A stretch of 64,000 nt of DNA from Sphingobacteriaceae bacterium (lineage in GTDB: Bacteria > Bacteroidota > Bacteroidia > Sphingobacteriales > Sphingobacteriaceae): the NCBI GenBank assembly GCA_017745075.1, contig JAGIAD010000002.1, positions 1 through 64,000 on the forward strand. The letters are read 5' to 3'. Below, piece by piece: positions 1 to 64,000 of this stretch (positions within the stretch are counted from its first letter, which is position 1; the number at the start of each line of letters is the position of its first letter). The notes under the pieces were generated by a model. It was not told the origin of the DNA. It saw only the letters and a program-made list of their open reading frames with translations, and did not search any database. Both the position numbers and the translations under genes were made by a program.

Positions 1-70
1 CAGAGAAGTTAAGCCCACCAGAGCCGATGGTACTGCGGTAACACGTGGGAGAGTAGGTCGGTGCCAGATC
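1..70 (+). rRNA. rrf: 5S ribosomal RNA, 3' portion (truncated by window start)
   Basis: Sequence AGAAGTTAAGCCCACCAGAGCCGATGGTACTGCGGTAACACGTGGGAGAGTAGGTCGGTGCCAG is typical of the 3' half of bacterial 5S rRNA; a terminator hairpin follows. Confidence 0.93.
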
Positions 71-73
71 TTA

Positions 74-112
74 AAAGAGCCCCTTCAGCAGAGATGTTGA
101 AGGGGCTTCTTG
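74..112 (+). terminator. Rho-independent terminator of the rRNA operon
   Basis: AGCCCCTTCA...TTGAAGGGGCTTCTT hairpin immediately after 5S. Confidence 0.8.
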
Positions 113-452
113 TTTAAAGGGCATTTCAGCAAGAGACGAAAGACCAGAGACCAAAGACTAAAGACCAAAGCAAAATGCAGCTGCTTTAACTGCCTTCCTT
201 TATGCCTTAATTCTCTTAATGATAGAATGGTGGTGATGTTCCCGCAGATGACGCTGATAAACGCTGAGCAGTTCCATCATCCCTCTTCCATCCTCCACCG
301 TTGTATAATAGCCCTGATGGCAGTGGCACGGAGCCAATTCTTCATTGGCGGAGTACAGCGTACAGCAGGACAGAACCCTTCCGAAAAGAACAGGAAACCG
401 CGCTCCAGTAAATGATTAAGGATTGTACCTTAATGAATATTAAATAATGTGA

Positions 453-1517
453 CTAATTATTAGCTTCTTCTTTAACCGCCAACTGCCCGCAAGCGGCATC
501 GATATCTTTACCACGGCTACGGCGGATATTGGTATTAATGCCCTGGCTTTTTAGGTAATTTGAAAAAGCATCAATTTTATCGCCTTCAGCATTTGTGAAA
601 TCGGCAAAAGAAATGGGATTATATTCGATCAGATTTACCTTACAAGGAATATGTTTACAGAATTTTGCTAAATCCATGGCATCCGAAATCTCATCGTTAA
701 AATGATTAAAAACAATGTATTCGTAAGTTACCGGATTTTTCGTTTTAGCAAAGTAGTACTTAAGTGCATCTGCCAGCGCTTTTAACGAGTTGGCTTCATT
801 GATGGGCATAATTTCATTACGCTTCTCATCATTAGCAGCATGAAGTGATAATGCAAGATTGAATTTAGCGCCATCGTCGCCCAGTTTTTTGATCATCTTT
901 GCAATACCGGCTGTAGATACGGTAATGCGCTTATAACTCATATTTAAGCCATCAGGAGCGGTAATACGCTCTATAGACTTCAATACGTTTGCATAATTTA
1001 AAAGAGGTTCTCCCATCCCCATATACACGATATTGGTAAGCGGGTTATTATAGTTCTGTTTGGCCTGTTTATCAATCAGTACCACCTGGTCGTAAATTTC
1101 GTCAGCGTTTAGGTTACGCTTACGGTCCATGTAGCCTGTTGCACAGAATTTACAGGTTAAACTACAGCCCACCTGTGAACTCACACAAGCAGTCATACGG
1201 TCTTCTAAAGGGATTAAAACGCCCTCAACAATGTTTCCATCGGCTAACCTGAATGTATTTTTAATGGTATGGTCGTTACTGAACTGGGAGTTGTTAACCT
1301 GAACAGCGTTTATGGCAAAAGATTCGTCCAAAGCCTTGCGGAGATCTTTGGACAGATTGCTCATCTGCTCGAAACTCGTAGCCGATTTTTCCCAAAGCCA
1401 CTGGTAAATCTGCTTGGCCCTAAATGCAGGTTGCTGCATCGCTACAAGGTGCTGTTGCAGTTGTGGAAGATCTAATGCACGAATATCGGTTTTTTTTGCT
1501 GTTACCATTTGTTGCAA
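453..1517 (-). CDS. rlmN: 23S rRNA (adenine2503-C2)-methyltransferase RlmN
   Basis: ORF with radical-SAM CxxxCxxC motif (CKFCATG), VYMGMGEPLLN and C-terminal IRRSRGKDIDAACGQL; possible start at MVTAKK (1508). Confidence 0.95.
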   Translation of the reverse strand: MQQMVTAKKTDIRALDLPQLQQHLVAMQQPAFRAKQIYQWLWEKSATSFEQMSNLSKDLRKALDESFAINAVQVNNSQFSNDHTIKNTFRLADGNIVEGVLIPLEDRMTACVSSQVGCSLTCKFCATGYMDRKRNLNADEIYDQVVLIDKQAKQNYNNPLTNIVYMGMGEPLLNYANVLKSIERITAPDGLNMSYKRITVSTAGIAKMIKKLGDDGAKFNLALSLHAANDEKRNEIMPINEANSLKALADALKYYFAKTKNPVTYEYIVFNHFNDEISDAMDLAKFCKHIPCKVNLIEYNPISFADFTNAEGDKIDAFSNYLKSQGINTNIRRSRGKDIDAACGQLAVKEEANN

Positions 1518-1596
1518 AGGTACTTAAAAAAGGCAGAAGGTAAAAGATCGATGGAGTAAGGCAGCTGGATAAAGCCAAATTTTACAATTTGTTAGC

Positions 1597-2571
1597 TTAT
1601 CTTCCCCTGCTTCTTGAATTAGATTTATTTGCCGGTTTACCCTTTGCCGGCCTCGAATTTTTGTTTGCGGTATTACTTTTACCGGTTGGTTTTGATGCAG
1701 AGTGACCAGTTGTTTTCTTACCCGGAGATTTCTGAGCCGACGGTTTAGGTTTGAATGCCTTTTTTGGCTGTTCTTTTCTAAATTCAGAGACTTCCTCCCA
1801 GGCATCTGCCTTTTTCCTGGGAGCGTTTTTTGTTTTGGGTTTAGCTTCGGAAGATGAGTTTTCGATACTTTTGGTAATGGCTTTCATCTCTTCTTCGGTA
1901 AGCTCTCTAAACTCCCCGGTTGGGATACCTTTAAGGCTGATATTCATGATCCGTATACGCTCAAGTTTGTTTACCTCATAACCAAAATGCTCGCACATTC
2001 TGCGGATCTGCCTGTTTAAACCCTGAATTAAGACAATATTAAAAACAAAGGTGCTGATTTGACGAACCTTGCATTTGCGTGTATTTACTCCCAAAATAGG
2101 AACGCCATTGCTCATTCCAAAAATGAAATCTTCGGTAATGGGTTTATTGACCGTAACTATATATTCTTTTTCGTGTTTGTTCCCGGCCCTTAAAATTTTG
2201 TTTACAATATCGCCGTTATTGGTCAGGAAAATCAAGCCCGATGAATCTTTGTCCAATCTGCCAATAGGAAATATCCTTTCACTATAGTTAACGTAATCTA
2301 CAATATTATCGCGGACACCGGATTCGGTAGTACTGGTAATGCCCACAGGTTTATTGAAAGCCAACAGGATAAAATTACTTTCTTCCTTAGGTTCGATATT
2401 GTGGCCATTAACCATTACCCTGTCACCAGCGAAAACCTGATCGCCTACTTTAGCCTTTTTGCCATTGATAAAAACGGTACCCTTTTCGATATAACGGTCT
2501 GCTTCACGGCGCGAACATAATCCACTTTCACTGATGAATTTATTTAAACGGGTGGCAGAGTTATTATTCAT
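1597..2571 (-). CDS. rluF: RNA pseudouridine synthase (RluF/RsuA family) with basic low-complexity C-terminal tail
   Basis: S4-like N-terminus, [18 protein letters not shown] catalytic motif, Lys/Pro/Ser-rich tail. Confidence 0.88.
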
Positions 2572-2598
2572 GCTGCAATTTTACGGAAATAAATCAGG

Positions 2599-3120
2599 TT
2601 ATTCATTTTCCAGAGCAAGAACAAAGGCATGAATGGTATTTTTAAGTTTTGTTAAAGTTTCCTGATCTGTAATTTTAGCCTCAAAATTAATCTTTGCTTT
2701 TGCAAAAGGAATGAGCTGGGAAAAAACTTTTGCTTCGAGTACGGTTAAAACATCGATGATAGACTGATGGGCTTTTTCGCCCTGAGTAGAAGCAACAAGC
2801 GCTAATACAGGTTTACCAGAAAATGATGCAGAACTTACCGTCCAATCGAGCAGGTTTTTTAAAGAACCCGGCAAACCCATAGCATATTCTGGTGTAGAAA
2901 TGATAATGCCATCTGCTTTTTGGAGGGCTTCGCGGAGATCACTGACAACTTTTGGTTGGTTTTCTAAATCCAAATCGGGGTTGAAATGTGGAACATCTGC
3001 AATAGTAGGGAAGACAGAAACCTCAAAATCTTTCCCCAAAAGATGGCTAATTGCCGAAATGTAAAGTGCGTTGGTTGATGAAGATTTGGTGCTGCCAGAA
3101 ATTGCAAATACTTTTTTCAT
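2599..3120 (-). CDS. NADPH-dependent FMN reductase family protein
   Basis: SGSTKSSSTN flavodoxin-like start, STPEYAMGLPGSLKNLLDW motif. Confidence 0.88.
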   Translation of the reverse strand: MKKVFAISGSTKSSSTNALYISAISHLLGKDFEVSVFPTIADVPHFNPDLDLENQPKVVSDLREALQKADGIIISTPEYAMGLPGSLKNLLDWTVSSASFSGKPVLALVASTQGEKAHQSIIDVLTVLEAKVFSQLIPFAKAKINFEAKITDQETLTKLKNTIHAFVLALENE

Positions 3121-3237
3121 TACTAAAAATAGTAAAGTGAAGACAAATTATAAAGTGAGGCGGGTAATCCGATGGTCATTTCAATTTAACTGTTAAAACG
3201 CACCAGTTTTCAACAGTTAATTTAAAAACATAAAGTA

Positions 3238-3735
3238 CTAAAAATTCTGATCATCGGCACTAGGTCCGTAACTTCCCGGAATTGCAATATCCAGTAACCT
3301 TAAATATACTCCCAATTGTGCACGGTGATGGGAAGTTTGGCTTAAAGAGTGGCGGATGGTTTCATATTTAGAGTAATCGGCAAGTACCTGTTTGCCCATC
3401 CTCAATACCCAACGACCGTTTAAGTCTTCTTCTGTTGCTTTTTCCAGCTCCGCTTTTCCCAATGCATAATTTTTCTCCAGGATTTTAACCAGATCAGCGG
3501 CATTTTCTGCAGGCTCTTCTACATAAGGTGCTGTTTCGAAATCTAATCCTTCGGTTGTTAAAGCCAGCGAAACCCAGCTTGGCAAATCGGCAATATGAAC
3601 GGCAAGCGATTTCATTTTCATGCTTTTTTCGTGAGGTGCCCAGTCAAACTTACCTGTTGGTACAATGGCCAGGAATTTTTTCGTGGTGTTAAATTCCGCT
3701 TCATACTCTTTCAATAATAATTTAATAATGTCCAT
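3238..3735 (-). CDS. DinB family protein
   Basis: Sequence resembles DinB/DfrD four-helix proteins (KFDWAPHEKSMKMKSLAVHIADLP, HHRAQLGVYLRLL); start taken at MDIIKLL. Confidence 0.82.
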   Translation of the reverse strand: MDIIKLLLKEYEAEFNTTKKFLAIVPTGKFDWAPHEKSMKMKSLAVHIADLPSWVSLALTTEGLDFETAPYVEEPAENAADLVKILEKNYALGKAELEKATEEDLNGRWVLRMGKQVLADYSKYETIRHSLSQTSHHRAQLGVYLRLLDIAIPGSYGPSADDQNF

Positions 3736-3870
3736 ATTTTTCTGTTTTGTCTTTTCTATTGTGTGTAATTCCATAAGTAATAAATCAGCAATGCTCATGA
3801 CTTTTAATGTTTGTTTACACAAAGAAAATACGGGTCACTGACAACCCTATGGCAGCATAAAAAATATTTT

Positions 3871-4578
3871 TTAATAATTTACAGGTAACAAATGCATATA
3901 ATCGCTTAATGGCATGTGCTGGGTTTTTCTGAATGGGATGCCCAGATTTTTTAAACAGGTAATCCGCGTGAGGTTAAAATCGCGGTATTCATTGCGGTAG
4001 TGGCACCAGGCAATGAGGTGCCAGCTAAATGCGTAGAAAATGAGGCCAATTGGTTCTACTTCCCTTTTGCTTACTTCTTCCTTATTATTTTTATAACCCA
4101 GTTCAATTAAATTCTTCTCGCCGATGGCGTGCTGAATAAGAGACAGGTATCCGAAGTTGAAGTTCAATCTTTCAGGAATCTGCAATTTGATATGCTGATT
4201 TAAAGTTTCGAGTTTTTCTTTTTGACTGGTTTTTAATACCGCTTTTACCTTGGTTAGCGCTGAAGAATAATGGTTTCGGATGGAATTGTCAGCAAAACCG
4301 TTGACCAGGCTTTCTACCAATAACATGGCATTGGCTTCATCCATATTAAAAGAAACCGGGGGTAAGAAATAGCCCTGAACCAGGTAATAGCCCTTATGCT
4401 GTTCAAAACTTACCGGTATGCCTTGTTCGCCCAATGCCTTAATATCACGATAAACAGTACGAATGCTCATATCAAACCTTTCTGCAATTTTTTCTGCGGT
4501 AATGTATTTTTTGGACTGAAGCAGGGTTAATATTCCAAAAAGGCGGTCGATACGGTTCATAGTATGTTTTTTAGGCAA
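3871..4578 (-). CDS. YafY-type helix-turn-helix transcriptional regulator with WYL domain
   Basis: N-terminal HTH (RLFGILTLLQSKKYITAEKIAERFDMSIRTVYRDIKAL) and WYL-type C-terminal region. Confidence 0.88.
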   Translation of the reverse strand: MPKKHTMNRIDRLFGILTLLQSKKYITAEKIAERFDMSIRTVYRDIKALGEQGIPVSFEQHKGYYLVQGYFLPPVSFNMDEANAMLLVESLVNGFADNSIRNHYSSALTKVKAVLKTSQKEKLETLNQHIKLQIPERLNFNFGYLSLIQHAIGEKNLIELGYKNNKEEVSKREVEPIGLIFYAFSWHLIAWCHYRNEYRDFNLTRITCLKNLGIPFRKTQHMPLSDYMHLLPVNY

Positions 4579-4698
4579 TTAAAATTAAAGTTTTTTAATC
4601 AATTTTTCTTGTGGTACGTTATTTGTAAAAGATAAAACATATCAATTCTAAACGATAAACCGTTATTATAATGGTTTTAAGTTAATAATCTAAATTAA

Positions 4699-7176
4699 AT
4701 GGCGGCTGTTATTCAAAAGCGTTTCTTCCGTGCAATAAAAAGTAAAGTGATTATAGGTTTCCTGTTTGCCTGTTTTGCGCTGCTTTTGGCGTGGGGTATC
4801 AGTAAGTTTGCTTTCACGCGGATGCTCGATACCGTTGAGGAAATTTCGGCCCCGAACGATCGCTTGAGGATTGTAAACGATCTTTCGCATAAAATTGCAC
4901 GGTTAGATCAGTTACAGCGCGATGAGGCTTTTAATAAACAGGGTAATTACAGTTTTTTAAAAGAATCGCGTAAATTAAGATCCAGTCTGGATACCCTGAG
5001 GAAATTATACCGTGGTGATTCTGCCCAGCTGGCCAGGATAAAGTCAATTAAAAACTTACTGTCCGATCGCGACAAACAGTTTATAAACTACCTTAAAGTG
5101 AGGGAAACGCTGGTGAATACCAAATCGTTCTCTGAGGAGGTACGGAAATTAAATGAGCTGGTGGCCACAAGGGCAAGACAAACGGATAGTGCCGTATTAA
5201 CTACCGAAACCACTACTTCAACCACGACGGTTGCACCAGAAGAAGAACAAAAATCGCGTGGTTTTCTGAGCAAACTTTTTGGCAAGAAGAAATCTGATGT
5301 TTACAAAATCATCAACGAAGAGTTTAAGGTTAAGCGTGATACGTTAAATGCAAAGGCTGAAGACAGCATCATGAAAAGCATGACGGGCTCGTTAAAGAAT
5401 ATCGAGCTGGAACAACGTCAGAAAAGCCAGAAATTTTTAAAACGCGAGGCAGATCTATCAAGCGCCAGTAATGCCTTAACGGCTAAAATGCTGCAGATTT
5501 TACGAGAGGTTGAGGGCCAAGCGATGGCCCAGGTAGATTTGAATGGTATACAGGCTAAAGAAGTGGTTAACGATGGGATTACGCAGATTACCACCATTAT
5601 CATTATCTTTTTCCTGTTAACAGTTGTGCTGCTGTATCTAATTTTGGCCGATATTACGAAAAGCAACAGGTATAGAAGGGCCTTAGAACTTGCCAAAGAT
5701 GAAGCAGAATACCACGGCAAGGCAAAGCAGAGGTTCTTATCAAACATGAGCCATGAGATAAGAACGCCACTACAATCTATTTTGGGCTACGCCGAGTTGA
5801 TTACCCAGCAGGATGTACCCAACAAAAAAGATGTGGATGCCATTTACCAATCTTCCATCCATTTACTGCAAATTGTGAATGAAGTATTGGATTACAACCG
5901 GATTATTTCGGGCGAATTCAGTTTCAATAACCAGGTATTCAATATCAAAAAAGCTTTAGATGAGGTAATTTCTGTAATGCGGCCATTGGCAGAGCAGAAA
6001 TCACTCCAGTTAAATACAGCGCTTGATCTTAACGACCTGGAATTTGTAAAGGGCGATGCTTTTAGGCTAAAACAGATTTTATTTAACTTATTGGGTAACG
6101 CTGTAAAATTTACGTTGAAAGGCGAAATTAAACTCTCGGTTTCGTTTAAAAGACAAGGGGAAGATTTGCACTTTCATTTTACCATAAAGGATACAGGCAT
6201 AGGTTTCGAAGAAAAAGATATCCCAAAAATATTTAATGAATTTGAACAGATAGAATCTCCGGAGAAATATATTATCAACCAGGCAGGTACAGGCTTGGGG
6301 CTGCCTATTGTTAAATCCTTGATCGAAACACAAGGTGGTAGGATTTATGTTAAAAGTAAGCCAGGCATAGGCACTACATTTAACATTTACATGAAATATG
6401 AAAATACCACCGAGCGGATAAACGACACATTAGATTTAGAACATTATGCGATAGTAAACCCAGGTACGGTTTGGGTAATTGACGATGATAAACTTATTCT
6501 CGATTTATGTGGAATGATTTTTCAGAAAAACGAAATCCCATTCCGAATTTTTACCCAGGTGGCTGATATCTTACACGCAGAACCTGAGCCTGATTTAAAG
6601 TATGTATTGATTGATATGCGCATGCCCGAAATGACCGGTTTTGAGCTTTGCCATTTATTGAAAAAGAAATTGCCAAAGCATATTAAGTTCTATGCCATTA
6701 CCGCGCAGGTTCTGCCCGAAGAACGCGAAATGGTTTTAAGTGAAGGTTTTGATGGCCTGATTATGAAACCGTTTAGGGCAGTTGATATCCTGTCTATATT
6801 TGATAAAACAGAAATTTTAACAGAGCAGCCCGAATTTGATTTCTCTTCAATAGAAAAAATGACCTTTGGCGACCAACAAATGTTGGATAAAATTTTGAAC
6901 CGTTTTAAACAGGATTCTATAGATGACGCCACAACGCTGAAGAAGCATTTAATCGATGACGACGCCGATCAGGCCAGGTTACTGGTTCATCGTCTTGCAG
7001 GACGTATGGCGCAGATGGGCTCGAAAACTTTGGCAGGTGCATTTCGTTCCCTTGAAATAGAAATTGCCGGAAAAGGTTTAACGGAGCGCATTAAATCTGA
7101 TGTTTTATTACAGGTCAGAAAACTAGATGGTTTAATTGCATTTATGGAAAAAATCGATTATGCTAATGCCGGGTAA
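4699..7176 (+). CDS. Hybrid sensor histidine kinase (2 TM, HisKA, HATPase_c, REC, Hpt)
   Basis: SNMSHEIRTPLQSILGYAELI H-box, GTGLGLPIV G-box, receiver DMRMPEMTG, C-terminal HRLAGRMAQMG Hpt-like motif. Confidence 0.93.
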   Translation: MAAVIQKRFFRAIKSKVIIGFLFACFALLLAWGISKFAFTRMLDTVEEISAPNDRLRIVNDLSHKIARLDQLQRDEAFNKQGNYSFLKESRKLRSSLDTLRKLYRGDSAQLARIKSIKNLLSDRDKQFINYLKVRETLVNTKSFSEEVRKLNELVATRARQTDSAVLTTETTTSTTTVAPEEEQKSRGFLSKLFGKKKSDVYKIINEEFKVKRDTLNAKAEDSIMKSMTGSLKNIELEQRQKSQKFLKREADLSSASNALTAKMLQILREVEGQAMAQVDLNGIQAKEVVNDGITQITTIIIIFFLLTVVLLYLILADITKSNRYRRALELAKDEAEYHGKAKQRFLSNMSHEIRTPLQSILGYAELITQQDVPNKKDVDAIYQSSIHLLQIVNEVLDYNRIISGEFSFNNQVFNIKKALDEVISVMRPLAEQKSLQLNTALDLNDLEFVKGDAFRLKQILFNLLGNAVKFTLKGEIKLSVSFKRQGEDLHFHFTIKDTGIGFEEKDIPKIFNEFEQIESPEKYIINQAGTGLGLPIVKSLIETQGGRIYVKSKPGIGTTFNIYMKYENTTERINDTLDLEHYAIVNPGTVWVIDDDKLILDLCGMIFQKNEIPFRIFTQVADILHAEPEPDLKYVLIDMRMPEMTGFELCHLLKKKLPKHIKFYAITAQVLPEEREMVLSEGFDGLIMKPFRAVDILSIFDKTEILTEQPEFDFSSIEKMTFGDQQMLDKILNRFKQDSIDDATTLKKHLIDDDADQARLLVHRLAGRMAQMGSKTLAGAFRSLEIEIAGKGLTERIKSDVLLQVRKLDGLIAFMEKIDYANAG

Positions 7177-8508
7177 TTATTCTATGCCGTAGCGTTCCAT
7201 TTTGGCGTATAATGTTTTACGATCGATATTTAAAATCTTTGCGGCTTTTGATTTGTTATGCCTCACTTTAATCAACGTCTCCGTAATCAAGGCTTTTTCA
7301 TTCTGTTCGTTAACTGCCTTCAGATCGGATGAATTGCCCGGAGCTGACTGGTGTTGAACAGAAATCATCATTTCATCAGGTAATGCACCAATCTGTGCAA
7401 CATCGCCAGGGCTTAATAAAACCATGCGTTTAATTACGTTGCTCAGCTCACGCAGATTTCCTGGCCAATCGTAACTCAGCAAAAGTGCTTTTGCCTCATT
7501 GGAAATACTTTTAACATTGCGTTGCAGGTCGCGGTTTGATAGTTGTATAAAGTGGTTGATAAAAAGCTCCAGATCACCGCCCCTTTCTCTTAAAGGTGGA
7601 AGCTGGATTTTGAATTCATTTAAACGATGATATAAATCCTCCCTGAATTCTCCCTGTTGCATGCTATTGGCCAGATCGTCATTTGTAGCCGTAATAATAC
7701 GTACATTAACCGGAATCTGTTTGGTACTGCCCAAAGGCTGGATTACCCTTTCTTGTAATGCCCTGAGTAATTTAATCTGTACTTCATAACTCAGATTGCC
7801 AACTTCATCTAAAAATAAAGTTCCTCCGTTGGCAACCTCGAATTGACCTTTTTTGTCGTTCAAGGCACCTGTAAAAGCACCTTTTACATGCCCAAATAGT
7901 TCACTGGCGGCTAAATCTTTCGATAAAGCTCCACAATCTATTGCAACAAAGGGTTTATCGGCACGTTTGCTCTGTTGGTGAAGGGTTCTGGCTGCAAACT
8001 CTTTCCCTGTGCCGCTTTCGCCCTGTATAATCACCGACATGTCTGTTGGCGCTACCAAATTGATGTGTTCATACAGTTTATCTGCAATTGCGCTTTTTCC
8101 TTTTATAAAATCACCATTGGTTTCTTTTGGTGGAGCACTTTTTAAATCCTTTTTGGCTAAAGAATTTTTGATCACCATTAATAACTCATCCGGGTTAACC
8201 GGCTTGGTAATGTAATCAAAAGCGCCCAATTGAATAGATTTTACAGCTGTACGCACATCGTTAAAGCTGGTCATGATAATTACCGGAATAGAAAGACCCA
8301 GGTCGCGAAGGTGAGTAAGCACTTCAAATCCGGTTCCATCCGGCAGGCGGTAATCAATTAAAAGTAAATCGAATTCATTGGTTTCAACTTGCTTAAATGA
8401 TTGCTTTACCTGGGTTACAAGGGTCACCTCATGACCGTTTTTCGTTAAAAAACCATCAAGTAATTGAGCAAATGTGGTATCGTCTTCTAAAATCAGGATT
8501 CTCGCCAT
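7177..8508 (-). CDS. Sigma54-dependent response regulator (NtrC family)
   Basis: Receiver DYRLPDGTGFEVL, AAA+ GESGTGKE, GAFTGA loop, Fis-type HTH (NKSKAAKILNIDRKTLYAKMERYGI); start taken at MARILIL. Confidence 0.93.
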   Translation of the reverse strand: MARILILEDDTTFAQLLDGFLTKNGHEVTLVTQVKQSFKQVETNEFDLLLIDYRLPDGTGFEVLTHLRDLGLSIPVIIMTSFNDVRTAVKSIQLGAFDYITKPVNPDELLMVIKNSLAKKDLKSAPPKETNGDFIKGKSAIADKLYEHINLVAPTDMSVIIQGESGTGKEFAARTLHQQSKRADKPFVAIDCGALSKDLAASELFGHVKGAFTGALNDKKGQFEVANGGTLFLDEVGNLSYEVQIKLLRALQERVIQPLGSTKQIPVNVRIITATNDDLANSMQQGEFREDLYHRLNEFKIQLPPLRERGGDLELFINHFIQLSNRDLQRNVKSISNEAKALLLSYDWPGNLRELSNVIKRMVLLSPGDVAQIGALPDEMMISVQHQSAPGNSSDLKAVNEQNEKALITETLIKVRHNKSKAAKILNIDRKTLYAKMERYGIE

Positions 8509-8522
8509 GTAACAAAAATAAG

Positions 8523-8548
8523 AAAAGCCGGACATAATCCGGCTTTCT
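8523..8548 (-). terminator. Hairpin between the small-protein cluster and the response regulator
   Basis: AAAGCCGGA CATAA TCCGGCTTT inverted repeat. Confidence 0.6.
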
Positions 8549-8578
8549 TATAATAGGTAGATGTAATTATTTGGGTTT

Positions 8579-8893
8579 TTATTGAACAGGCTTACCGTCT
8601 TTATCAATTTTAACTGAACCAGTTTCTGCTTCTTTTTTAACATTGATTAAGTAGTATTCCTTAGTACCTTCTTTCACAGACCAAGCTTCAGTAGCGGTCC
8701 ATCCTTTATATGCATCTGATTTTAATGCAGTAGTTACTGGCTCTGGTAATTCTTCCAATTTAACCGGAGTTTTTACTGCACTATCCTGAACTGCAACAAT
8801 TGCAGTAGTTTTAAAATCTTTTACTTCACTTGCCTGTACTGCTGAGAATCCTGCAAAAGCTAGGAACGCAGCTGATAAAATTAATTTTTTCAT
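8579..8893 (-). CDS. Small exported protein, tandem copy 1
   Basis: Signal peptide MKKLILSAAFLAFAGFSAVQA; mature part nearly identical to the next two ORFs. Confidence 0.8.
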   Translation of the reverse strand: MKKLILSAAFLAFAGFSAVQASEVKDFKTTAIVAVQDSAVKTPVKLEELPEPVTTALKSDAYKGWTATEAWSVKEGTKEYYLINVKKEAETGSVKIDKDGKPVQ

Positions 8894-8914
8894 CTTGTTT
8901 CTTTTTTAGTTTAT

Positions 8915-8934
8915 GCGCAGCCCGAAAGCTGCGC
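8915..8934. repeat. Perfect 7-bp inverted repeat between tandem copies 1 and 2
   Basis: GCGCAGC-CCGAAA-GCTGCGC. Confidence 0.6.
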
Positions 8935-8971
8935 TAATATTGATTATACCTTAGGGAGTATTTACTTCTGA

Positions 8972-9283
8972 CTATTGAACTGGTTTACCGTCTTTGTCGA
9001 TTTTTACCGAACCGGTTTCAGCTTCTTTTTTCACGTTAATTAAATAGTACTCTTTAGTACCCTCTTTAACTGACCAGGCCTCAGTAGCGGTCCATCCTTT
9101 GTAAGCATCTGATTTTAATGCGGTAGTTACCGGTGCAGGTAATTCTTCCAATTTAACAGGAGTTTTAACTGCACTATCCTGAACTGCAACAATTGCAGTG
9201 TTTTTCATTGTATTTACTTCACTTGCCTGTACTGCTGTGAATCCTGCGAATGCTAATGTGGCGGCTAAAAAAATCTTTTTCAT
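8972..9283 (-). CDS. Small exported protein, tandem copy 2
   Basis: Near-identical mature sequence to neighbouring copies, N-terminal signal peptide. Confidence 0.8.
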   Translation of the reverse strand: MKKIFLAATLAFAGFTAVQASEVNTMKNTAIVAVQDSAVKTPVKLEELPAPVTTALKSDAYKGWTATEAWSVKEGTKEYYLINVKKEAETGSVKIDKDGKPVQ

Positions 9284-9358
9284 GATATGATGTTTTAAGA
9301 TATGATTGAAAATTTTTGTTTAAATACTTATTGATTGTGGAGCGCTAACTTGTATTGA

Positions 9359-9670
9359 TTATTGAACAGGTTTACCGTCTTTATCAATTTTAACTGAACC
9401 GGTTTCAGCTTCTTTTTTAACGTTGATTAAATAATATTCTTTGGTACCTTCTTTAACTGACCAGGCTTCAGTAGCGGTCCATCCTTTGTAAGCATCAGAT
9501 TTTAATGCGGTTGTTACTGGTGCAGGCAATTCTTCCAGTTTAACCGGGGTTTTCACTGCACTATCCTGAACTGCAACAATTGCAGTAGTTTTAAAATCTT
9601 TTACTTCACTTGCCTGTACTGCTGAGAATCCTGCGAATGCTAATGTAGCGGCTAAAAAAATCTTTTTCAT
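9359..9670 (-). CDS. Small exported protein, tandem copy 3
   Basis: Near-identical to copies 1 and 2; start at MKKIFLAATLAFAGF. Confidence 0.8.
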   Translation of the reverse strand: MKKIFLAATLAFAGFSAVQASEVKDFKTTAIVAVQDSAVKTPVKLEELPAPVTTALKSDAYKGWTATEAWSVKEGTKEYYLINVKKEAETGSVKIDKDGKPVQ

Positions 9671-9984
9671 AGTATGTATTTTAAAATTTAATTTGTGTAA
9701 CAATACTTGCTAATGTTTCATAATGATGCCAAATAAAGTTTTTTAATTAAATTGTTGATTTACAGGTTGTTGTTGTTGTGCCAAAGTTTGAATATTGTGG
9801 ATTTTCTCCACACTTTGTGGTGAATGACCACAAGTTTTGCCGTTATTCCATGATTAATAACAAATAGGTGTTCTTGTGCTGTGAGGTGTTACCATCTGAC
9901 AGGAATGAAATTTGGCAGCACAAAAAATAAATTTCAATTTTTGAAAAAAGAAGATTTTTTTCTATCATTGCAGCCCGATTAAAA

Positions 9985-10057
<73 letters not shown>

Positions 10058-10132
10058 CTTTTATTTTCCCTTCCCATTCTATTTTCCTTAAAATATTTTG
10101 ACAGCTTGACCTAATCAGCTTACTTTGCAGGT

Positions 10133-11293
10133 ATGCTTAAATACTTTTCTGCCGATTGGATTTTTCCGGTAAGTAGTCCGCCAATTAAAAATGGTGTAGT
10201 TGCGGTAAATGCGACGGGTGAAATACAGCAGGTATTTACTACGGATGAGGCTAAAAATCTTGATGTCGTTCATTTTAAGGGGGCTATTGTTCCGGGTTTT
10301 ATCAACACCCATTGCCATTTGGAACTTTCGCATATGCTGGGGCAGATTCCCGAGCAAACCGGGTTGGTCGCATTTGTGCAAGGCATTATAAAAAGCAGGC
10401 AGGGCGATGCAGCGCAGATTAAAGCTGCAATGGAAGCGGCCGATCAAAAAATGTTCGATAATGGAATTGTGGCTGTTGGCGATATTTCCAACCAAATTTC
10501 ATCTAAAGAAATAAAAGAGAACAGCAAAATCCATTACCATACCTTTATAGAGGCCATGGGTTTTAATCCCGAACGTGCCGGTGCCATAATGGATGCTGTG
10601 AAAGTGCTCAGGCAGAATTTTAAACCGCTGCCCTCGTCTATTGTTCCACATGCACCTTATTCAGTATCTCCGGCATTGTTTGAATTAATAAGGGAAGAGG
10701 CAGAAAAAGATAATACCATTATTAGTGTCCATAATCAGGAAACAGCAGATGAAAATGCTTTTTTCGAAAATAAAACGGGAGGCTTTTTAGATCTCTATCG
10801 GTTTTTAGGACTGGATATTACTTTCTTCAATCCAACCAATAAAACATCCTTACAGAGCTGGTTACCTTATATTAAAGCGCAGAAAACTTTGCTGGTACAC
10901 AATACCGTTTCAAATCAGGCTGATATCGTCTTTGCAAAAGAACAGCATACTAATTTATATTGGTGCCTTTGCCCGCAGGCCAACTTATATATCGAAAATG
11001 CTTTACCTGATGTTAACCTGTTAATTGATGAAAATGTAAAGATTACCTTAGGAACGGATAGTTTAGCCAGTAACCATCAGCTTAATATTCTATCAGAAAT
11101 GCTCACCTTGCAGAAACATAAGCAGGTTGCTTTTGAAAAACTTTTGACCTGGGCGACTGTAAACGGAGCCGAATTTTTAGCGCTCGATAAACAGTTAGGA
11201 ACAATAGAAGTGGGTAAAAAGCCAGGATTAAATTTAATCCAACTGTCGGCTGATTTTAAAATTGAAAATGACCAGGTAAAAAGACTGATTTAA
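10133..11293 (+). CDS. Amidohydrolase family protein (chlorohydrolase/cytosine-deaminase-like)
   Basis: PGFINTHCHLELSH metal motif, PHAPYSVS, GTDSLASNHQLNIL. Confidence 0.88.
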   Translation: MLKYFSADWIFPVSSPPIKNGVVAVNATGEIQQVFTTDEAKNLDVVHFKGAIVPGFINTHCHLELSHMLGQIPEQTGLVAFVQGIIKSRQGDAAQIKAAMEAADQKMFDNGIVAVGDISNQISSKEIKENSKIHYHTFIEAMGFNPERAGAIMDAVKVLRQNFKPLPSSIVPHAPYSVSPALFELIREEAEKDNTIISVHNQETADENAFFENKTGGFLDLYRFLGLDITFFNPTNKTSLQSWLPYIKAQKTLLVHNTVSNQADIVFAKEQHTNLYWCLCPQANLYIENALPDVNLLIDENVKITLGTDSLASNHQLNILSEMLTLQKHKQVAFEKLLTWATVNGAEFLALDKQLGTIEVGKKPGLNLIQLSADFKIENDQVKRLI

Positions 11294-11297
11294 TTAT

Positions 11298-12254
11298 ATG
11301 AATCCCATCTGTAAACTATTCAATATTAAATACCCTATTATTCAGGCCGGAATGGTTTGGTGTAGCGGTTGGAGACTGGCTTCAGCAGTTTCTAATGCAG
11401 GAGGCCTGGGCATTATTGGAGCAGGTTCAATGTATCCTGAAGTTTTAAGATCACATATCCAAAAATGCAGGTTAGCAACTCATCAGCCTTTTGGCGTTAA
11501 TATTCCATTGCTTTATCCTAATATTCAGGAGATTATTGATGTGGTAGTTGAAGAGAAGGTAAAAATTGTATTTTCTTCTGCCGGTAACCCCGCAACATGG
11601 ACCAGTTTTTTAAAAGAAAAGGGTATTACCGTGGTTCATGTAATTGCGAATACAAAATTTGCCATAAAAGCTCAGGAAGCCGGTGTAGATGCCATTGTTG
11701 CCGAGGGCTTTGAAGCCGGTGGACACAACGGAAGGGAAGAAACTACAACCCTGTGTTTAATCCCGATGATTAAAGCGGTCGTTCGCATTCCCGTTATCGC
11801 TGCAGGCGGTATTGGGAGCGGAAAAGCCATGCTGGCAGCTTTTGCTTTAGGTGCCGATGCCGTTCAGGTAGGTTCGGCTTTTGCCGTTTCAAAAGAGTCT
11901 TCAGCCCACCCTGCATTTAAAAATAAAATTATTTCGGCGGCCGAAGGTGATACCAGGCTGGCCATGAAAAAGCTTGTTCCGGTAAGGTTATTAAAAAATG
12001 AATTTGCTGACGCCGTTTCTCTTGCAGAAGCCGAAGGTGCAGGGATAGAACGTTTAAAAGAATTATTAGGCAGGGCAAGAGCAAAACTGGGGATGTTTGA
12101 AGGTGATATGGAAAACGGAGAACTCGAAATAGGCCAGGTATCGGCAATGCTGAATGAAATTAAACCTGCAAAGGTTATACTCGAAGAAATATGGCAGGAA
12201 TTTAAGGTAGAAATTGCCCGCCTTACTCAATTGCAAAACGAATTGAATCGCTAA
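11298..12254 (+). CDS. Nitronate monooxygenase / 2-nitropropane dioxygenase family
   Basis: PIIQAGM, AGGLGIIGAG, EAGGHNGREETT, PVIAAGGIGSGKAMLAAFALGADAVQVGSAF. Confidence 0.9.
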   Translation: MNPICKLFNIKYPIIQAGMVWCSGWRLASAVSNAGGLGIIGAGSMYPEVLRSHIQKCRLATHQPFGVNIPLLYPNIQEIIDVVVEEKVKIVFSSAGNPATWTSFLKEKGITVVHVIANTKFAIKAQEAGVDAIVAEGFEAGGHNGREETTTLCLIPMIKAVVRIPVIAAGGIGSGKAMLAAFALGADAVQVGSAFAVSKESSAHPAFKNKIISAAEGDTRLAMKKLVPVRLLKNEFADAVSLAEAEGAGIERLKELLGRARAKLGMFEGDMENGELEIGQVSAMLNEIKPAKVILEEIWQEFKVEIARLTQLQNELNR

Positions 12255-12363
12255 ATCTGCAAAATAGTTACTTATTTACCTTTATTAGCACACTAATATA
12301 CCTTTATTGGTTTTTAGAGCTTAATGATAATCGCCTATTCCGCCTAAAGATCTTAAAAAATAA

Positions 12364-12406
12364 AATTCCCCCCCCCCTTATTATGAGTGATAAGGGGGAA
12401 TTTAAT
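12364..12406. terminator. Bidirectional terminator containing a 10-C homopolymer
   Basis: AAATTCCCCCCCCCCTTAT ... ATAAGGGGGAATTT between convergent genes. Confidence 0.75.
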
Positions 12407-12420
12407 TCTGGTTTGTTTAC

Positions 12421-13422
12421 TTAGTGATTAACCATCTTCATTGCAGCATCACTATATCGCTCGCCGATTACAGGGTATTGCTTAATTAGCGCATTAATTT
12501 CTGTAAGATCGGTGTCAGTTAGTTCAACTTCGATCGCACCGGCATTCTCTTCCAGGTATTTTATTTTCTTGGTTCCGGGGATAGGAATAATGTCATCACC
12601 TTGTGCCAAAACCCAGGCCAATGCAAGTTGTGCAGGTGTGCAGTTTTTGGAAGCTGCAAACGCTGCAAATTCCGTTATTAATTTATTGTTGTTCGCTATA
12701 TTTTCTGGCTGGTATCGTGGCAAAGTTCTCCTAAAATCGTCATCTGCCAGAGTATTGATATCGAGCGTATTGGTGACCAGGCCTCGTGCCAATGGAGAAT
12801 AAGGTACAAGTGAAATACCAAGTTCACGGATGGTTTGCAATATGCCATTTTCAACATCCCTGGATAGCAGTGAGTATTCACTTTGCAGTGCCGCAATCGG
12901 ATGAACAGCATGAGCCTTTCTGATAGAAGCGGCAGAAGCCTCGCTTAGTCCCAGATAACGCACCTTTCCTTCTTTTACCAGATCGGCCATGGCACCAACG
13001 GTTTCTTCAATGGGCACATTAGGGTCAACTCTATGCGCATAGTAAAGATCGATGGTGTCAATTTTCAGGCGTTTCAGGCTCTGCTCAACTGCAATTTTTA
13101 TCCAGGCCGGCGAGCCATCAAAATATGCCCCTACAGCGCTGCTAGGTGCCGCTACGTCATCCCTAAAACGGAAACCGAATTTTGTTGCGATAAATACCTT
13201 GTTGCGGTTGGGTACCAGTATTTTGGAGATTAATTCTTCATTGGCACCATTGGCATACATGTCGGCAGTATCCCAGAAATTGATGCCAAGATCGAGTGCT
13301 CTCTCCAGGGTTGCCAAACTTTCTTTATCATTTGCAGGGCCATAGGCAAAGCTCATACCCATGCAGCCAAGGCCAAGTGCAGATAGTTGCTCTTCTGTTG
13401 TTCCAAGTTTTCTGTATTTCAT
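12421..13422 (-). CDS. Aldo/keto reductase
   Basis: [44 protein letters not shown]. Confidence 0.94.
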
Positions 13423-13503
13423 AGTGATTGTATTTTATTAATTCAAATGTAGGTATAGCAACGAAACTACCACTTATAACCATCAAACAGATTCTTATAA
13501 TAA

Positions 13504-14409
13504 TCAAACCGCCTGCCGCGAACGGGTAGGAGCCAAACCGGTATGTTTTTTAAAGAATAAAGTGAAATAGGAAGGATATTCAAAACCGAGGCTATAGGCA
13601 ATATCGGCTATGTTCCAATCCGTATGTTGCAATAAAGCTTTAGCTTCCTTAATAATCCGGGCAGCAATATGGGTGGTTGTAGTTTTTCCTGTCACCTCTT
13701 TCACTGAGCGGTTGAGGTGATTGATGTGTACAGAAAGGGCAGTGGCATAATCAGTTGGATTTTTCAATTTGAGTGCAGATGCGGGTGAATCAATGGGGAA
13801 TTGCCTTTCCAATAATTCAAAAAACAAATCAGAAACCCTTGAGGAGGCATTGGTATAGTTATGAAAATTCGTGGCCGGATTATTTTTCATGGCCTCATGT
13901 ATCAACAGGTGGAGAAAGCTACGCAGTACATCATATTTATATGGGTAAATAGAATGCATTTCTGCCTGCATTTTTTTGAATATGGCCGAAAGTTCGGCTA
14001 ATTGCACCTCGTCAGGGAAAAATATGGGATTACAGCCAATCTTGAACAAAGGCGAATCGCGCAGATAGTAAACCCGCTCGCTATGTTGAATAAATTCTTC
14101 CGTAAAAAGGCAATACCAGCCAGATTGTTCTTCAGATTCTGCCTCCCAGGAGTAGGGGACAATAGGGTTAGAGAACAATAATGCTGGTCGGTCGATCTGG
14201 ATCCATTTATCTGCATAATAGATCTTTCCCCTGCCTATGATTAGAGATACCTTATAAAAATCTCGACGACTATAAGGGCTCATCACTGCACACGTTTCCC
14301 TTGAGAATACATTGATATGTCCGATGCCAGCGTTGTTCAACGGAACACCTGTTAACGAATGGCTTGGAAGCCTGCCATAAAAATCGCTTACGCTTTCAAC
14401 TTGCATCAA
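13504..14409 (-). CDS. AraC family transcriptional regulator
   Basis: C-terminal double HTH (NIADIAYSLGFEYPSYFTLFFKKHTGLAPTRSR). Confidence 0.92.
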   Translation of the reverse strand: MMQVESVSDFYGRLPSHSLTGVPLNNAGIGHINVFSRETCAVMSPYSRRDFYKVSLIIGRGKIYYADKWIQIDRPALLFSNPIVPYSWEAESEEQSGWYCLFTEEFIQHSERVYYLRDSPLFKIGCNPIFFPDEVQLAELSAIFKKMQAEMHSIYPYKYDVLRSFLHLLIHEAMKNNPATNFHNYTNASSRVSDLFFELLERQFPIDSPASALKLKNPTDYATALSVHINHLNRSVKEVTGKTTTTHIAARIIKEAKALLQHTDWNIADIAYSLGFEYPSYFTLFFKKHTGLAPTRSRQAV

Positions 14410-14671
14410 TCATAAATTTATAAAAATCAAATAAATGTACTGAACATCTTATTTTTTTCTTAGTAAGAGCAGTAATTTCTGGGTCACGTTTTAAATAGAC
14501 AAACCAATTTGAGGCAAAATCCAGATAGATAGCGTCTATTAAAGTAATAACGCAAAAAAAATGGTATATTATTTATGATGCAATTAACTTTCTGTTGCCG
14601 TGCGGTTATTTCAACAGGCCTAAAGGGATCAGAAATCAGGAGATAAAGAAACGATTTTGCTTCCTTCCAAA

Positions 14672-15037
14672 TTAACGGTACTGTACTTTTTCGAGCAAAG
14701 AAACAGTATGCGAGAGGTTTTGAATGATCTTATCTTTAAGTTCGATGGTTTTGTTCTTCTCAGTTAACAGGCTCTTAAGCCTTTTGATCTCTTCTGCTGA
14801 TGCTTGTTTTTCCTTTTGATTAAGCTGGGATAATAGCTTGCCCTTTTCGTAATAGCTGAAAAAATTGTAACCCAGTATTTCGCTTACAGTAGCAAGCAAG
14901 GAAACATCCAGGGTAGAACTATTGATGATTTCCTGTGCCTTTGTTTTGCTAATGGCCATTTTTTCTGCGAACATGGAAACAGAAATCTCTTTGGTTTTCA
15001 TTTCCTTCCAGATCATCAATCCTATATGTACACTCAT
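14672..15037 (-). CDS. Small HTH (XRE-like) protein with C-terminal coiled coil
   Basis: MSVHIGLMIWKEMKTKEISVSMFAEKMAISKTKAQEIINSSTLDVSLLATVSEILGYNFF resembles an XRE HTH; Lys/Glu/Leu-rich coil follows. Confidence 0.65.
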   Translation of the reverse strand: MSVHIGLMIWKEMKTKEISVSMFAEKMAISKTKAQEIINSSTLDVSLLATVSEILGYNFFSYYEKGKLLSQLNQKEKQASAEEIKRLKSLLTEKNKTIELKDKIIQNLSHTVSLLEKVQYR

Positions 15038-15246
15038 TATGGTCTCCGTTTTAAAATTCAAATTACCTAAATGTTGGCCTATTCCGGAAAAAATAGTGTT
15101 AATGATAATCAGTCTAATTATAACTTTCAGATTTGCGGATGTTTCTTCTGTTTTTACGAATACTTTGATGGTAAAGGATGTGCAGAAGATTTGTGATAAT
15201 TCATTTACCTTTACAGCTTTAAAATATTTCAATTTTGCGGCAATAA

Positions 15247-15519
15247 ATGAAACATCTGAATATAACAATAACGGGTAAAGTGCAGGGCGTTGGTTTTAGG
15301 GAAACTACTAAAATTATTGCCAACCAAATGATGGTAAATGGTTTTGTAAGGAACGAAAAAGACGGATCGGTTTATATCGAAGCAGAAGGCGAAGAAATTT
15401 TTTTAGAGGAATTTGTAAACTGGTGCCATGAAGGCCCTGACCGCTCGCGTGTAGAAAATGTAACCGTTAGTGATGGCGAAGTAAAAAACTATCGTAATTT
15501 TGAAGTTTTAAGAAAATAA
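15247..15519 (+). CDS. acyP: Acylphosphatase
   Basis: [31 protein letters not shown]. Confidence 0.93.
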
Positions 15520-15594
15520 ATTGCTGAATTGTTGGATTGCTATAGTGTTCCAGTAGCGGAGCTTATCTCAATACGCAATGCTCAAATCTCAATA
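15520..15594. repeat. Palindromic degenerate heptamer array (ATTGCTG.. / CTCAATA..)
   Basis: ATTGCTG AATTGTT GGATTGC ... CTCAATA CGCAATG CTCAAAT CTCAATA. Confidence 0.65.
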
Positions 15595-15598
15595 TTAA

Positions 15599-17080
15599 AT
15601 GTCGGTATATAAAAAGTTTCTTGGACAAACCATGGTTTATGGTATCAGTACCGTTTTTTCCAGGTTGTTCAATTTTATCCTTACACCTATCTATACAGGT
15701 GTTTATAAAAAGGGTGTTTATGGCATTTTCACAAATATGTATGCCAATGCATCGTTGATCAATGCAGTTTTGGCTTTTGGTATGGAAAGTACCTATTTCA
15801 GGTACTTAAATAAATTTGATGATAAGAAGCAACAGGTGTATAATAATTCATTTCTGTGTATTGCTTTCATTTCAACACTTTTCTTAGTTACGGGATTAAT
15901 TTTTTCCTCTTCGATTGTGGGTTATTTAGCCACAAAAACATCAGAAATTGCCGATTATAAACAATATGTAAGTTTCTTTTTATGGATACTTTTTGTTGAT
16001 GCCATTTGTGTAATCCCTTTTGCAAAATTGAGGGCTGATGGTCAGCCATTTAAATACAGCATTGCCAAATTTTTAAATATCGGTTGCTTTGTTGGTTTCA
16101 ACCTTATATTCATCTACCTGATTCCTGCCATCATAAAACACCATTGGATGGGTTCAGAATGGTTTGGATCATGGTATAGGTATCAATGGATCGGTTATGT
16201 TTTTGTAGCTAACCTGATTGCCTCGGTTGCTACCCTGATTTATCTGCTGCCTCAATTTATGAAGCTGCAGTTGCGTTTTGACAGTAAACTTTTTGGCAAT
16301 ATGTTTTCTTACAGCTGGCCAATTCTGGTAGCAAACCTGTCATTTATCGTAAATGAAAACCTGGATAAAATAGTACTTCAAAAACTATTACCACCTGAAA
16401 TTGCCGATGGAGAAGTAGGAATTTATGGTGCAGTGTGTAAAATTGCGATTTTCCTAAGTATTTTTATTACAGCTTTCAGGCTGGGGGCCGAACCGTTTTT
16501 CTTTAGCCATGCAAAAGAGAAAAATGCAAGGGATACCTACGCTACAATTTTGAAATATTTTGTAATCGCCCTATCTGTTCTCTTTATTGCCATTATAGCC
16601 AATATTGAACTGTTAAAATTTTTCATCCGCAAACAAGAGTATTGGGTGGGTTTACCGGCCGTACCTTATTTGTTGTTAGGCTATGTGTGCCTCGGCATTT
16701 ATATGAACCTGTCTATCTGGTACCGCTTATCCGATCAGACTCGTTTCGGACTCTATATTTCTGTGGCAGGAGCTGTAATTACAATTGTACTCAATGTTGT
16801 TTTAATTCCACGGTTTAGCTATATGGGATCTGCCTGGGTAAGTATGCTGGCCTATTTTGTAATGATGGTTTTATCTTATGTTCTCGGACAGAAATATTAC
16901 CCTATTCCTTATAACCTTAAAAAGATTTTATCCTATTTAATTATTTCGACGATAATTGTATTCTTTTCGTTTTTTGTATTTAATAAAAACATCTATGTTG
17001 GCAATGCCCTGTTAATTGCATTTGTTGCGGGCATTGTTTATTTCGAAAGGAAAGATTTATTGAAAATACTTAAAAGGTAA
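15599..17080 (+). CDS. Oligosaccharide flippase / polysaccharide biosynthesis protein (MATE-like)
   Basis: Multi-TM protein starting [32 protein letters not shown]. Confidence 0.9.
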
Positions 17081-17085
17081 TGATC

Positions 17086-17134
17086 GGGATTGGTAATTGT
17101 CTCCAATCCCACCTCTCCAATCTCATATCTAATA
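17086..17134. repeat. Palindromic degenerate heptamer array
   Basis: GGGATTGG/CCAATCCC inverted repeat; TCTCCAA TCCCACC TCTCCAA TCTCATA TCTAATA. Confidence 0.7.
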
Positions 17135-17136
17135 AA

Positions 17137-17568
17137 ATGGAAATAAAAATCATCAATACATCCGGGCATCCACTGCCAAAATATGAAACTGCACATGCAG
17201 CAGGCATGGATCTTAGGGCTTCAATAACAGAAGAAATAGTAATGAAACCTTTACAGCGCTTATTGGTGCCAACAGGGCTGTTCATTGAATTACCGGTTGG
17301 TTACGAAGCGCAGATCAGGCCAAGGAGCGGACTGGCCTATAAACATGGCATTAGCATTGTAAATTCGCCAGGTACAATTGATGCCGATTACCGTGGCGAA
17401 ATAAAAGTTTTATTGGTAAATTTATCAGATACAGATTTTAAAATCGTTAATGGCGATAGGATTGCCCAAATGGTAGTGGCTAAACACGAAACTGTGAGCT
17501 GGCAGCCGGTTACAGAACTGAGCGGAACGGCACGTGGTGATGGTGGTTACGGACATACGGGAAAGTAG
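17137..17568 (+). CDS. dut: dUTP diphosphatase
   Basis: [41 protein letters not shown]. Confidence 0.96.
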
Positions 17569-17618
17569 TTTTGCAGTTTTCAATGTAGTGCTCCGCTTGG
17601 AGTTAATTTTTGGATGAT

Positions 17619-19316
17619 ATGAAATACAAAATACATTTTCTTGCCGGTGTTGCTTTTTTTAGCTTCCGGGCTTTTGGGCAAGGGGTGGTTACACCAGCCA
17701 GCAACCGCGACAGCAATATGGTAAAACAGTTGTTTTTTGCCGGCCTGCGTGAGAAAATGTCTGAAAATTATGTCGTAGCCTCTACCAATTTCAATAAAAT
17801 TGTTGGATTGGATCCCAATAACCATGCAGCCTATTTCGAGCTGGCCAATACAGACCTGCGTTTAGACAAGCTCACGGAAGCCGAACAGCACATCAAGCAG
17901 GCAATTAAACTAAACGCTGACAATTTATGGTATTGGCGTTTACTCGGGGAGGTATATAAACGCACCAATAAAATGCCTGAACTGATCGAGGTATTTAACC
18001 AGTTGATCCGTCTCGATCCGGAAAACGATGGTTATTATTTTGATAAGGCCAATGCCCAGTTTTTAGGCAACCAGCTCGATGCTGCCAAAAAAACCTATGA
18101 TGAAATTGAAAGTAAATTCGGCGATTCCAGGGATCTGGTAAATGCCAGAAAGCGACTTCAATCTAACGGTAGTGCTACCGAAAGCGATATTGTAAAATTA
18201 TTGGAAGGCAACCAGGCCGATGTAAAGAATTATTTATATGCAGCAGGTTTACTTTTACAGAAAGGCAATGATGCGGAAGCACTAAAAGTGCTGCTTAAAG
18301 CACAGCAGTTAGAGCCGAATAACTTTGAGGTAAACCTTGCCCTCGCCGATATTTACCGCAAACAGAAAAATGAAGGAGCAGCTTTTGCTTCATTAAAACT
18401 TGCTTTCGAAAGCAGTGAAATGCCCCTAACTGAAAAAGTTAAAATCATTATGGCCTTATTCCTCGAATTGAACCGGCCTGTTGTTGCAAAAAATGTAACG
18501 GAACTATGTAAACTGCTTGCCGAAAAAAATCCGGGTGATGCTAAGGCTCTGGCACTTTATGGCGATGTGCTTTACCAGCAGAATAACCTGAAAGATGCGC
18601 TGGTGCAATATGAGGCTGCTTTAAAACTTAACGAGCAGGTTTATGCTGTCTGGGAGCAGGTTATCAATATCCAGACTTTGCTGGGCCATTACGAAAATGC
18701 CATTAAAGTTGGTGATGAAGCTTTAACCATTTATCCAAACCAGGCCAGTTTGTATTATTACATGGCTTATGCACTGTATAAAACCGGAAAATACGAACTC
18801 GCGCAGAGCAATCTGAAAACTTCGCTGCAACTGGATGTAGAAAATAAAAGTTTGCAGGCACAGATTTATGCTTTACAGGGCGATATTTACATCAATCAGA
18901 ATAATTTTCAGGCCGCTAAAACCGTATTCGAAAAAGCCATTTCTTTAGAACCAGATAATTACCTCATCATGAATAATTATGCCTACTACCTGGCCTTAAG
19001 AAATGAAGATCTGGCCAAAGCAGCAAAATATGCCGAAACAGCGGCCACTGCCATGCCAAATAACCCTTCAGTGGCTGACACTTATGCTTTTGTTTTGTTT
19101 AAACAGCAAAAGTATGATCTCGCAAAAACATGGATTGAGAAGGCCTTGCAAAACAATAGCGCTAAAAACGGTGTTTATCTGGAGCGGTTTGGAGATATAC
19201 TTTTCATGAAAGGCCAAAAGGATGCAGCATTAATTCAATGGCAAAAAGCAAAAGAGGCAGGAAACGGATCAGAAGTATTAATTAAAAAGATAAATGAAAA
19301 AAAATATTTTAAATAG
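17619..19316 (+). CDS. Tetratricopeptide repeat protein
   Basis: Repeated TPR units (LDPNNHAAYFELANTDLRLDKLTEAEQHIKQAIKLN). Confidence 0.9.
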   Translation: MKYKIHFLAGVAFFSFRAFGQGVVTPASNRDSNMVKQLFFAGLREKMSENYVVASTNFNKIVGLDPNNHAAYFELANTDLRLDKLTEAEQHIKQAIKLNADNLWYWRLLGEVYKRTNKMPELIEVFNQLIRLDPENDGYYFDKANAQFLGNQLDAAKKTYDEIESKFGDSRDLVNARKRLQSNGSATESDIVKLLEGNQADVKNYLYAAGLLLQKGNDAEALKVLLKAQQLEPNNFEVNLALADIYRKQKNEGAAFASLKLAFESSEMPLTEKVKIIMALFLELNRPVVAKNVTELCKLLAEKNPGDAKALALYGDVLYQQNNLKDALVQYEAALKLNEQVYAVWEQVINIQTLLGHYENAIKVGDEALTIYPNQASLYYYMAYALYKTGKYELAQSNLKTSLQLDVENKSLQAQIYALQGDIYINQNNFQAAKTVFEKAISLEPDNYLIMNNYAYYLALRNEDLAKAAKYAETAATAMPNNPSVADTYAFVLFKQQKYDLAKTWIEKALQNNSAKNGVYLERFGDILFMKGQKDAALIQWQKAKEAGNGSEVLIKKINEKKYFK

Positions 19317-20085
19317 CATATTCCTATTGGGAGCAGTAGTTTTTATTTCAGCATGTAAGCCTAAAAAAGAAATTGTGGTTGCCCCGCCTACCAAAACCGA
19401 ATCCAAAACCGATAATTCCAAAGCAGAAACCCTGACGTTGTTAAATAGCAAACAGCTGAAGTTTAATACCCTTTCTTTAAAAGCCAAGGCAAGCCTCGAT
19501 ATTGGTGGCGATGCAAACGATGTAACCATGAATTTTAAAATGAAAGACAAGGAAACCATCTGGGTGAGTGTTACTGCTTTAGGGGGATTGGCTGAAGTGG
19601 CCAGGGCATTGATTACGCCCGATAGCATCAAGATCATGAACCGCCTGAAAAACGAGTACCTTAAAAAGCCTTTCAGCTATATTTATAACTTTACCAATAA
19701 ACAGGTAAATTTTAATACTTTACAGGCCGTTTTAACCGGCAATGCCATGGGCGAATTTTTAACTGAGCAATCTGATCTTAAACTTGAAAACGGTGTTTGG
19801 GTCGTATCGGGCAGCAAAGAAGAACTTGATTATAAATTGCTTTTCAATACCTTGTTAAAGGTTGCCGAAACCAATTTAAACGATGTTAAAAACGGTCAGG
19901 CTTTAAAGGTTACCTATTCAGATTATCAAAAACTAAATGAATCTTTATTCCCTGGCTCATTGCAGATCAAAACCTTGTCAAAAGCGAAAAAAATAAACAT
20001 AGATCTGCAATTTGTTAAAATTGATGGCAATGTTCCTGTCGATTTTCCGTTTAATGTTCCAAAGAGATTTTCGGTTATAAAATAG
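19294..20085 (+). CDS. DUF4292-like lipoprotein
   Basis: Lipobox FISAC; overlaps TPR gene 3' end by 23 bp. Confidence 0.78.
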   Translation: MKKNILNSIFLLGAVVFISACKPKKEIVVAPPTKTESKTDNSKAETLTLLNSKQLKFNTLSLKAKASLDIGGDANDVTMNFKMKDKETIWVSVTALGGLAEVARALITPDSIKIMNRLKNEYLKKPFSYIYNFTNKQVNFNTLQAVLTGNAMGEFLTEQSDLKLENGVWVVSGSKEELDYKLLFNTLLKVAETNLNDVKNGQALKVTYSDYQKLNESLFPGSLQIKTLSKAKKINIDLQFVKIDGNVPVDFPFNVPKRFSVIK

Positions 20086-20262
20086 ATTAATCTTAATCTT
20101 TATTTATTTAAATTAGTCATTTGCCAACGATGGCTGTTGTTGTATAAACACAGCACTTTTGATCATCTTTGCATTATATGAAGATTGAGTGAAGACTGTT
20201 CTTTTATAGTTAATTATGACTTTAGTATCTCGATTTTAATATTTTTTACTGCAAAATTTTTA

Positions 20263-20270
20263 TACTTTTG
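20263..20270 (+). promoter_or_regulatory. Bacteroidetes-type -7 element (TAnnTTTG)
   Basis: TACTTTTG 5 bp upstream of the EnvC-like ATG; no convincing -33 TTTG found. Confidence 0.35.
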
Positions 20271-20275
20271 GCTCA

Positions 20276-21571
20276 ATGAAGCTACACAAACTCCTATTTA
20301 TCCTTTTTTTTAGCGTGTTAACCCTTTCGGCCGTTGCACAAACAGAAAGTCAGCTGAGAAGGAAAAAAGAAGCAATACAGCGTGAAATTGAACAGCTTCA
20401 GAAAAATCTGAACAAAACTGCCAATGGTAAAAAACTTACCCTGCAGCAGATTAATACCATAAATGCCCAGATCAGGTTGCGCCAGGATAAAATCGGAACA
20501 ATCAATTCTGAAATAAAAAATCTAGATAACCAAATCTCTCAGAACACCAATACCGTACATACGTTGCAGGGGCAGCTGGGCGACCTTAAAAAAGAGTATG
20601 CAGGCATGATCCGTTTTGCGCAACGGAACAGGAATGCGTACGATAAGATGATGTTTATTTTTGCTTCAAAAGATTTTAACCAGGCATATAAAAGGATAAA
20701 ATATTTACAGCAGTTTAGCCAGTACAGGAAAAAACAGGCAGGTTATATCGAAAATACGCAAAATGATCTTAACGGAAAGATCAGGGTTTTGGATAGAACC
20801 CTTAAAGAAAAAAGCAACCTGTTAAAAGAACAGGAAAGGGAACGTGAGCGTTTGGGTAAAGATAAAAATGAGCAGTCTGTTGTATTAAGCAAACTGAGCA
20901 AAGATGAAAAGCAGTTTAAACAGGATATTGTTGCCCGTAAAAAACAACAGGCACAGATAGACAAGGCCATTAGTGCAGCCATCCAAAGGGCAATTGAAGA
21001 AGCGAGGAGAAAAGCAGCAGAAGAGGCCAGGAGGAAAGCAGCAGAGGAAGCGCGTATTGCTGCGGCCAAAGCCAAAGCAGAAAACAGGCCGGCGCCAGCA
21101 ACGCCAACAGCACCTGCTGCCAAATCAAAATCAACAGCAGAATTGCTTACAGCTACTCCAGAGGCTGCCAGGCTATCAGCAGGTTTTGAAAACAACAGGG
21201 GAAGACTGCCTTGGCCGGTAGCAACCGGAACCATTACCGAACGCTTTGGTATGCACAAGGTAGACCAGGCCACCTACACCAATGATGGAGTAGATATTAC
21301 CACAAGTAACGGGGCAACTGTTAGGGCTGTATTTGCAGGTAAGGTAGCCGCAGTACAGGTAGTTATGGGCAGAACAGTGGTGCTGATTAACCATGGTGAA
21401 TACTTTACCGTTTACCAGAACCTAAGAGCGGTAAGTGTGAGTGTGAATGAGCAGGTTGATACCAAACAGGCAATAGGGGTGGTGGCCAATACAGGGGATG
21501 ATGCCATCCTGAAATTCCAGATCAGGAGAGGGCAGGCCACTCTAAACCCTGAAGCCTGGATTAGTAAATAG
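20276..21571 (+). CDS. EnvC-like murein hydrolase activator, M23 peptidase domain
   Basis: N-terminal coiled coil, C-terminal M23 region (LPWPVATGTITERFGMHKV..., GKVAAVQVVMGRTVVLINHGEYFTVYQNL). Confidence 0.9.
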   Translation: MKLHKLLFILFFSVLTLSAVAQTESQLRRKKEAIQREIEQLQKNLNKTANGKKLTLQQINTINAQIRLRQDKIGTINSEIKNLDNQISQNTNTVHTLQGQLGDLKKEYAGMIRFAQRNRNAYDKMMFIFASKDFNQAYKRIKYLQQFSQYRKKQAGYIENTQNDLNGKIRVLDRTLKEKSNLLKEQERERERLGKDKNEQSVVLSKLSKDEKQFKQDIVARKKQQAQIDKAISAAIQRAIEEARRKAAEEARRKAAEEARIAAAKAKAENRPAPATPTAPAAKSKSTAELLTATPEAARLSAGFENNRGRLPWPVATGTITERFGMHKVDQATYTNDGVDITTSNGATVRAVFAGKVAAVQVVMGRTVVLINHGEYFTVYQNLRAVSVSVNEQVDTKQAIGVVANTGDDAILKFQIRRGQATLNPEAWISK

Positions 21572-21610
21572 AATTTTTTTAAATTGTTTATATTTGTATA
21601 AATTATATCA

Positions 21611-21976
21611 GTGATGTATCAAGGCACGTTATTAGAGTTTTTAAACATGGGGGGATCGGAGATCGTACTCATTTTAGTGGTAGTTCTGTTGTTGTTCGGG
21701 GGTAAAAAACTGCCTGAGCTGGCGAGAGGACTTGGAAAAGGGATCAGAGAGTTTAAAGATGCGTCGGAAGGGGTGAAGCGCGAGATCCACAGGAATATTA
21801 ATGCAATGGACTTAGATAAAGAAGAAGCGGAAGAAACAGCGGTAAACAATCATAATCAACGTCACCACCCAACAGAAGAAAGTCCTGTTCACGAAAATGC
21901 TGCGGCAAGTACACCGCATGCTGAAACAGGTACTCCCGTTGATGAAAAAAATGTAGCAGACAATCAAAAAGTTTAA
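21611..21976 (+). CDS. tatA: Sec-independent translocase TatA/E family, long acidic tail
   Basis: [35 protein letters not shown]. Confidence 0.92.
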
Positions 21977-21987
21977 ACAAAAAAGTT

Positions 21988-22188
21988 ATGTTAAATACAA
22001 CTATAGCAGCAATGCTTGGAACACCTGAAATTATCATCATCGCAGTAGTGGTTTTGTTATTGTTTGGTGGTAAAAAAATTCCTGAACTTATGAGAGGTTT
22101 AGGTAAAGGTGTTAAAGAATTTAAAGACGGTAAGGATGGTGTTGATGGCGATCAGGTAGATCCGTCTAACCGTGATAAAACCGTTTAA
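21988..22188 (+). CDS. tatA: Sec-independent translocase TatA/E family, short
   Basis: [35 protein letters not shown]. Confidence 0.94.
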
Positions 22189-22206
22189 TTGCAATAATTT
22201 TTAGTT

Positions 22207-23625
22207 TTGAAGAAGTACAGCTCTCTAAAAGAGATTCAAGCACTCATTTCGCAAAAGCAATTAACTTTACCCGATTTATTAGCTTATTATTTTAAGCAGA
22301 TTAAAGATAAAGAACACCTCAACGCATTTAACGAGGTGTTTTTTTATTCGGCCGAGGTTCAGGCTAAAGCGATACAGCAGAAGATAGAAGAAGGCACAGC
22401 AGGCAAGCTTGCGGGGATGGTAATTGGTATTAAAGACAATATCTGTTATAAAGACCATGTGATAACTGCATCCTCAAAAATGCTCGAAGGCTTTGTATCT
22501 CCATATTCATCAACCGTTGTTGAACGTTTGTTACAGGAAGACGCCATTATTATCGGACGTTTAAACTGTGATGAGTTTGCTATGGGTGGCTCTAACGAAA
22601 CTTCTTATTATGGCGCTGTTAAAAATGCAGCAAACCCTGAGCTTGTGCCAGGTGGTTCATCCGGGGGCTCGGCCGTTGCTGTTCAGGCCGATATGTGTTT
22701 ATCTGCCCTTGGTACTGATACCGGAGGCTCAGTAAGACAGCCCGCAGCTTTTTGTGGACAGATTGGCTTGAAGCCTACTTATGGCCGTATTTCGAGATAT
22801 GGTGTTATCGCCTATGCCTCATCATTCGATCAGGTTGGTCCCATTACTTCATCCGTTGAAGATGCTGCCTTGCTTTTACAGGTTTTAGCTGGCGCTGATG
22901 AGCACGATTCGACGGTTTCGCCTTTGGAAGTTCCTGATTATCCTGCACATTTAAACACATACAAAAAACAAAAAATAGCGGTTTTAAAGGAAACCATCGA
23001 GAGCGATGCCCTTGATCCTGAAATTAAATCGGCTATTTTAGCTTCAATTGAAAAACTAAAGGCAGAAGGGCATACCATTGAATATGTATCTTTTGATCTT
23101 TTGGATTACCTGGTTCCGGCCTATTATATTTTAACCACGGCCGAAGCTTCTTCCAACCTTTCGCGTTATGATGGTGTGCATTACGGCCATCGCAATACCG
23201 AAGCAAAATCATTAAACGAACTCTATAAATTATCACGAGCAGAAGGTTTTGGTGAGGAGGTAAAACGTCGTATCCTTTTAGGTACTTTTGTTTTAAGCGC
23301 CGGATATTACGATGCCTATTACCAGAAAGCACAGCAGGTTCGCCGCCTGATAAGGGAAAAGATGGATTCCTTATTCCAGGATTACGACCTGATCCTTTCT
23401 CCTGTGGCGCCAACAGCAGCGTTTAAAATAGGCGATAATGTGCAGGATGCACTGGTGATGTACATGGCCGATATTTTTACCGTGCTGCCATCCCTGAGCG
23501 GAAATCCGGCTATTGCACTGCCTTTGGGCAATAATGAAGCAGGTTTGCCGTTAAGTATTCAATTTATAGCCAAACATTTTGAGGAAGATCAGCTTTTAGC
23601 TTTTTCTCAGGCATTTTTAAAATAG
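22207..23625 (+). CDS. gatA: Asp-tRNA(Asn)/Glu-tRNA(Gln) amidotransferase subunit A (TTG start)
   Basis: Amidase signature GGSSGGSAVAVQADMCLSALGTDTGGSVRQPAAFCG. Confidence 0.95.
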   Translation: MKKYSSLKEIQALISQKQLTLPDLLAYYFKQIKDKEHLNAFNEVFFYSAEVQAKAIQQKIEEGTAGKLAGMVIGIKDNICYKDHVITASSKMLEGFVSPYSSTVVERLLQEDAIIIGRLNCDEFAMGGSNETSYYGAVKNAANPELVPGGSSGGSAVAVQADMCLSALGTDTGGSVRQPAAFCGQIGLKPTYGRISRYGVIAYASSFDQVGPITSSVEDAALLLQVLAGADEHDSTVSPLEVPDYPAHLNTYKKQKIAVLKETIESDALDPEIKSAILASIEKLKAEGHTIEYVSFDLLDYLVPAYYILTTAEASSNLSRYDGVHYGHRNTEAKSLNELYKLSRAEGFGEEVKRRILLGTFVLSAGYYDAYYQKAQQVRRLIREKMDSLFQDYDLILSPVAPTAAFKIGDNVQDALVMYMADIFTVLPSLSGNPAIALPLGNNEAGLPLSIQFIAKHFEEDQLLAFSQAFLK

Positions 23626-23793
23626 GCATCAGCTCGTTGAGCTGTATGCAGTAGCTGTCAAAAAAACTGTAGCAAAACTTTTACTGATTTTTGATCGGTA
23701 AAGGCAAGTTACGGCTTAATTTTATTTTCATACCATTAAAAATGGTGCAGAAGTGGAGTTAGTTATTGACGCGACTGAGTAAACCAATAGCCC

Positions 23794-25197
23794 ATGATTA
23801 AAAAAATTCTTTTTGCTTCAATTTGTGCTTGTTTAGGATACTTTTCTTCCACTTCTGCACAACAAACCCTCAAATTAGATAGTCTCCCTAAGGTACACAA
23901 CAACATTTTTATCAATACCGATACCGTAGCCGTACCATTAGTTTCTGAAAATCCATTAACCATGGGAGGGAACTTTATCTATAAACTCAGGCTCGATTCT
24001 ATCACGAAGACCATTCCACTTCCTTACAACGAATACGTTCAGCAGTATATTGATATTTATGCCAAGCGCAAGGAAATGTTCGGGAAAATGATCGGCTTAT
24101 CTCACTATTACTTCCCGATTTTTGATAAGGCATTAAAAGATTATAACATCCCACAGGAAATAAAATACCTAACCATTGTAGAGTCGCAGATGAATCCGCA
24201 CGCCATTTCGCGTGTGGGGGCAACAGGTATCTGGCAGTTCATGTTCGGTACAGGCAAGGCCTATGGTTTGAAAATGGATAATTTTGTTGATGAGCGTAAA
24301 GATCCGATACAGGCCAGCTATGCCGCTGCAGCTTATTTCAGGGATGCTTTTGAAGAACTTGGCGATTGGCTTTTGGCTATTGCAGCCTATAACTGTGGTA
24401 AGGGCAATGTAAACCGGGCCATAGATAAGGCCGGATCAAGAGATTTTTGGGTAATCCGGCAGTTTTTACCAAAAGAAACCAGGAATTACGTGCCTGCCTT
24501 TATCGCTGCGGTGTATGTAATGAATTATTCCAGTAAGCACCAGATCACGGCTCAGGCTTCGAATATGTTCCTTAAAACCGATACCGTTCAAACTACCCGT
24601 TTTGTTTCTTTATCAACGCTTGCAAAAGTGCTTAATGTTGAAGAAGAAGCCATGATGGCCTTAAATCCATCTTATAAGAAGAAAATTGTAAATGGTACGG
24701 ATGATGAACCCAAGCGGATTGTAATGCCTAAATTAAAGGATGCCGATTATGCCGGCATTTATGATGTACTGAACAACCAGGAAGTAGATGTAAGCATGAA
24801 AGTGGTGGCTGCGAGTACTGATGATGTGAGAGATCTAAGAAAGAAAAAGAATAAAAGCGTAGCTACATCTGCTGTTGTTTATCACAAAGTTACCAGCGGG
24901 CAGAACCTTACTACGGTTGCTGATAAATATGGTGTAGAAGTACAGGATATTAGGGTTTGGAACGGACTAAAGAGTAAAACTTTGGTGCCTGGACAGAAAT
25001 TAAAAATCTACGCTAAAAATCATAAACCTTTAAAAACACCTTCGTCATTTTTAAGCTATAAGGTAAAAACAGGAGACACTTTATCAGAAATTGCAGAAAA
25101 ATTCGATGGCGCAACAGTTCAGAGCATCAAACGCGATAACCGTTTATCAAAAGCAGGTTTACAGGTTGGAATGGTGCTGAAGATCAGTAAGGGATAA
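23794..25197 (+). CDS. Membrane-bound lytic transglycosylase (MltD-like) with LysM domains
   Basis: ESQMNPHAISRVGATGIWQFM SLT motif; two C-terminal LysM repeats. Confidence 0.93.
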   Translation: MIKKILFASICACLGYFSSTSAQQTLKLDSLPKVHNNIFINTDTVAVPLVSENPLTMGGNFIYKLRLDSITKTIPLPYNEYVQQYIDIYAKRKEMFGKMIGLSHYYFPIFDKALKDYNIPQEIKYLTIVESQMNPHAISRVGATGIWQFMFGTGKAYGLKMDNFVDERKDPIQASYAAAAYFRDAFEELGDWLLAIAAYNCGKGNVNRAIDKAGSRDFWVIRQFLPKETRNYVPAFIAAVYVMNYSSKHQITAQASNMFLKTDTVQTTRFVSLSTLAKVLNVEEEAMMALNPSYKKKIVNGTDDEPKRIVMPKLKDADYAGIYDVLNNQEVDVSMKVVAASTDDVRDLRKKKNKSVATSAVVYHKVTSGQNLTTVADKYGVEVQDIRVWNGLKSKTLVPGQKLKIYAKNHKPLKTPSSFLSYKVKTGDTLSEIAEKFDGATVQSIKRDNRLSKAGLQVGMVLKISKG

Positions 25198-25224
25198 GAT
25201 ACAGATTCATCCTTATTGCATGAT

Positions 25225-25365
25225 TTAGACGGCCCCTTTCACCTCCTTTGGAGGTTCACATTCTCCTGTAATCAGAAGTGATGGTTCGTAATTATTAGGC
25301 ATTGTTTCTATCCTTTTATGGTCAAAGTATAAGCCATTTAAAGGTTTCGTGGGTAAAGCCATTAT
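25225..25365 (-). CDS. Hypothetical small protein (MALPTKPLNGLYFDHKRIETMPNNYEPSLLITGECEPPKEVKGAV)
   Basis: Open frame only; no recognised family. Confidence 0.25.
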   Translation of the reverse strand: MMALPTKPLNGLYFDHKRIETMPNNYEPSLLITGECEPPKEVKGAV

Positions 25366-25452
25366 GTTCTTATTTAACTTTTTTTGAAAGGCTTTTATTT
25401 TAAGCCTCATAAAAAGAATTGTACCTTTGCACGGTCACCAATAAGTTACTTA

Positions 25453-27771
25453 ATGAGTAATACGAATAGAAAGCAAGATGCATTGGATTACCATTCGCAT
25501 GGTCGTCCGGGAAAGATACAGGTAGTACCTACAAAACCTACAACCTCGCAAAGGGATTTAACTTTAGCATACTCTCCGGGAGTTGCAGAGCCCTGTTTAA
25601 AAATAGCAAACAACACAGAAGATGTTTATAAATATACCGCCAAAGGTAATTTAGTTGCAGTAATCAGTAATGGAACGGCCGTTTTGGGGCTCGGTAATAT
25701 CGGTCCTGAGGCGGGTAAGCCCGTAATGGAAGGTAAAGGCCTTCTGTTTAAAATATTTTCTGATATCGATGTCTTCGATTTGGAGCTTGATACCGAAAAT
25801 GTGGATGATTTTGTGAAAATTGTTAAAGCATTGGAGCCAACTTTCGGCGGTATCAACCTTGAGGATATCAAAGCTCCTGAGTGTTTCGAGATCGAGCGCC
25901 GTTTAAAACAGGAGATGAATATCCCTGTTATGCACGATGATCAGCACGGAACTGCCATTATCTCTGGCGCAGCTTTATTGAATGCCTGCGAAATCCAGAA
26001 AAAAAAGATCGATAAAATTCAGGTAGTGGTAAGCGGAGCCGGTGCTGCTGCAGTATCCTGCTCAAAAATGTACCTGAGCCTGGGGGTTAAAAAAGAGAAC
26101 CTGGTGATGTTCGATATCAATGGTTTAATCGATATCCATCGTACTGATTTGGATGATATCCGAATGGGTTTTGCAACCACCAGGAAAATTGCCGATATCG
26201 GCGAAGCAATGAAAGGTGCCGATGTTTTCATCGGACTTTCGGCTGCAAACGTAATTTCCCCTGAAATGTTAATGGGGATGGCTAAAAATCCTATTGTTTT
26301 TGCCATGGCCAATCCAAATCCCGAAATTGCCTACGAGCTGGCCATTAAAACCCGTAAAGATCTGATTATGGCTACCGGCCGTTCCGATTATCCGAACCAG
26401 GTAAACAATGTACTGGGTTTCCCCTACATTTTCCGTGGAGCACTGGATGTTAGGGCAACCAGCATTAACGAAGCCATGAAAATAGCTGCGGTAAAGGCCA
26501 TTGCCGAACTGGCTAAAAAATCGGTTCCTGAAGCAGTTAATTTAGCTTATAATGCACGTAACCTTAAATTCGGCAAAGATTATATCATTCCAAAACCGGT
26601 TGATTTCAGGTTGATTACCGAGGTTTCTACTGCTGTGGCAAAAGCCGCTATTGAGAGTGGTGTGGCAAGAAAAATCATTACCGACTGGGACGCTTACAAT
26701 GAAGAATTAAGAAAACGTTTAGGCTTGGATGATGCCATTATGAGGGCCGTAACCACCAAAGCAAAAATGGCTCCTAAACGTGTGGTATTTGCTGAAGCTG
26801 ATAATTACAAAATTTTAAAGGCAGCACAGATTGTAAAAGATGATAATATCGCTATTCCGATCCTTCTGGGGAATAAAGATAAAATACAGGCCATTATTGA
26901 TGAGCATGCTTTGGAACTGGAAGGTGTTGAGATCATTGATCAGATGCAGAACCCCGATAAAACCAAGCAGTATGCCGAGGCACTTTTCAAAAAACGCCAG
27001 CGTAAAGGGGTCTCCTCTATGCGTGATGCCACTAAGTTATTGAGAGACCGTAATTACTACGGTGCATCGATGGTAGAATTTGGCGAGGCCGATGCCATGA
27101 TTTCGGGCTTAACCAAAAACTATGCGGCCACCATTAAACCTGCTTTGCAGGTAATAGGCGTAAAGCCAGGGGTAAAACGTGTGGCCGGTATGTACATGAT
27201 GATGACCAAAAAAGGTCCGGTTTTCTTCGGCGATACCACGGTAAATGTTGATCCAACTGCAGAAGAACTGGTTGACATTACTTTATTGATTGATAAATCG
27301 GTAAAACAGTTTAATATCAAGCCGCGCATTGCGCTGTTGTCTTATTCAAACTTTGGCTCAAATGACGGTGTAACCCCTAATAAAGTAAGGGAAACTGTTA
27401 ATTTACTCCATAAAAACCACCCTGAAGTGGTGGTAGATGGCGAAATGCAGGGAAATTTTGCCATTAACAATGAATTGCTAAAAGATAACTTTCCTTTTAG
27501 TACATTAGCTGATGCGCCGGCAAATACGCTTGTGTTCCCGAATTTGGAATCAGGAAACATTGCATACAAATTGTTACAGGAGCTGGGTGGTGCCGAAGCA
27601 GTTGGTCCGATCTTGCTTGGACTAAATAAACCTGTTCATATTGTTCAATTAGGAAGTTCTGTGCGAGAAATTGTAAATATGGTTACTATTGCAGTTGTAG
27701 ATGTTCAGGCTAAAGAAGAAATTGAAACATCGAAACGAAAAGGTATATTTGGAAAAACAATTAAAAAGTAG
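25453..27771 (+). CDS. maeB: NADP-dependent malic enzyme with C-terminal phosphotransacetylase-like domain
   Basis: [32 protein letters not shown]-terminal PTA-like domain. Confidence 0.95.
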
Positions 27772-27777
27772 AATTAC

Positions 27778-28362
27778 ATGTACGCTTATATTGATGGTAA
27801 ATTGACATTCAAAAACCCGGCATATGTTGTGGTTGAAGCCGGAGGTATAGGTTATCATATTAATATTTCTTTAAATACATACAGCGCTTTAGGAGATGAA
27901 GAAAGGTGTAAACTCTACACCTGGCTTCATGTAAAAGAAGATGCACATACATTATACGGCTTCGCCGATGAAGGCGAACGCCGTTTATTTTTACACTTAA
28001 TATCAGTATCGGGAATTGGACCAAATACAGGTAGAATGATTTTATCATCCATTACTCCTGTTGAAATTCAAACGGCGATTATTAAGGCAGATTTGCCGCT
28101 CATTCAGCGGATTAAGGGCTTAGGGGCTAAAACGGCACAACGCCTGGTTTTAGAATTACAGGATAAATTAAAAAAAGAAGGGGCAGATTCATTAATTTCT
28201 GTTCCTCAACACAATACTGTTAAAGATGAAGCGTTATCAGCATTGGTAATGCTCGGATTCGCCAAACAAACCGCCGAAAAAACTATAGACCAGATTTTAA
28301 AAGTGACAGAGGGGACACTTTCGGTAGAGCAACTAATTAAACAAGCTTTAAAAACTTTATAG
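27778..28362 (+). CDS. ruvA: Holliday junction branch migration protein RuvA
   Basis: LISVSGIGPNTGRMILS, IKGLGAKTAQRLVLELQDKL. Confidence 0.95.
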   Translation: MYAYIDGKLTFKNPAYVVVEAGGIGYHINISLNTYSALGDEERCKLYTWLHVKEDAHTLYGFADEGERRLFLHLISVSGIGPNTGRMILSSITPVEIQTAIIKADLPLIQRIKGLGAKTAQRLVLELQDKLKKEGADSLISVPQHNTVKDEALSALVMLGFAKQTAEKTIDQILKVTEGTLSVEQLIKQALKTL

Positions 28363-28373
28363 ATCTACTGCCT

Positions 28374-31300
28374 TTGAAGAGAATATCTACATTTCTGTTT
28401 CTCATCCCTCTTTTCTTAATTGCTTCTCAAAACACTTTTTCACAAGTGGTTCCAAGCAAAGCAGACACTATTGCCCCAAAAAATAACTTCGGTTTAAAAG
28501 AAAAAGAACGTTTAGGGCTTAGTCCGGCCGTTAATCCGTTTTATCCTGCCCCAAGCAATTTAAGGCGTGTTGTAGAGTACGATGCCAAAAATAAACGGTA
28601 TGTGGTAAAAGAATTAATTGGCGAAAAATTTGTTCTAAATACACAATATTTAACTATCGACGAGTACCAGCGACTGGTTAACAGTGAGATAAAACGGGGT
28701 AACTGGCGCAGCATTTCAAATGCAGAGGTAAGTGATTACAGAAGTACCGGCATTATTCCCCAGATCCAGGTAAACAGTAAAGCTTTTGAAAAGTTATTTG
28801 GAGGAACAACCATCGATATCCAGCCTCGTGGAGAAGCTGAACTCACTTTTTTAGGCCGGGTAAATAAAAATGAAAACCCACTTTTTAACGAAAGACAACG
28901 GGTACAGACCAATTTCGATTTTAACCAGAGGATACAGATGGATCTGGTTGGTAACATCGGAACCAAATTAAAAATTAAAAGCAATTATAACACCGAGGCT
29001 CAATTTGATTTCGAAAACCAGATTAAGCTCGATTATACTGGCGGACCTGACGATATTATCCAAAAAATTGAAGCAGGTAATGTAAGCCTGCCTTTAAATA
29101 CCTCTTTGATTACTGGAACACAGGCACTCTTCGGTATTAAAACACAGTTGAAATTTGGGCGCTTAAATGTAACCAGTGTTTACACTCAACAAAAATCGCA
29201 ATCGAGGGAGATTAAAATTACCAACGGTGCACAGCAGAACAGTACCACGGTAAGTATTGATAGTTATGAGGCCAATAAACACTATTTCCTCTCGCAATAT
29301 TTCAGGAACAACTATAATAAAAACCTGGCCAATGCACCTATTATTACCTCGCCGATCCAGATTACCAAAATTGAGGTCTGGATTACCAATAAGGCCGGTA
29401 ACACCACCGACTCCAGAGATGTATTGGGTTTGCTTGATTTGGGAGAGAATGTTCCTTTTAACAATACTTTAATTAATGGAGGAACCTCTGGTTTGCCGGC
29501 AGGTACAACTGCTACGGGTTTCCCTCAGCAATCGAACAACTTGATTGCACAATTAAATGCTTATCAGGGTGGCGCCATACGGCAGACCAATTCTAACGCA
29601 GTTTTATCTTTCTTTCAAACAACCCCTGCCAATAGCAGTAATACCGATAACTTTGCCAAACTGATTTACGCCCGTAAACTTACTGAGCGCGAATTTACCT
29701 TTCAGCCGCAATTGGGTTATCTCTCATTGAATAATCCTCTAAATGCAGATGAAGTTTTGGCTGTTGCTTACCGCTATACTTATAATGGTGTAGAATACCA
29801 GGTAGGTGAGTTTTCTACCGATATTCCTTTTGATGCTGCAAATCCTAAGGTGCTTTATGCCAAGCTATTAAAGAACGAAACTACAAAAATTCAATTGCCA
29901 ATCTGGGACTTGATGATGAAAAACATCTATTCTATCGGTGGGTACCAGATCAGCAGCCAGAATTTTAAACTCGATATTTACCGCATTGATAACGAAACTG
30001 GTGTAGATAATCCGGTAATGACAGAGGGACAGAATACTGCAAACAAGCAGTGGATTGCCCTGACCGAATTTGATCGCTTAAACCAACAAAATGAGCGTAA
30101 ACCGGATGGTGTTTTCGATTTCGTGGCCGCAAATAATGCTTTTGGTTCTTATTCTACAGCAAGTAATGCCAACCAGGCCAGTATGTTCGGTGTGGGTAGC
30201 AACGGGCAAACCTCATTGGTTACCAATACCAATTCGGGCTATATTACCATCGATCCGGCAAACGGAAGGATTATTTTTCCTGTAATTGAGCCTTTTGGTA
30301 AAGATTTGGCTGCAAGATTTTTGCCTAGTGAGCAGGCTTTGATCAATAAATACGCTTTTACCGCACTTTACGATTCTACCCAGACCATTGCCAAACAATT
30401 GTTCCAGAACCAGAACAGGTATGTGATCAAGGTGAATTATCAATCAGATATTTCTTCCGAATTTAGTTTGAATGCCATTAACGTTCCTGAAGGATCGGTA
30501 AAGGTCTTCGCCGGAACCATGCCCTTAACAGAAGGTGTCGATTTTACGGTCGATTATCAGGGTGGCCGTGTAAGTATCATCAACCAGGCACTTTTAATTT
30601 CTGGCCAGCCGATCAGGATCACTACTGAAAACAACGAACTTTTTGGCTTGCAGCAACGTTCGCTCTTCGGAACCCGTTTAGATTACCGTGTTAACAACAA
30701 ACTTAACCTTGGGGGTACTTTCATGAACCTTACCGAGAAGCCTTTAACCCAAAAGGTAAATATTGGTGAAGAACCCATTTCCAATACGATCTGGGGCGCT
30801 GATATCAACTACAGCTCACCTTCGAGGTTTTTAACCAAAATGGTCGATAAGCTTCCGTTCATTTCAACCAAAGCACCATCAAGTGTAACCTTTTACGGCG
30901 AGTTTGCACAACTGATCCCAGGTCATCCGAGGGCATTGAATTTTGCCGGAAGTAAAAATGGGGTAAGTTATCTCGACGATTTCGAAGCATCCAGATCGGT
31001 AATCGATTTAAAAAGTGCCATTGCCTGGCAGCTTTCGGGTACGCCGCAGCTTTTTCCTGAGTATGAACGATCCAACGATTTATCGTATGGCTATAACCGC
31101 GCAAGGATTGCCTTTTATAATATCGACCCTACTTTTTATAATTCTGCTGCATCTACCACTCCGGCCAATATCCGCAACAACCGGAACGAGCTTTCCAACC
31201 ACTATGTAAGAGAAGTGATCGAGCAGGAAGTTTTTCCTTTTAAGGAAACTGCAACAGGACAGGCATTGAATATTACAACGCTTGATGTGGCCTATTATCC

Positions 31301-34300
31301 AACCGTTAGGGGACCATACAATTTCCGTACAACAGATTTTAGACCCGACGGATCCTTATTGCTGCCTAAAAATAGCTGGGGTGGTTTTCAACGGAAAATC
31401 GAAACCAATGATTTTGAAGCCCTGAATGTTGGGTTTATCGAATTTTGGGTATTGGATCCATTTATTTATAAACCAAATTCTGCCGGTGGTGATGTATATT
31501 TCAACCTGGGTAATATCTCTGAAGATATCCTTAAGGATGGTAGAAAATCGCTGGAAAATGGCTTACCGGCTACCAACGACCCCAGTAAATATGATGAAAC
31601 GGTGTGGGGCCGTGTACCGAAATTGCAGCCTGTAGTACAGGCTTTTGATAATGATCCTAATTCGCGCCGTGCGCAGGATGTAGGTTTGGATGGACTATCT
31701 GATGCAGATGAGAAAATAAAATTTGCGGCGGCAATCACCCAGATCAAATCGCAGTTAAACGCTACTGCGGCTACAGCAATTGATGCCGATCCGGCATCAG
31801 ATAACTATTCGTATTTCAGAGGACCCGCTTTAGATCAGATTAATGCCGGAATCCTTAAGCGTTACGAAAAATATAACGGAACAGAAGGAAACTCTAAAAC
31901 GTCACAACAATCGCAGGCAGAACTGGGACTGGAAAATTCGGCTTCAACTTCATTGCCGGATGGGGAAGATATCAATCGCGATAACAACATGACCCAAAGC
32001 GATGAGTACTTTCAGTATAAAGTTTCCATGCGCCCGGGCGATTTAAATGTTGGACAGAACTTTATTACCGATAAGGTTACCTCGCAGGTAAAACTGGCCA
32101 ATGGAAATACACAGGCTGTTACCTGGTATCAGTTCAGGATTCCGATCGGCCAATATCAGGACCGTGTAGGTGGTATCCAGGATTTTAAATCGATCCGTTT
32201 TTTCAGGATGTTCATGACCAATTTTGCCGATACAGCGGTGTTGCGTTTTGCAAAATTACAATTGATCCGTGGGGAGTGGAGAGAATACAATGCTTCGAAT
32301 CTTGCCGCACAGGTAATCGTCGATCCATCTTTACCGGCGCTCACACCAGATAATTCTACCATTGAAGTATCAACCGTAAACATCGAAGAAAACGGTAAAC
32401 GCTCGCCGATACCTTATGTTACTCCTCCGGGAATTTTGCGCGAGCGCGATTATAGCAATTACCGTGGCGATACCAGGTTAAACGAGCAATCGTTATCGGT
32501 TACCGTTAAATCATTAAGGGATGGTTATGGCAGAGCTGCATTTAAAACTGCCTATAGCGATTTTAGGTCTTACAAGCATTTAGAAATGTTTGTGCATGCA
32601 GAAGCGATAAACAACCAGGTATTAAATAATAACGAGGTTGCTGCTTTTTTAAGGATCGGGACAGATAACCAGGATAACTATTACGAATATGTAATGCCTT
32701 TAAAGGTGACGAACCCGGGAACTAGCGATCCGGATGCGATATGGCCTGAAGCCAATAGAATGGATATCGAATTAACCCTTTTCCAAAATGCCAAACTTGC
32801 TCGAAATGTAGCTAAACAGGCTAACGGACAACCATGGCCGATCAATGTTCCATTTACTTATACCGATGGCGAGCGGACCATTATAGTAAAAGGCCAGCCT
32901 GATATGAGCAAGGTAAGGGTTTATATGCTGGGCGTTAAAAACCCGCTGCGCGCTGCAAATGGAGGAGCCAACCGTGATGACGGACAGGATAAAAGTGCAC
33001 TGGTTTGGTTCAACGAATTAAGGTTAACCGAATTTGATGAAAGAGGAGGCTGGGCAGCCACAGGAAGATTGAACTTAAAATTGGCTGATTTTGCAGATGT
33101 AAATATTTCTGGTAGCAAATCTACCGTTGGTTTTGGTTCTATCGATTCGAAAGTGAGTGAAAGAAACCGTGCAGACAATGTGCTGCTGGATGTATCGTCA
33201 TCAGTAGAGCTGGGTAAATTCCTGCCGCAAAAATCGGGTGTTAAGATCCCGATGTTCGTTAATTATTCGAAACAGGTTTCTACGCCACAATACAACCCGA
33301 GAACACCAGATATCGAACTGAAAAATGCTTTAGAACGATCGACAAAAGAACAAAAAGATTCGATTTTAAATTTTGCACAGGATTATACGGTTAGAAGAGG
33401 TATAAATTTTACCAATGTCAGAAAAGACCGGATGAACAGCAGCAAACCTGTGCAGCTATGGGATATTGAGAATTTTGCAGTAAGTTATGCTTACACGCAG
33501 TACAATCACCGCGATTTTATTAATCAGAACAGTATTCAGAATACTTACAGGGCCTCGTTACAGTATAGTTATTCTAAAGAGGCTAAAACCATAGCGCCAT
33601 TTGAAAAGATTATAAAATCAAATATGCTGGCCTTATTAAAGGATTTTAACTTTAGTATTTTCCCAAGCGCCATTAATTTCAGAATTGACGTAGACCGTTT
33701 ATATTCAGAAAATACCTTACGGAACAACGATCCAAACAATACCATTGGAGTTTACCGCAGTGGTTATGGGACCACGTTTAATAAAAACTTTACCATGAGC
33801 AGGGTTTATGGCATTGCATGGAACCTTACCCGCTCTTTACAGCTGGATTTTAATGCCACAAACTATTCGATCATTGACGAACCAGACGGAAGAATTGATG
33901 GTTTAAAACGCGATACTGTTTGGCAAAACTTAAAACGTTTAGGGCGTACAACCGATTATAACCACAATTTAAATGTTACCTATAATCTGCCGATTGATAA
34001 AATACCAGGACTAAACTGGATTTCAGTAAAAACCCGTTATGGTACCAATTTTAACTGGCAAACCGAGCCCCTTTCTACCTTACGCGATCCCAATATCAAT
34101 TTGGGCAATACGATCCAGAACAGTAGGACAGTTCAGTTAAACCCTACCTTAACCCTAACCACACTTTATAACAAATTTGGTTTCATCAGGAAATCTGTCA
34201 ATGACCAGGATGCAGGTGGGGCTAAAAAGTTTTTCATCAACCTGTTAACAAGTTTGAAAAATGTTAATGCCAGTTTTGTGCAAACAAAGGGCATTTTCTT

Positions 34301-35576
34301 ACCGGGTTATATGCCTACAACGCAGTTTTTTGGCCTTGATAAGGCTACCGGAGCGCCGGGGCTAGGCTTTGTTTTTGGTAGCCAGCGCGATATCAGGGAG
34401 ATGGCACTTGGCAATGGCTGGTTAACAACCGATACCTTACAGAACCAGTTATATGTAAATACACTGCGCGAAGATTTCCAGCTTACCGGGCAATTAGAGC
34501 CGTTTAAAGATTTACGCATTACCTTAAAGGCCAATAAAGCACAAACGCGGAATTTTTCTACCAACTTCAGGTACGTGGCCAGCGTTTCCTCTTTCGAAAA
34601 TTTGAGTGCCATTACCACCGGCGATTATAGCATTTCGTATATAGCTTTGGGTACCGCATTTAAAGAAAGCAATTCGAACACCATTTCGGTACTGTTTAAT
34701 CAGTTTATGGCTAACCGGATTATTATTTCGAGAAGATTAGGTGCGCAGAATCCTAACTCATCAGGGTTAAACGGAGGTTATGCCGATGGTTATGGTAAAG
34801 AAAGCCAGGATGTAATTATCTCAGCTTTTTTGGCGGCCTATTCGGGTAAGGATGCAGGAAAAATGAGCATGAATGCGTTTCCAAAAATTCCGCTCCCTAA
34901 CTGGAATTTAACTTATAGCGGATTAACACGTATTCCTTTTATTGCCGATAAATTTTCATCTGTAGATATCCGTCATGGCTATCGCTCGGTTTACAACATT
35001 AATGGATTTAATTCATTATTACGTTACCAGGAAACCAACGGTGCTGTAAGCAGCAGAGATGTAAACAACAACTTCCTCCCCGAATATCAGTTTGCACAGG
35101 TAACCGTTTCAGAGTATTTTGCGCCGTTAATAGGGGTTGATACCAGGTTTAAAAATAACCTTACTGCTTCTTTCGAGTTAAACCGGTCGAGGTTGCTGGG
35201 ACTGAGTCTGGCTAATAGTCAATTGGCACAGCTGTCAGAGAATAATATGGTTTTGGGCATAGGTTACCGTACCAATAAATTCCGTTTCCCTTTTGGCTGG
35301 TTTAAAAGCTTAAAGATGGATAACAATATGGACTTTAAGCTCGATGTGGCCATTCGTGATAATAAAACGGTAATCTATCGTGCTGATGTAACCGAGGCAG
35401 AAGTATCTTCGGGAGCGAAGAACATTACTTTAAGGCCAAGTGTAGATTATGTATTGAACCAGAAATTTAATATCAAACTGTTTTACGATTCGAATATTAC
35501 AAAGCCTTATACTTCGCAAACCTTTAATACTTCTTTCAGTAATTTTGGATTTAGCTTAAGGTTTACGTTGAATTAA
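28374..35576 (+). CDS. sprA: Cell surface protein SprA (type IX secretion / gliding)
   Basis: About 2400 aa, GVSYLDDFEASRSVIDL, PGDLNVGQNFITDKV, beta-rich; TTG start. Confidence 0.95.
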   Translation: MKRISTFLFLIPLFLIASQNTFSQVVPSKADTIAPKNNFGLKEKERLGLSPAVNPFYPAPSNLRRVVEYDAKNKRYVVKELIGEKFVLNTQYLTIDEYQRLVNSEIKRGNWRSISNAEVSDYRSTGIIPQIQVNSKAFEKLFGGTTIDIQPRGEAELTFLGRVNKNENPLFNERQRVQTNFDFNQRIQMDLVGNIGTKLKIKSNYNTEAQFDFENQIKLDYTGGPDDIIQKIEAGNVSLPLNTSLITGTQALFGIKTQLKFGRLNVTSVYTQQKSQSREIKITNGAQQNSTTVSIDSYEANKHYFLSQYFRNNYNKNLANAPIITSPIQITKIEVWITNKAGNTTDSRDVLGLLDLGENVPFNNTLINGGTSGLPAGTTATGFPQQSNNLIAQLNAYQGGAIRQTNSNAVLSFFQTTPANSSNTDNFAKLIYARKLTEREFTFQPQLGYLSLNNPLNADEVLAVAYRYTYNGVEYQVGEFSTDIPFDAANPKVLYAKLLKNETTKIQLPIWDLMMKNIYSIGGYQISSQNFKLDIYRIDNETGVDNPVMTEGQNTANKQWIALTEFDRLNQQNERKPDGVFDFVAANNAFGSYSTASNANQASMFGVGSNGQTSLVTNTNSGYITIDPANGRIIFPVIEPFGKDLAARFLPSEQALINKYAFTALYDSTQTIAKQLFQNQNRYVIKVNYQSDISSEFSLNAINVPEGSVKVFAGTMPLTEGVDFTVDYQGGRVSIINQALLISGQPIRITTENNELFGLQQRSLFGTRLDYRVNNKLNLGGTFMNLTEKPLTQKVNIGEEPISNTIWGADINYSSPSRFLTKMVDKLPFISTKAPSSVTFYGEFAQLIPGHPRALNFAGSKNGVSYLDDFEASRSVIDLKSAIAWQLSGTPQLFPEYERSNDLSYGYNRARIAFYNIDPTFYNSAASTTPANIRNNRNELSNHYVREVIEQEVFPFKETATGQALNITTLDVAYYPTVRGPYNFRTTDFRPDGSLLLPKNSWGGFQRKIETNDFEALNVGFIEFWVLDPFIYKPNSAGGDVYFNLGNISEDILKDGRKSLENGLPATNDPSKYDETVWGRVPKLQPVVQAFDNDPNSRRAQDVGLDGLSDADEKIKFAAAITQIKSQLNATAATAIDADPASDNYSYFRGPALDQINAGILKRYEKYNGTEGNSKTSQQSQAELGLENSASTSLPDGEDINRDNNMTQSDEYFQYKVSMRPGDLNVGQNFITDKVTSQVKLANGNTQAVTWYQFRIPIGQYQDRVGGIQDFKSIRFFRMFMTNFADTAVLRFAKLQLIRGEWREYNASNLAAQVIVDPSLPALTPDNSTIEVSTVNIEENGKRSPIPYVTPPGILRERDYSNYRGDTRLNEQSLSVTVKSLRDGYGRAAFKTAYSDFRSYKHLEMFVHAEAINNQVLNNNEVAAFLRIGTDNQDNYYEYVMPLKVTNPGTSDPDAIWPEANRMDIELTLFQNAKLARNVAKQANGQPWPINVPFTYTDGERTIIVKGQPDMSKVRVYMLGVKNPLRAANGGANRDDGQDKSALVWFNELRLTEFDERGGWAATGRLNLKLADFADVNISGSKSTVGFGSIDSKVSERNRADNVLLDVSSSVELGKFLPQKSGVKIPMFVNYSKQVSTPQYNPRTPDIELKNALERSTKEQKDSILNFAQDYTVRRGINFTNVRKDRMNSSKPVQLWDIENFAVSYAYTQYNHRDFINQNSIQNTYRASLQYSYSKEAKTIAPFEKIIKSNMLALLKDFNFSIFPSAINFRIDVDRLYSENTLRNNDPNNTIGVYRSGYGTTFNKNFTMSRVYGIAWNLTRSLQLDFNATNYSIIDEPDGRIDGLKRDTVWQNLKRLGRTTDYNHNLNVTYNLPIDKIPGLNWISVKTRYGTNFNWQTEPLSTLRDPNINLGNTIQNSRTVQLNPTLTLTTLYNKFGFIRKSVNDQDAGGAKKFFINLLTSLKNVNASFVQTKGIFLPGYMPTTQFFGLDKATGAPGLGFVFGSQRDIREMALGNGWLTTDTLQNQLYVNTLREDFQLTGQLEPFKDLRITLKANKAQTRNFSTNFRYVASVSSFENLSAITTGDYSISYIALGTAFKESNSNTISVLFNQFMANRIIISRRLGAQNPNSSGLNGGYADGYGKESQDVIISAFLAAYSGKDAGKMSMNAFPKIPLPNWNLTYSGLTRIPFIADKFSSVDIRHGYRSVYNINGFNSLLRYQETNGAVSSRDVNNNFLPEYQFAQVTVSEYFAPLIGVDTRFKNNLTASFELNRSRLLGLSLANSQLAQLSENNMVLGIGYRTNKFRFPFGWFKSLKMDNNMDFKLDVAIRDNKTVIYRADVTEAEVSSGAKNITLRPSVDYVLNQKFNIKLFYDSNITKPYTSQTFNTSFSNFGFSLRFTLN

Positions 35577-35765
35577 GAAGCTAACAGCACAGGCTGGGCA
35601 CGCTGTATGCATTAGTTTTCTTTTAAAGTTAATTCACCTGGCATTGCGATATGAAAACTAAATTGTATTTTTGAAGGGTAAACTAAATGTTTAAATTTTT
35701 GTAATTATGTGTGCAAGGAGTGCATTGTAATAACTTAAATAACTTATATTCAATAACTTAAAATA

Positions 35766-36146
35766 ATGAATTTTCCATCAGAATTAAAGTACACTAAAGA
35801 CCACGAGTGGGTTAGAGTTGAAGGTAATGAAGCTTACATCGGCGTAACTGATTTTGCACAACGCGAATTGGGTGATATCGTTTATGTTGATATCAACACT
35901 GTGGGTAGCGAAGTGGCAAAAGAAGAAGTTTTTGGTACTGTAGAAGCTGTTAAAACTGTATCTGACCTTTATATGCCGGTTACCGGAACAGTATTGGAAG
36001 TTAATGCCGAATTAAACGATAATCCGGAATTGGTTAACTCTGATCCTTACGGAGAGGGCTGGATGGTAAAAGTATCTTTAGCTGATTTAGCTGAATTAGA
36101 AAGTTTATTAACAGCAGAAGCTTATCAGGAACTGGTAGGCGCTTAA
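35766..36146 (+). CDS. gcvH: Glycine cleavage system protein H
   Basis: [36 protein letters not shown]; lipoyl motif [16 protein letters not shown]. Confidence 0.97.
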
Positions 36147-36156
36147 TCATTATATT

Positions 36157-36582
36157 TTGTACAAAACACTAAAACATCAAAAATGGGCCATCCTTTGGAC
36201 CATCATTGTTTTAGTGTTTTGTAATATGCACATTTCCGATTCCGTTTCGAAAAGTGGTTTTTTCTTCGAAGGATTTGATAAAATGACCCACCTGGGCTTT
36301 TTCTTCGTTTTATCGGTCTTACTTTTTTTTGGCAAGATAAAATATCAACATACTTACGCTTTCAGGACATTAACCATTTTTAAAATTTTGCTCATCAATG
36401 CCATAATAGGTGGCGGAATAGAGTTACTACAATGGAAAGTTTTTACCTACCGCTCCGCAGAATGGTGGGATTTTGGCTGCGATATGCTAGGTGCATGTAT
36501 GGCCGTTTTTAGTTATGTATTGCTCCATAAATTGAATTTCAATGAAACCACAACGAATACATCGCTTACCAAAAACAGCTAA
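36157..36582 (+). CDS. VanZ family protein (TTG start)
   Basis: Small multi-TM protein with FFEGFDKMTHLGFFFVLS and EWWDFGCDMLGA. Confidence 0.85.
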   Translation: MYKTLKHQKWAILWTIIVLVFCNMHISDSVSKSGFFFEGFDKMTHLGFFFVLSVLLFFGKIKYQHTYAFRTLTIFKILLINAIIGGGIELLQWKVFTYRSAEWWDFGCDMLGACMAVFSYVLLHKLNFNETTTNTSLTKNS

Positions 36583-36627
36583 TGTATTCTGAACAGCTTC
36601 ATTGCAATTGAAAATAAAATAAAATCG

Positions 36628-36753
36628 ATGAAAACAAAAGTTAGTATTTTCTTTGTAATTATATCCATGTGTTTAAGTGCATGCAGTATCTTTAAAAAGA
36701 ACTGTAACTGCCCGAAAGTATACTATAAAGTTTATCCTTCGCCCCAAAAATAA
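36628..36753 (+). CDS. Small lipoprotein, 41 aa (MKTKVSIFFVIISMCLSACSIFKKNCNCPKVYYKVYPSPQK)
   Basis: ATG..TAA frame with hydrophobic signal and LSAC lipobox; below the ORF-track size cutoff. Confidence 0.6.
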   Translation: MKTKVSIFFVIISMCLSACSIFKKNCNCPKVYYKVYPSPQK

Positions 36754-36898
36754 TACTCCCCACTTCCAATCAGCTTTCCTTTCAGGTCTGATGGCCTCTC
36801 CAAAAGCTGTATTTAAAATGTTACCGAGCTTTTAACAAACCTTTAAGCTTTTCTTTAGTCTGATAGCTTAGTTATATTTTTATATTTAATTTTTTTTG

Positions 36899-39718
36899 AT
36901 GAAAAGAAACATACAGAAGGTAATATTTATTGTACTCCTTTTTTGTGGTTACATCGCTCAGGCCCAAAATACGGGCGCTGTAAACGGTAAAGTAATTAAC
37001 GCAAAAGATAAAAAACCGGTCGATTTTGCTACCGTTGCACTTAAAAGTTTGAAAGATTCAAGCGTGGTAGCCTCCGCTCAGACCAGTCCTGACGGAACTT
37101 TTAGTTTTAAAACGATAGCACCCGGTAAATACAGGATTTATGCAGCTTTTTTAGGTTTAAAGACAGCAACCAAAGATGTTGAAGTAGCCAAAGCCGCCGT
37201 AAATGCCGGTGAAATTGCCATGAGTGATGATGGGGTTGATTTAAAAACGGTTAATGTTACAGCAACAATCCCTATTGTGGTAAAGAAAGATACTGTTGAG
37301 TTTGATGCCAAATCAATTAAAGTACGTGAAAATGCAGTAGTAGAAGACCTGTTAAAGAAAGTACCGGGGGTTGAGGTTGCAAAAGATGGCAGTGTTAAGG
37401 CCCAGGGCGAAACCATTACCAAAGTAAAGGTTGATGGGAAGGAATTTTTTGGCAACGATCCTTTACTGGCAACGAAAAACCTTCCTGCCGATATGGTAGA
37501 TAAGATACAGGTAATTGATGAGCTTTCTGAGCAGGCACAGTTTACGGGTATTGATGATGGAACAAGAAATAAAATCTTGAACATCACTACTAAAAACGGG
37601 ATGAAGCATGGCTATTTTGGAAACAGTACGGCTGGTTATGGTTCTAATGACCGTTACGATGCCAGTTTAAATGTTAACAAATTTGACGAAGACCAGCAGA
37701 TCAGCTTTATTGGCCAGTTTAACAATGTGAACAAGCAGAATTTTGGCCAGGGCGGTGGTGTTGGTAACGGTTTCGGTGGTGGAGGCTTTGGTGGTGGTCG
37801 TGGCGGTTTTGGCGGCGGCGGTGGAGGAGGTAACTCCGGTGGCAGCGGCGGTATAACCAATACGAATGCAGCAGGTTTAAACTTTGCCGATACTTATAAA
37901 GATGGTACCCAGTTCCAAGCCAGTTATTTCTTTAACAAGGCCAGTTCAGAAAGTATTCAGCATTCTAATACCCAAAATCTTTTAGGTACGGGAACAACCA
38001 ATATCAGCCAAGATCTGGATAATACAACCGATCGGATCAACCACCGTTTCAATTTTATGGTGGATACTAAAATCGATCCCTCATTATCAATCAAAATTCA
38101 GCCTAACTTAACTTATACAGAAACTGACGGTAACAGCGTTACAAACTACACACGTGATTTTATTACATCTTTAACAACTGGTTTACAGCGTAACACCACA
38201 ACAGCAGCTACGCCTGCAGTGAGTAATAATTTATTGATAAGGAAAAGCTTTAAACGCAGGGGCCGTACCCTTTCATTAAATGTAAATACCAGTATAAACG
38301 ATAATGATGGTACCAACTTCAATTACCGTAATGAAACAATCACAATGAATGGTGTTTCAAGAGATTCATTAACCAATCAGTTAAACAATACAACCAGTCA
38401 TTCGCTAAATAACACCGCACGCGTAGTTTATACAGAGCCTTTAAACAAAACATTAAGCGTAGAGTTTAACTATCAAAATGGTTATTCAAACAGCGATTCG
38501 CAAAGGGATGTATTTAATTACAATCCATCAACTTTACAGTTTGATATTGTGGATAATAACTTTTCGAATATCTATAACAACCGTACTTTAACCAATGCCG
38601 TAGGTGCCAGTTTAACCACAACCGAGAAAAAATACAACTGGAATATTGGTGTAGCTGCACAACAGACCAATAGGGTAAATACCAATTTAACCACAGGTTT
38701 AAAACGTACGCAGAATTTTATCAATATTACCCCTTCTGCACAGTTCAGGTATAACTTTAGTAACCGTAAACGCTTGTTTATCAACTATCGTGGTTCTACC
38801 ACTCAACCGACTATTGATCAGATCCAGCCAATTCCGGATAACACAAACTCGCAGACTATTTATGTAGGTAATCCGGCTTTGAAACCTTCGTTTAATAACC
38901 AGTTGAGGATCAATTTTAATAACTTCAATATTGAAAATGGCAGGTTTTTCTTTGCCGGTTTAAATTTAACCCAAACATTTAACAGTATTGGTAACAGTGT
39001 GGCACAATTGCCAAGCGGTATCCAACAGGTGAGTTATATTAATGTTGATGGTGTTTACGCAGGTAATGCTAATGCCACCTGGTCTTTACCGTTAATGGCA
39101 GAACGTAAATTAACCCTGAACATTTCAGGAAACGGTGCTTACAATAGAAATGTGAATTACATTGTTCCACAGGGAGGTACCACATCTGTTAAAAACGTTA
39201 CAAATAGTTATACCATTTCAAACAGTTATAAATTGGTTACCAACGTTGATAAATTCGATTTAACAGGTGGTATTACCGGTAGCTATACCCATTCAACGTT
39301 TTCAGCTCAACAATCAGCAAATACGCAGTTTTATACGATAAACCCAAGTTTTGATGTGAGTTACGTATTTCCTGCAAATATCAGGTTAGCCATCGATATC
39401 GATTATTTCAGAAATTTTGGCGGTGGCGATTTATACAACCAGGAATATACCATTCTTAACCCTTACATCAGCCGTCAGTTCTTTAAGAACAGGGGAACAT
39501 TTAAGTTTTCTGTAAATGATGCATTGAACCAGAACACAGGCGTAAGCAGGACAGCTACTGGTACATCAATTACCGATTTAAACTTTAATGTATTAAAACG
39601 TTATTACATGTTCTCTTTCACCTATTCGTTAACCCGCATTGGCGGAAGAAACATGAGTGGTGATATGCAGATGCCAGGTCAGCGCGGAGGCGGAGGCGGT
39701 GGTCGTGTGAGGATGTAA
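36899..39718 (+). CDS. Outer membrane beta-barrel protein, TonB-dependent-receptor-like (copy 1)
   Basis: Carboxypeptidase-regulatory-like domain, plug-like region (VVEDLLKKVPGVEV...KVDGKEFFGNDPLLATKNLPADM), Gly-rich insert, beta-barrel. Confidence 0.88.
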   Translation: MKRNIQKVIFIVLLFCGYIAQAQNTGAVNGKVINAKDKKPVDFATVALKSLKDSSVVASAQTSPDGTFSFKTIAPGKYRIYAAFLGLKTATKDVEVAKAAVNAGEIAMSDDGVDLKTVNVTATIPIVVKKDTVEFDAKSIKVRENAVVEDLLKKVPGVEVAKDGSVKAQGETITKVKVDGKEFFGNDPLLATKNLPADMVDKIQVIDELSEQAQFTGIDDGTRNKILNITTKNGMKHGYFGNSTAGYGSNDRYDASLNVNKFDEDQQISFIGQFNNVNKQNFGQGGGVGNGFGGGGFGGGRGGFGGGGGGGNSGGSGGITNTNAAGLNFADTYKDGTQFQASYFFNKASSESIQHSNTQNLLGTGTTNISQDLDNTTDRINHRFNFMVDTKIDPSLSIKIQPNLTYTETDGNSVTNYTRDFITSLTTGLQRNTTTAATPAVSNNLLIRKSFKRRGRTLSLNVNTSINDNDGTNFNYRNETITMNGVSRDSLTNQLNNTTSHSLNNTARVVYTEPLNKTLSVEFNYQNGYSNSDSQRDVFNYNPSTLQFDIVDNNFSNIYNNRTLTNAVGASLTTTEKKYNWNIGVAAQQTNRVNTNLTTGLKRTQNFINITPSAQFRYNFSNRKRLFINYRGSTTQPTIDQIQPIPDNTNSQTIYVGNPALKPSFNNQLRINFNNFNIENGRFFFAGLNLTQTFNSIGNSVAQLPSGIQQVSYINVDGVYAGNANATWSLPLMAERKLTLNISGNGAYNRNVNYIVPQGGTTSVKNVTNSYTISNSYKLVTNVDKFDLTGGITGSYTHSTFSAQQSANTQFYTINPSFDVSYVFPANIRLAIDIDYFRNFGGGDLYNQEYTILNPYISRQFFKNRGTFKFSVNDALNQNTGVSRTATGTSITDLNFNVLKRYYMFSFTYSLTRIGGRNMSGDMQMPGQRGGGGGGRVRM

Positions 39719-39739
39719 ACTAATGGATAAAACAAATTC

Positions 39740-39770
39740 AGGCTCCGGTTAAAACGGGGCCTTTTTTTGT
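39740..39770 (+). terminator. Rho-independent terminator
   Basis: AGGCTCCG GTTAAAA CGGGGCCT TTTTTTG. Confidence 0.8.
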
Positions 39771-39846
39771 ATTCCAAATGTTACCAAAGCAGAACTAAAC
39801 CTTTAGCATAAGAGTTAGTCTTTAACCCAACAATCAAACTAACCGG

Positions 39847-42618
39847 ATGAAACAAATTTTTACGCTTTTCCTCATTTTATCATCATTTTATGTTTATGCC
39901 CAGAAAACCGGTTCGGTAAGTGGCAGGATAATCCAGTCGAAAGATAAAAAACCAATCGATTATGCTTCAATAGCGATTAAAAATCTTAGCGATTCGAGCA
40001 TGGTTGGCGCAATAAGTACAAATGAAGACGGAAAATTTGTTTTCAAGAACCTGAAACCCGGTAGTTATAAATTATATGCCGCATTTTTAGGCTTAAAAAA
40101 TACTACGAAAGATTTTACCATAACGGCTGATAAGGCAGATGTAGCTTTGGGAGATATTGTTTTGGAAGGTGGCGCCATCGATCTTCAAACTGTCGATATC
40201 AAAGCCGAGGTTCCACCAATTGTGGTAAAAAAAGATACGCTCGAATTTAACGCAAGCTCATTTAAAGTAGTAGAGAATGCTGTAGTAGAAGATTTGTTAA
40301 AGAAATTGCCGGGAGTGGAAGTAGACAAGGCCGGAACAGTAAAAGCACAGGGCGAGACCATTACCAAAGTGAAGGTAGATGGTAAAGAGTTTTTTGGCAA
40401 TGATCCTTTATTGGCCACTAAAAACCTGCCGGCCGATATGATCGATAAAATTCAGATCATTGATGAACTTTCGGATCAGGCACAGTTTACCGGGATTGAT
40501 GATGGCTCAAGAACCAAGATCATCAATATCACCACCAGAAAAGATAAGAAACACGGTTACTTCGGAAATAGTACAGGAGGGTATGGCTCTAACGACCGCT
40601 ATGATGTAAATGCAAATATCAACCATTTTAACCAGGATAAGCGACTGAGCGTAATTGCACAGCTGAACAATGTAAATAAACAAAATTTTGGTGGTGGCTT
40701 AGGTGGGGGAAATGGTGGAAGCACCGGCGGCCGTGGCGGGATTACCGATACCAAGGCCGGTGGATTCAATTTCTCAGATGTATATGCCGATCAAACTGAA
40801 GTGAGTTTAAGTTATTTTGTTAATAAATCCGATAACCTTATTTTAAGGAACAGTGTAACCCAGAATCTTTTGGGTAATGTGACCACGGTTTTTAATAATA
40901 ACCAGAACAACAATTCAGATCGCTTAAACCACCGTTTAAATTTCATGATCGATACCAAGCTCGATTCCTTAACATCACTCAAAGTACAACCTAATTTAAG
41001 TTATACCGATAACGAAAGTTTGAATGTCAGCAAATATACCCGCGACTTTAATACCTATATGATCAGTGGATCGCAGATACTCAGGAACCATAGTACAGCA
41101 CCATCCATCAGTAACAATATTTTATTGCGGAAGAAATTTATGCGCAGGGGCAGAACACTTTCTCTAAACCTCAACACGAGCATTAACAACAGCGACGCAG
41201 ATAATTACAATAGTAATCCCGAAACCAGGCAGGAAAATGGTATTACTACAAAAAAGACTACCGATCAGTTCAACGATCAGGAGAGTGAATCGATCAATCA
41301 GAATACCCGGCTCGTTTATACAGAGCCATTAGATAAAACCCTGAGCCTGGAGTTTAATTACCAGAACGGTTATAACCACAATACTTCCGATCGTTTCACC
41401 TACGACTTTAACCCGGCTACATTAAATTATGATTTGAGGAATGATTCATTGAGTAATGTTTACGAAAATACCATTTTAACCAATACGGCCGGTTTCAGTT
41501 TTAATAAAATGGCCAAAAAATACAACTGGAATGTGGGGATAGCTGTTCAAAATACCGATCGTACAAACAATAACATTTCCAGGGGATTTACATTAAAACA
41601 GAACGTATTCAACTATACACCTTCTGCCATGTTCAGGTATAACTTTAGCAATAGCAAGCGTTTGGTTTTCAATTACCGTGGTAGTACCAATCAGCCTACC
41701 ATACAACAATTGCAGCCTGTACCCAACAATACCAACACACAAAGCATCCCGTTGGGTAATCCCGATTTAAAGCCCGAGTTTAACAATACCCTGCGCATTG
41801 CCTACAACACTTTTACGGTTGGAAAAAACAGGTCGTTATTTGTAAATGTAAACCTTACCCAAACCTCCAACAAAATTGCCAACAGCAGCAGCTTAATTGA
41901 AAGCGGTATTAACCAGGGTAAATTTGCAGTACTGCCTGTAAACGTAAACGGTGTTTACTCAGGTTCACTATCCTCTTCGTTGAGTTTGCCCATTATGGCC
42001 GAAAATAAGCTTAATTTCCACGTCAATATCAGTGGGAACTATGACCGCGATGTAAACTTTACCAACGCATTAAAAAATATTACCAATAGCTGGTCTATAA
42101 CCAACGGCTACCGTTTGGTCTCTAATTTAGATAAACTGGATTTAATAGCGGGTGTAAACGGATCAATTAACCGTGCTACCTATTCAGTACAGCCGAATTC
42201 CAATACCCGTTTTTATACTTTCAGTCCCAATATCAGCATCAGCTATTTATTTCCAGGAAATATCCGTTGGTCAATTGACGCCGATTATAACCAGAACACC
42301 GGAAGGGGGGAAGCTTTCGATACTCACTTTACATTAGTTAATTCTTACATCAGTAAACAGTTTTTTAAAAACAGGGGGACTTTCAAAGCTGCGGTAAACG
42401 ATCTATTGAACGAAAACCAGGGGGTAAGCCGCACCGCCAATAACAATACCATCCAGGATGTAAGTTATAATGTACTGAGGCGTTATTTTATGTTTTCGTT
42501 TACCTATTCGCTAAACCGCATGGGTGGCAGGAACAGGATTAGGGGAGGTGAAGAAGGTGGCCGGAACCGCGACGAAAATGGTGGCGGGGGCTTTGGCGGC
42601 GGCCGACAAAGAAATTGA
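39847..42618 (+). CDS. Outer membrane beta-barrel protein, TonB-dependent-receptor-like (copy 2)
   Basis: Closely similar domain order and motifs to the preceding CDS. Confidence 0.88.
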   Translation: MKQIFTLFLILSSFYVYAQKTGSVSGRIIQSKDKKPIDYASIAIKNLSDSSMVGAISTNEDGKFVFKNLKPGSYKLYAAFLGLKNTTKDFTITADKADVALGDIVLEGGAIDLQTVDIKAEVPPIVVKKDTLEFNASSFKVVENAVVEDLLKKLPGVEVDKAGTVKAQGETITKVKVDGKEFFGNDPLLATKNLPADMIDKIQIIDELSDQAQFTGIDDGSRTKIINITTRKDKKHGYFGNSTGGYGSNDRYDVNANINHFNQDKRLSVIAQLNNVNKQNFGGGLGGGNGGSTGGRGGITDTKAGGFNFSDVYADQTEVSLSYFVNKSDNLILRNSVTQNLLGNVTTVFNNNQNNNSDRLNHRLNFMIDTKLDSLTSLKVQPNLSYTDNESLNVSKYTRDFNTYMISGSQILRNHSTAPSISNNILLRKKFMRRGRTLSLNLNTSINNSDADNYNSNPETRQENGITTKKTTDQFNDQESESINQNTRLVYTEPLDKTLSLEFNYQNGYNHNTSDRFTYDFNPATLNYDLRNDSLSNVYENTILTNTAGFSFNKMAKKYNWNVGIAVQNTDRTNNNISRGFTLKQNVFNYTPSAMFRYNFSNSKRLVFNYRGSTNQPTIQQLQPVPNNTNTQSIPLGNPDLKPEFNNTLRIAYNTFTVGKNRSLFVNVNLTQTSNKIANSSSLIESGINQGKFAVLPVNVNGVYSGSLSSSLSLPIMAENKLNFHVNISGNYDRDVNFTNALKNITNSWSITNGYRLVSNLDKLDLIAGVNGSINRATYSVQPNSNTRFYTFSPNISISYLFPGNIRWSIDADYNQNTGRGEAFDTHFTLVNSYISKQFFKNRGTFKAAVNDLLNENQGVSRTANNNTIQDVSYNVLRRYFMFSFTYSLNRMGGRNRIRGGEEGGRNRDENGGGGFGGGRQRN

Positions 42619-42714
42619 TCATTTTAGCGTAAACCTGTATAATTAATAGCAGCATATCTTGTTTCTTATTTGGAATAAATCTAAAGAAAGGCTAACTTGC
42701 GCCAAATTTAGCAC

Positions 42715-42930
42715 ATGAAGCTGTCGCACCTAAAAATTGGAGAAAAAGGAACAATTGTAGCCTTTACAGATTTAGATATGTCTGTAAAGTTAATGGAGAT
42801 GGGCTGTTTGCCAGGCGAGATGGTAGAGGTAGAGCGTTTTGCCCCTCTTGGCGATCCAATGGCGATCCGTGTTGCTGGTTATCAGCTTTGTTTGCGTAAA
42901 AGCGAGGCCGATGTGATCATTATACAATAA
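42715..42930 (+). CDS. feoA: Ferrous iron transport protein A
   Basis: MKLSHLKIGEKGTIVAF..KLMEMGCLPGEMVEVERFAPLGDPMAIRV. Confidence 0.93.
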   Translation: MKLSHLKIGEKGTIVAFTDLDMSVKLMEMGCLPGEMVEVERFAPLGDPMAIRVAGYQLCLRKSEADVIIIQ

Positions 42931-42940
42931 ATAAGCTGGT

Positions 42941-45049
42941 TTGGATATTAAAGTTGCGTTAGTTGGTAATCCCAATACAGGTAAATCTACTTTATTTAAC
43001 CGTTTAACAGGGTTAAATCAAAAAATAGGAAACTTTCCAGGTATCACTGTCGATAAGAAGACCGGTTTTACAAAACTTACTGACGATAAAGAGGCCGAAA
43101 TCATCGATTTACCCGGTACTTATAGCTTATATCCAAAAAGTTCTGACGAAAGTATCGTGTTTCAGGTACTTGCCGATAAAAACAACAATAGCCATCCCGA
43201 TGTAATCGTATTAATTGCCGATGCTTCTAATTTAAAGCGAAACATGCTGTTGTATTCGCAGGTGGCTGATTTGGGTATCCCGATGATTCTGGCGCTGAAC
43301 ATGATCGATCTTTCCACTAAACAGGGTATTGAGATCGATCTTGATAAACTCTCGCAAAAACTGGGCGTTCAGGTGGTTTCCATTTCAGCAAGAAATAACA
43401 TCGGAATTGATAAATTAAAACAGGCCATTGCCAATACCAATAAAATTGCCACCCAGCTGCAGGATGTTGATGTAAACTTTCTGGCGCCAGAAGCCATTAA
43501 TGCCATCAAATCGAAACTGAATTCAGATAACGATTATTACGCCCTTCAGGTACTCCATCAGCACGAATACCTTACGTTTTTTAGTGAAAAAGAGCAGGAG
43601 GAAATTGAAAACATAGAGCAGTCGCATCATTTCGAATCGTCCAAAATCCAGGCGGCAGAAACCATTTTGCGTTACAAACACCTCAGCAGCGTACTATCTG
43701 GCGTGGTGGTAGATAAAGGCACCGAAAAGAAATTTTCTTTTAGTGATAAAATAGATGGAATCCTTACCCACAAAGTATGGGGCTTCGCCATTTTCCTGCT
43801 CATCCTGTTCATTATTTTCAACGCCATTTTTGCATGGTCGTCTTATCCGATGGATTGGATTGAAAGCGGCTTTGGTTATATCACCAATGTTGGACACGAA
43901 TATTTACCCGCCGGTATGCTTACCGACCTGTTATTAGATGGAGTAATTGCCGGTTTAGGGGGTATCTTTGTATTTATTCCGCAGATTGCCATCCTTTTTG
44001 CCTTTATATCCATTTTAGAAGATACCGGTTATATGGCTCGTGTTACCTTTATGATGGATAAAATCATGAGTAAAGTTGGCCTTAACGGAAAATCTGTGGT
44101 ACCGATGATCGGTGGTTTGGCCTGTGCTGTTCCATCTATTATGGCTGCCCGGAATATAGAAAACTGGAAAGATAGAATGATTACCATCATGGTTACGCCA
44201 TTAGTAAGCTGCTCAGCAAGGCTTCCGGTATATATCCTTATTATTTCCTTAATTATCCCTTCGCAAACGGTGTTGGGTATTTTCAATTTACAAGGCTTAG
44301 CGCTGATGGTGATGTACCTGGTGGGTATTTTTGCTGCGGTATTGGTGGCCTGGATAATGAAATTCATCATTAAAACCAAAGAACGGTCGTATTTCATCAT
44401 GGAACTACCAGTTTACCGCATGCCCAGGTGGAAAAATGTATTTTACACCATGTACGAGAAATCTAAAACCTTTGTTCTCGAAGCAGGTAAGGTAATTATT
44501 GCCATTTCGGTTATCCTTTGGGTAATGGCTTCATTCGGGCCGGGGAACCGTTTTGAAAATATCGACAAAAAATACGAAAGGGCATTGGCCGATACCACAA
44601 AAAATACCGATCACATCAAAACTTTGGTTGCTACAGAAAAATTGGAAAACTCTTATGTGGGTATCATTGGTCATGCAATTGAGCCTGTGATTAGTCCGTT
44701 GGGTTACGATTGGAAGATCGGTATTGGTCTGATTACTTCTTTTGCAGCACGCGAAGCCTTTGTGGGTACCATGGCTACCATTTACAGTGTTGATGGCGGT
44801 GATGGGGATACAAACACCATTAGGGCGCGTATGGAGGCTTCTAAAAATAGCCGTACAGGTTTACCGGTTTATACTTTCGCTACGGGTATTTCGCTTATGC
44901 TTTTTTACGCCTTTGCTATGCAGTGTATGAGTACCGTAGCCATTGTTTACCGCGAAACCAAAGGATGGAAATGGCCGGTAATTCAGTTGGCTTATATGAC
45001 CACCATCGCCTATATAAGCGCACTCCTTGCTTACCAGTTGTTAAAATAA
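42941..45049 (+). CDS. feoB: Ferrous iron transport protein B (TTG start)
   Basis: GNPNTGKSTLFNRLTGLNQKIGNFPGITVDKK; C-terminal Gate-type TM domains. Confidence 0.96.
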   Translation: MDIKVALVGNPNTGKSTLFNRLTGLNQKIGNFPGITVDKKTGFTKLTDDKEAEIIDLPGTYSLYPKSSDESIVFQVLADKNNNSHPDVIVLIADASNLKRNMLLYSQVADLGIPMILALNMIDLSTKQGIEIDLDKLSQKLGVQVVSISARNNIGIDKLKQAIANTNKIATQLQDVDVNFLAPEAINAIKSKLNSDNDYYALQVLHQHEYLTFFSEKEQEEIENIEQSHHFESSKIQAAETILRYKHLSSVLSGVVVDKGTEKKFSFSDKIDGILTHKVWGFAIFLLILFIIFNAIFAWSSYPMDWIESGFGYITNVGHEYLPAGMLTDLLLDGVIAGLGGIFVFIPQIAILFAFISILEDTGYMARVTFMMDKIMSKVGLNGKSVVPMIGGLACAVPSIMAARNIENWKDRMITIMVTPLVSCSARLPVYILIISLIIPSQTVLGIFNLQGLALMVMYLVGIFAAVLVAWIMKFIIKTKERSYFIMELPVYRMPRWKNVFYTMYEKSKTFVLEAGKVIIAISVILWVMASFGPGNRFENIDKKYERALADTTKNTDHIKTLVATEKLENSYVGIIGHAIEPVISPLGYDWKIGIGLITSFAAREAFVGTMATIYSVDGGDGDTNTIRARMEASKNSRTGLPVYTFATGISLMLFYAFAMQCMSTVAIVYRETKGWKWPVIQLAYMTTIAYISALLAYQLLK

Positions 45050-45086
45050 AGAGTATTTTTTCGGAGATTATTTCTTGTGCGCTATG

Positions 45087-45240
45087 TAATTCCCCTCTTT
45101 CAGAGGGGTGTCCGCAGGACGGGGTGTTTTATTAGCCCTAGCCGGACAGGCTTCTTTCTTTTTGGCGTCAAAAAGACCAGCGTAGCTAGCTTGAATACAA
45201 TTAAAAACATAAAAGTGTATGAAAAAACAAAAAACACCGG
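45087..45240. repeat. REP-like intergenic hairpin cluster downstream of feoB
   Basis: CCCCTCT TTC AGAGGGG, GTCC GCA GGAC, CTTTTTG GCGT CAAAAAG. Confidence 0.6.
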
Positions 45241-45469
45241 CTGAAAATTTATTCATCTGTTTTTATAGCCTTCAGCAGCATTCATGAGGGCTTCGCCGTT
45301 TTCTTTCGAAGTTAGTAGGTTGGCTTAGGCAGTGCAGCCCGAAAAATTTATTAGGCCGGTTTTAAGTAGAACGGGGACACTGTGCTATGGCCTAGCTATA
45401 CGGAAATACATAATTCCGCAATTCGTTCATTAATAAGTGATTACAAAATAACTTCAATGATGGCGGAGT

Positions 45470-45548
45470 CGAAGTGTAGGAGAGCAGTGATTGTACAACT
45501 ATTGATGGGTTCTCTCCCGCTTTCCGTTTTACTTTGCCTACAGCTTCG
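45470..45548. repeat. Imperfect inverted repeat (MITE/REP-like)
   Basis: CGAAGTGTAGGAGAG ... CTCTCC ... CCTACAGCTTCG. Confidence 0.5.
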
Positions 45549-45875
45549 TGTTCACTTCAATCGGGTCTAGATGGCTAGTGAGGTGATGCTATTTTGGCTG
45601 GGAGCATATGTGCCTTTTTCTGAGTCTTTTATTGAGCAGGTTGTTGCGCTTGTCGCCCTGAACGGAGTCGAAGAGCGAATAGGCAAATTGCTATTTATTG
45701 CACGAACCTTTGTTTCTAAACCCGGTAAAAGCGGCAGCTCCCGGTTTTTAATCGGGACTATAGCAGATAACGGGACTGCTGTTTCCGAATCTCTGCTGAA
45801 TGTCCGTTTTCAAATAAAATGTTAATTTTTTACCATATAAGACATACAAGGTCGCCTGGGCTTATAACTTTTTCT

Positions 45876-45910
45876 CCTCTTTAGTCTTTCCTGCTTTGGT
45901 CTTTAGTCTT
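45876..45910. repeat. Degenerate heptamer array (AAAGACY on - strand)
   Basis: CCTCTTT AGTCTTT CCTGCTT TGGTCTT TAGTCTT. Confidence 0.65.
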
Positions 45911-45912
45911 CC

Positions 45913-46389
45913 TTAGCCCAGCTCAATCTGTCTTTTAATGCTTTCTTCTAGCGAAATTAATGTTTCTGTACGCTGGATGCCGGTTACGGCCTGGATTTCT
46001 TCATTTAAAACATGGCGCAGGTGATTGGTGTCTCTGCAGATAATTTTAGCAAACATACTATAAGCACCTGTGGTATAGTGTAACTCTACCACTTCTTTAA
46101 TTTTACTCAGCTGGGCAACCGCATCTTTATATTGGATACCTTTTTCGAGGTAGATGCCCAAAAAGGCGCAGATGTCATAACCTGCTTTCTGCGGATCAAT
46201 AATGAGGTGAGAGCCTTTTATAATGCCCATTTCCTGTAGTTTCTTCATCCTGACGTGTATCGTTCCGCCCGAAACAATAAGATCTTTAGCAATTTCTGTA
46301 TAAGGTTTAGTGGCATCCTGCATCAATTGTTTCAATATATCGATGTCGAGGTTGTCAATTTCTAAATTGGAATTGTCTTTTTTAAGCAT
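45913..46389 (-). CDS. Lrp/AsnC family transcriptional regulator
   Basis: LDIDILKQLMQDATKPYTEIAKDLIVSGGTIHVRMKKLQEMGIIKG. Confidence 0.95.
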   Translation of the reverse strand: MLKKDNSNLEIDNLDIDILKQLMQDATKPYTEIAKDLIVSGGTIHVRMKKLQEMGIIKGSHLIIDPQKAGYDICAFLGIYLEKGIQYKDAVAQLSKIKEVVELHYTTGAYSMFAKIICRDTNHLRHVLNEEIQAVTGIQRTETLISLEESIKRQIELG

Positions 46390-46462
46390 ATTTTTGAATT
46401 ATGATAAGCGAATTTACAAATATTTATCAATATTATAAAAATAAAATTAAATGTTTAAAATA

Positions 46463-46494
46463 TTTGCAAGGTATTGGATGTTCTTTTACATTTG
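46463..46494 (+). promoter_or_regulatory. Bacteroidetes-type promoter upstream of the tRNA-like pair
   Basis: TTTG (46463-46466), 20-nt spacer, TACATTTG (46487-46494): fits the TTTG-N19-21-TAnnTTTG consensus. Confidence 0.6.
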
Positions 46495-46545
46495 TATCAA
46501 GCAATTAACAAAAAGGAAACGTTCTTTCAAAATTGTTTAACAAAA

Positions 46546-46659
46546 TGTAGGGTGGTGAAACAGGCAGACACACCTCCTTGTCTCGGTGGCGGAGAATAAT
46601 GGGAATATACCGGTAACGGTACTAACCACTCCTTGAAGGTTCGATTCCTTCCCCTACAG
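46546..46659 (+). tRNA. Class II tRNA-like gene 1; nominal anticodon GTC, 45-nt variable region
   Basis: TGTAGGG/CCCTACA acceptor, GTG/CAC D-stem, CCTCC-TTGTCTC-GGTGG anticodon arm, GAAGG-TTCGATT-CCTTC T arm. Confidence 0.75.
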
Positions 46660-46663
46660 CGGC

Positions 46664-46733
46664 TTTAGTCCTAAGTCAAGAGTCAATTGTCTTTAATAGA
46701 CTAACGACTGCAGGCTATGGACTAATGACTAAA
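46664..46733. repeat. Palindromic heptamer array (10 x 7 nt) filling the spacer between the tRNA-like genes
   Basis: TTTAGTC CTAAGTC AAGAGTC AATTGTC TTTAATA GACTAAC GACTGCA GGCTATG GACTAAT GACTAAA. Confidence 0.7.
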
Positions 46734-46734
46734 T

Positions 46735-46879
46735 TGTTGGGTGGTGAAATTGGCAGACACGCCTCCTTGTCTCGGTGGTGGGGAATAATGGGACAAACGC
46801 AGTTTATTGGGTTGACCACAAATTAATTTTTTGAACTGTAGCTAACTACCCCTTGAAGGTTCGACTCCTTCCCCAACAG
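46735..46879 (+). tRNA. Class II tRNA-like gene 2; nominal anticodon GTC, 76-nt variable region
   Basis: TGTTGGG/CCCAACA acceptor, same D-stem and identical anticodon arm, GAAGG-TTCGACT-CCTTC T arm. Confidence 0.75.
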
Positions 46880-46909
46880 CATTTTTTATGAATAATAAGT
46901 TAGTTAATT

Positions 46910-46942
46910 GAGCAATCCTGGATAGGTTGCTCTTTTTATTTT
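46910..46942 (+). terminator. Rho-independent terminator after tRNA-like gene 2
   Basis: GAGCAA TCCTGGATAGG TTGCTC TTTTTATTTTT. Confidence 0.8.
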
Positions 46943-47014
46943 TAGGCCAGTTTTTAATATCGCGTATATTTACAGATATATTATTATATTACCAGTCAAT
47001 TTTTTATTCGTTCA

Positions 47015-48040
47015 ATGCCTGTGATGAAGAAACGTGTCTCCATTAAAGATATAGCCAAACAGTTAAATATTTCCATTACTACCGTATCATTCGTAATTAA
47101 TGGAAAAGCGAGAGAGAAGAACATCAGCGAATCGCTTACTAAAAAGGTTTTAGATCTCGTTACCGAATTAAACTACCAGCCAAATGCCCTTGCTACCAGT
47201 TTGCGAACAGGCAAAACGAAAATTATCGGTTTCCTTGTGGATGATATTTCTGAGCCGTTTTTTTCGGGAATAGCACGCCGCATTGATGAAATTGCCTCGA
47301 GTTTGGGTTATAAAATTCTTTTTAGCAGTACCCGTAACGATACAGAAAAAGCCATAGAGCTTTTACAGATTTTTAAAGACAGGCATGTTGACGGTTACAT
47401 CATGGCACTACCTGAAGGTTTGGAAGAAGAAGTGAAAAAACTGATCCAAACGGATGCACCGGTGGTACTTTTCGACCGTTATGTGCAGGATGTAAAAACC
47501 GATTATGTAATTATCGATAATCAGAACAGCACTTTCCGGGCTACTGAACACCTGATAAACAACGGGTATAAGAATATAGGTTTTGTAACAATAGATACCC
47601 TTCAGCAGCAAATGGTTGATCGTTTATCGGGCTACGAAACTGCTGTAGAAAAACATAAACTTCCGGCTATTGTAAAAAAGATCAAGTATGTTAACTCGGC
47701 AGAATCGATCAAGGAAATGATTAAATTCTTTAAAAAGGAAAAGCAGCTGGATGCTGTAATTTTTGCAGCCAACTATATCTGCCTGGATGGTTTACGAACT
47801 TTCAGAAAAGAAGGTATCCACATCCATAAAGATCTTGCCGTGGTATCTTTTGATGATTTCGAAATCCTTGAATTCTGCAATCCGCCTGTTACGGCAATTG
47901 CACAACCACTTGAAGCCATAGCAGAAAACGTTATGAAAATTTTATTGAACAAGCTTAAAAAAGCGAGTAGAAATGTAGAAAGTGCACAGGTATCACTTCC
48001 AACAGTATTGAATGTAAGGGGATCAAGTGCAAAAAAATAG
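47015..48040 (+). CDS. LacI family transcriptional regulator
   Basis: VSIKDIAKQLNISITTVSFVINGKAREKNISESLTKKVLDLV HTH plus periplasmic-binding-like domain. Confidence 0.95.
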   Translation: MPVMKKRVSIKDIAKQLNISITTVSFVINGKAREKNISESLTKKVLDLVTELNYQPNALATSLRTGKTKIIGFLVDDISEPFFSGIARRIDEIASSLGYKILFSSTRNDTEKAIELLQIFKDRHVDGYIMALPEGLEEEVKKLIQTDAPVVLFDRYVQDVKTDYVIIDNQNSTFRATEHLINNGYKNIGFVTIDTLQQQMVDRLSGYETAVEKHKLPAIVKKIKYVNSAESIKEMIKFFKKEKQLDAVIFAANYICLDGLRTFRKEGIHIHKDLAVVSFDDFEILEFCNPPVTAIAQPLEAIAENVMKILLNKLKKASRNVESAQVSLPTVLNVRGSSAKK

Positions 48041-48044
48041 CATA

Positions 48045-48080
48045 AAAAAAGGGAACCGATTTTTAATCAATTCCCTTTAT
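48045..48080. terminator. Bidirectional terminator between lacI-type gene and frr
   Basis: AAAGGGAA ... TTCCCTTT hairpin. Confidence 0.65.
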
Positions 48081-48096
48081 CATGTTTTAATGCGGG

Positions 48097-48660
48097 TTAA
48101 ACCGTCATTACGTCTTTTTCTTTAGCTTCTGCGTGTTTATCAACTTTGATGATATAAGCATCAGTCAGTTTTTGCACTTCATTTTCGCCGGTTTTAATTT
48201 CATCGTCTGATACGCCTTCGCCTTTTAGTTTCTGGATTTTAGAATTGGCCTCTTTACGGATGTTACGCACTGTAATACGGCCTCTTTCTGCTTCTTCTTT
48301 TACTTTTCTAACTAGCTCTTTTCTGCGCTCTTCTGTTAATGGAGGTACAATCAGGCGAATCACAATACCATCGTTTTGGGGATTGATACCGATATTGGCA
48401 ACCTGAATTGCTTTTTCGATAGTGGTTAAAAGTGATTTTTCCCAAGGTTGGATTACGATTGTTCTTGCATCAGGTGTATTAATGCTTGCTACCTGTGCCA
48501 ATGCTGTAGAAGCTCCGTAATAGTCAACAAAGATACCATCCAACATACCAGCTGATGCTTTACCAGCCCTTATTTTAGTTAATTCAGCTTCACAATGATC
48601 GATCGCTTTCTCCATAGAAGATTGCGCATCCATTAATTGCAATTGTATGAGTTCGTTCAT
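48097..48660 (-). CDS. frr: Ribosome recycling factor
   Basis: ELTKIRAGKASAGMLDGIFVDYYGASTALAQVASINTPDARTIVIQPW. Confidence 0.97.
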   Translation of the reverse strand: MNELIQLQLMDAQSSMEKAIDHCEAELTKIRAGKASAGMLDGIFVDYYGASTALAQVASINTPDARTIVIQPWEKSLLTTIEKAIQVANIGINPQNDGIVIRLIVPPLTEERRKELVRKVKEEAERGRITVRNIRKEANSKIQKLKGEGVSDDEIKTGENEVQKLTDAYIIKVDKHAEAKEKDVMTV

Positions 48661-48701
48661 AATTGTATTTATATCTACAAAAATAATATTTTTTTTAATG
48701 C

Positions 48702-49406
48702 TTACTTCACCAGTGTACCGATTGGTTCACCACTGGCAATTTTCATGAAGTTACCATGTTTGTTCATATCAAACACAATAATTGGAAGTTGGTTTTCTTC
48801 GCATAAGGTAAAAGCCGTCATATCCATTACATTAAGGCCTTTATCATACACTTCCCTGAAAGAAATTTCGCCGTATTTTGTAGCTAAAGGATCTTTTTCC
48901 GGATCTGCGGTATAAATTCCGTCAACACGCGTTCCTTTCAAAACTACATCAGCTTTAATTTCGATTGCACGTAAAGCTGCTGCAGAATCGGTAGTGAAAT
49001 ATGGATTTCCCGTACCAGCGCCAAAAATGACTACACGGCCTTTTTCCAGGTGGCGAACAGCTCTCCTGCGGATAAAGGGCTCACAGATCTGTTCCATTTT
49101 AATTGCTGTAAGCAAACGGGTTTTGATACCAACTTTCTCTAAGGCATCTTGCAGGGCCATAGAGTTGATCACGGTTGCCAACATGCCCATGTAATCGGCC
49201 TGAGCCCTGTCCATCCCACTTTTTTCGGCGCTTAGGCCTCTAAAAATATTTCCTCCTCCAATTACGATAGCGATTTCTAAACCTTTATCGTGTACTGCTT
49301 TGATATCTTCTGCATATTGCTTAACACGATCATTATCAATACCGTATTGTTTGTCGCCCATTAGCGATTCTCCGCTAAGCTTTAGTAGGATGCGCTTGTA
49401 TTTCAT
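48702..49406 (-). CDS. pyrH: UMP kinase
   Basis: [51 protein letters not shown]. Confidence 0.97.
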
Positions 49407-49518
49407 GACCCCAAAAATATTAACATTTTTTTAATACCGAGCTATGCTTTTTAATAATTGATGTAAATATTTAAATAGAAATAGCGGTTTAAAGAAATAG
49501 AAAGAATTTATTAAATAA

Positions 49519-49553
49519 GCTGCCCCCAAAAAGCTTTACTATTTGGGGGCAGC
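49519..49553 (-). terminator. Terminator of TonB-dependent receptor gene
   Basis: GCTGCCCCCAAA ... TTTGGGGGCAGC hairpin. Confidence 0.75.
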
Positions 49554-49576
49554 AGAAAAAAAAATTAAATTATTTA

Positions 49577-52500
49577 CTAGTTAAAGATATAACGTACGCC
49601 AAATTGGGCCTGCCAGCGCGAAATCTGGTCGGTAATATTTTTATACGTTGTGGTATATGGTACTAAATTCGCTTTATCCTGATAAGGGAAAGAATAAGTT
49701 GGTTTTCCTGATGTAGCATCTAAACCTTTATAAGCCAGCAATACGGCGGTATTATAGGTAGATAATGGGATATTTGGAGTTTGATATAAACCCCAATCGC
49801 TGTTTAACAGGTTGCCAAGGTTAATGATATCCAGTGTAAACTGAAGGGTATTTCTTTTACCTTTTGGCCCAACAAAGAAATCTTGTGCAATGTGTAAATC
49901 TGCTCTTTTAAAGTACGACATGATGGCACCGTTTCTTTTTGCAAACTCACCTCTGTGTTTACTAAGGTAGCTATCCTGATTAATATAAGCATTCAACTGG
50001 TTCCAGATCTGATCCTGGGTACGGGTATCGCCGGCAAAATCGGGAACCAGAACAATATCGCCTTTGTTACGCGGGATATAAACCAGGTCATTCGCGCCAC
50101 CATCGTTGTTGATATCACCAGATGAAACGTAACTGAATGCCCCATTATTGGCCGATTCGAAAATTAAACCAATTGTAGTAGCTGCATGTTTAAAATACTC
50201 CTTTTTATAGCTTAAAGAAGCTATAACCCTGTTTGGCTGGATGAAGTTGGTATTGGCCAGAACATCAGCATTCGCATCACCTGCAATTGTCCTTTGCGAC
50301 CAGATCGAACTTGCAGTAGAACCACCATCATTTACAGATTTAGATTGGCTGTAGGTGTAAGCTACACTTGCATTAAATCCGTTGAAAAAAGATTTTTGCA
50401 ACTGACCTGTAATGAAGTAAGAATAGCCTTTTTTAGTATTCTGCATATAAATAAACGGCGAAATAGAAGGGTTTGCCGCTGTATTACCTGTATGCGTAGA
50501 CTTGGCGTTATAACGTTGCTGCCCTTCAATTCCGGGAAGGGTGATTAAGCCTGTTGAATTGTCTGGCAATGCCGCATTTGAGAAACTTACAGCGTTAATA
50601 TCTTTGGTGTACGATGCCTCTAAAGTGGCAATGATGCCCATCGGTAATTTTTGATCAACCGCAACGTTTGTTCTCCAGATCTGTGGATATTTAAAATCTT
50701 TCGAAGCTGCATCAACCTCATAAGAAGTATTGGCCGTTGCAGTGCCCGGTGCAGGACGGTTGGCGTTTACATTCGGATTAAAGATCAAACGGGGATCGCC
50801 CGGGGTAGAAACAGTACTTGAACTAAATAATGTTCCGGTATTTGAAGCCTGGTTAGAGATCCATACATATGGTACCTGGCCGGTAAAAATTCCGGTTCCA
50901 CCACGTAGCTGCGTAGTTTTGTCACCAAAAACATCATAATTGAAGCCTACGCGGGGCGAGAACAACAACTTTTTGTTCGGGAATTTAGAAATATCTACCT
51001 GCAAACCATTTTGGAAGGTTAATGCAGCCAAATTTGGATTAGGATCCAGTTTGGTAGGGAAATAAGTATAATCGGCCCTGATACCATAAGTTAATTTAAA
51101 ATTATCGCTCACCTGGTATTTATCCTGTGCGTATAAACTTAGGTTGTACGACGACATTTTTGCGAAAGGAAATGATCCATCGGCCAATGCCGAGTTACGG
51201 TACGAATAACTTACCGCAGGCTGGTTATTGATAAAATCATCTGCTGTTTTAAAATAGTAGAGCCCGTTATAGTTTGGCGCAAAACCGTTTAAGAATTTAT
51301 TCAACTGGTTACTGGTACCAATGGTGATTTCGTGTTTACCTGCATAAATTGAGAAATCGTCAGAAAACTGGTAGATATCAGAGTTTAACAGGTTATTAGC
51401 GGTAAATACCTCATAACCAAAGCTTGTTAAGATACCGCCGTTTCCATTCCCGATATCAACCATAGGCAATTCAGAACCGTTTGAATTACGGAAATCTCTT
51501 AATGCAGAATAACCCAGCGTTAATTTGTTCGACATGTTGTTGCCGATCCTGGTATTTAACTCAACAATACCGATATTAAAGTTATTGTTGATGGTATAAC
51601 TTGAACCGAAATAAGGCATGGAGGTTGATGATGGTGAACGGCTACCATTTAATCCAGCGGGGATGCCCGAGCCACTGGCAACAACCTGTCTGTTCGATTT
51701 CAGGTAGAAATATTTTGCACTTAAGGTATTATTGGCATTGATATTCCAGTCTATTTTGGCGGTAATTTTATCGCTTTGGGTTTTATAAGGATAATTTTCA
51801 TACGGACCGGTTGAATAATTGTATTTGCTCATTAAATAGTTTGATAAACGATCTAATGTGGCCGCATCTGCTGCCGAAACATTGGCACCAGATAAACCTG
51901 GTCTTGATGCTACGAAAGAAGTTGCCGGTGTACTGATCCTTTCCTGTTCGCCCGAAACAAAGAAAAATAATTTGTCTTTAATAATCGGTCCGCCTATATT
52001 CAAACCGCGCTGGTTGTAGCTGAAATCAACAATTGGGATTTTGGTTACGCCTGCCGAGTAACCTGTTAAATCAGTACCCCTGGTGTAGTAATATGCCGAA
52101 CCCTTAAAATTATTTGTTCCGGATTTTACGATGGTATTGATACCTGCTCCGGTGAATGATCCCTGGCGCACGTCATAAGGTGCGATATCAACCTGGATCT
52201 GTTCAATCGCATCTAATGATATCGGTTGCGAGTTGGCCTGTCCGCCCAAGCTACCCGATAATCCGAACGAGTTGTTAAATAGGGCTCCATCTACCGTTAA
52301 GTTGTTGTAAGAGCCACTTCTGCCGCCAAAACTTAAACCTCCAATGGTTGTAGAGTTCGCTGATGGTGTTAATTTGGTAAAATCAGACAACGAACGGCTG
52401 ATGGTTGGTAAATTATCAATCTGCTGCCTGGTAATGGTTTCCCTTGCACCTGTGCGCGATGAGTTGATCACCTTATCCTGCGTTCCTTTTACCACTACAT

Positions 52501-52846
52501 CGGCCAGGTTTTGTGAGGTTTCGGTAAGTGAAGCATCAATCCTTAAATCTTCACCAATGGTAGTGTTCAGGTTTTCTTTAACCAGTTCGTTATAACCAAT
52601 ATAACTTATTTTAATGGTGTATGGGCCACCCACACGTACGTTTGGAAGGTTATATCTGCCATCGGCACGGGTTAGGGTCGAGTATTTTGTGCCCGATGGA
52701 ATGTGTATGGCCGTAACCGTTGCACCTGGTATTACCCCTTTCTGATCTTTAACTGTACCAATAAATGATGCAGTAGTAACACCTTGTGCGAAACCATAAA
52801 CGGTTATCACAAGCATAAATGCGAATAATAGTAGCAATTTTTTCAT
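49577..52846 (-). CDS. TonB-dependent receptor with carboxypeptidase-regulatory-like domain (Oar-like)
   Basis: Signal peptide, FIGTVKDQKGVIPGATVTAIHIPSG, plug and barrel; start at MKKLLLLF. Confidence 0.9.
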   Translation of the reverse strand: MKKLLLLFAFMLVITVYGFAQGVTTASFIGTVKDQKGVIPGATVTAIHIPSGTKYSTLTRADGRYNLPNVRVGGPYTIKISYIGYNELVKENLNTTIGEDLRIDASLTETSQNLADVVVKGTQDKVINSSRTGARETITRQQIDNLPTISRSLSDFTKLTPSANSTTIGGLSFGGRSGSYNNLTVDGALFNNSFGLSGSLGGQANSQPISLDAIEQIQVDIAPYDVRQGSFTGAGINTIVKSGTNNFKGSAYYYTRGTDLTGYSAGVTKIPIVDFSYNQRGLNIGGPIIKDKLFFFVSGEQERISTPATSFVASRPGLSGANVSAADAATLDRLSNYLMSKYNYSTGPYENYPYKTQSDKITAKIDWNINANNTLSAKYFYLKSNRQVVASGSGIPAGLNGSRSPSSTSMPYFGSSYTINNNFNIGIVELNTRIGNNMSNKLTLGYSALRDFRNSNGSELPMVDIGNGNGGILTSFGYEVFTANNLLNSDIYQFSDDFSIYAGKHEITIGTSNQLNKFLNGFAPNYNGLYYFKTADDFINNQPAVSYSYRNSALADGSFPFAKMSSYNLSLYAQDKYQVSDNFKLTYGIRADYTYFPTKLDPNPNLAALTFQNGLQVDISKFPNKKLLFSPRVGFNYDVFGDKTTQLRGGTGIFTGQVPYVWISNQASNTGTLFSSSTVSTPGDPRLIFNPNVNANRPAPGTATANTSYEVDAASKDFKYPQIWRTNVAVDQKLPMGIIATLEASYTKDINAVSFSNAALPDNSTGLITLPGIEGQQRYNAKSTHTGNTAANPSISPFIYMQNTKKGYSYFITGQLQKSFFNGFNASVAYTYSQSKSVNDGGSTASSIWSQRTIAGDANADVLANTNFIQPNRVIASLSYKKEYFKHAATTIGLIFESANNGAFSYVSSGDINNDGGANDLVYIPRNKGDIVLVPDFAGDTRTQDQIWNQLNAYINQDSYLSKHRGEFAKRNGAIMSYFKRADLHIAQDFFVGPKGKRNTLQFTLDIINLGNLLNSDWGLYQTPNIPLSTYNTAVLLAYKGLDATSGKPTYSFPYQDKANLVPYTTTYKNITDQISRWQAQFGVRYIFN

Positions 52847-52976
52847 TAATTCATGTTTTTTGTTAGTAATGAAGCAATTATAATTTATTGTTACCCTTAT
52901 CGTAATAAAATTATGATATTTCATTCAATTTTCAACAAAAATACGCTGACTTAATACTGCTAATGTTTAATTTACA

Positions 52977-53939
52977 TTAATTAATTGTTAAGTGCTTGCC
53001 CTGTTCAGGAAAAATCAACTTTAAATCTTTCGATTTTTCTGAAATCAATTGCTTTTTTACCTCTTCGGCAGTTTTTTGTGGCGGTTTAGTGTGCGTAACA
53101 ATGAAAGATACTTTTTTAAAAGCTTTTGAATCAGTTAAACCTTCGAGTTTTGATAATTCACTATAGAAAAGCTTAGGTGTAAGGTGCCCGAACAGTTGTT
53201 TATCGGGCTGTTCATTTGGAAAAGAAACTTCTAAAAAGATGGCCTTTAGCTGGCCAGCATTAATCAGCGGTGCTATATTTTTCCATAAGCTGGCCAGTTT
53301 ATCTGATTTTTCAATTTCATCTGCACCGGTATCTCCAAGGTAAAGTATATAAACATCATCATGGCTGATCAGAAAAGCCGTGCTTTTATAAGGATTACCA
53401 TGGCTCAGTTCAAAAGCTTTCACTTTCATCTCTGTATCTTTCAGCGGATAAGTAGTGTTTTCAATCAATGAAAAATAAGTATACTTTTTTAGCTGTGGCT
53501 TTTCTCCTTCATTAGCAAAATTGGCCCAGGCATCCCAGGTAAAATACTTATCCCTTAAAATGTTGAGTACTGAAGGCAGGCCATAAATGTTTTTTGCTGT
53601 ATCAGCTGGAGAATTGATAATCAACCCGGCTAAATGGTCTAAATGTCCGTGTGATATCAGGTAACCTTTAATTTGCCTGCGTTGGATTTCCTCGCTGATT
53701 CCTTTCAGCGATTTCATTTTGATTGCCTTTTGGATGCCGGCATTTATGGTTCCTGCATCAAGACAGACATATTTTTCACTTCCCTCTGGTGCTATCATGT
53801 AAGATGATAAATTGCTTTCATCATCGCCACCCTTAACGCCCAGTGGAATAATGGTAAAACCCTGGTTTGTCCCCTGTGCCCATAACTTACAGGTATAAAT
53901 GGAAAACAAAATAAGTGCAGGCAGAATTCTTCTGAACAT
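52977..53939 (-). CDS. Exported MBL-fold 3',5'-cyclic-nucleotide phosphodiesterase (class II PDE-like)
   Basis: Signal peptide; SHGHLDHLAGL; overall PDEase_II-like sequence. Confidence 0.75.
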   Translation of the reverse strand: MFRRILPALILFSIYTCKLWAQGTNQGFTIIPLGVKGGDDESNLSSYMIAPEGSEKYVCLDAGTINAGIQKAIKMKSLKGISEEIQRRQIKGYLISHGHLDHLAGLIINSPADTAKNIYGLPSVLNILRDKYFTWDAWANFANEGEKPQLKKYTYFSLIENTTYPLKDTEMKVKAFELSHGNPYKSTAFLISHDDVYILYLGDTGADEIEKSDKLASLWKNIAPLINAGQLKAIFLEVSFPNEQPDKQLFGHLTPKLFYSELSKLEGLTDSKAFKKVSFIVTHTKPPQKTAEEVKKQLISEKSKDLKLIFPEQGKHLTIN

Positions 53940-53950
53940 ATTGGATAAAA

Positions 53951-55042
53951 TTATACTTTCTCGCCTTTAAAAATGACCTCTTTTAAATTTATTTCATCAT
54001 CAAGTACCACCAAATTTGCCTGCGCTCCTATCGCGATCTTTGCACAAAGATTTTCAATCCCGATTAAACCGGCGGGGTATTGTGTAGCCATTTTAACGGC
54101 ATCGTTTAAGCTGATGCCGCAATGCAATACGCAGTTTTTAACAGCCTCTAGCATGGTAAGCGACGAACCTGAAAGCGTTCCATCCGGCATTACATATTTA
54201 TTTCCTTTTTGGATATGCTGGTATGGTCCGGTTGAACAGGCTGTAACGGCATCAGTGATCAGGAATAAACGTTCTTTTAATAGCTTTTGAGCAAACTTAA
54301 CCACTTCAAAATCCACATGTTGCCCATCAGCAATGATACTGGCCATAGCTTTATGGTGGCTAAAAACCGCAGTTGGAATACCGGGCTCGCGGTGATGGAT
54401 GGGGCTCATGGCATTAAAAAGATGTGTGGTGGTTTGTATGCCTTTATTGTAGGCAACTGTAGCTTCTTCAAAAGTAGCATTACTATGTCCTAAAGAAACC
54501 ACTACGCCATTATCCAGCAGGTATTGTATTACCTCATCATCCTGGAGCTCGGGTGCAATGGTCATCATTTTAATTACGCCATCGCCGAAATCGAGCAATT
54601 GTTTGATTTCATCCAGCGTGGCCTTGCGTACAAATGCCGGAACATGTGCACCCAAACGTTTTGGGTTTAAAAATGGGCCTTCTAAATGTAAGCCCAGGCA
54701 GTTTTTTGCCGAAAAGCGGTGCGCTTTAACAGTTTTGATACAAGCATTGAAGACTTCTGGTGTATTGGTAGCCAGGCAGACCAAAAAACCTGTTGTTCCT
54801 TTTTTTAGCAAATCATCTTCCATAATGGTTAACGATTCGATTGTTGGATCGGCTGAGAATAAACGCCCCCCTGAACCATAAATCTGTAAATCTATAAAAC
54901 CGGGTACGGTGATCGACTGGCTGTTAGCTGTTGTGGTTGCTGGTCTGATATTGGTAATATCGGTACGATTGATTTCAATTTCCTGGCCGCTTATTAGTGT
55001 ATCGTTATGATAATAGGAGGTATTGGGAATGATCTTGGACAT
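53951..55042 (-). CDS. nagA: N-acetylglucosamine-6-phosphate deacetylase
   Basis: PGFIDLQIYGSGG, HLEGPFLNPKRLGAH, SLGHSNATFEEA, THLFNAMSPIHHREPG. Confidence 0.94.
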   Translation of the reverse strand: MSKIIPNTSYYHNDTLISGQEIEINRTDITNIRPATTTANSQSITVPGFIDLQIYGSGGRLFSADPTIESLTIMEDDLLKKGTTGFLVCLATNTPEVFNACIKTVKAHRFSAKNCLGLHLEGPFLNPKRLGAHVPAFVRKATLDEIKQLLDFGDGVIKMMTIAPELQDDEVIQYLLDNGVVVSLGHSNATFEEATVAYNKGIQTTTHLFNAMSPIHHREPGIPTAVFSHHKAMASIIADGQHVDFEVVKFAQKLLKERLFLITDAVTACSTGPYQHIQKGNKYVMPDGTLSGSSLTMLEAVKNCVLHCGISLNDAVKMATQYPAGLIGIENLCAKIAIGAQANLVVLDDEINLKEVIFKGEKV

Positions 55043-55127
55043 AACAAACGTTTGAGTAAATTTAAGCTTACACAATCAAAGTTAAATATTGTAGCGATAT
55101 ATTTGATTAATAAGATAAACTAATCAA

Positions 55128-56333
55128 ATGAATGAAAATCAGTCCAATAGAAGGTCCTTTCTTAAGGCCGGACTTACTTTAAGTGCTGCAACATTGGTTG
55201 CTCCTGGTGCAGCTATTGCAGATGTTACCGAAAGAGAAGATGCATTTAAAATTGCAGTTGGTCCTTATCTGCAAACCAATTTTAATAACTCGATGACGAT
55301 TTTGTGGTTAACCAACAAAAATGCAGCGGGCTGGATTGAATTTGGTGAGCAGGCCGACCAGTTAAACCAAAAAGCTTATGGAAAGGCTGAACTCGGCTTA
55401 ATGCAGGCGAACAGTAAGCTAAATTCAGTAACGCTTAATCATTTAAAACCCGGAACAAAGTATTATTATAAAATTGTTTCTAAAGAAATCAAAGATTTTC
55501 AGCCATACAAATTAACCTATGGAGAAACAGTAAGCAGTGATATTGAGTGGTTTTTGAATGCCAACCAGGCTAAAGAGGAGGTGTCGTTTTTAATGATGAA
55601 CGATATTCACGATCGACCTGAGTCTATTCCGCATTTATTGGGGCTTGTATCTGATACCAAACGCGATTTTGTTTTCTTTAATGGAGATATTTTTGATTAT
55701 CAATCTGATGAAAAGCAGATTATCGATCATATGCTGAAGCCCTGTGTAGATAATTTTGCTAAAAATACCCCTTTTATATATGTGAGGGGAAATCATGAGA
55801 CCCGCGGTAAATTTGCACGTGAATTTGCACAATATTATATGCATGTGGGGCATGCTGCTTTTACTTTGGGACCAGTGCGTTTTGTGATTATCGATACCGG
55901 AGAGGATAAGGAAGATGCACATCCGGTTTATGCAGGGATTGTCAATTTCGACGATTACCGTGTTCAGCAGGCTGAATGGCTTAAAACGGAAATCGATTCA
56001 AAAGAATTTAAAAAAGCACCTTTTAGAGTCGTATTAATGCACATTCCACCTCGTTATTCTGGAGACTGGCATGGGCCAACTCACTGTACAACTCTATTTG
56101 AACCCTTATTTAATAAGGGAAAAGTAGATTTAGTTTTAAGTGGACATACCCATGAGTATAAGGTGAATCTCCCAGATGAGAAGTTGAATCATTATCCTAT
56201 AATTGTAGGTGGTGGACCTGTAAAAGGGACCAGGACCATTACTAAAATTACGGCTGATAAAAATCGCCTGGTGGTGAGTATGCTGGATGACTCTGGTAAG
56301 GAAGTAGGTGCTTACGCTGCTTCGAAGAAATAG
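55128..56333 (+). CDS. Metallophosphoesterase with Tat signal peptide (purple acid phosphatase-like N-domain)
   Basis: NRRSFLKAGLTLSAATL twin-Arg signal; FNGDIFDY, RGNHETRG, SGHTHEY motifs. Confidence 0.88.
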   Translation: MNENQSNRRSFLKAGLTLSAATLVAPGAAIADVTEREDAFKIAVGPYLQTNFNNSMTILWLTNKNAAGWIEFGEQADQLNQKAYGKAELGLMQANSKLNSVTLNHLKPGTKYYYKIVSKEIKDFQPYKLTYGETVSSDIEWFLNANQAKEEVSFLMMNDIHDRPESIPHLLGLVSDTKRDFVFFNGDIFDYQSDEKQIIDHMLKPCVDNFAKNTPFIYVRGNHETRGKFAREFAQYYMHVGHAAFTLGPVRFVIIDTGEDKEDAHPVYAGIVNFDDYRVQQAEWLKTEIDSKEFKKAPFRVVLMHIPPRYSGDWHGPTHCTTLFEPLFNKGKVDLVLSGHTHEYKVNLPDEKLNHYPIIVGGGPVKGTRTITKITADKNRLVVSMLDDSGKEVGAYAASKK

Positions 56334-56348
56334 AAAGGCTACTAACGG

Positions 56349-56520
56349 TCGTCATTCTGAGGGATAATTGATTGCATAAAAATCAATATGGGCGAGAGCC
56401 CCCTCCAGGATCGTCATTTCGAGCGGAGTATAACGCAGTTGAGAACCATGTAATGCTCAGTGAAGCTAAATCTGTCATTGTAGTTTTCTCCATTCCGCTG
56501 CACTTCAGTCAAGATGTTAC
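56349..56520. repeat. MITE/REP-like intergenic repeat
   Basis: GTCATTTCGAGCGGAG...GTTGAGAAC ... GTTTTCTCCATTCCGCTGCACTTCAGTC imperfect inverted ends. Confidence 0.45.
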
Positions 56521-56542
56521 TTTTCTTAAAGTATAACGCAAA

Positions 56543-56568
56543 AAAAAGCCCCAGGAATGGGGCTTTTT
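56543..56568. terminator. Bidirectional terminator
   Basis: AAAAAAGCCCC AGGAAT GGGGCTTTTT. Confidence 0.85.
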
Positions 56569-56586
56569 AAATATATTTTTGTACGC

Positions 56587-57432
56587 TTATGCGCCTAATT
56601 GTACGCGTTTGAAAGCTGATACAGTTAATCCTTTAACAGTGTTGTCTAAGAATTTACGAACATCTAATGAACTATCTTTAACAAACTCCTGGTTTAATAA
56701 AGTACTGTCTTTGTAGAATTTGTTCAATTTACCTGCAGCAATTTTCTCAACCATTTCTTCTGGTTTGCCTTCCTGACGGATAACGTCTTTAGCAATCTCG
56801 ATTTCACGCTCAATAGTAGCCGGATCAACACCGTCTTTATCAACAGCAACCGGGTTCATTGCAGCAATCTGCATGGCAACATCTTTACCAGCTTCAGTAA
56901 TATCTACGCCATTAGCGCCTTCAAATACTACTAAAACGCCCATTTTGCCGTTAGAGTGGATATAAGAAACGATTTTTTCGCCAGATATATTTACGTATTC
57001 CTGAATAACGATTTTCTCTCCGATTTTACCTGTTAATTCAGTGATAGTTTCGGCAACTGTACGTCCGTCTTCCAAAGCAATTGCTGATAATTCTTCAGTA
57101 GTAGCAGGGTTGTTGGCAACTGCTGCAGCTAAAACAGCCTGAGCCAGGTTACGGAAATCTTCAACTTTAGAAACTGGTTCAGTTTCGCAAGCTAAAGCAA
57201 CTAATTTACCATTTGTGCCATCTGCTGAAACAGCGATTGATACCAAACCTTCAGAAGTAGCATTGCCAGAACGAGCGGCAGATACTTTCTGACCTTTTTT
57301 GCGCAATAAATCAACAGCCGCTTCGAAATCACCGTTAGCTTCAACTAAAGCTTTTTTGCAATCCATCATACCAGCGCCAGTTTGTTGACGCAATTTGTTT
57401 ACATCTGCTGCAGAAATTTGTACTGTAGACAT
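56587..57432 (-). CDS. tsf: Translation elongation factor Ts
   Basis: ISAADVNKLRQQTGAGMMDCKKALVEANGDFEAAVDLLRKKG. Confidence 0.97.
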   Translation of the reverse strand: MSTVQISAADVNKLRQQTGAGMMDCKKALVEANGDFEAAVDLLRKKGQKVSAARSGNATSEGLVSIAVSADGTNGKLVALACETEPVSKVEDFRNLAQAVLAAAVANNPATTEELSAIALEDGRTVAETITELTGKIGEKIVIQEYVNISGEKIVSYIHSNGKMGVLVVFEGANGVDITEAGKDVAMQIAAMNPVAVDKDGVDPATIEREIEIAKDVIRQEGKPEEMVEKIAAGKLNKFYKDSTLLNQEFVKDSSLDVRKFLDNTVKGLTVSAFKRVQLGA

Positions 57433-57476
57433 TTTATTTCTTTTTTTTAAAATTTACAATCTTGTTATAACAACTA

Positions 57477-57548
57477 CAGGTTACAAGTTACAAGCGCTAA
57501 GTTAAACTCATGTTAAGCCAACTTAAAACCTGAAACCAGTAACCTGCA
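57477..57548. repeat. Palindromic heptamer array between rpsB and tsf
   Basis: AGGTTAC AAGTTAC AAGCGCT AAGTTAA ACTCATG TTAAGCC AACTTAA AACCTGA AACCAGT AACCTGC; CAGGTTAC/GTAACCTG ends. Confidence 0.7.
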
Positions 57549-57562
57549 ATTAAAAAATATTA

Positions 57563-58396
57563 CTATTCTTCTGTTTTAGTTTCTTCTGATGAAGAGGCTT
57601 CAACCTCAGCTTCAGCAGCTTTTTTACGTCTTGGCTCTTTAGCTTCAGGCGCATCAGCTGCAGCTTTAGCCGCTACTGCTTCTTTTTCTGCTTCGTCATC
57701 TTTTTCGCGTTTACGCTCTTCTAAACCTTCTTCAATCGCTTTGATAATTACGTCAGTAATTAAAGAGATAGATTTTGTAGCATCATCATTCGCAGGAATA
57801 GGGAAATCGATGTTAGAAGGATCAGAGTTCGTATCAACCATCGCAAAAGTAGGGATGTTTAATTTTAACGCTTCAGTTACGGCGATGTGCTCTTTCTTAA
57901 CATCAATTAAGAATAAAGCTGCAGGTAAACGGTTTAAATCAGCAATACCACCTAAAAGTGATTCTAATTTAACACGCTCACGTTGGATCATTAAACGCTC
58001 TTTTTTAGAAAGGATAGCATAAGTACCGTCTTTAGTCATTTTATCGATGTTAGACATCTTTTTGATTGACTTACGAACTGTAGCAAAGTTAGTTAACATA
58101 CCACCTAACCAACGCTCGGTTACGAAAGGCATGTTTACTTTTTTAGCCTGCTCAGCTACGATTCCTTTAGCTTGTTTTTTTGTTGATACGAATAAAACTT
58201 TACGTCCTGATTTTACGATTTGTTTAATCGCAGCCGCAGCTTCTTCAGTTTTAGTTAAAGTTTTATTTAAATCTATAATGTGAATTCCATTACGCTCCAT
58301 GAAAATGTAAGGAGCCATTTTTGGATTCCATTTACGGGTAAGGTGACCAAAGTGTACACCTGCATCCAATAAGTCTTGATAAGTTGTTCTTGCCAT
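57563..58396 (-). CDS. rpsB: 30S ribosomal protein S2
   Basis: LLDAGVHFGHLTRKWNPKMAPYIFMERNGIHIIDLNKT. Confidence 0.98.
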   Translation of the reverse strand: MARTTYQDLLDAGVHFGHLTRKWNPKMAPYIFMERNGIHIIDLNKTLTKTEEAAAAIKQIVKSGRKVLFVSTKKQAKGIVAEQAKKVNMPFVTERWLGGMLTNFATVRKSIKKMSNIDKMTKDGTYAILSKKERLMIQRERVKLESLLGGIADLNRLPAALFLIDVKKEHIAVTEALKLNIPTFAMVDTNSDPSNIDFPIPANDDATKSISLITDVIIKAIEEGLEERKREKDDEAEKEAVAAKAAADAPEAKEPRRKKAAEAEVEASSSEETKTEE

Positions 58397-58414
58397 TGTC
58401 TTTGCCTCCTGTGA

Positions 58415-58801
58415 TTAACGTTTACTGAATTGGAATTTCTTACGGGCTTTAGCACGTCCTGGTTTTTTACGCTCAACCATACGCATATCACGCGTCATTA
58501 GGCCTTTAGCACGTAATGCAGGTTTTTTCTCCGCATCTAGTTCAACAATCGCTTTAGCAATAGCTAAACGAACAGCTTCTGCTTGTCCTTTTACTCCACC
58601 ACCTTGTACGTTTACTGTAATATCGTAACGGCCAACAAGCTCAGCAACTTCTAAACTTTGGTTTACGATATATTGTAAAGGTAAAGTAGGGAAATATTCT
58701 TTGTGATCTTTACCGTTAACGGTAATTGCGCCAGCACCATCTTTTAAGTAGATACGTGCTACAGCTGTTTTTCTTCTTCCTGAAGTGTTAGTAACTGACA
58801 T
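58415..58801 (-). CDS. rpsI: 30S ribosomal protein S9
   Basis: TSGRRKTAVARIYLKDGAG ... KKPGRAKARKKFQFSKR. Confidence 0.98.
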   Translation of the reverse strand: MSVTNTSGRRKTAVARIYLKDGAGAITVNGKDHKEYFPTLPLQYIVNQSLEVAELVGRYDITVNVQGGGVKGQAEAVRLAIAKAIVELDAEKKPALRAKGLMTRDMRMVERKKPGRAKARKKFQFSKR

Positions 58802-58804
58802 TTC

Positions 58805-59248
58805 TTAAAGTTTAATGGTTTTTGGAGATTGAGCTGCATGAGGGTGGTTTGCACCAGCATACACAAAAAGATTAGTGTACAATTTTTTACCCAATTTAGT
58901 TTTCGGTAACATACCACGTACCGCTTTCTCGATTACACGTTGAGGGTGTTTCGCCATTAACTCTTTTGGAGAGATAAAACGTTGACCACCTGGATAACCA
59001 GTGTAAGAAACATACTGCTTTTCGCTGAATTTGTTTCCTGTCAATTTAACCTTGTCTGCATTAATAACAATTACGTTATCACCGCAGTCTACGTGTGGGG
59101 TGTACTCAGGCTTGTTTTTACCACGGATGATCATAGCGATCTTCGATGACAAGCGCCCCAAAATCTCGCCTTCCGCATCAACAACAACCCACTGTTTGTT
59201 AACAGTTTTCGCATTGGCCGAGACAGTTTTGTAACTTAACGTATTCAC
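58805..59248 (-). CDS. rplM: 50S ribosomal protein L13
   Basis: WVVVDAEGEILGRLSSKIAMIIRGKNKPEYTPHVDCGDNVIVINA. Confidence 0.98.
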   Translation of the reverse strand: MNTLSYKTVSANAKTVNKQWVVVDAEGEILGRLSSKIAMIIRGKNKPEYTPHVDCGDNVIVINADKVKLTGNKFSEKQYVSYTGYPGGQRFISPKELMAKHPQRVIEKAVRGMLPKTKLGKKLYTNLFVYAGANHPHAAQSPKTIKL

Positions 59249-59456
59249 TTGCTTGTATTTAATTTATTAAACAATTTATTATTCCCATTAAAATTGGGAC
59301 TGCAAAGATAGATAGAATACTTTTATTATCAAATAGTTGATTGAAAAAAGTTTGAGGTTTCTGAGCGGATATTCAGGATTAAATATTCCGACGGTTTGGT
59401 TAAAATTATTTTAGCATATCTATGAAGCACTTAATCATAAATATTTAGGTATAAAA

Positions 59457-59990
59457 TTAAAGCTCATCAGGCATGTATCCTATCCGTTTTCTGGGCGTGT
59501 TTTTCTTTTCAATAAGCTGATCGAGATAGCCAAAAACCAATTCGATATTTTTATCGTGGTTGCTTAGTTTCTTTTTAATCTCTTCGATTTCAAGTTTGAG
59601 TTCCGTATTTTCTGAAAGCAACCGGCGGATACGGCTAAAGATTCTTACAATTTGAATGTTTACCTGGATAGCTTGTTTGCTGCTCAATACACTCGAAAGC
59701 ATCAGGATACCATGTTCGGTAAAAACATGAGGAAGTTTTCTTCTGCCACCCCAGCTTGAAGTCGCAATTTGCGACTTCAAGTTTAACCATTCTTCCTTAG
59801 TAAGCTGAAACATGAAATCTGCCGGAAATCGATCAGGGTTTCTACTCACTTGCTCATTGAGTCGCTTAGTTTCCACTCCATACAGCTCCGCCAGGTCACT
59901 GTCGAGCATTACTTTATGGCCTCTCAGTTCGTAGATTTTATTAACCAGGATATTGTCAGGGATGATAGGAAGCATTGGTTTAGCTGTCAT
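59457..59990 (-). CDS. ORF6N domain-containing protein
   Basis: ILVNKIYELRGHKVMLDSDLAELYGVETKRLNEQVSRNPDRFPADFMFQLTKEEW, GGRRKLPHVFTEHGILMLSSVL. Confidence 0.9.
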   Translation of the reverse strand: MTAKPMLPIIPDNILVNKIYELRGHKVMLDSDLAELYGVETKRLNEQVSRNPDRFPADFMFQLTKEEWLNLKSQIATSSWGGRRKLPHVFTEHGILMLSSVLSSKQAIQVNIQIVRIFSRIRRLLSENTELKLEIEEIKKKLSNHDKNIELVFGYLDQLIEKKNTPRKRIGYMPDEL

Positions 59991-60097
59991 ATCATGTTGG
60001 ATTTTAACTGAAGATACGAATCAAATCATTCTTTTTCAAAAAAATATGAAAATCGGATTGTTAAAAATCACTTCCTGGCTCCGAAATATAGTTTCGA

Positions 60098-60775
60098 TTA
60101 ACCTGTTTTGCTATAGCTTTTGTATTCTTTAATCCAGTTCCATAATGCAAAGCCGGCAATAATGGTAAAAATGAAATATTCGATCCCCATAAATTTAATA
60201 CCCTTTAAGAAATAGAGATAGGTGGCTACGATGTCAATCATCAGCCAGATAATCCAGCATTCTATCCTTTTCTGGATCATTAAAAAAGTAGTGATCACGC
60301 TCATTACAAAAATAAAAGAATCGACAAAAGGGTAGGCACTGGGCAAATTAAACAATAATGGTAGCCAATGGTGGAGTTTACTGGCTAAGGTACCCATAAG
60401 CAATGTGCCAATAACCCCCAGGATAAATAAAATCAGGAACTGCTTCAGAGGCATAAAACTGATTTTGAGCTCTTTATTTTTGTCTTCTTCTTCCGGTTTA
60501 GGATTAGCCCATCTCCACCAACCCATAATATTGGTAATGAAAAAGAAGACCATGAGGAACATGTCGGGATAAAGCTGGGTTTGGTAATATAAAAAGGCTG
60601 AAAGAAACACATTAATAATTCCGGTAGGCCAACTCCAGATACTGACTTTTGCAGAGAGAATCACCGAGATGATTCCGGTTATTACGGCAAAGAACTCGAG
60701 ATAGCTCATTTTGTAATCCAGAACCGTAAAAAATATACTTTGGGCGTTGAAAAAATCCATAAGCAGATAACTCAT
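60098..60775 (-). CDS. pnuC: Nicotinamide mononucleotide/riboside transporter PnuC
   Basis: SYLEFFAVITGIISVILSAKVSIWSWPTGIINVFLSAFLYYQTQLYPDM. Confidence 0.92.
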   Translation of the reverse strand: MSYLLMDFFNAQSIFFTVLDYKMSYLEFFAVITGIISVILSAKVSIWSWPTGIINVFLSAFLYYQTQLYPDMFLMVFFFITNIMGWWRWANPKPEEEDKNKELKISFMPLKQFLILFILGVIGTLLMGTLASKLHHWLPLLFNLPSAYPFVDSFIFVMSVITTFLMIQKRIECWIIWLMIDIVATYLYFLKGIKFMGIEYFIFTIIAGFALWNWIKEYKSYSKTG

Positions 60776-60899
60776 AAATATAAGCCCTAAAATATGTAAA
60801 ATTTAATGGGCCTCACTGATGTGTCTATAAACAAAAGTAAGCTGTTGATGTTAATTGATTAGCTAATGCCTTTCGGTTATATTAATCAATCCAGTTTCT

Positions 60900-61967
60900 A
60901 TGCAGTATTTAGATCATTTATCCGGTTCGCCCATTCCCTTGTTTTTAAAGAATATCATTATTGGCTTGCTTGCTGTTCTGCTGGGTATATTCATCAGGTT
61001 TGTTATCCATAAAGTATTTATCCTGTTATCGCGCTGGTGGAATTTTATCATTATAAAATCCATTATCAAACACCTGCGCCATCCTGTTGGTGTGTTTATT
61101 CCCTTATTGCTGTTAAATTTTTCTTTATCGCTGATGCAAATGGCACCGGTTTACCGAACTCCACTGGAAAAGACTTTGGAAATTGCGTTGACCATTAACT
61201 TTGCTTTGATTCTGGTGCGTACTATGAATGTGCTTGAGGATTATTTTTACTTCAAATACGATTTAAATAAGGAAAACAATCTAAAAGAACGTAAAATCAG
61301 AACACAGTTGCAATTTATGCGCAAGTTTATTGTTTCGTTAATTATCCTTGTTACTGTTGCTATTATTCTGTTGAGTTTTGAAAGCATGCGTAAAATAGGG
61401 GCCGGTTTGCTTACGGGAGTGGGGATCGGTGGGATTATTATCGGTTTTGCAGCGCAAAAATCGCTGGGAAACTTATTGGCAGGCTTTCAGATTGCTTTTA
61501 CGCAGCCCATCCGTATTGATGATGTTTTGATTGTAGAGGGCGAATGGGGCAAGGTGGAGGAAATTACCTTAACTTATGTGGTAGTTAATATCTGGGACCA
61601 GCGCCGGTTAATTTTGCCGATTACTTATTTTATTGAAAAACCTTTTCAAAACTGGACGCGGGTTTCGGCAGATTTATTAGGTACGGTTTTTCTTTACCTC
61701 GATTATACAATCCCTATTGAGCCCATGCGAGAAGAACTTACCAGGTTATTAAATGCAAGCCCTATTTGGGATAAACGCGTTAATGTGGTACAGGTAACTG
61801 ATAGTACAAAAGATGGCACTATTGAAGTTCGTTTTTTGATGAGTGCCTCCAATTCTTCAAAGGCTTTTGATTTGCGCTGTTATGTAAGGGAAAAAATGAT
61901 TGCCTTTATCCAGACCAATTACCCGGAAAGCTTGCCGAGAAAGCGTTTGGAGGTTAGGGATATATAA
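60900..61967 (+). CDS. Mechanosensitive ion channel family protein
   Basis: GAGLLTGVGIGGIIIGFAAQKSLGNLLAGFQIAFTQPIRIDDVL (MscS pore helix region). Confidence 0.93.
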   Translation: MQYLDHLSGSPIPLFLKNIIIGLLAVLLGIFIRFVIHKVFILLSRWWNFIIIKSIIKHLRHPVGVFIPLLLLNFSLSLMQMAPVYRTPLEKTLEIALTINFALILVRTMNVLEDYFYFKYDLNKENNLKERKIRTQLQFMRKFIVSLIILVTVAIILLSFESMRKIGAGLLTGVGIGGIIIGFAAQKSLGNLLAGFQIAFTQPIRIDDVLIVEGEWGKVEEITLTYVVVNIWDQRRLILPITYFIEKPFQNWTRVSADLLGTVFLYLDYTIPIEPMREELTRLLNASPIWDKRVNVVQVTDSTKDGTIEVRFLMSASNSSKAFDLRCYVREKMIAFIQTNYPESLPRKRLEVRDI

Positions 61968-61973
61968 AAAAAG

Positions 61974-62005
61974 CCTGTCAAAGACCACAAGATACTTCGA
62001 CAGGC
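61974..62005. terminator. Hairpin between mscS-like gene and tex
   Basis: AGCCTGTC ... GACAGGCT with flanking A/T run. Confidence 0.5.
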
Positions 62006-62023
62006 TCAGTATGACAGGTTAAA

Positions 62024-64000
62024 CTATTTAAACATGCCTTTAAGCTTTGCTAATTTTGCCTGTAAATCGCCATCAGCATCTTTGGGCTCATTACGGGGCT
62101 TAAAGTTTTGTTTATTATTGTTTTTAAAGTCATGTTTAGGTTTTTGCTCTCTGGATTCCCGACTACGGACTTCCGACTTCTGACCGGCTTCAGTTTTCAT
62201 TGATAACGAAATCCTTTTACGGGCTACATCTACTTCCATCACTGTAACCTCTACCTTTTGATGCACTTTTACCACATCATTCGGGTTGGCCACAAAACGG
62301 TTTGCCAGCTGGCTGGTGTGTACCAATCCATCCTGGTGTACACCGATATCAACAAAGGCGCCAAAATTGGTAATATTGGTTACAATACCAGGTAATTTCA
62401 TCCCAGTTCTTAAATCGGCAATTTCATTCACCCCTTCGGTAAAGCTAAAAGCTTCAAACTGCTCGCGCGGATCGCGACCAGGTTTAGCCAGCTCTTTTAG
62501 AATATCATTGAGCGTAGGTAAACCAATTTCATCAGTAACATATTGTTGTGGTTTAATCTGTTTTTGCAACTGGGTATCTTTAATCAGTGCTGAAACCGTT
62601 GTACCAAGGTCTTTGGCCATTTTATCTACCACATCATAGCGTTCTGGGTGTACACCGCTGGTATCCAATATGTTTTCGGCATTGCGGATACGCAGGAAGC
62701 CCGCAGCCTGCTCGTAGGCTTTGTCGCCCAAACGCGGAACTTTTTTAAGGCTGTCGCGGTTTTTAAAGGCACCGTGAGTATTTCTGAAATCGACAATATT
62801 TTGTGCCAAAGCTGGGCCTAAGCCTGAAACGTAAGCTAAAATTTGTTTAGAAGCCGTGTTTAATTCAACACCAACGGCATTTACGGCGCTGATTACAGTG
62901 TCATCAAGGCTGGCCTGCAATTTATTCTGATCTACATCATGTTGATACTGGCCGACGCCGATAGATTTCGGATCGATTTTTACCAGTTCTGCCAGTGGGT
63001 CCATTAATCGGCGGCCAATGGATACCGCTCCGCGAACAGTAATATCTTGGGTTGGGAATTCTTCGCGTGCTACTTCGGAGGCTGAATAAATCGAAGCGCC
63101 GCTTTCATTTACCATTACAATTGCAATGTTCGGTAAATTTAAACTACGAATAAAAGCTTCTGTCTCCCTCCCTGCGGTTCCGTTGCCAATGGCAATGGCT
63201 TCGATATCATATTTCTCACAAAGCTGTTGGATGGTGAATTCGGCATTTTTAACATTCCCCTGTCCGGTATGCGGATAAATAGCGGTATTTTCTAATAATT
63301 GCCCTTGCTTATCCAGGCAAACTACTTTACAACCGGTACGGAAACCAGGATCAATGGCCAGCACATTTTTTTGGCCCATTGGTGCTGCGAGTAAAAGCTG
63401 ACGCGCATTTTCAGCAAAAACTTTTATGGCTTCTTCATCGGCTTTTTGCTTGGTGAAAACACGTAATTCGGTTTCCATGGCTGGCTCCAGCAAACGTTTG
63501 TAGCCATCTTCCAAAGCCTGCTGCACCTGTTTTGATGCTGCGTTATTGCTGGTAATAAACTGATTTTCAAGTAAAGCAATGGCATCTTCGGCAGGTGGAA
63601 GCACATCTAAACGTAAGATCAGTTCTTTTTCGCCACGGCGCATGGCCAGCACGCGGTGCGAAGCTGCAGTTTTAACGGGTTCGTTCCACTCAAAGTAATC
63701 TTTATACTTAATGCCTTCTTCTTCTTTTCCTTTAATTACTTCAGATTTAAATTCAGCCTTTTCCTGGAAATAGGTACGCATTTTGGTACGTGCTTCTGCA
63801 TTTTCTGAAATCATTTCTGCAATAATATCCCTTGCCCCGGCTAATGCTTCTTCTAAACTATTTACGCCTTTTTCGGCATCTATAAATTTATCGGCTTCGG
63901 TATCCAGATCGAAATTGCCCTGATCTAAAATCTGCAAAGCGAGTGGCTCCAGTCCTTTTTCTTTAGCGACCGATGCACGGGTTTTGCGTTTAGGCTTGTA
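62024..64000 (-). CDS. tex: Tex-like S1 RNA-binding transcription accessory protein (5' end beyond window)
   Basis: DPGFRTGCKVVCLD, NGTAGRETEAFI, C-terminal S1 domain GIVTNITNFGAFVDIGVHQDGLVHTSQLA; frame stays open to 64000. Confidence 0.93.
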   Translation of the reverse strand, partial: YKPKRKTRASVAKEKGLEPLALQILDQGNFDLDTEADKFIDAEKGVNSLEEALAGARDIIAEMISENAEARTKMRTYFQEKAEFKSEVIKGKEEEGIKYKDYFEWNEPVKTAASHRVLAMRRGEKELILRLDVLPPAEDAIALLENQFITSNNAASKQVQQALEDGYKRLLEPAMETELRVFTKQKADEEAIKVFAENARQLLLAAPMGQKNVLAIDPGFRTGCKVVCLDKQGQLLENTAIYPHTGQGNVKNAEFTIQQLCEKYDIEAIAIGNGTAGRETEAFIRSLNLPNIAIVMVNESGASIYSASEVAREEFPTQDITVRGAVSIGRRLMDPLAELVKIDPKSIGVGQYQHDVDQNKLQASLDDTVISAVNAVGVELNTASKQILAYVSGLGPALAQNIVDFRNTHGAFKNRDSLKKVPRLGDKAYEQAAGFLRIRNAENILDTSGVHPERYDVVDKMAKDLGTTVSALIKDTQLQKQIKPQQYVTDEIGLPTLNDILKELAKPGRDPREQFEAFSFTEGVNEIADLRTGMKLPGIVTNITNFGAFVDIGVHQDGLVHTSQLANRFVANPNDVVKVHQKVEVTVMEVDVARKRISLSMKTEAGQKSEVRSRESREQKPKHDFKNNNKQNFKPRNEPKDADGDLQAKLAKLKGMFK

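Follow-up and report, generated by a model that had tools for sequence, protein, structure and literature searches.

A conserved family of class-II tRNA-like RNAs in Bacteroidota, probable non-decoding carriers for GatCAB-dependent asparagine synthesis

Structure of the locus

The window, the whole 64,000-nucleotide stretch of Sphingobacteriaceae DNA analysed, contains a tandem pair of genes for tRNA-like RNAs and, divergent from them, a gene for an AsnC-type transcriptional regulator (Table 1). The acceptor stems are 7 bp long, TGTAGGG/CCCTACA in copy 1 and TGTTGGG/CCCAACA in copy 2, and both copies possess G73, a 3-bp D stem and a 5-bp T stem with a TTCGA loop. The anticodon arm, CCTCC-TTGTCTC-GGTGG, is the same in the two; it keeps U33, has U at position 37 and carries a U-U mismatch. 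The variable arm measures 42 nt in copy 1 and 73 nt in copy 2. CCA is absent from the genes, C74 being encoded. A first-pass annotation had described this architecture, and every element it named, from the 7-bp acceptor with its following G and the 3-bp D stem to the U-U mismatch, UUGUCUC loop and long variable arms, is present in the sequence, as are the promoter and terminator that it assigned to the pair.

Table 1. Positions of the features at the locus, numbered from the first nucleotide of the window.
Feature	Position	Strand	Details
AsnC-type transcriptional regulator, 158 aa	45913-46389	-	Divergent from the RNA pair
Bacteroidota-type promoter, TTG-N20-TACATTTG	46464-46494	+	Upstream of copy 1; matches the promoter pattern of the family
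tRNA-like RNA copy 1, short variable arm	46546-46659	+	Acceptor 46546-46552, 3′ strand CCCTACA; G73 at 46659
Copy 1 anticodon loop, UUGUCUC	46578-46584	+	G34 U35 C36 at 46580-46582; C38 at 46584
Copy 1 variable arm, 42 nt	46591-46632	+	GGAG/CTCC stem, inner TGG/CCA stem, apical hairpin
tRNA-like RNA copy 2, long variable arm with GGGTTGACCAC motif	46735-46879	+	G73 at 46879
Copy 2 anticodon loop, UUGUCUC	46767-46773	+	G34 U35 C36 at 46769-46771; C38 at 46773
Intrinsic terminator	46910 to 46932-46942	+	3′ of copy 2

Neither copy is called by ARAGORN, nor does either reach a gathering score in Rfam, RF00005 included, where the best tRNA-type match, to tRNA-Sec, scores 15.4 bits and the cut-off is 47. 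The covariance model R1 described below scores copy 1 at 123.8 bits (E 2.8e-29), that copy having itself contributed to the model, and copy 2 at 107.2 bits. There are no close copies beyond these two in the window genome. An ordinary tRNA-Thr (TGT) at positions 9985-10058 is the sole ARAGORN tRNA in the window. A search of the open literature, confined to open-licence papers, revealed no published description of the RNA, which agrees with the initial impression that no described family matches. The family is previously uncatalogued, without a match in Rfam.

A conserved RNA family

A 27-base core pattern matches at least 119 stretches in at least 80 records, from dozens of Sphingobacteriales species, which is far above chance. 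The genera include Pedobacter, Arcticibacter, Solitalea, Pelobium, Hufsiella and Desertivirga and, among the matches listed, a genome has between one and five or more copies, often in tandem. Besides an alignment of 35 sequences, a covariance model, R1, was prepared and searched against 401 genomes of the order, selected genomes and 248 genomes of the class (Bacteroidia). True members have E values below about 1e-13 and are mostly 105-175 nt long, while cross-matches to ordinary tRNA-Leu span 80-86 nt with E values of about 1e-7 to 1e-13. A search of this kind, with a custom covariance model, had been suggested at the outset and it recovered members well beyond the locus. All sampled genomes from the genus of the window have the RNA, and it occurs in many other families of the class; it is missing from other groups, for example genus g2. 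No plasmid copies were found.

Phages carry the RNA also. One copy (L294:4005-4147), in the 636-kb phage LR756504.1, has tRNA genes and a gene resembling that for ThrRS as neighbours, and about 20 IMG/VR contigs (L295-L314) contain it, often within tRNA arrays, some of which also include a normal tRNA-Asp(GTC). The acceptor stems of the phage copies differ, with U1-A72, G2-C71, GUC, C38 and G73 kept.

In an alignment of 59 distinct members from across the families, which was fitted to R1 and therefore leans towards the modelled structure, 98.2% of stem cells are paired and 15 of the 24 pairs display compensatory, two-sided changes. These span the acceptor, D, anticodon, variable and T stems. 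None of 500 shuffles matches the real pairing and covariation, and structures slid along the alignment drop to 55-64% paired. An independent MAFFT alignment of closer relatives gives the same picture, with compensatory changes in the acceptor, variable and T stems. The random decay of the cloverleaf that would have marked pseudogenes is not seen. It is virtually certain that both genes belong to a real, conserved RNA family.

The covariation supports a 7/5 cloverleaf with a TTCRA T-loop and G18G19. The conserved variable arm, at least some 35 nt long, has an internal loop and a GTTGACCAC motif; the internal loop, GAWAAA/CUAA-like, is common to all forms. A long-arm form carries a GG(U/A)UGACCAC-type motif at the apex of the variable arm (copy 2 and L204, L206, L209, L213, L215, L216, L220-L223, L225 and L235). 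Hairpin-like insertions of 10-30 nt are observed in the D-loop of L218:4001-4132, L219, L223, L227 and several phage copies.

In other families the anticodon stem pairs throughout and covaries (CCCUC/GGGGG, CCCGC/GCGGG, CCGCC/GGCGG and CCAGC/GCUGG). The U-U mismatch, which the first-pass annotation rightly placed in both copies, is for this reason a trait of one lineage and not of the RNA at large. Three further ideas about this arm were discarded. Copy 1 contains CACCTCCTT, which we take to equal the 3′ end of 16S rRNA, but anti-Shine-Dalgarno mimicry is not tenable given that the CCCGC, CCGCC and CCAGC stems found elsewhere still pair with that sequence lost. An alternative anticodon stem (CNCC/GGUG) closing a 10-nt loop fails, since C and T are found at position 26 as well and it is the standard stem that covaries. 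Pairing of GUC in the anticodon loop with GAC in the variable arm is inconsistent among members.

Invariant bases

The pairs U1-A72 and G2-C71 and the base G73 are each found in 59 of 59 distinct members. Acceptor pairs 3-7 covary, with pairs 4, 5 and 7 varying freely, unlike the two outermost pairs. In the anticodon loop U35, C36 and C38 are each present in 58 members and G34 in 56. Position 33 is T in 49 and G in nine, the G33 occurring in several lineages, and 52 members have a pyrimidine at position 37 (T 48 and C 4, compared with G 5 and A 1).

Aspartate identity is specified by G73, G34, U35, C36 and C38 with a minor contribution from G2-C71 (PMC9976931), and bacterial GatCAB recognises tRNA-Asn through its U1-A72 pair (PMC4206432). 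The conserved set of bases combines the two, hence the hypothesis of charging by aspartyl-tRNA synthetase (AspRS) followed by amidation of the product by GatCAB. The RNA has each of the AspRS determinants listed and, in all 59 members and the phage copies, the GatCAB pair. It lacks the class I body and the G1-C72 pair of an AspRS substrate, having a large variable arm and U1-A72 throughout; the replacement of G1-C72, a pair that helps E. coli AspRS, is a point against such charging. On balance we consider it likely that the RNA is a substrate of AspRS and GatCAB.

The first reading of the sequence had proposed a Leu/Ser-type body, which would mistranslate Asp codons if it decoded them. The body is indeed Leu-like, but the A73 of tRNA-Leu is replaced by G73 in 59 of 59 members, which contradicts an identity as leucine tRNA, and the conserved set is that of aspartate. 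G73 is as in tRNA-Ser, the two-nucleotide linker as in tRNA-Leu. The 7/5 branch is not one of those seen in tRNA-Sec and allo-tRNA (8/5, 8/4, 9/3). The U33 and purine 37 of an elongator tRNA are not maintained across the family, although the window copies do have U33. Since the conserved set unites aspartate identity with the GatCAB pair, the GUC anticodon is best read as a signal for charging, not decoding. G33 in some lineages and a mostly pyrimidine position 37 are evidence against decoding and, with the very large variable arm, make the non-decoding role that the annotation had suggested likely.

The AsnC-type neighbour and transcription

The divergent regulator was originally described as Lrp-type. 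It specifically resembles AsnC. The NCBIfam AsnC model is the best match, with 178.7 bits compared to 70.5 for the next family, while not reaching the curated AsnC cut-off of 227, and the protein shares 47% identity with E. coli AsnC over 149 residues; E. coli Lrp gives no significant match. An AsnC homologue lies divergently upstream of the RNA at 113 of 124 loci. The E. coli asnC gene lies divergently from asnA. AsnC activates asnA, an effect that asparagine damps (PMC8707732). No AsnC homologue was found beside asnA or asnB in genomes that lack the RNA. Downstream of the RNA loci no gene is widely conserved; none that is conserved offers a hydrolase to free asparagine, and a conserved transferase gene is likewise absent from the vicinity of the RNA. 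A TTG-N17-23-TANNTTTG promoter precedes the RNA at 55 of 128 loci, compared with 0.7 expected from shuffles.

Co-occurrence with GatCAB and asparagine synthetases

The hypothesis of aspartylation by AspRS and amidation by GatCAB was set down before the genome tests, in which the presence of GatCAB was scored by GatB alone. In a first sample GatB occurs in seven of seven genomes with the RNA and none of five without. Among 248 Bacteroidia genomes GatB exceeds the cut-off in all 43 that have the RNA, and the 62 genomes without such a GatB all lack the RNA (Fisher p 1e-6, shared ancestry ignored); GatB is likewise present in all 30 RNA-containing genomes of a 49-genome panel. In a panel of 80 genomes, AsnRS is above cut-off in 79 and GlnRS in 44. 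The 44 genomes with GlnRS divide into 30 with both RNA and GatB, 11 with neither, three with GatB only and none with the RNA only (Fisher p 5e-8, uncorrected for phylogeny). The remaining genomes of this panel that have GatB but not the RNA are all without GlnRS and therefore need GatCAB for tRNA-Gln. Similarly, in the 15 RNA-containing genomes that lack GlnRS, GatCAB has a second job.

The co-occurrence is correlational and phylogenetically structured. The p values leave ancestry out of account; contrasts within the genera g4, g63 and g38 are independent support for the link between RNA and GatB. Three genomes have GatB, GlnRS and AsnRS but no intact RNA. In one of them, G339 (Sphingobacteriaceae), which carries GatB, the 5′ half of the RNA is intact and the 3′ half is replaced by a terminator-like hairpin (L229:4001-4109; same sequence in L065). 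Tandem arrays sometimes end contigs, for example L057, so assembly gaps are possible for the other two, G157 and G341. A 170-nt match that suggested a divergent RNA in G157 proved to be two tRNA-Leu halves.

Does the distribution of asparagine synthetases fit? An AsnB sharing 63-68% identity with E. coli AsnB over its length is encoded in 11 of 14 genomes that lack both RNA and GatB. Judged by hit signature and ORF size, this E. coli-type AsnB is found in none of 30 genomes with the RNA. Such genomes carry longer AsnB-like paralogues, except for G041, G069, G075 and G082, in which neither AsnA nor any AsnB above GlmS-level matches was detected. AsnA occurs in G001, G008, G110 and G546, which lack the RNA, and in G280 and G585, which have it. 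The sole strong AsnB match in the window genome is a paralogue in an exopolysaccharide cluster, its neighbours resembling genes for polysaccharide chain length, glycosyltransferase and export functions. In a 1.7-Mb genome of the same family, G116, AsnRS and GlnRS are present and no RNA, GatB, AsnA or AsnB was found; this organism is possibly an asparagine auxotroph.

There is one AspRS per genome. That of the window genome has the motif RDLG, like the E. coli and Thermus enzymes, where the non-discriminating Pseudomonas enzyme has RDHG. This is only suggestive of a discriminating AspRS, and some Gram-positive non-discriminating AspRS also have Leu at the site. No tRNA-Asn genes, sought for U1-A72, were found within the RNA loci examined. 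Bacteroidetes tRNA-Asn has been reported to possess U1-A72 too (PMC4206432), so GatCAB may act on that tRNA as well, should AspRS be non-discriminating.

Proposed role and alternatives

We consider that the RNA is probably a dedicated, non-decoding carrier for GatCAB-dependent asparagine synthesis, and infer charging, amidation, asparagine release and regulation as follows. The single AspRS of the cell would aspartylate the RNA by way of G34, U35, C36, C38 and G73. GatCAB would recognise U1-A72 and, using glutamine, amidate Asp-RNA to Asn-RNA. These two steps are inferred from the conserved identity bases and the co-occurrence. In a last step asparagine, freed or passed on, would feed AsnRS and metabolism. 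The RNA would be transcribed from its own promoter, divergent from an AsnC-type regulator expected to tune it to the level of asparagine. Asparagine may not be freed fast enough by spontaneous deacylation to be supplied in bulk and, as such hydrolysis looks insufficient, a hydrolase or a hand-over is predicted. Copy number, one to five or more, and the conserved promoter fit a bulk carrier. Should the last step end in something other than free asparagine, a role as sensor or donor may apply.

A sensor would be charged by AspRS and GatCAB only to read out the supply of aspartate, glutamine or asparagine, acting through the variable arm or AsnC, with bulk asparagine made elsewhere, for example on tRNA-Asn with a non-discriminating AspRS. 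The elaborate, conserved variable arm with its internal loop and GTTGACCAC motif, the AsnC linkage and the U1-A72 of Bacteroidetes tRNA-Asn (PMC4206432) are in keeping with this. We nevertheless judge it unlikely in view of the carriage of the RNA in phage tRNA arrays, the many tandem copies, an AspRS with RDLG as in discriminating enzymes and the lack of an E. coli-type AsnB in genomes that have the RNA. A donor role, in which a transferase uses Asp- or Asn-RNA to modify lipid, cell wall or peptide, would suit a non-decoding anticodon loop, and the staphylococcal tRNA-Gly species that serve peptidoglycan are a precedent. It is a slimmer prospect, for no transferase gene is conserved beside the RNA and the loss of the housekeeping AsnB together with the AsnC link points to asparagine supply.

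Could the RNA decode after all, reading Asp codons as Ser or Leu, or acting as a spare tRNA-Asp? Elements of the L-shape are conserved, most members have U33 and phages carry the gene inside tRNA arrays. Against this stand the failure of tRNA finders to detect it, a pyrimidine at position 37 in most members and G33 in several lineages, a G73 at odds with Leu, the occurrence of a genuine tRNA-Asp(GTC) in some of those phage arrays and the implausibility of mistranslating Asp codons across an order; decoding is very improbable. Tandem copies and phage carriage would also fit an RNA that anticodon nucleases or tRNA-cleaving toxins attack as a decoy or a spare substrate, a notion we credit slightly less still, which leaves the invariant U1-A72 and G2-C71, the link to GatB, the AsnB swap and AsnC unexplained. 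Decaying tRNA pseudogenes or a mobile repeat might be tandem and escape tRNA finders, but covariation in the acceptor, D, anticodon, variable and T stems already refutes that explanation, the conserved promoter and the presence across families and phages also speak against it, and we give it practically no weight.

The proposal of an asparagine carrier can be extended. The RNA might, outside decoding, be an obligatory cofactor of asparagine biosynthesis in much of Bacteroidota, with a discriminating AspRS, GatCAB, discharge to free asparagine, AsnC control and phage carriage that sustains asparagine during infection. On this wider scheme we are evenly divided between belief and doubt. A survey in 2014 counted Bacteroidetes with those bacteria that lack an asparagine synthetase while having AsnRS, GlnRS and GatCAB, and raised the possibility of a tRNA-Asn route (PMC4206432). 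An RNA carrier is a different and concrete answer to that puzzle of the missing synthetase, and one that simple charging and auxotrophy assays can check. If correct, it would account for an uncatalogued gene family that phage tRNA arrays share with all sampled genomes of some genera, and predictions of asparagine auxotrophy for these bacteria would need correcting.

Comparison with known systems

The RNA family is uncatalogued; the enzymology proposed for it is already known. In Deinococcus, Thermus and Bdellovibrio, AspRS and GatCAB make asparagine on tRNA-Asn with recognition of U1-A72, and that route too is found where AsnA and AsnB are lacking despite AsnRS and GlnRS. There the carrier is the decoding tRNA-Asn (GUU) and AspRS has to be non-discriminating, whereas here it would be a separate class-II RNA with an Asp-type loop unable to read Asn codons. 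To our knowledge the tRNA in every known tRNA-dependent route to an amino acid also takes part in decoding, and a separate non-decoding carrier would, if true, be the first such.

The RNA shares with tRNA-Asp (GUC) the NUGUCNC-type loop, C38, G73 and G2-C71, but tRNA-Asp belongs to class I and has G1-C72 and a purine at position 37. The nearest cross-matches, tRNA-Leu, have in common with it the 3-bp D stem, the D-loop and the two-nucleotide linker from variable arm to T stem; they differ in A73, anticodon and the giant variable arm of the RNA. Allo-tRNA, selC* tRNA and tRNA-Sec have a long variable arm and are likewise missed by finders, but with acceptor-T branches of 8/4, 9/3 or 8/5 in place of 7/5. 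Staphylococcal non-proteinogenic tRNA-Gly, which keeps a normal cloverleaf and serves peptidoglycan, resembles the role proposed in being retained for metabolism, not protein synthesis. Finally, the E. coli asnC-asnA pair sets an AsnC-type regulator divergent from an asparagine-making gene, and here the gene in that neighbouring position is the RNA.

Follow-up and report, generated by a model that had tools for sequence, protein, structure and literature searches.

The window analysed here is a stretch of 64,000 nucleotides from a Sphingobacteriaceae genome, and it carries two tRNA-like RNAs in tandem, the first with a short and the second with a long variable (V) arm (Table 1). A first-pass annotation of this DNA had drawn attention to two variable regions of unusual length; these proved to be parts of two complete tRNA-like RNAs, and the sequence and coordinates that it gave were correct apart from small adjustments to the acceptor stem, which has 7 bp, and to the extent of the full RNAs. 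The tandem pair is present in nearly every same-genus genome sampled. A match to the Bacteroidota-type promoter pattern lies 5′ of copy 1, and in 26 of 29 same-genus loci the pattern is found 47–55 nt upstream of that copy; copy 2 is followed by an intrinsic terminator-like hairpin and a T run. The spacer between the copies contains degenerate AGTC-rich repeats and resembles the spacers at other loci of the same genus. On one side the pair is flanked by a divergent gene for an AsnC-type regulator and on the other by a LacI-type gene.

Table 1. Features of the tandem RNA locus, in window coordinates
Feature	Position	Strand	Basis
Divergent gene for an AsnC-type transcriptional regulator	45913-46389	-	NCBIfam AsnC model
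Bacteroidota-type promoter TTG-N-TACATTTG, 5′ of copy 1	46464-46494	+	pattern match
Copy 1, tRNA-like RNA of the short V-arm type, U1–C74	46546-46660	+	CM R1/R2 matches, 120-124 bits
Copy 1 anticodon GUC and C38	46580-46582, 46584	+	invariant in 82/82 family sequences
Copy 1 variable arm	46591-46632	+	sequence plus covariation
Copy 1 V arm, outer stem	46591-46594/46629-46632		
Copy 1 V arm, second helix TGG/CCA	46600-46602/46626-46628		
Copy 1 V arm, tip hairpin	46608-46612/46617-46621		
Spacer	46660-46734		
Copy 2, tRNA-like RNA of the long V-arm type, U1–C74	46735-46880	+	CM matches, 104-108 bits
Copy 2 anticodon GUC and C38	46769-46771, 46773	+	sequence, identity tally
Copy 2 variable arm	46780-46852	+	RNAalifold on 23 long-type members
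Copy 2 V arm, outer stem	46780-46783/46849-46852		
Copy 2 V arm, inner stem	46800-46806/46832-46838		
Copy 2 V arm, motif GGGTTGACCAC	46809-46819		
Hairpin resembling an intrinsic terminator, with T run, 3′ of copy 2	46910-46937	+	read directly: GAGCAATCC..GGTTGCTC-TTTTT

Both copies adopt the common fold TGTAGGG-TG-GTG-(D loop)-CAC-A-CCTCC-TTGTCTC-GGTGG-N-(V arm)-TT-GAAGG-TTCGAYT-CCTTC-CCCTACA-G-C, in which the acceptor comprises seven pairs when the U at 46546/46735 is counted (TGTAGGG/CCCTACA in copy 1, TGTTGGG/CCCAACA in copy 2). An acceptor of 6 bp was ruled out because the U at −1 pairs. The single-sequence minimum free energy fold was not significant for either copy (z = −0.8 and +0.3), so that the structure is supported by comparative evidence only. 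Judged by covariation, the acceptor, D, anticodon and T helices of a cloverleaf are all present. An alignment of 82 distinct sequences from the family gave a covariation score of 0.170, as compared with 0.077 after shuffling, and 116 two-sided compensations as compared with 26 (a level reached in 0 of 500 shuffles). For 56 distinct sequences from the class, nearly all of them from families other than Sphingobacteriaceae, the scores were 0.368 and 0.171, and both sides had changed at 19 pairs. In both sets covariation was above every slid control and, on most measures, above each of the 500 shuffles. Within the family the acceptor, V and T arms covary, while the D and anticodon stems are near-invariant; outside it these two stems covary as well (anticodon stems CCTCC/GGTGG, CCCTC/GGGGG, CCGCC/GGCGG and CCCGC/GCGGG), and class-wide all helices do so. 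The fourth acceptor pair, for which an A-U to U-A exchange had been noted between the two copies, is found as A-U, U-A, G-C or G-U across homologues.

Copy 1 contains CACCTCCTT, which matches what we take to be the 3′ end of 16S rRNA. An anti-Shine–Dalgarno mimic was nevertheless rejected; many copy 2 sequences, and other families (CCCTC, CCGCC), have an altered core, so the element is identified as the anticodon stem rather than as a conserved anti-Shine–Dalgarno sequence.

Covariation of the outer V stem, inferred in the first-pass annotation from the two copies alone, was borne out in the alignment of homologues, where G-C, A-U, U-A and G-U exchange at three of the four pairs (GGAG/CTCC, GGGG/CCCC, AGAG/CTCT, GAAG/CTTC). 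The second V-arm helix, GG/CC, is conserved, and GAN and UAA strands flank it; the resulting internal loop resembles what is presumably the UAA/GAN motif. A GNRA tetraloop/11-nt receptor in the V arm was also considered and discarded, its strand order being unsuitable. Two types of tip occur class-wide. The short type, that of copy 1, is a hairpin that covaries and in most cases ends in a GNRA-type loop; in copy 1 itself the arm comprises the GAN/UAA internal loop and a hairpin with a GTAA loop. The long type, that of copy 2, is a domain with GGGUUGACCAC and a covarying stem, the inner stem of Table 1, whose outer five pairs show 7–11 two-sided changes each in 23 long-type sequences folded with RNAalifold. 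The motif GGGTTGACCAC in the copy 2 arm is nearly invariant, and the domain GGGAYAAAC / GGGUUGACCAC / UG / GCUAAC is common to many families of the class. The near-invariant GGGUUGACCAC lies in a junction-like loop of the long V arms, with optional extra hairpins on either side, and this region has the look of a domain that binds a ligand or a protein. Covariation in alignments of many homologues thus supports the earlier proposal of a selected RNA structure whose tip varies in length, with two qualifications. The motifs flanking the inner stems are conserved but not invariant to the letter (5′ GGGA(C/T/A)AA, 3′ (G)CUAAC), and the tip varies in length but not freely, since it is a covarying hairpin in copy 1 and a conserved domain in copy 2.

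Neither copy was reported by ARAGORN or matched in Rfam, where RF00005 was absent even at E ≤ 5; a low-threshold Rfam match to tRNA-Sec (15 bits) was a misalignment. Background matches to the covariance models were to tRNA-Leu, a class II tRNA that the RNAs resemble in their Leu-type D-loop, in having 1 nt before and 2 nt after the V stem, and in their 7/5 acceptor/T stems. They differ from tRNA-Leu in carrying G73 rather than A73, GUC with a pyrimidine at 37, and a far longer V arm with nested conserved structure. With tRNA-Asp they share G34, U35, C36, C38, G73 and G2-C71, but not the V arm, which is of class II, nor G1-C72, which is replaced by U1-A72; position 37 is U, C or G, and U33 is sometimes lost.

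Strong aspartate determinants are G73, G34, U35, C36 and C38, with G1-C72 and G2-C71 also important; U1-A72 permits amidation of Asp-tRNA-Asn by GatCAB, while G1-C72 prevents it (2023 identity review, PMC9976931). We tallied these positions in 137 distinct sequences from across the class. The full set of G34, U35, C36, C38, G73, G2-C71 and U1-A72 was present in 133. U1-A72, G2-C71, U35, C36, G73 and C74 were invariant, G34 was found in 134 and C38 in 136. All 137 sequences therefore lack the G1-C72 element of tRNA-Asp and have the first pair expected of a GatCAB substrate. The U33 and purine 37 of a decoding tRNA are not maintained: position 37 may be U, C, G or A, with a purine in just 11 sequences (10 G, 1 A), and U33 is replaced in 15. 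As far as sequence can indicate, bases kept for AspRS and GatCAB together with loose positions 33 and 37 are what would be expected of an RNA read by these enzymes and not by the ribosome. Four distant members (L358, L384, L391, L397) have a broken identity set, with U34 or C34, or A38, and are perhaps decayed or of altered specificity. A role in filling an Asp decoding gap was rejected, as the same genome has an ordinary tRNA-Asp (GTC) twice, alongside Leu tRNAs with TAA, TAG and CAA.

Members throughout the family were retrieved with a covariance model built from 22 copy 1 sequences; a second model, built from 91 members, was used to search 395 genomes of the class. The RNA was present in 43 of 81 Sphingobacteriaceae genomes sampled and in 59 of the 395, 47 of these being outside Sphingobacteriaceae, in at least 17 other families. 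The 81 family genomes were searched for GatB, AsnB, AsnA, AsnRS and GlnRS as well as for the RNA. GatB was encoded in 43/43 genomes with the RNA as compared with 11/38 without it (P = 5e-13, Fisher, no correction for phylogeny). E. coli-type AsnB, recognised by a two-piece match to TIGR01536, showed the opposite distribution, 0/43 as compared with 21/38 (P = 2e-9, Fisher, related genomes treated as independent); two examples that were checked scored 920 and 937 bits, against an AsnB equivalog cut-off of 499. AsnA was found in none of the 43 family genomes with the RNA, and only in genus g39, which is without it. The absence of AsnA and E. coli-type AsnB, expected for tRNA-dependent asparagine synthesis, and the presence of the amidotransferase, expected if the RNA is a GatCAB substrate, are thus both seen. 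In the genome of the window the sole TIGR01536 protein above cut-off scores 285 on the AsnB model (cut-off 499) and sits among polysaccharide-export and glycosyltransferase genes, so that in this one cluster checked the protein is of another type than AsnB, and ∼11 genomes with GatB and the RNA have no good TIGR01536 match at all. Class-wide, GatB accompanied the RNA in 59 of 59 genomes, against a base rate of 307/395.

E. coli-type AsnB occurred in 21 of 27 family genomes lacking GatB and in none of the 54 that have it; the remaining six without GatB have neither route and all belong to a single genus, whose genomes are small. These genomes, of genus g29 (G064, G089, G106, G118, G128, G138), measure 1.0–1.8 Mb, lack GatB, AsnA, E. 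coli-type AsnB and the RNA, and are predicted to be asparagine auxotrophs. Nine of the 11 GatB-positive family genomes without the RNA have no GlnRS, indicating that GatCAB is needed there for Gln-tRNA; where GatB and GlnRS are both present, 41 of 43 family genomes carry the RNA. In the exceptions, G071 and G134, no intact RNA was found. G071 (L339 1501-1610 / L404 989-1098) retains an intact 5′ half joined to an unrelated 3′ half and is without E. coli-type AsnB; its RNA has possibly been interrupted by insertion or rearrangement. Both states, RNA with GatB and AsnB, are present in genus g44, so the switch happened within one genus.

The best NCBIfam match of the neighbouring regulator is AsnC (178.7 bits, below the curated cut-off of 227), followed by LrpA at 70.5. 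Of 21 family loci, the window included, 16 have an AsnC-type gene divergent from the RNA. The other five are arrays or additional copies whose genomes carry the RNA elsewhere too, and four of those other copies were seen with a linked AsnC-type gene. Some genera have arrays of 3–5 evenly spaced copies (L149, L135, L137) besides the AsnC-linked locus, and array and extra loci are without the regulator. At the class-level loci tested an AsnC-type gene, of 50–63% identity, adjoins the RNA in most. None was found beside asnB at eight loci in GatB-negative genomes. The divergent placement of the AsnC-type gene next to the RNA, seen across the class, parallels that of asnC next to asnA in E. coli. 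The E. coli regulator is an activator of asnA, an effect that asparagine damps (PMC8707732).

Among the relatives examined, the RNA is found only where the normal asparagine-making enzymes are absent, and it is therefore probably a cofactor for amino-acid synthesis and not for protein synthesis. RNA structure, identity elements, linkage and enzyme co-occurrence and exclusion are all observed, while charging, amidation, release and regulation are inferred; with that distinction, we believe it probable that both RNAs are tRNAs that serve asparagine synthesis alone and not translation. Ordinary AspRS would recognise GUC, C38 and G73 and charge the RNA with aspartate, GatCAB would recognise U1-A72 and amidate Asp to Asn on the RNA, and asparagine would then be freed by hydrolysis for normal use by AsnRS. 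The pyrimidine at 37, the loss of U33 in some members and the huge V arm would disfavour the ribosome, and so keep an Asn-loaded GUC ‘anticodon’ from misreading Asp codons. Transcription may be controlled by the adjacent AsnC-type regulator in response to asparagine. The release step, itself an inference, lacks an identified enzyme, and accommodation of a class II V arm by AspRS has to be assumed. U1-A72 also speaks against the proposal, because bacterial tRNA-Asp has G1-C72, which helps E. coli AspRS.

tRNA-dependent asparagine synthesis in Deinococcus, Thermus and Bdellovibrio proceeds by AspRS and GatCAB acting on tRNA-Asn (PMC4206432). The present case is similar in having a U1-A72 RNA, GatCAB, and AsnRS and GlnRS without AsnA or AsnB (PMC4206432), but that route employs a translating tRNA-Asn and a non-discriminating AspRS, while here the RNA is separate and non-coding and asparagine must be released. 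The main rival explanation is that asparagine is made on ordinary tRNA-Asn by a relaxed AspRS and GatCAB, as in Bdellovibrio, with the tRNA-like RNA an accessory: scaffold, decoy or sensor. Such a route has already been suggested for Bacteroidetes genera that have AsnRS, GlnRS and GatCAB but no Asn synthetase (PMC4206432). The tRNA-Asn of the same genome also carries U1-A72, so this ordinary indirect route would be possible if AspRS were relaxed. AspRS, however, has the same RDLG motif in the GatCAB-positive and GatCAB-negative genomes compared, a motif that we take to mark the discriminating type; Asp-tRNA(Asn) then need not be a GatCAB substrate, and a discriminating AspRS suffices for a separate RNA that carries the Asp anticodon. 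Furthermore, the RNA keeps C36 and C38, which are needed for AspRS and not for an Asn tRNA, and its retention in 41/43 GatB-positive, GlnRS-positive genomes also speaks against this explanation. We consider this explanation unlikely.

It is rather improbable that the aspartylated, perhaps amidated, RNA serves as donor towards another non-ribosomal product, for example a modified lipid, peptide or wall component, instead of free asparagine. Donor roles are known for dedicated non-translating tRNAs, and the variable copy number, with arrays of up to five, would fit; mutual exclusion with AsnB/AsnA and the AsnC-type linkage nevertheless point to asparagine itself. Allo-tRNAs and cell-wall tRNA-Gly are likewise atypical tRNA-shaped RNAs beside a normal set, but have other scaffolds and roles, and none is known to be tied to GatCAB and loss of asparagine synthetase (PMC7609411). 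We are more sceptical still of a regulatory RNA, or a titrator of AspRS or GatCAB, that monitors the supply of Asp or Asn but is not itself an intermediate in biosynthesis; the AsnC linkage is compatible with it and the conserved domain of the long V arm could be a sensor, but the absence of every metabolic asparagine synthetase from genomes with the RNA would be left unexplained. Least credible is a Ser-accepting class II RNA charged by SerRS on the strength of its long V arm and G73: by the prevailing view the anticodon is not read by SerRS, whereas GUC and C38 are kept throughout the class; the V-arm geometry, with 1 nt before and 2 nt after the stem, is Leu-like; and a Ser-accepting RNA should show no link with GatCAB. 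In its favour, a Leu scaffold given G73 can change its identity to Ser (PMC9976931).

Genomes with AsnRS, GlnRS and GatCAB but without asparagine synthetase are a noted puzzle, for which the explanation has been a relaxed AspRS that works on tRNA-Asn (PMC4206432). For Bacteroidota, the RNA offers a different answer. The open-access literature describes the genomic puzzle and no such RNA, subscription papers and preprints not being covered; the RNA family appears to be new, within the known tRNA-dependent synthesis of asparagine. If the asparagine-making role is correct, a tRNA has been turned into a metabolic cofactor that works off the ribosome. On balance we think that in Bacteroidota this widespread class of non-coding tRNAs stands in for asparagine synthetase, as a reusable RNA cofactor with which a free amino acid is made, and that the conserved V-arm domain of the long form may be a binding site for a partner protein or a ligand sensor. 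Since the RNA is found in many genera, is absent from Rfam and is missed by ARAGORN, genome-based predictions of auxotrophy in these bacteria would be affected.
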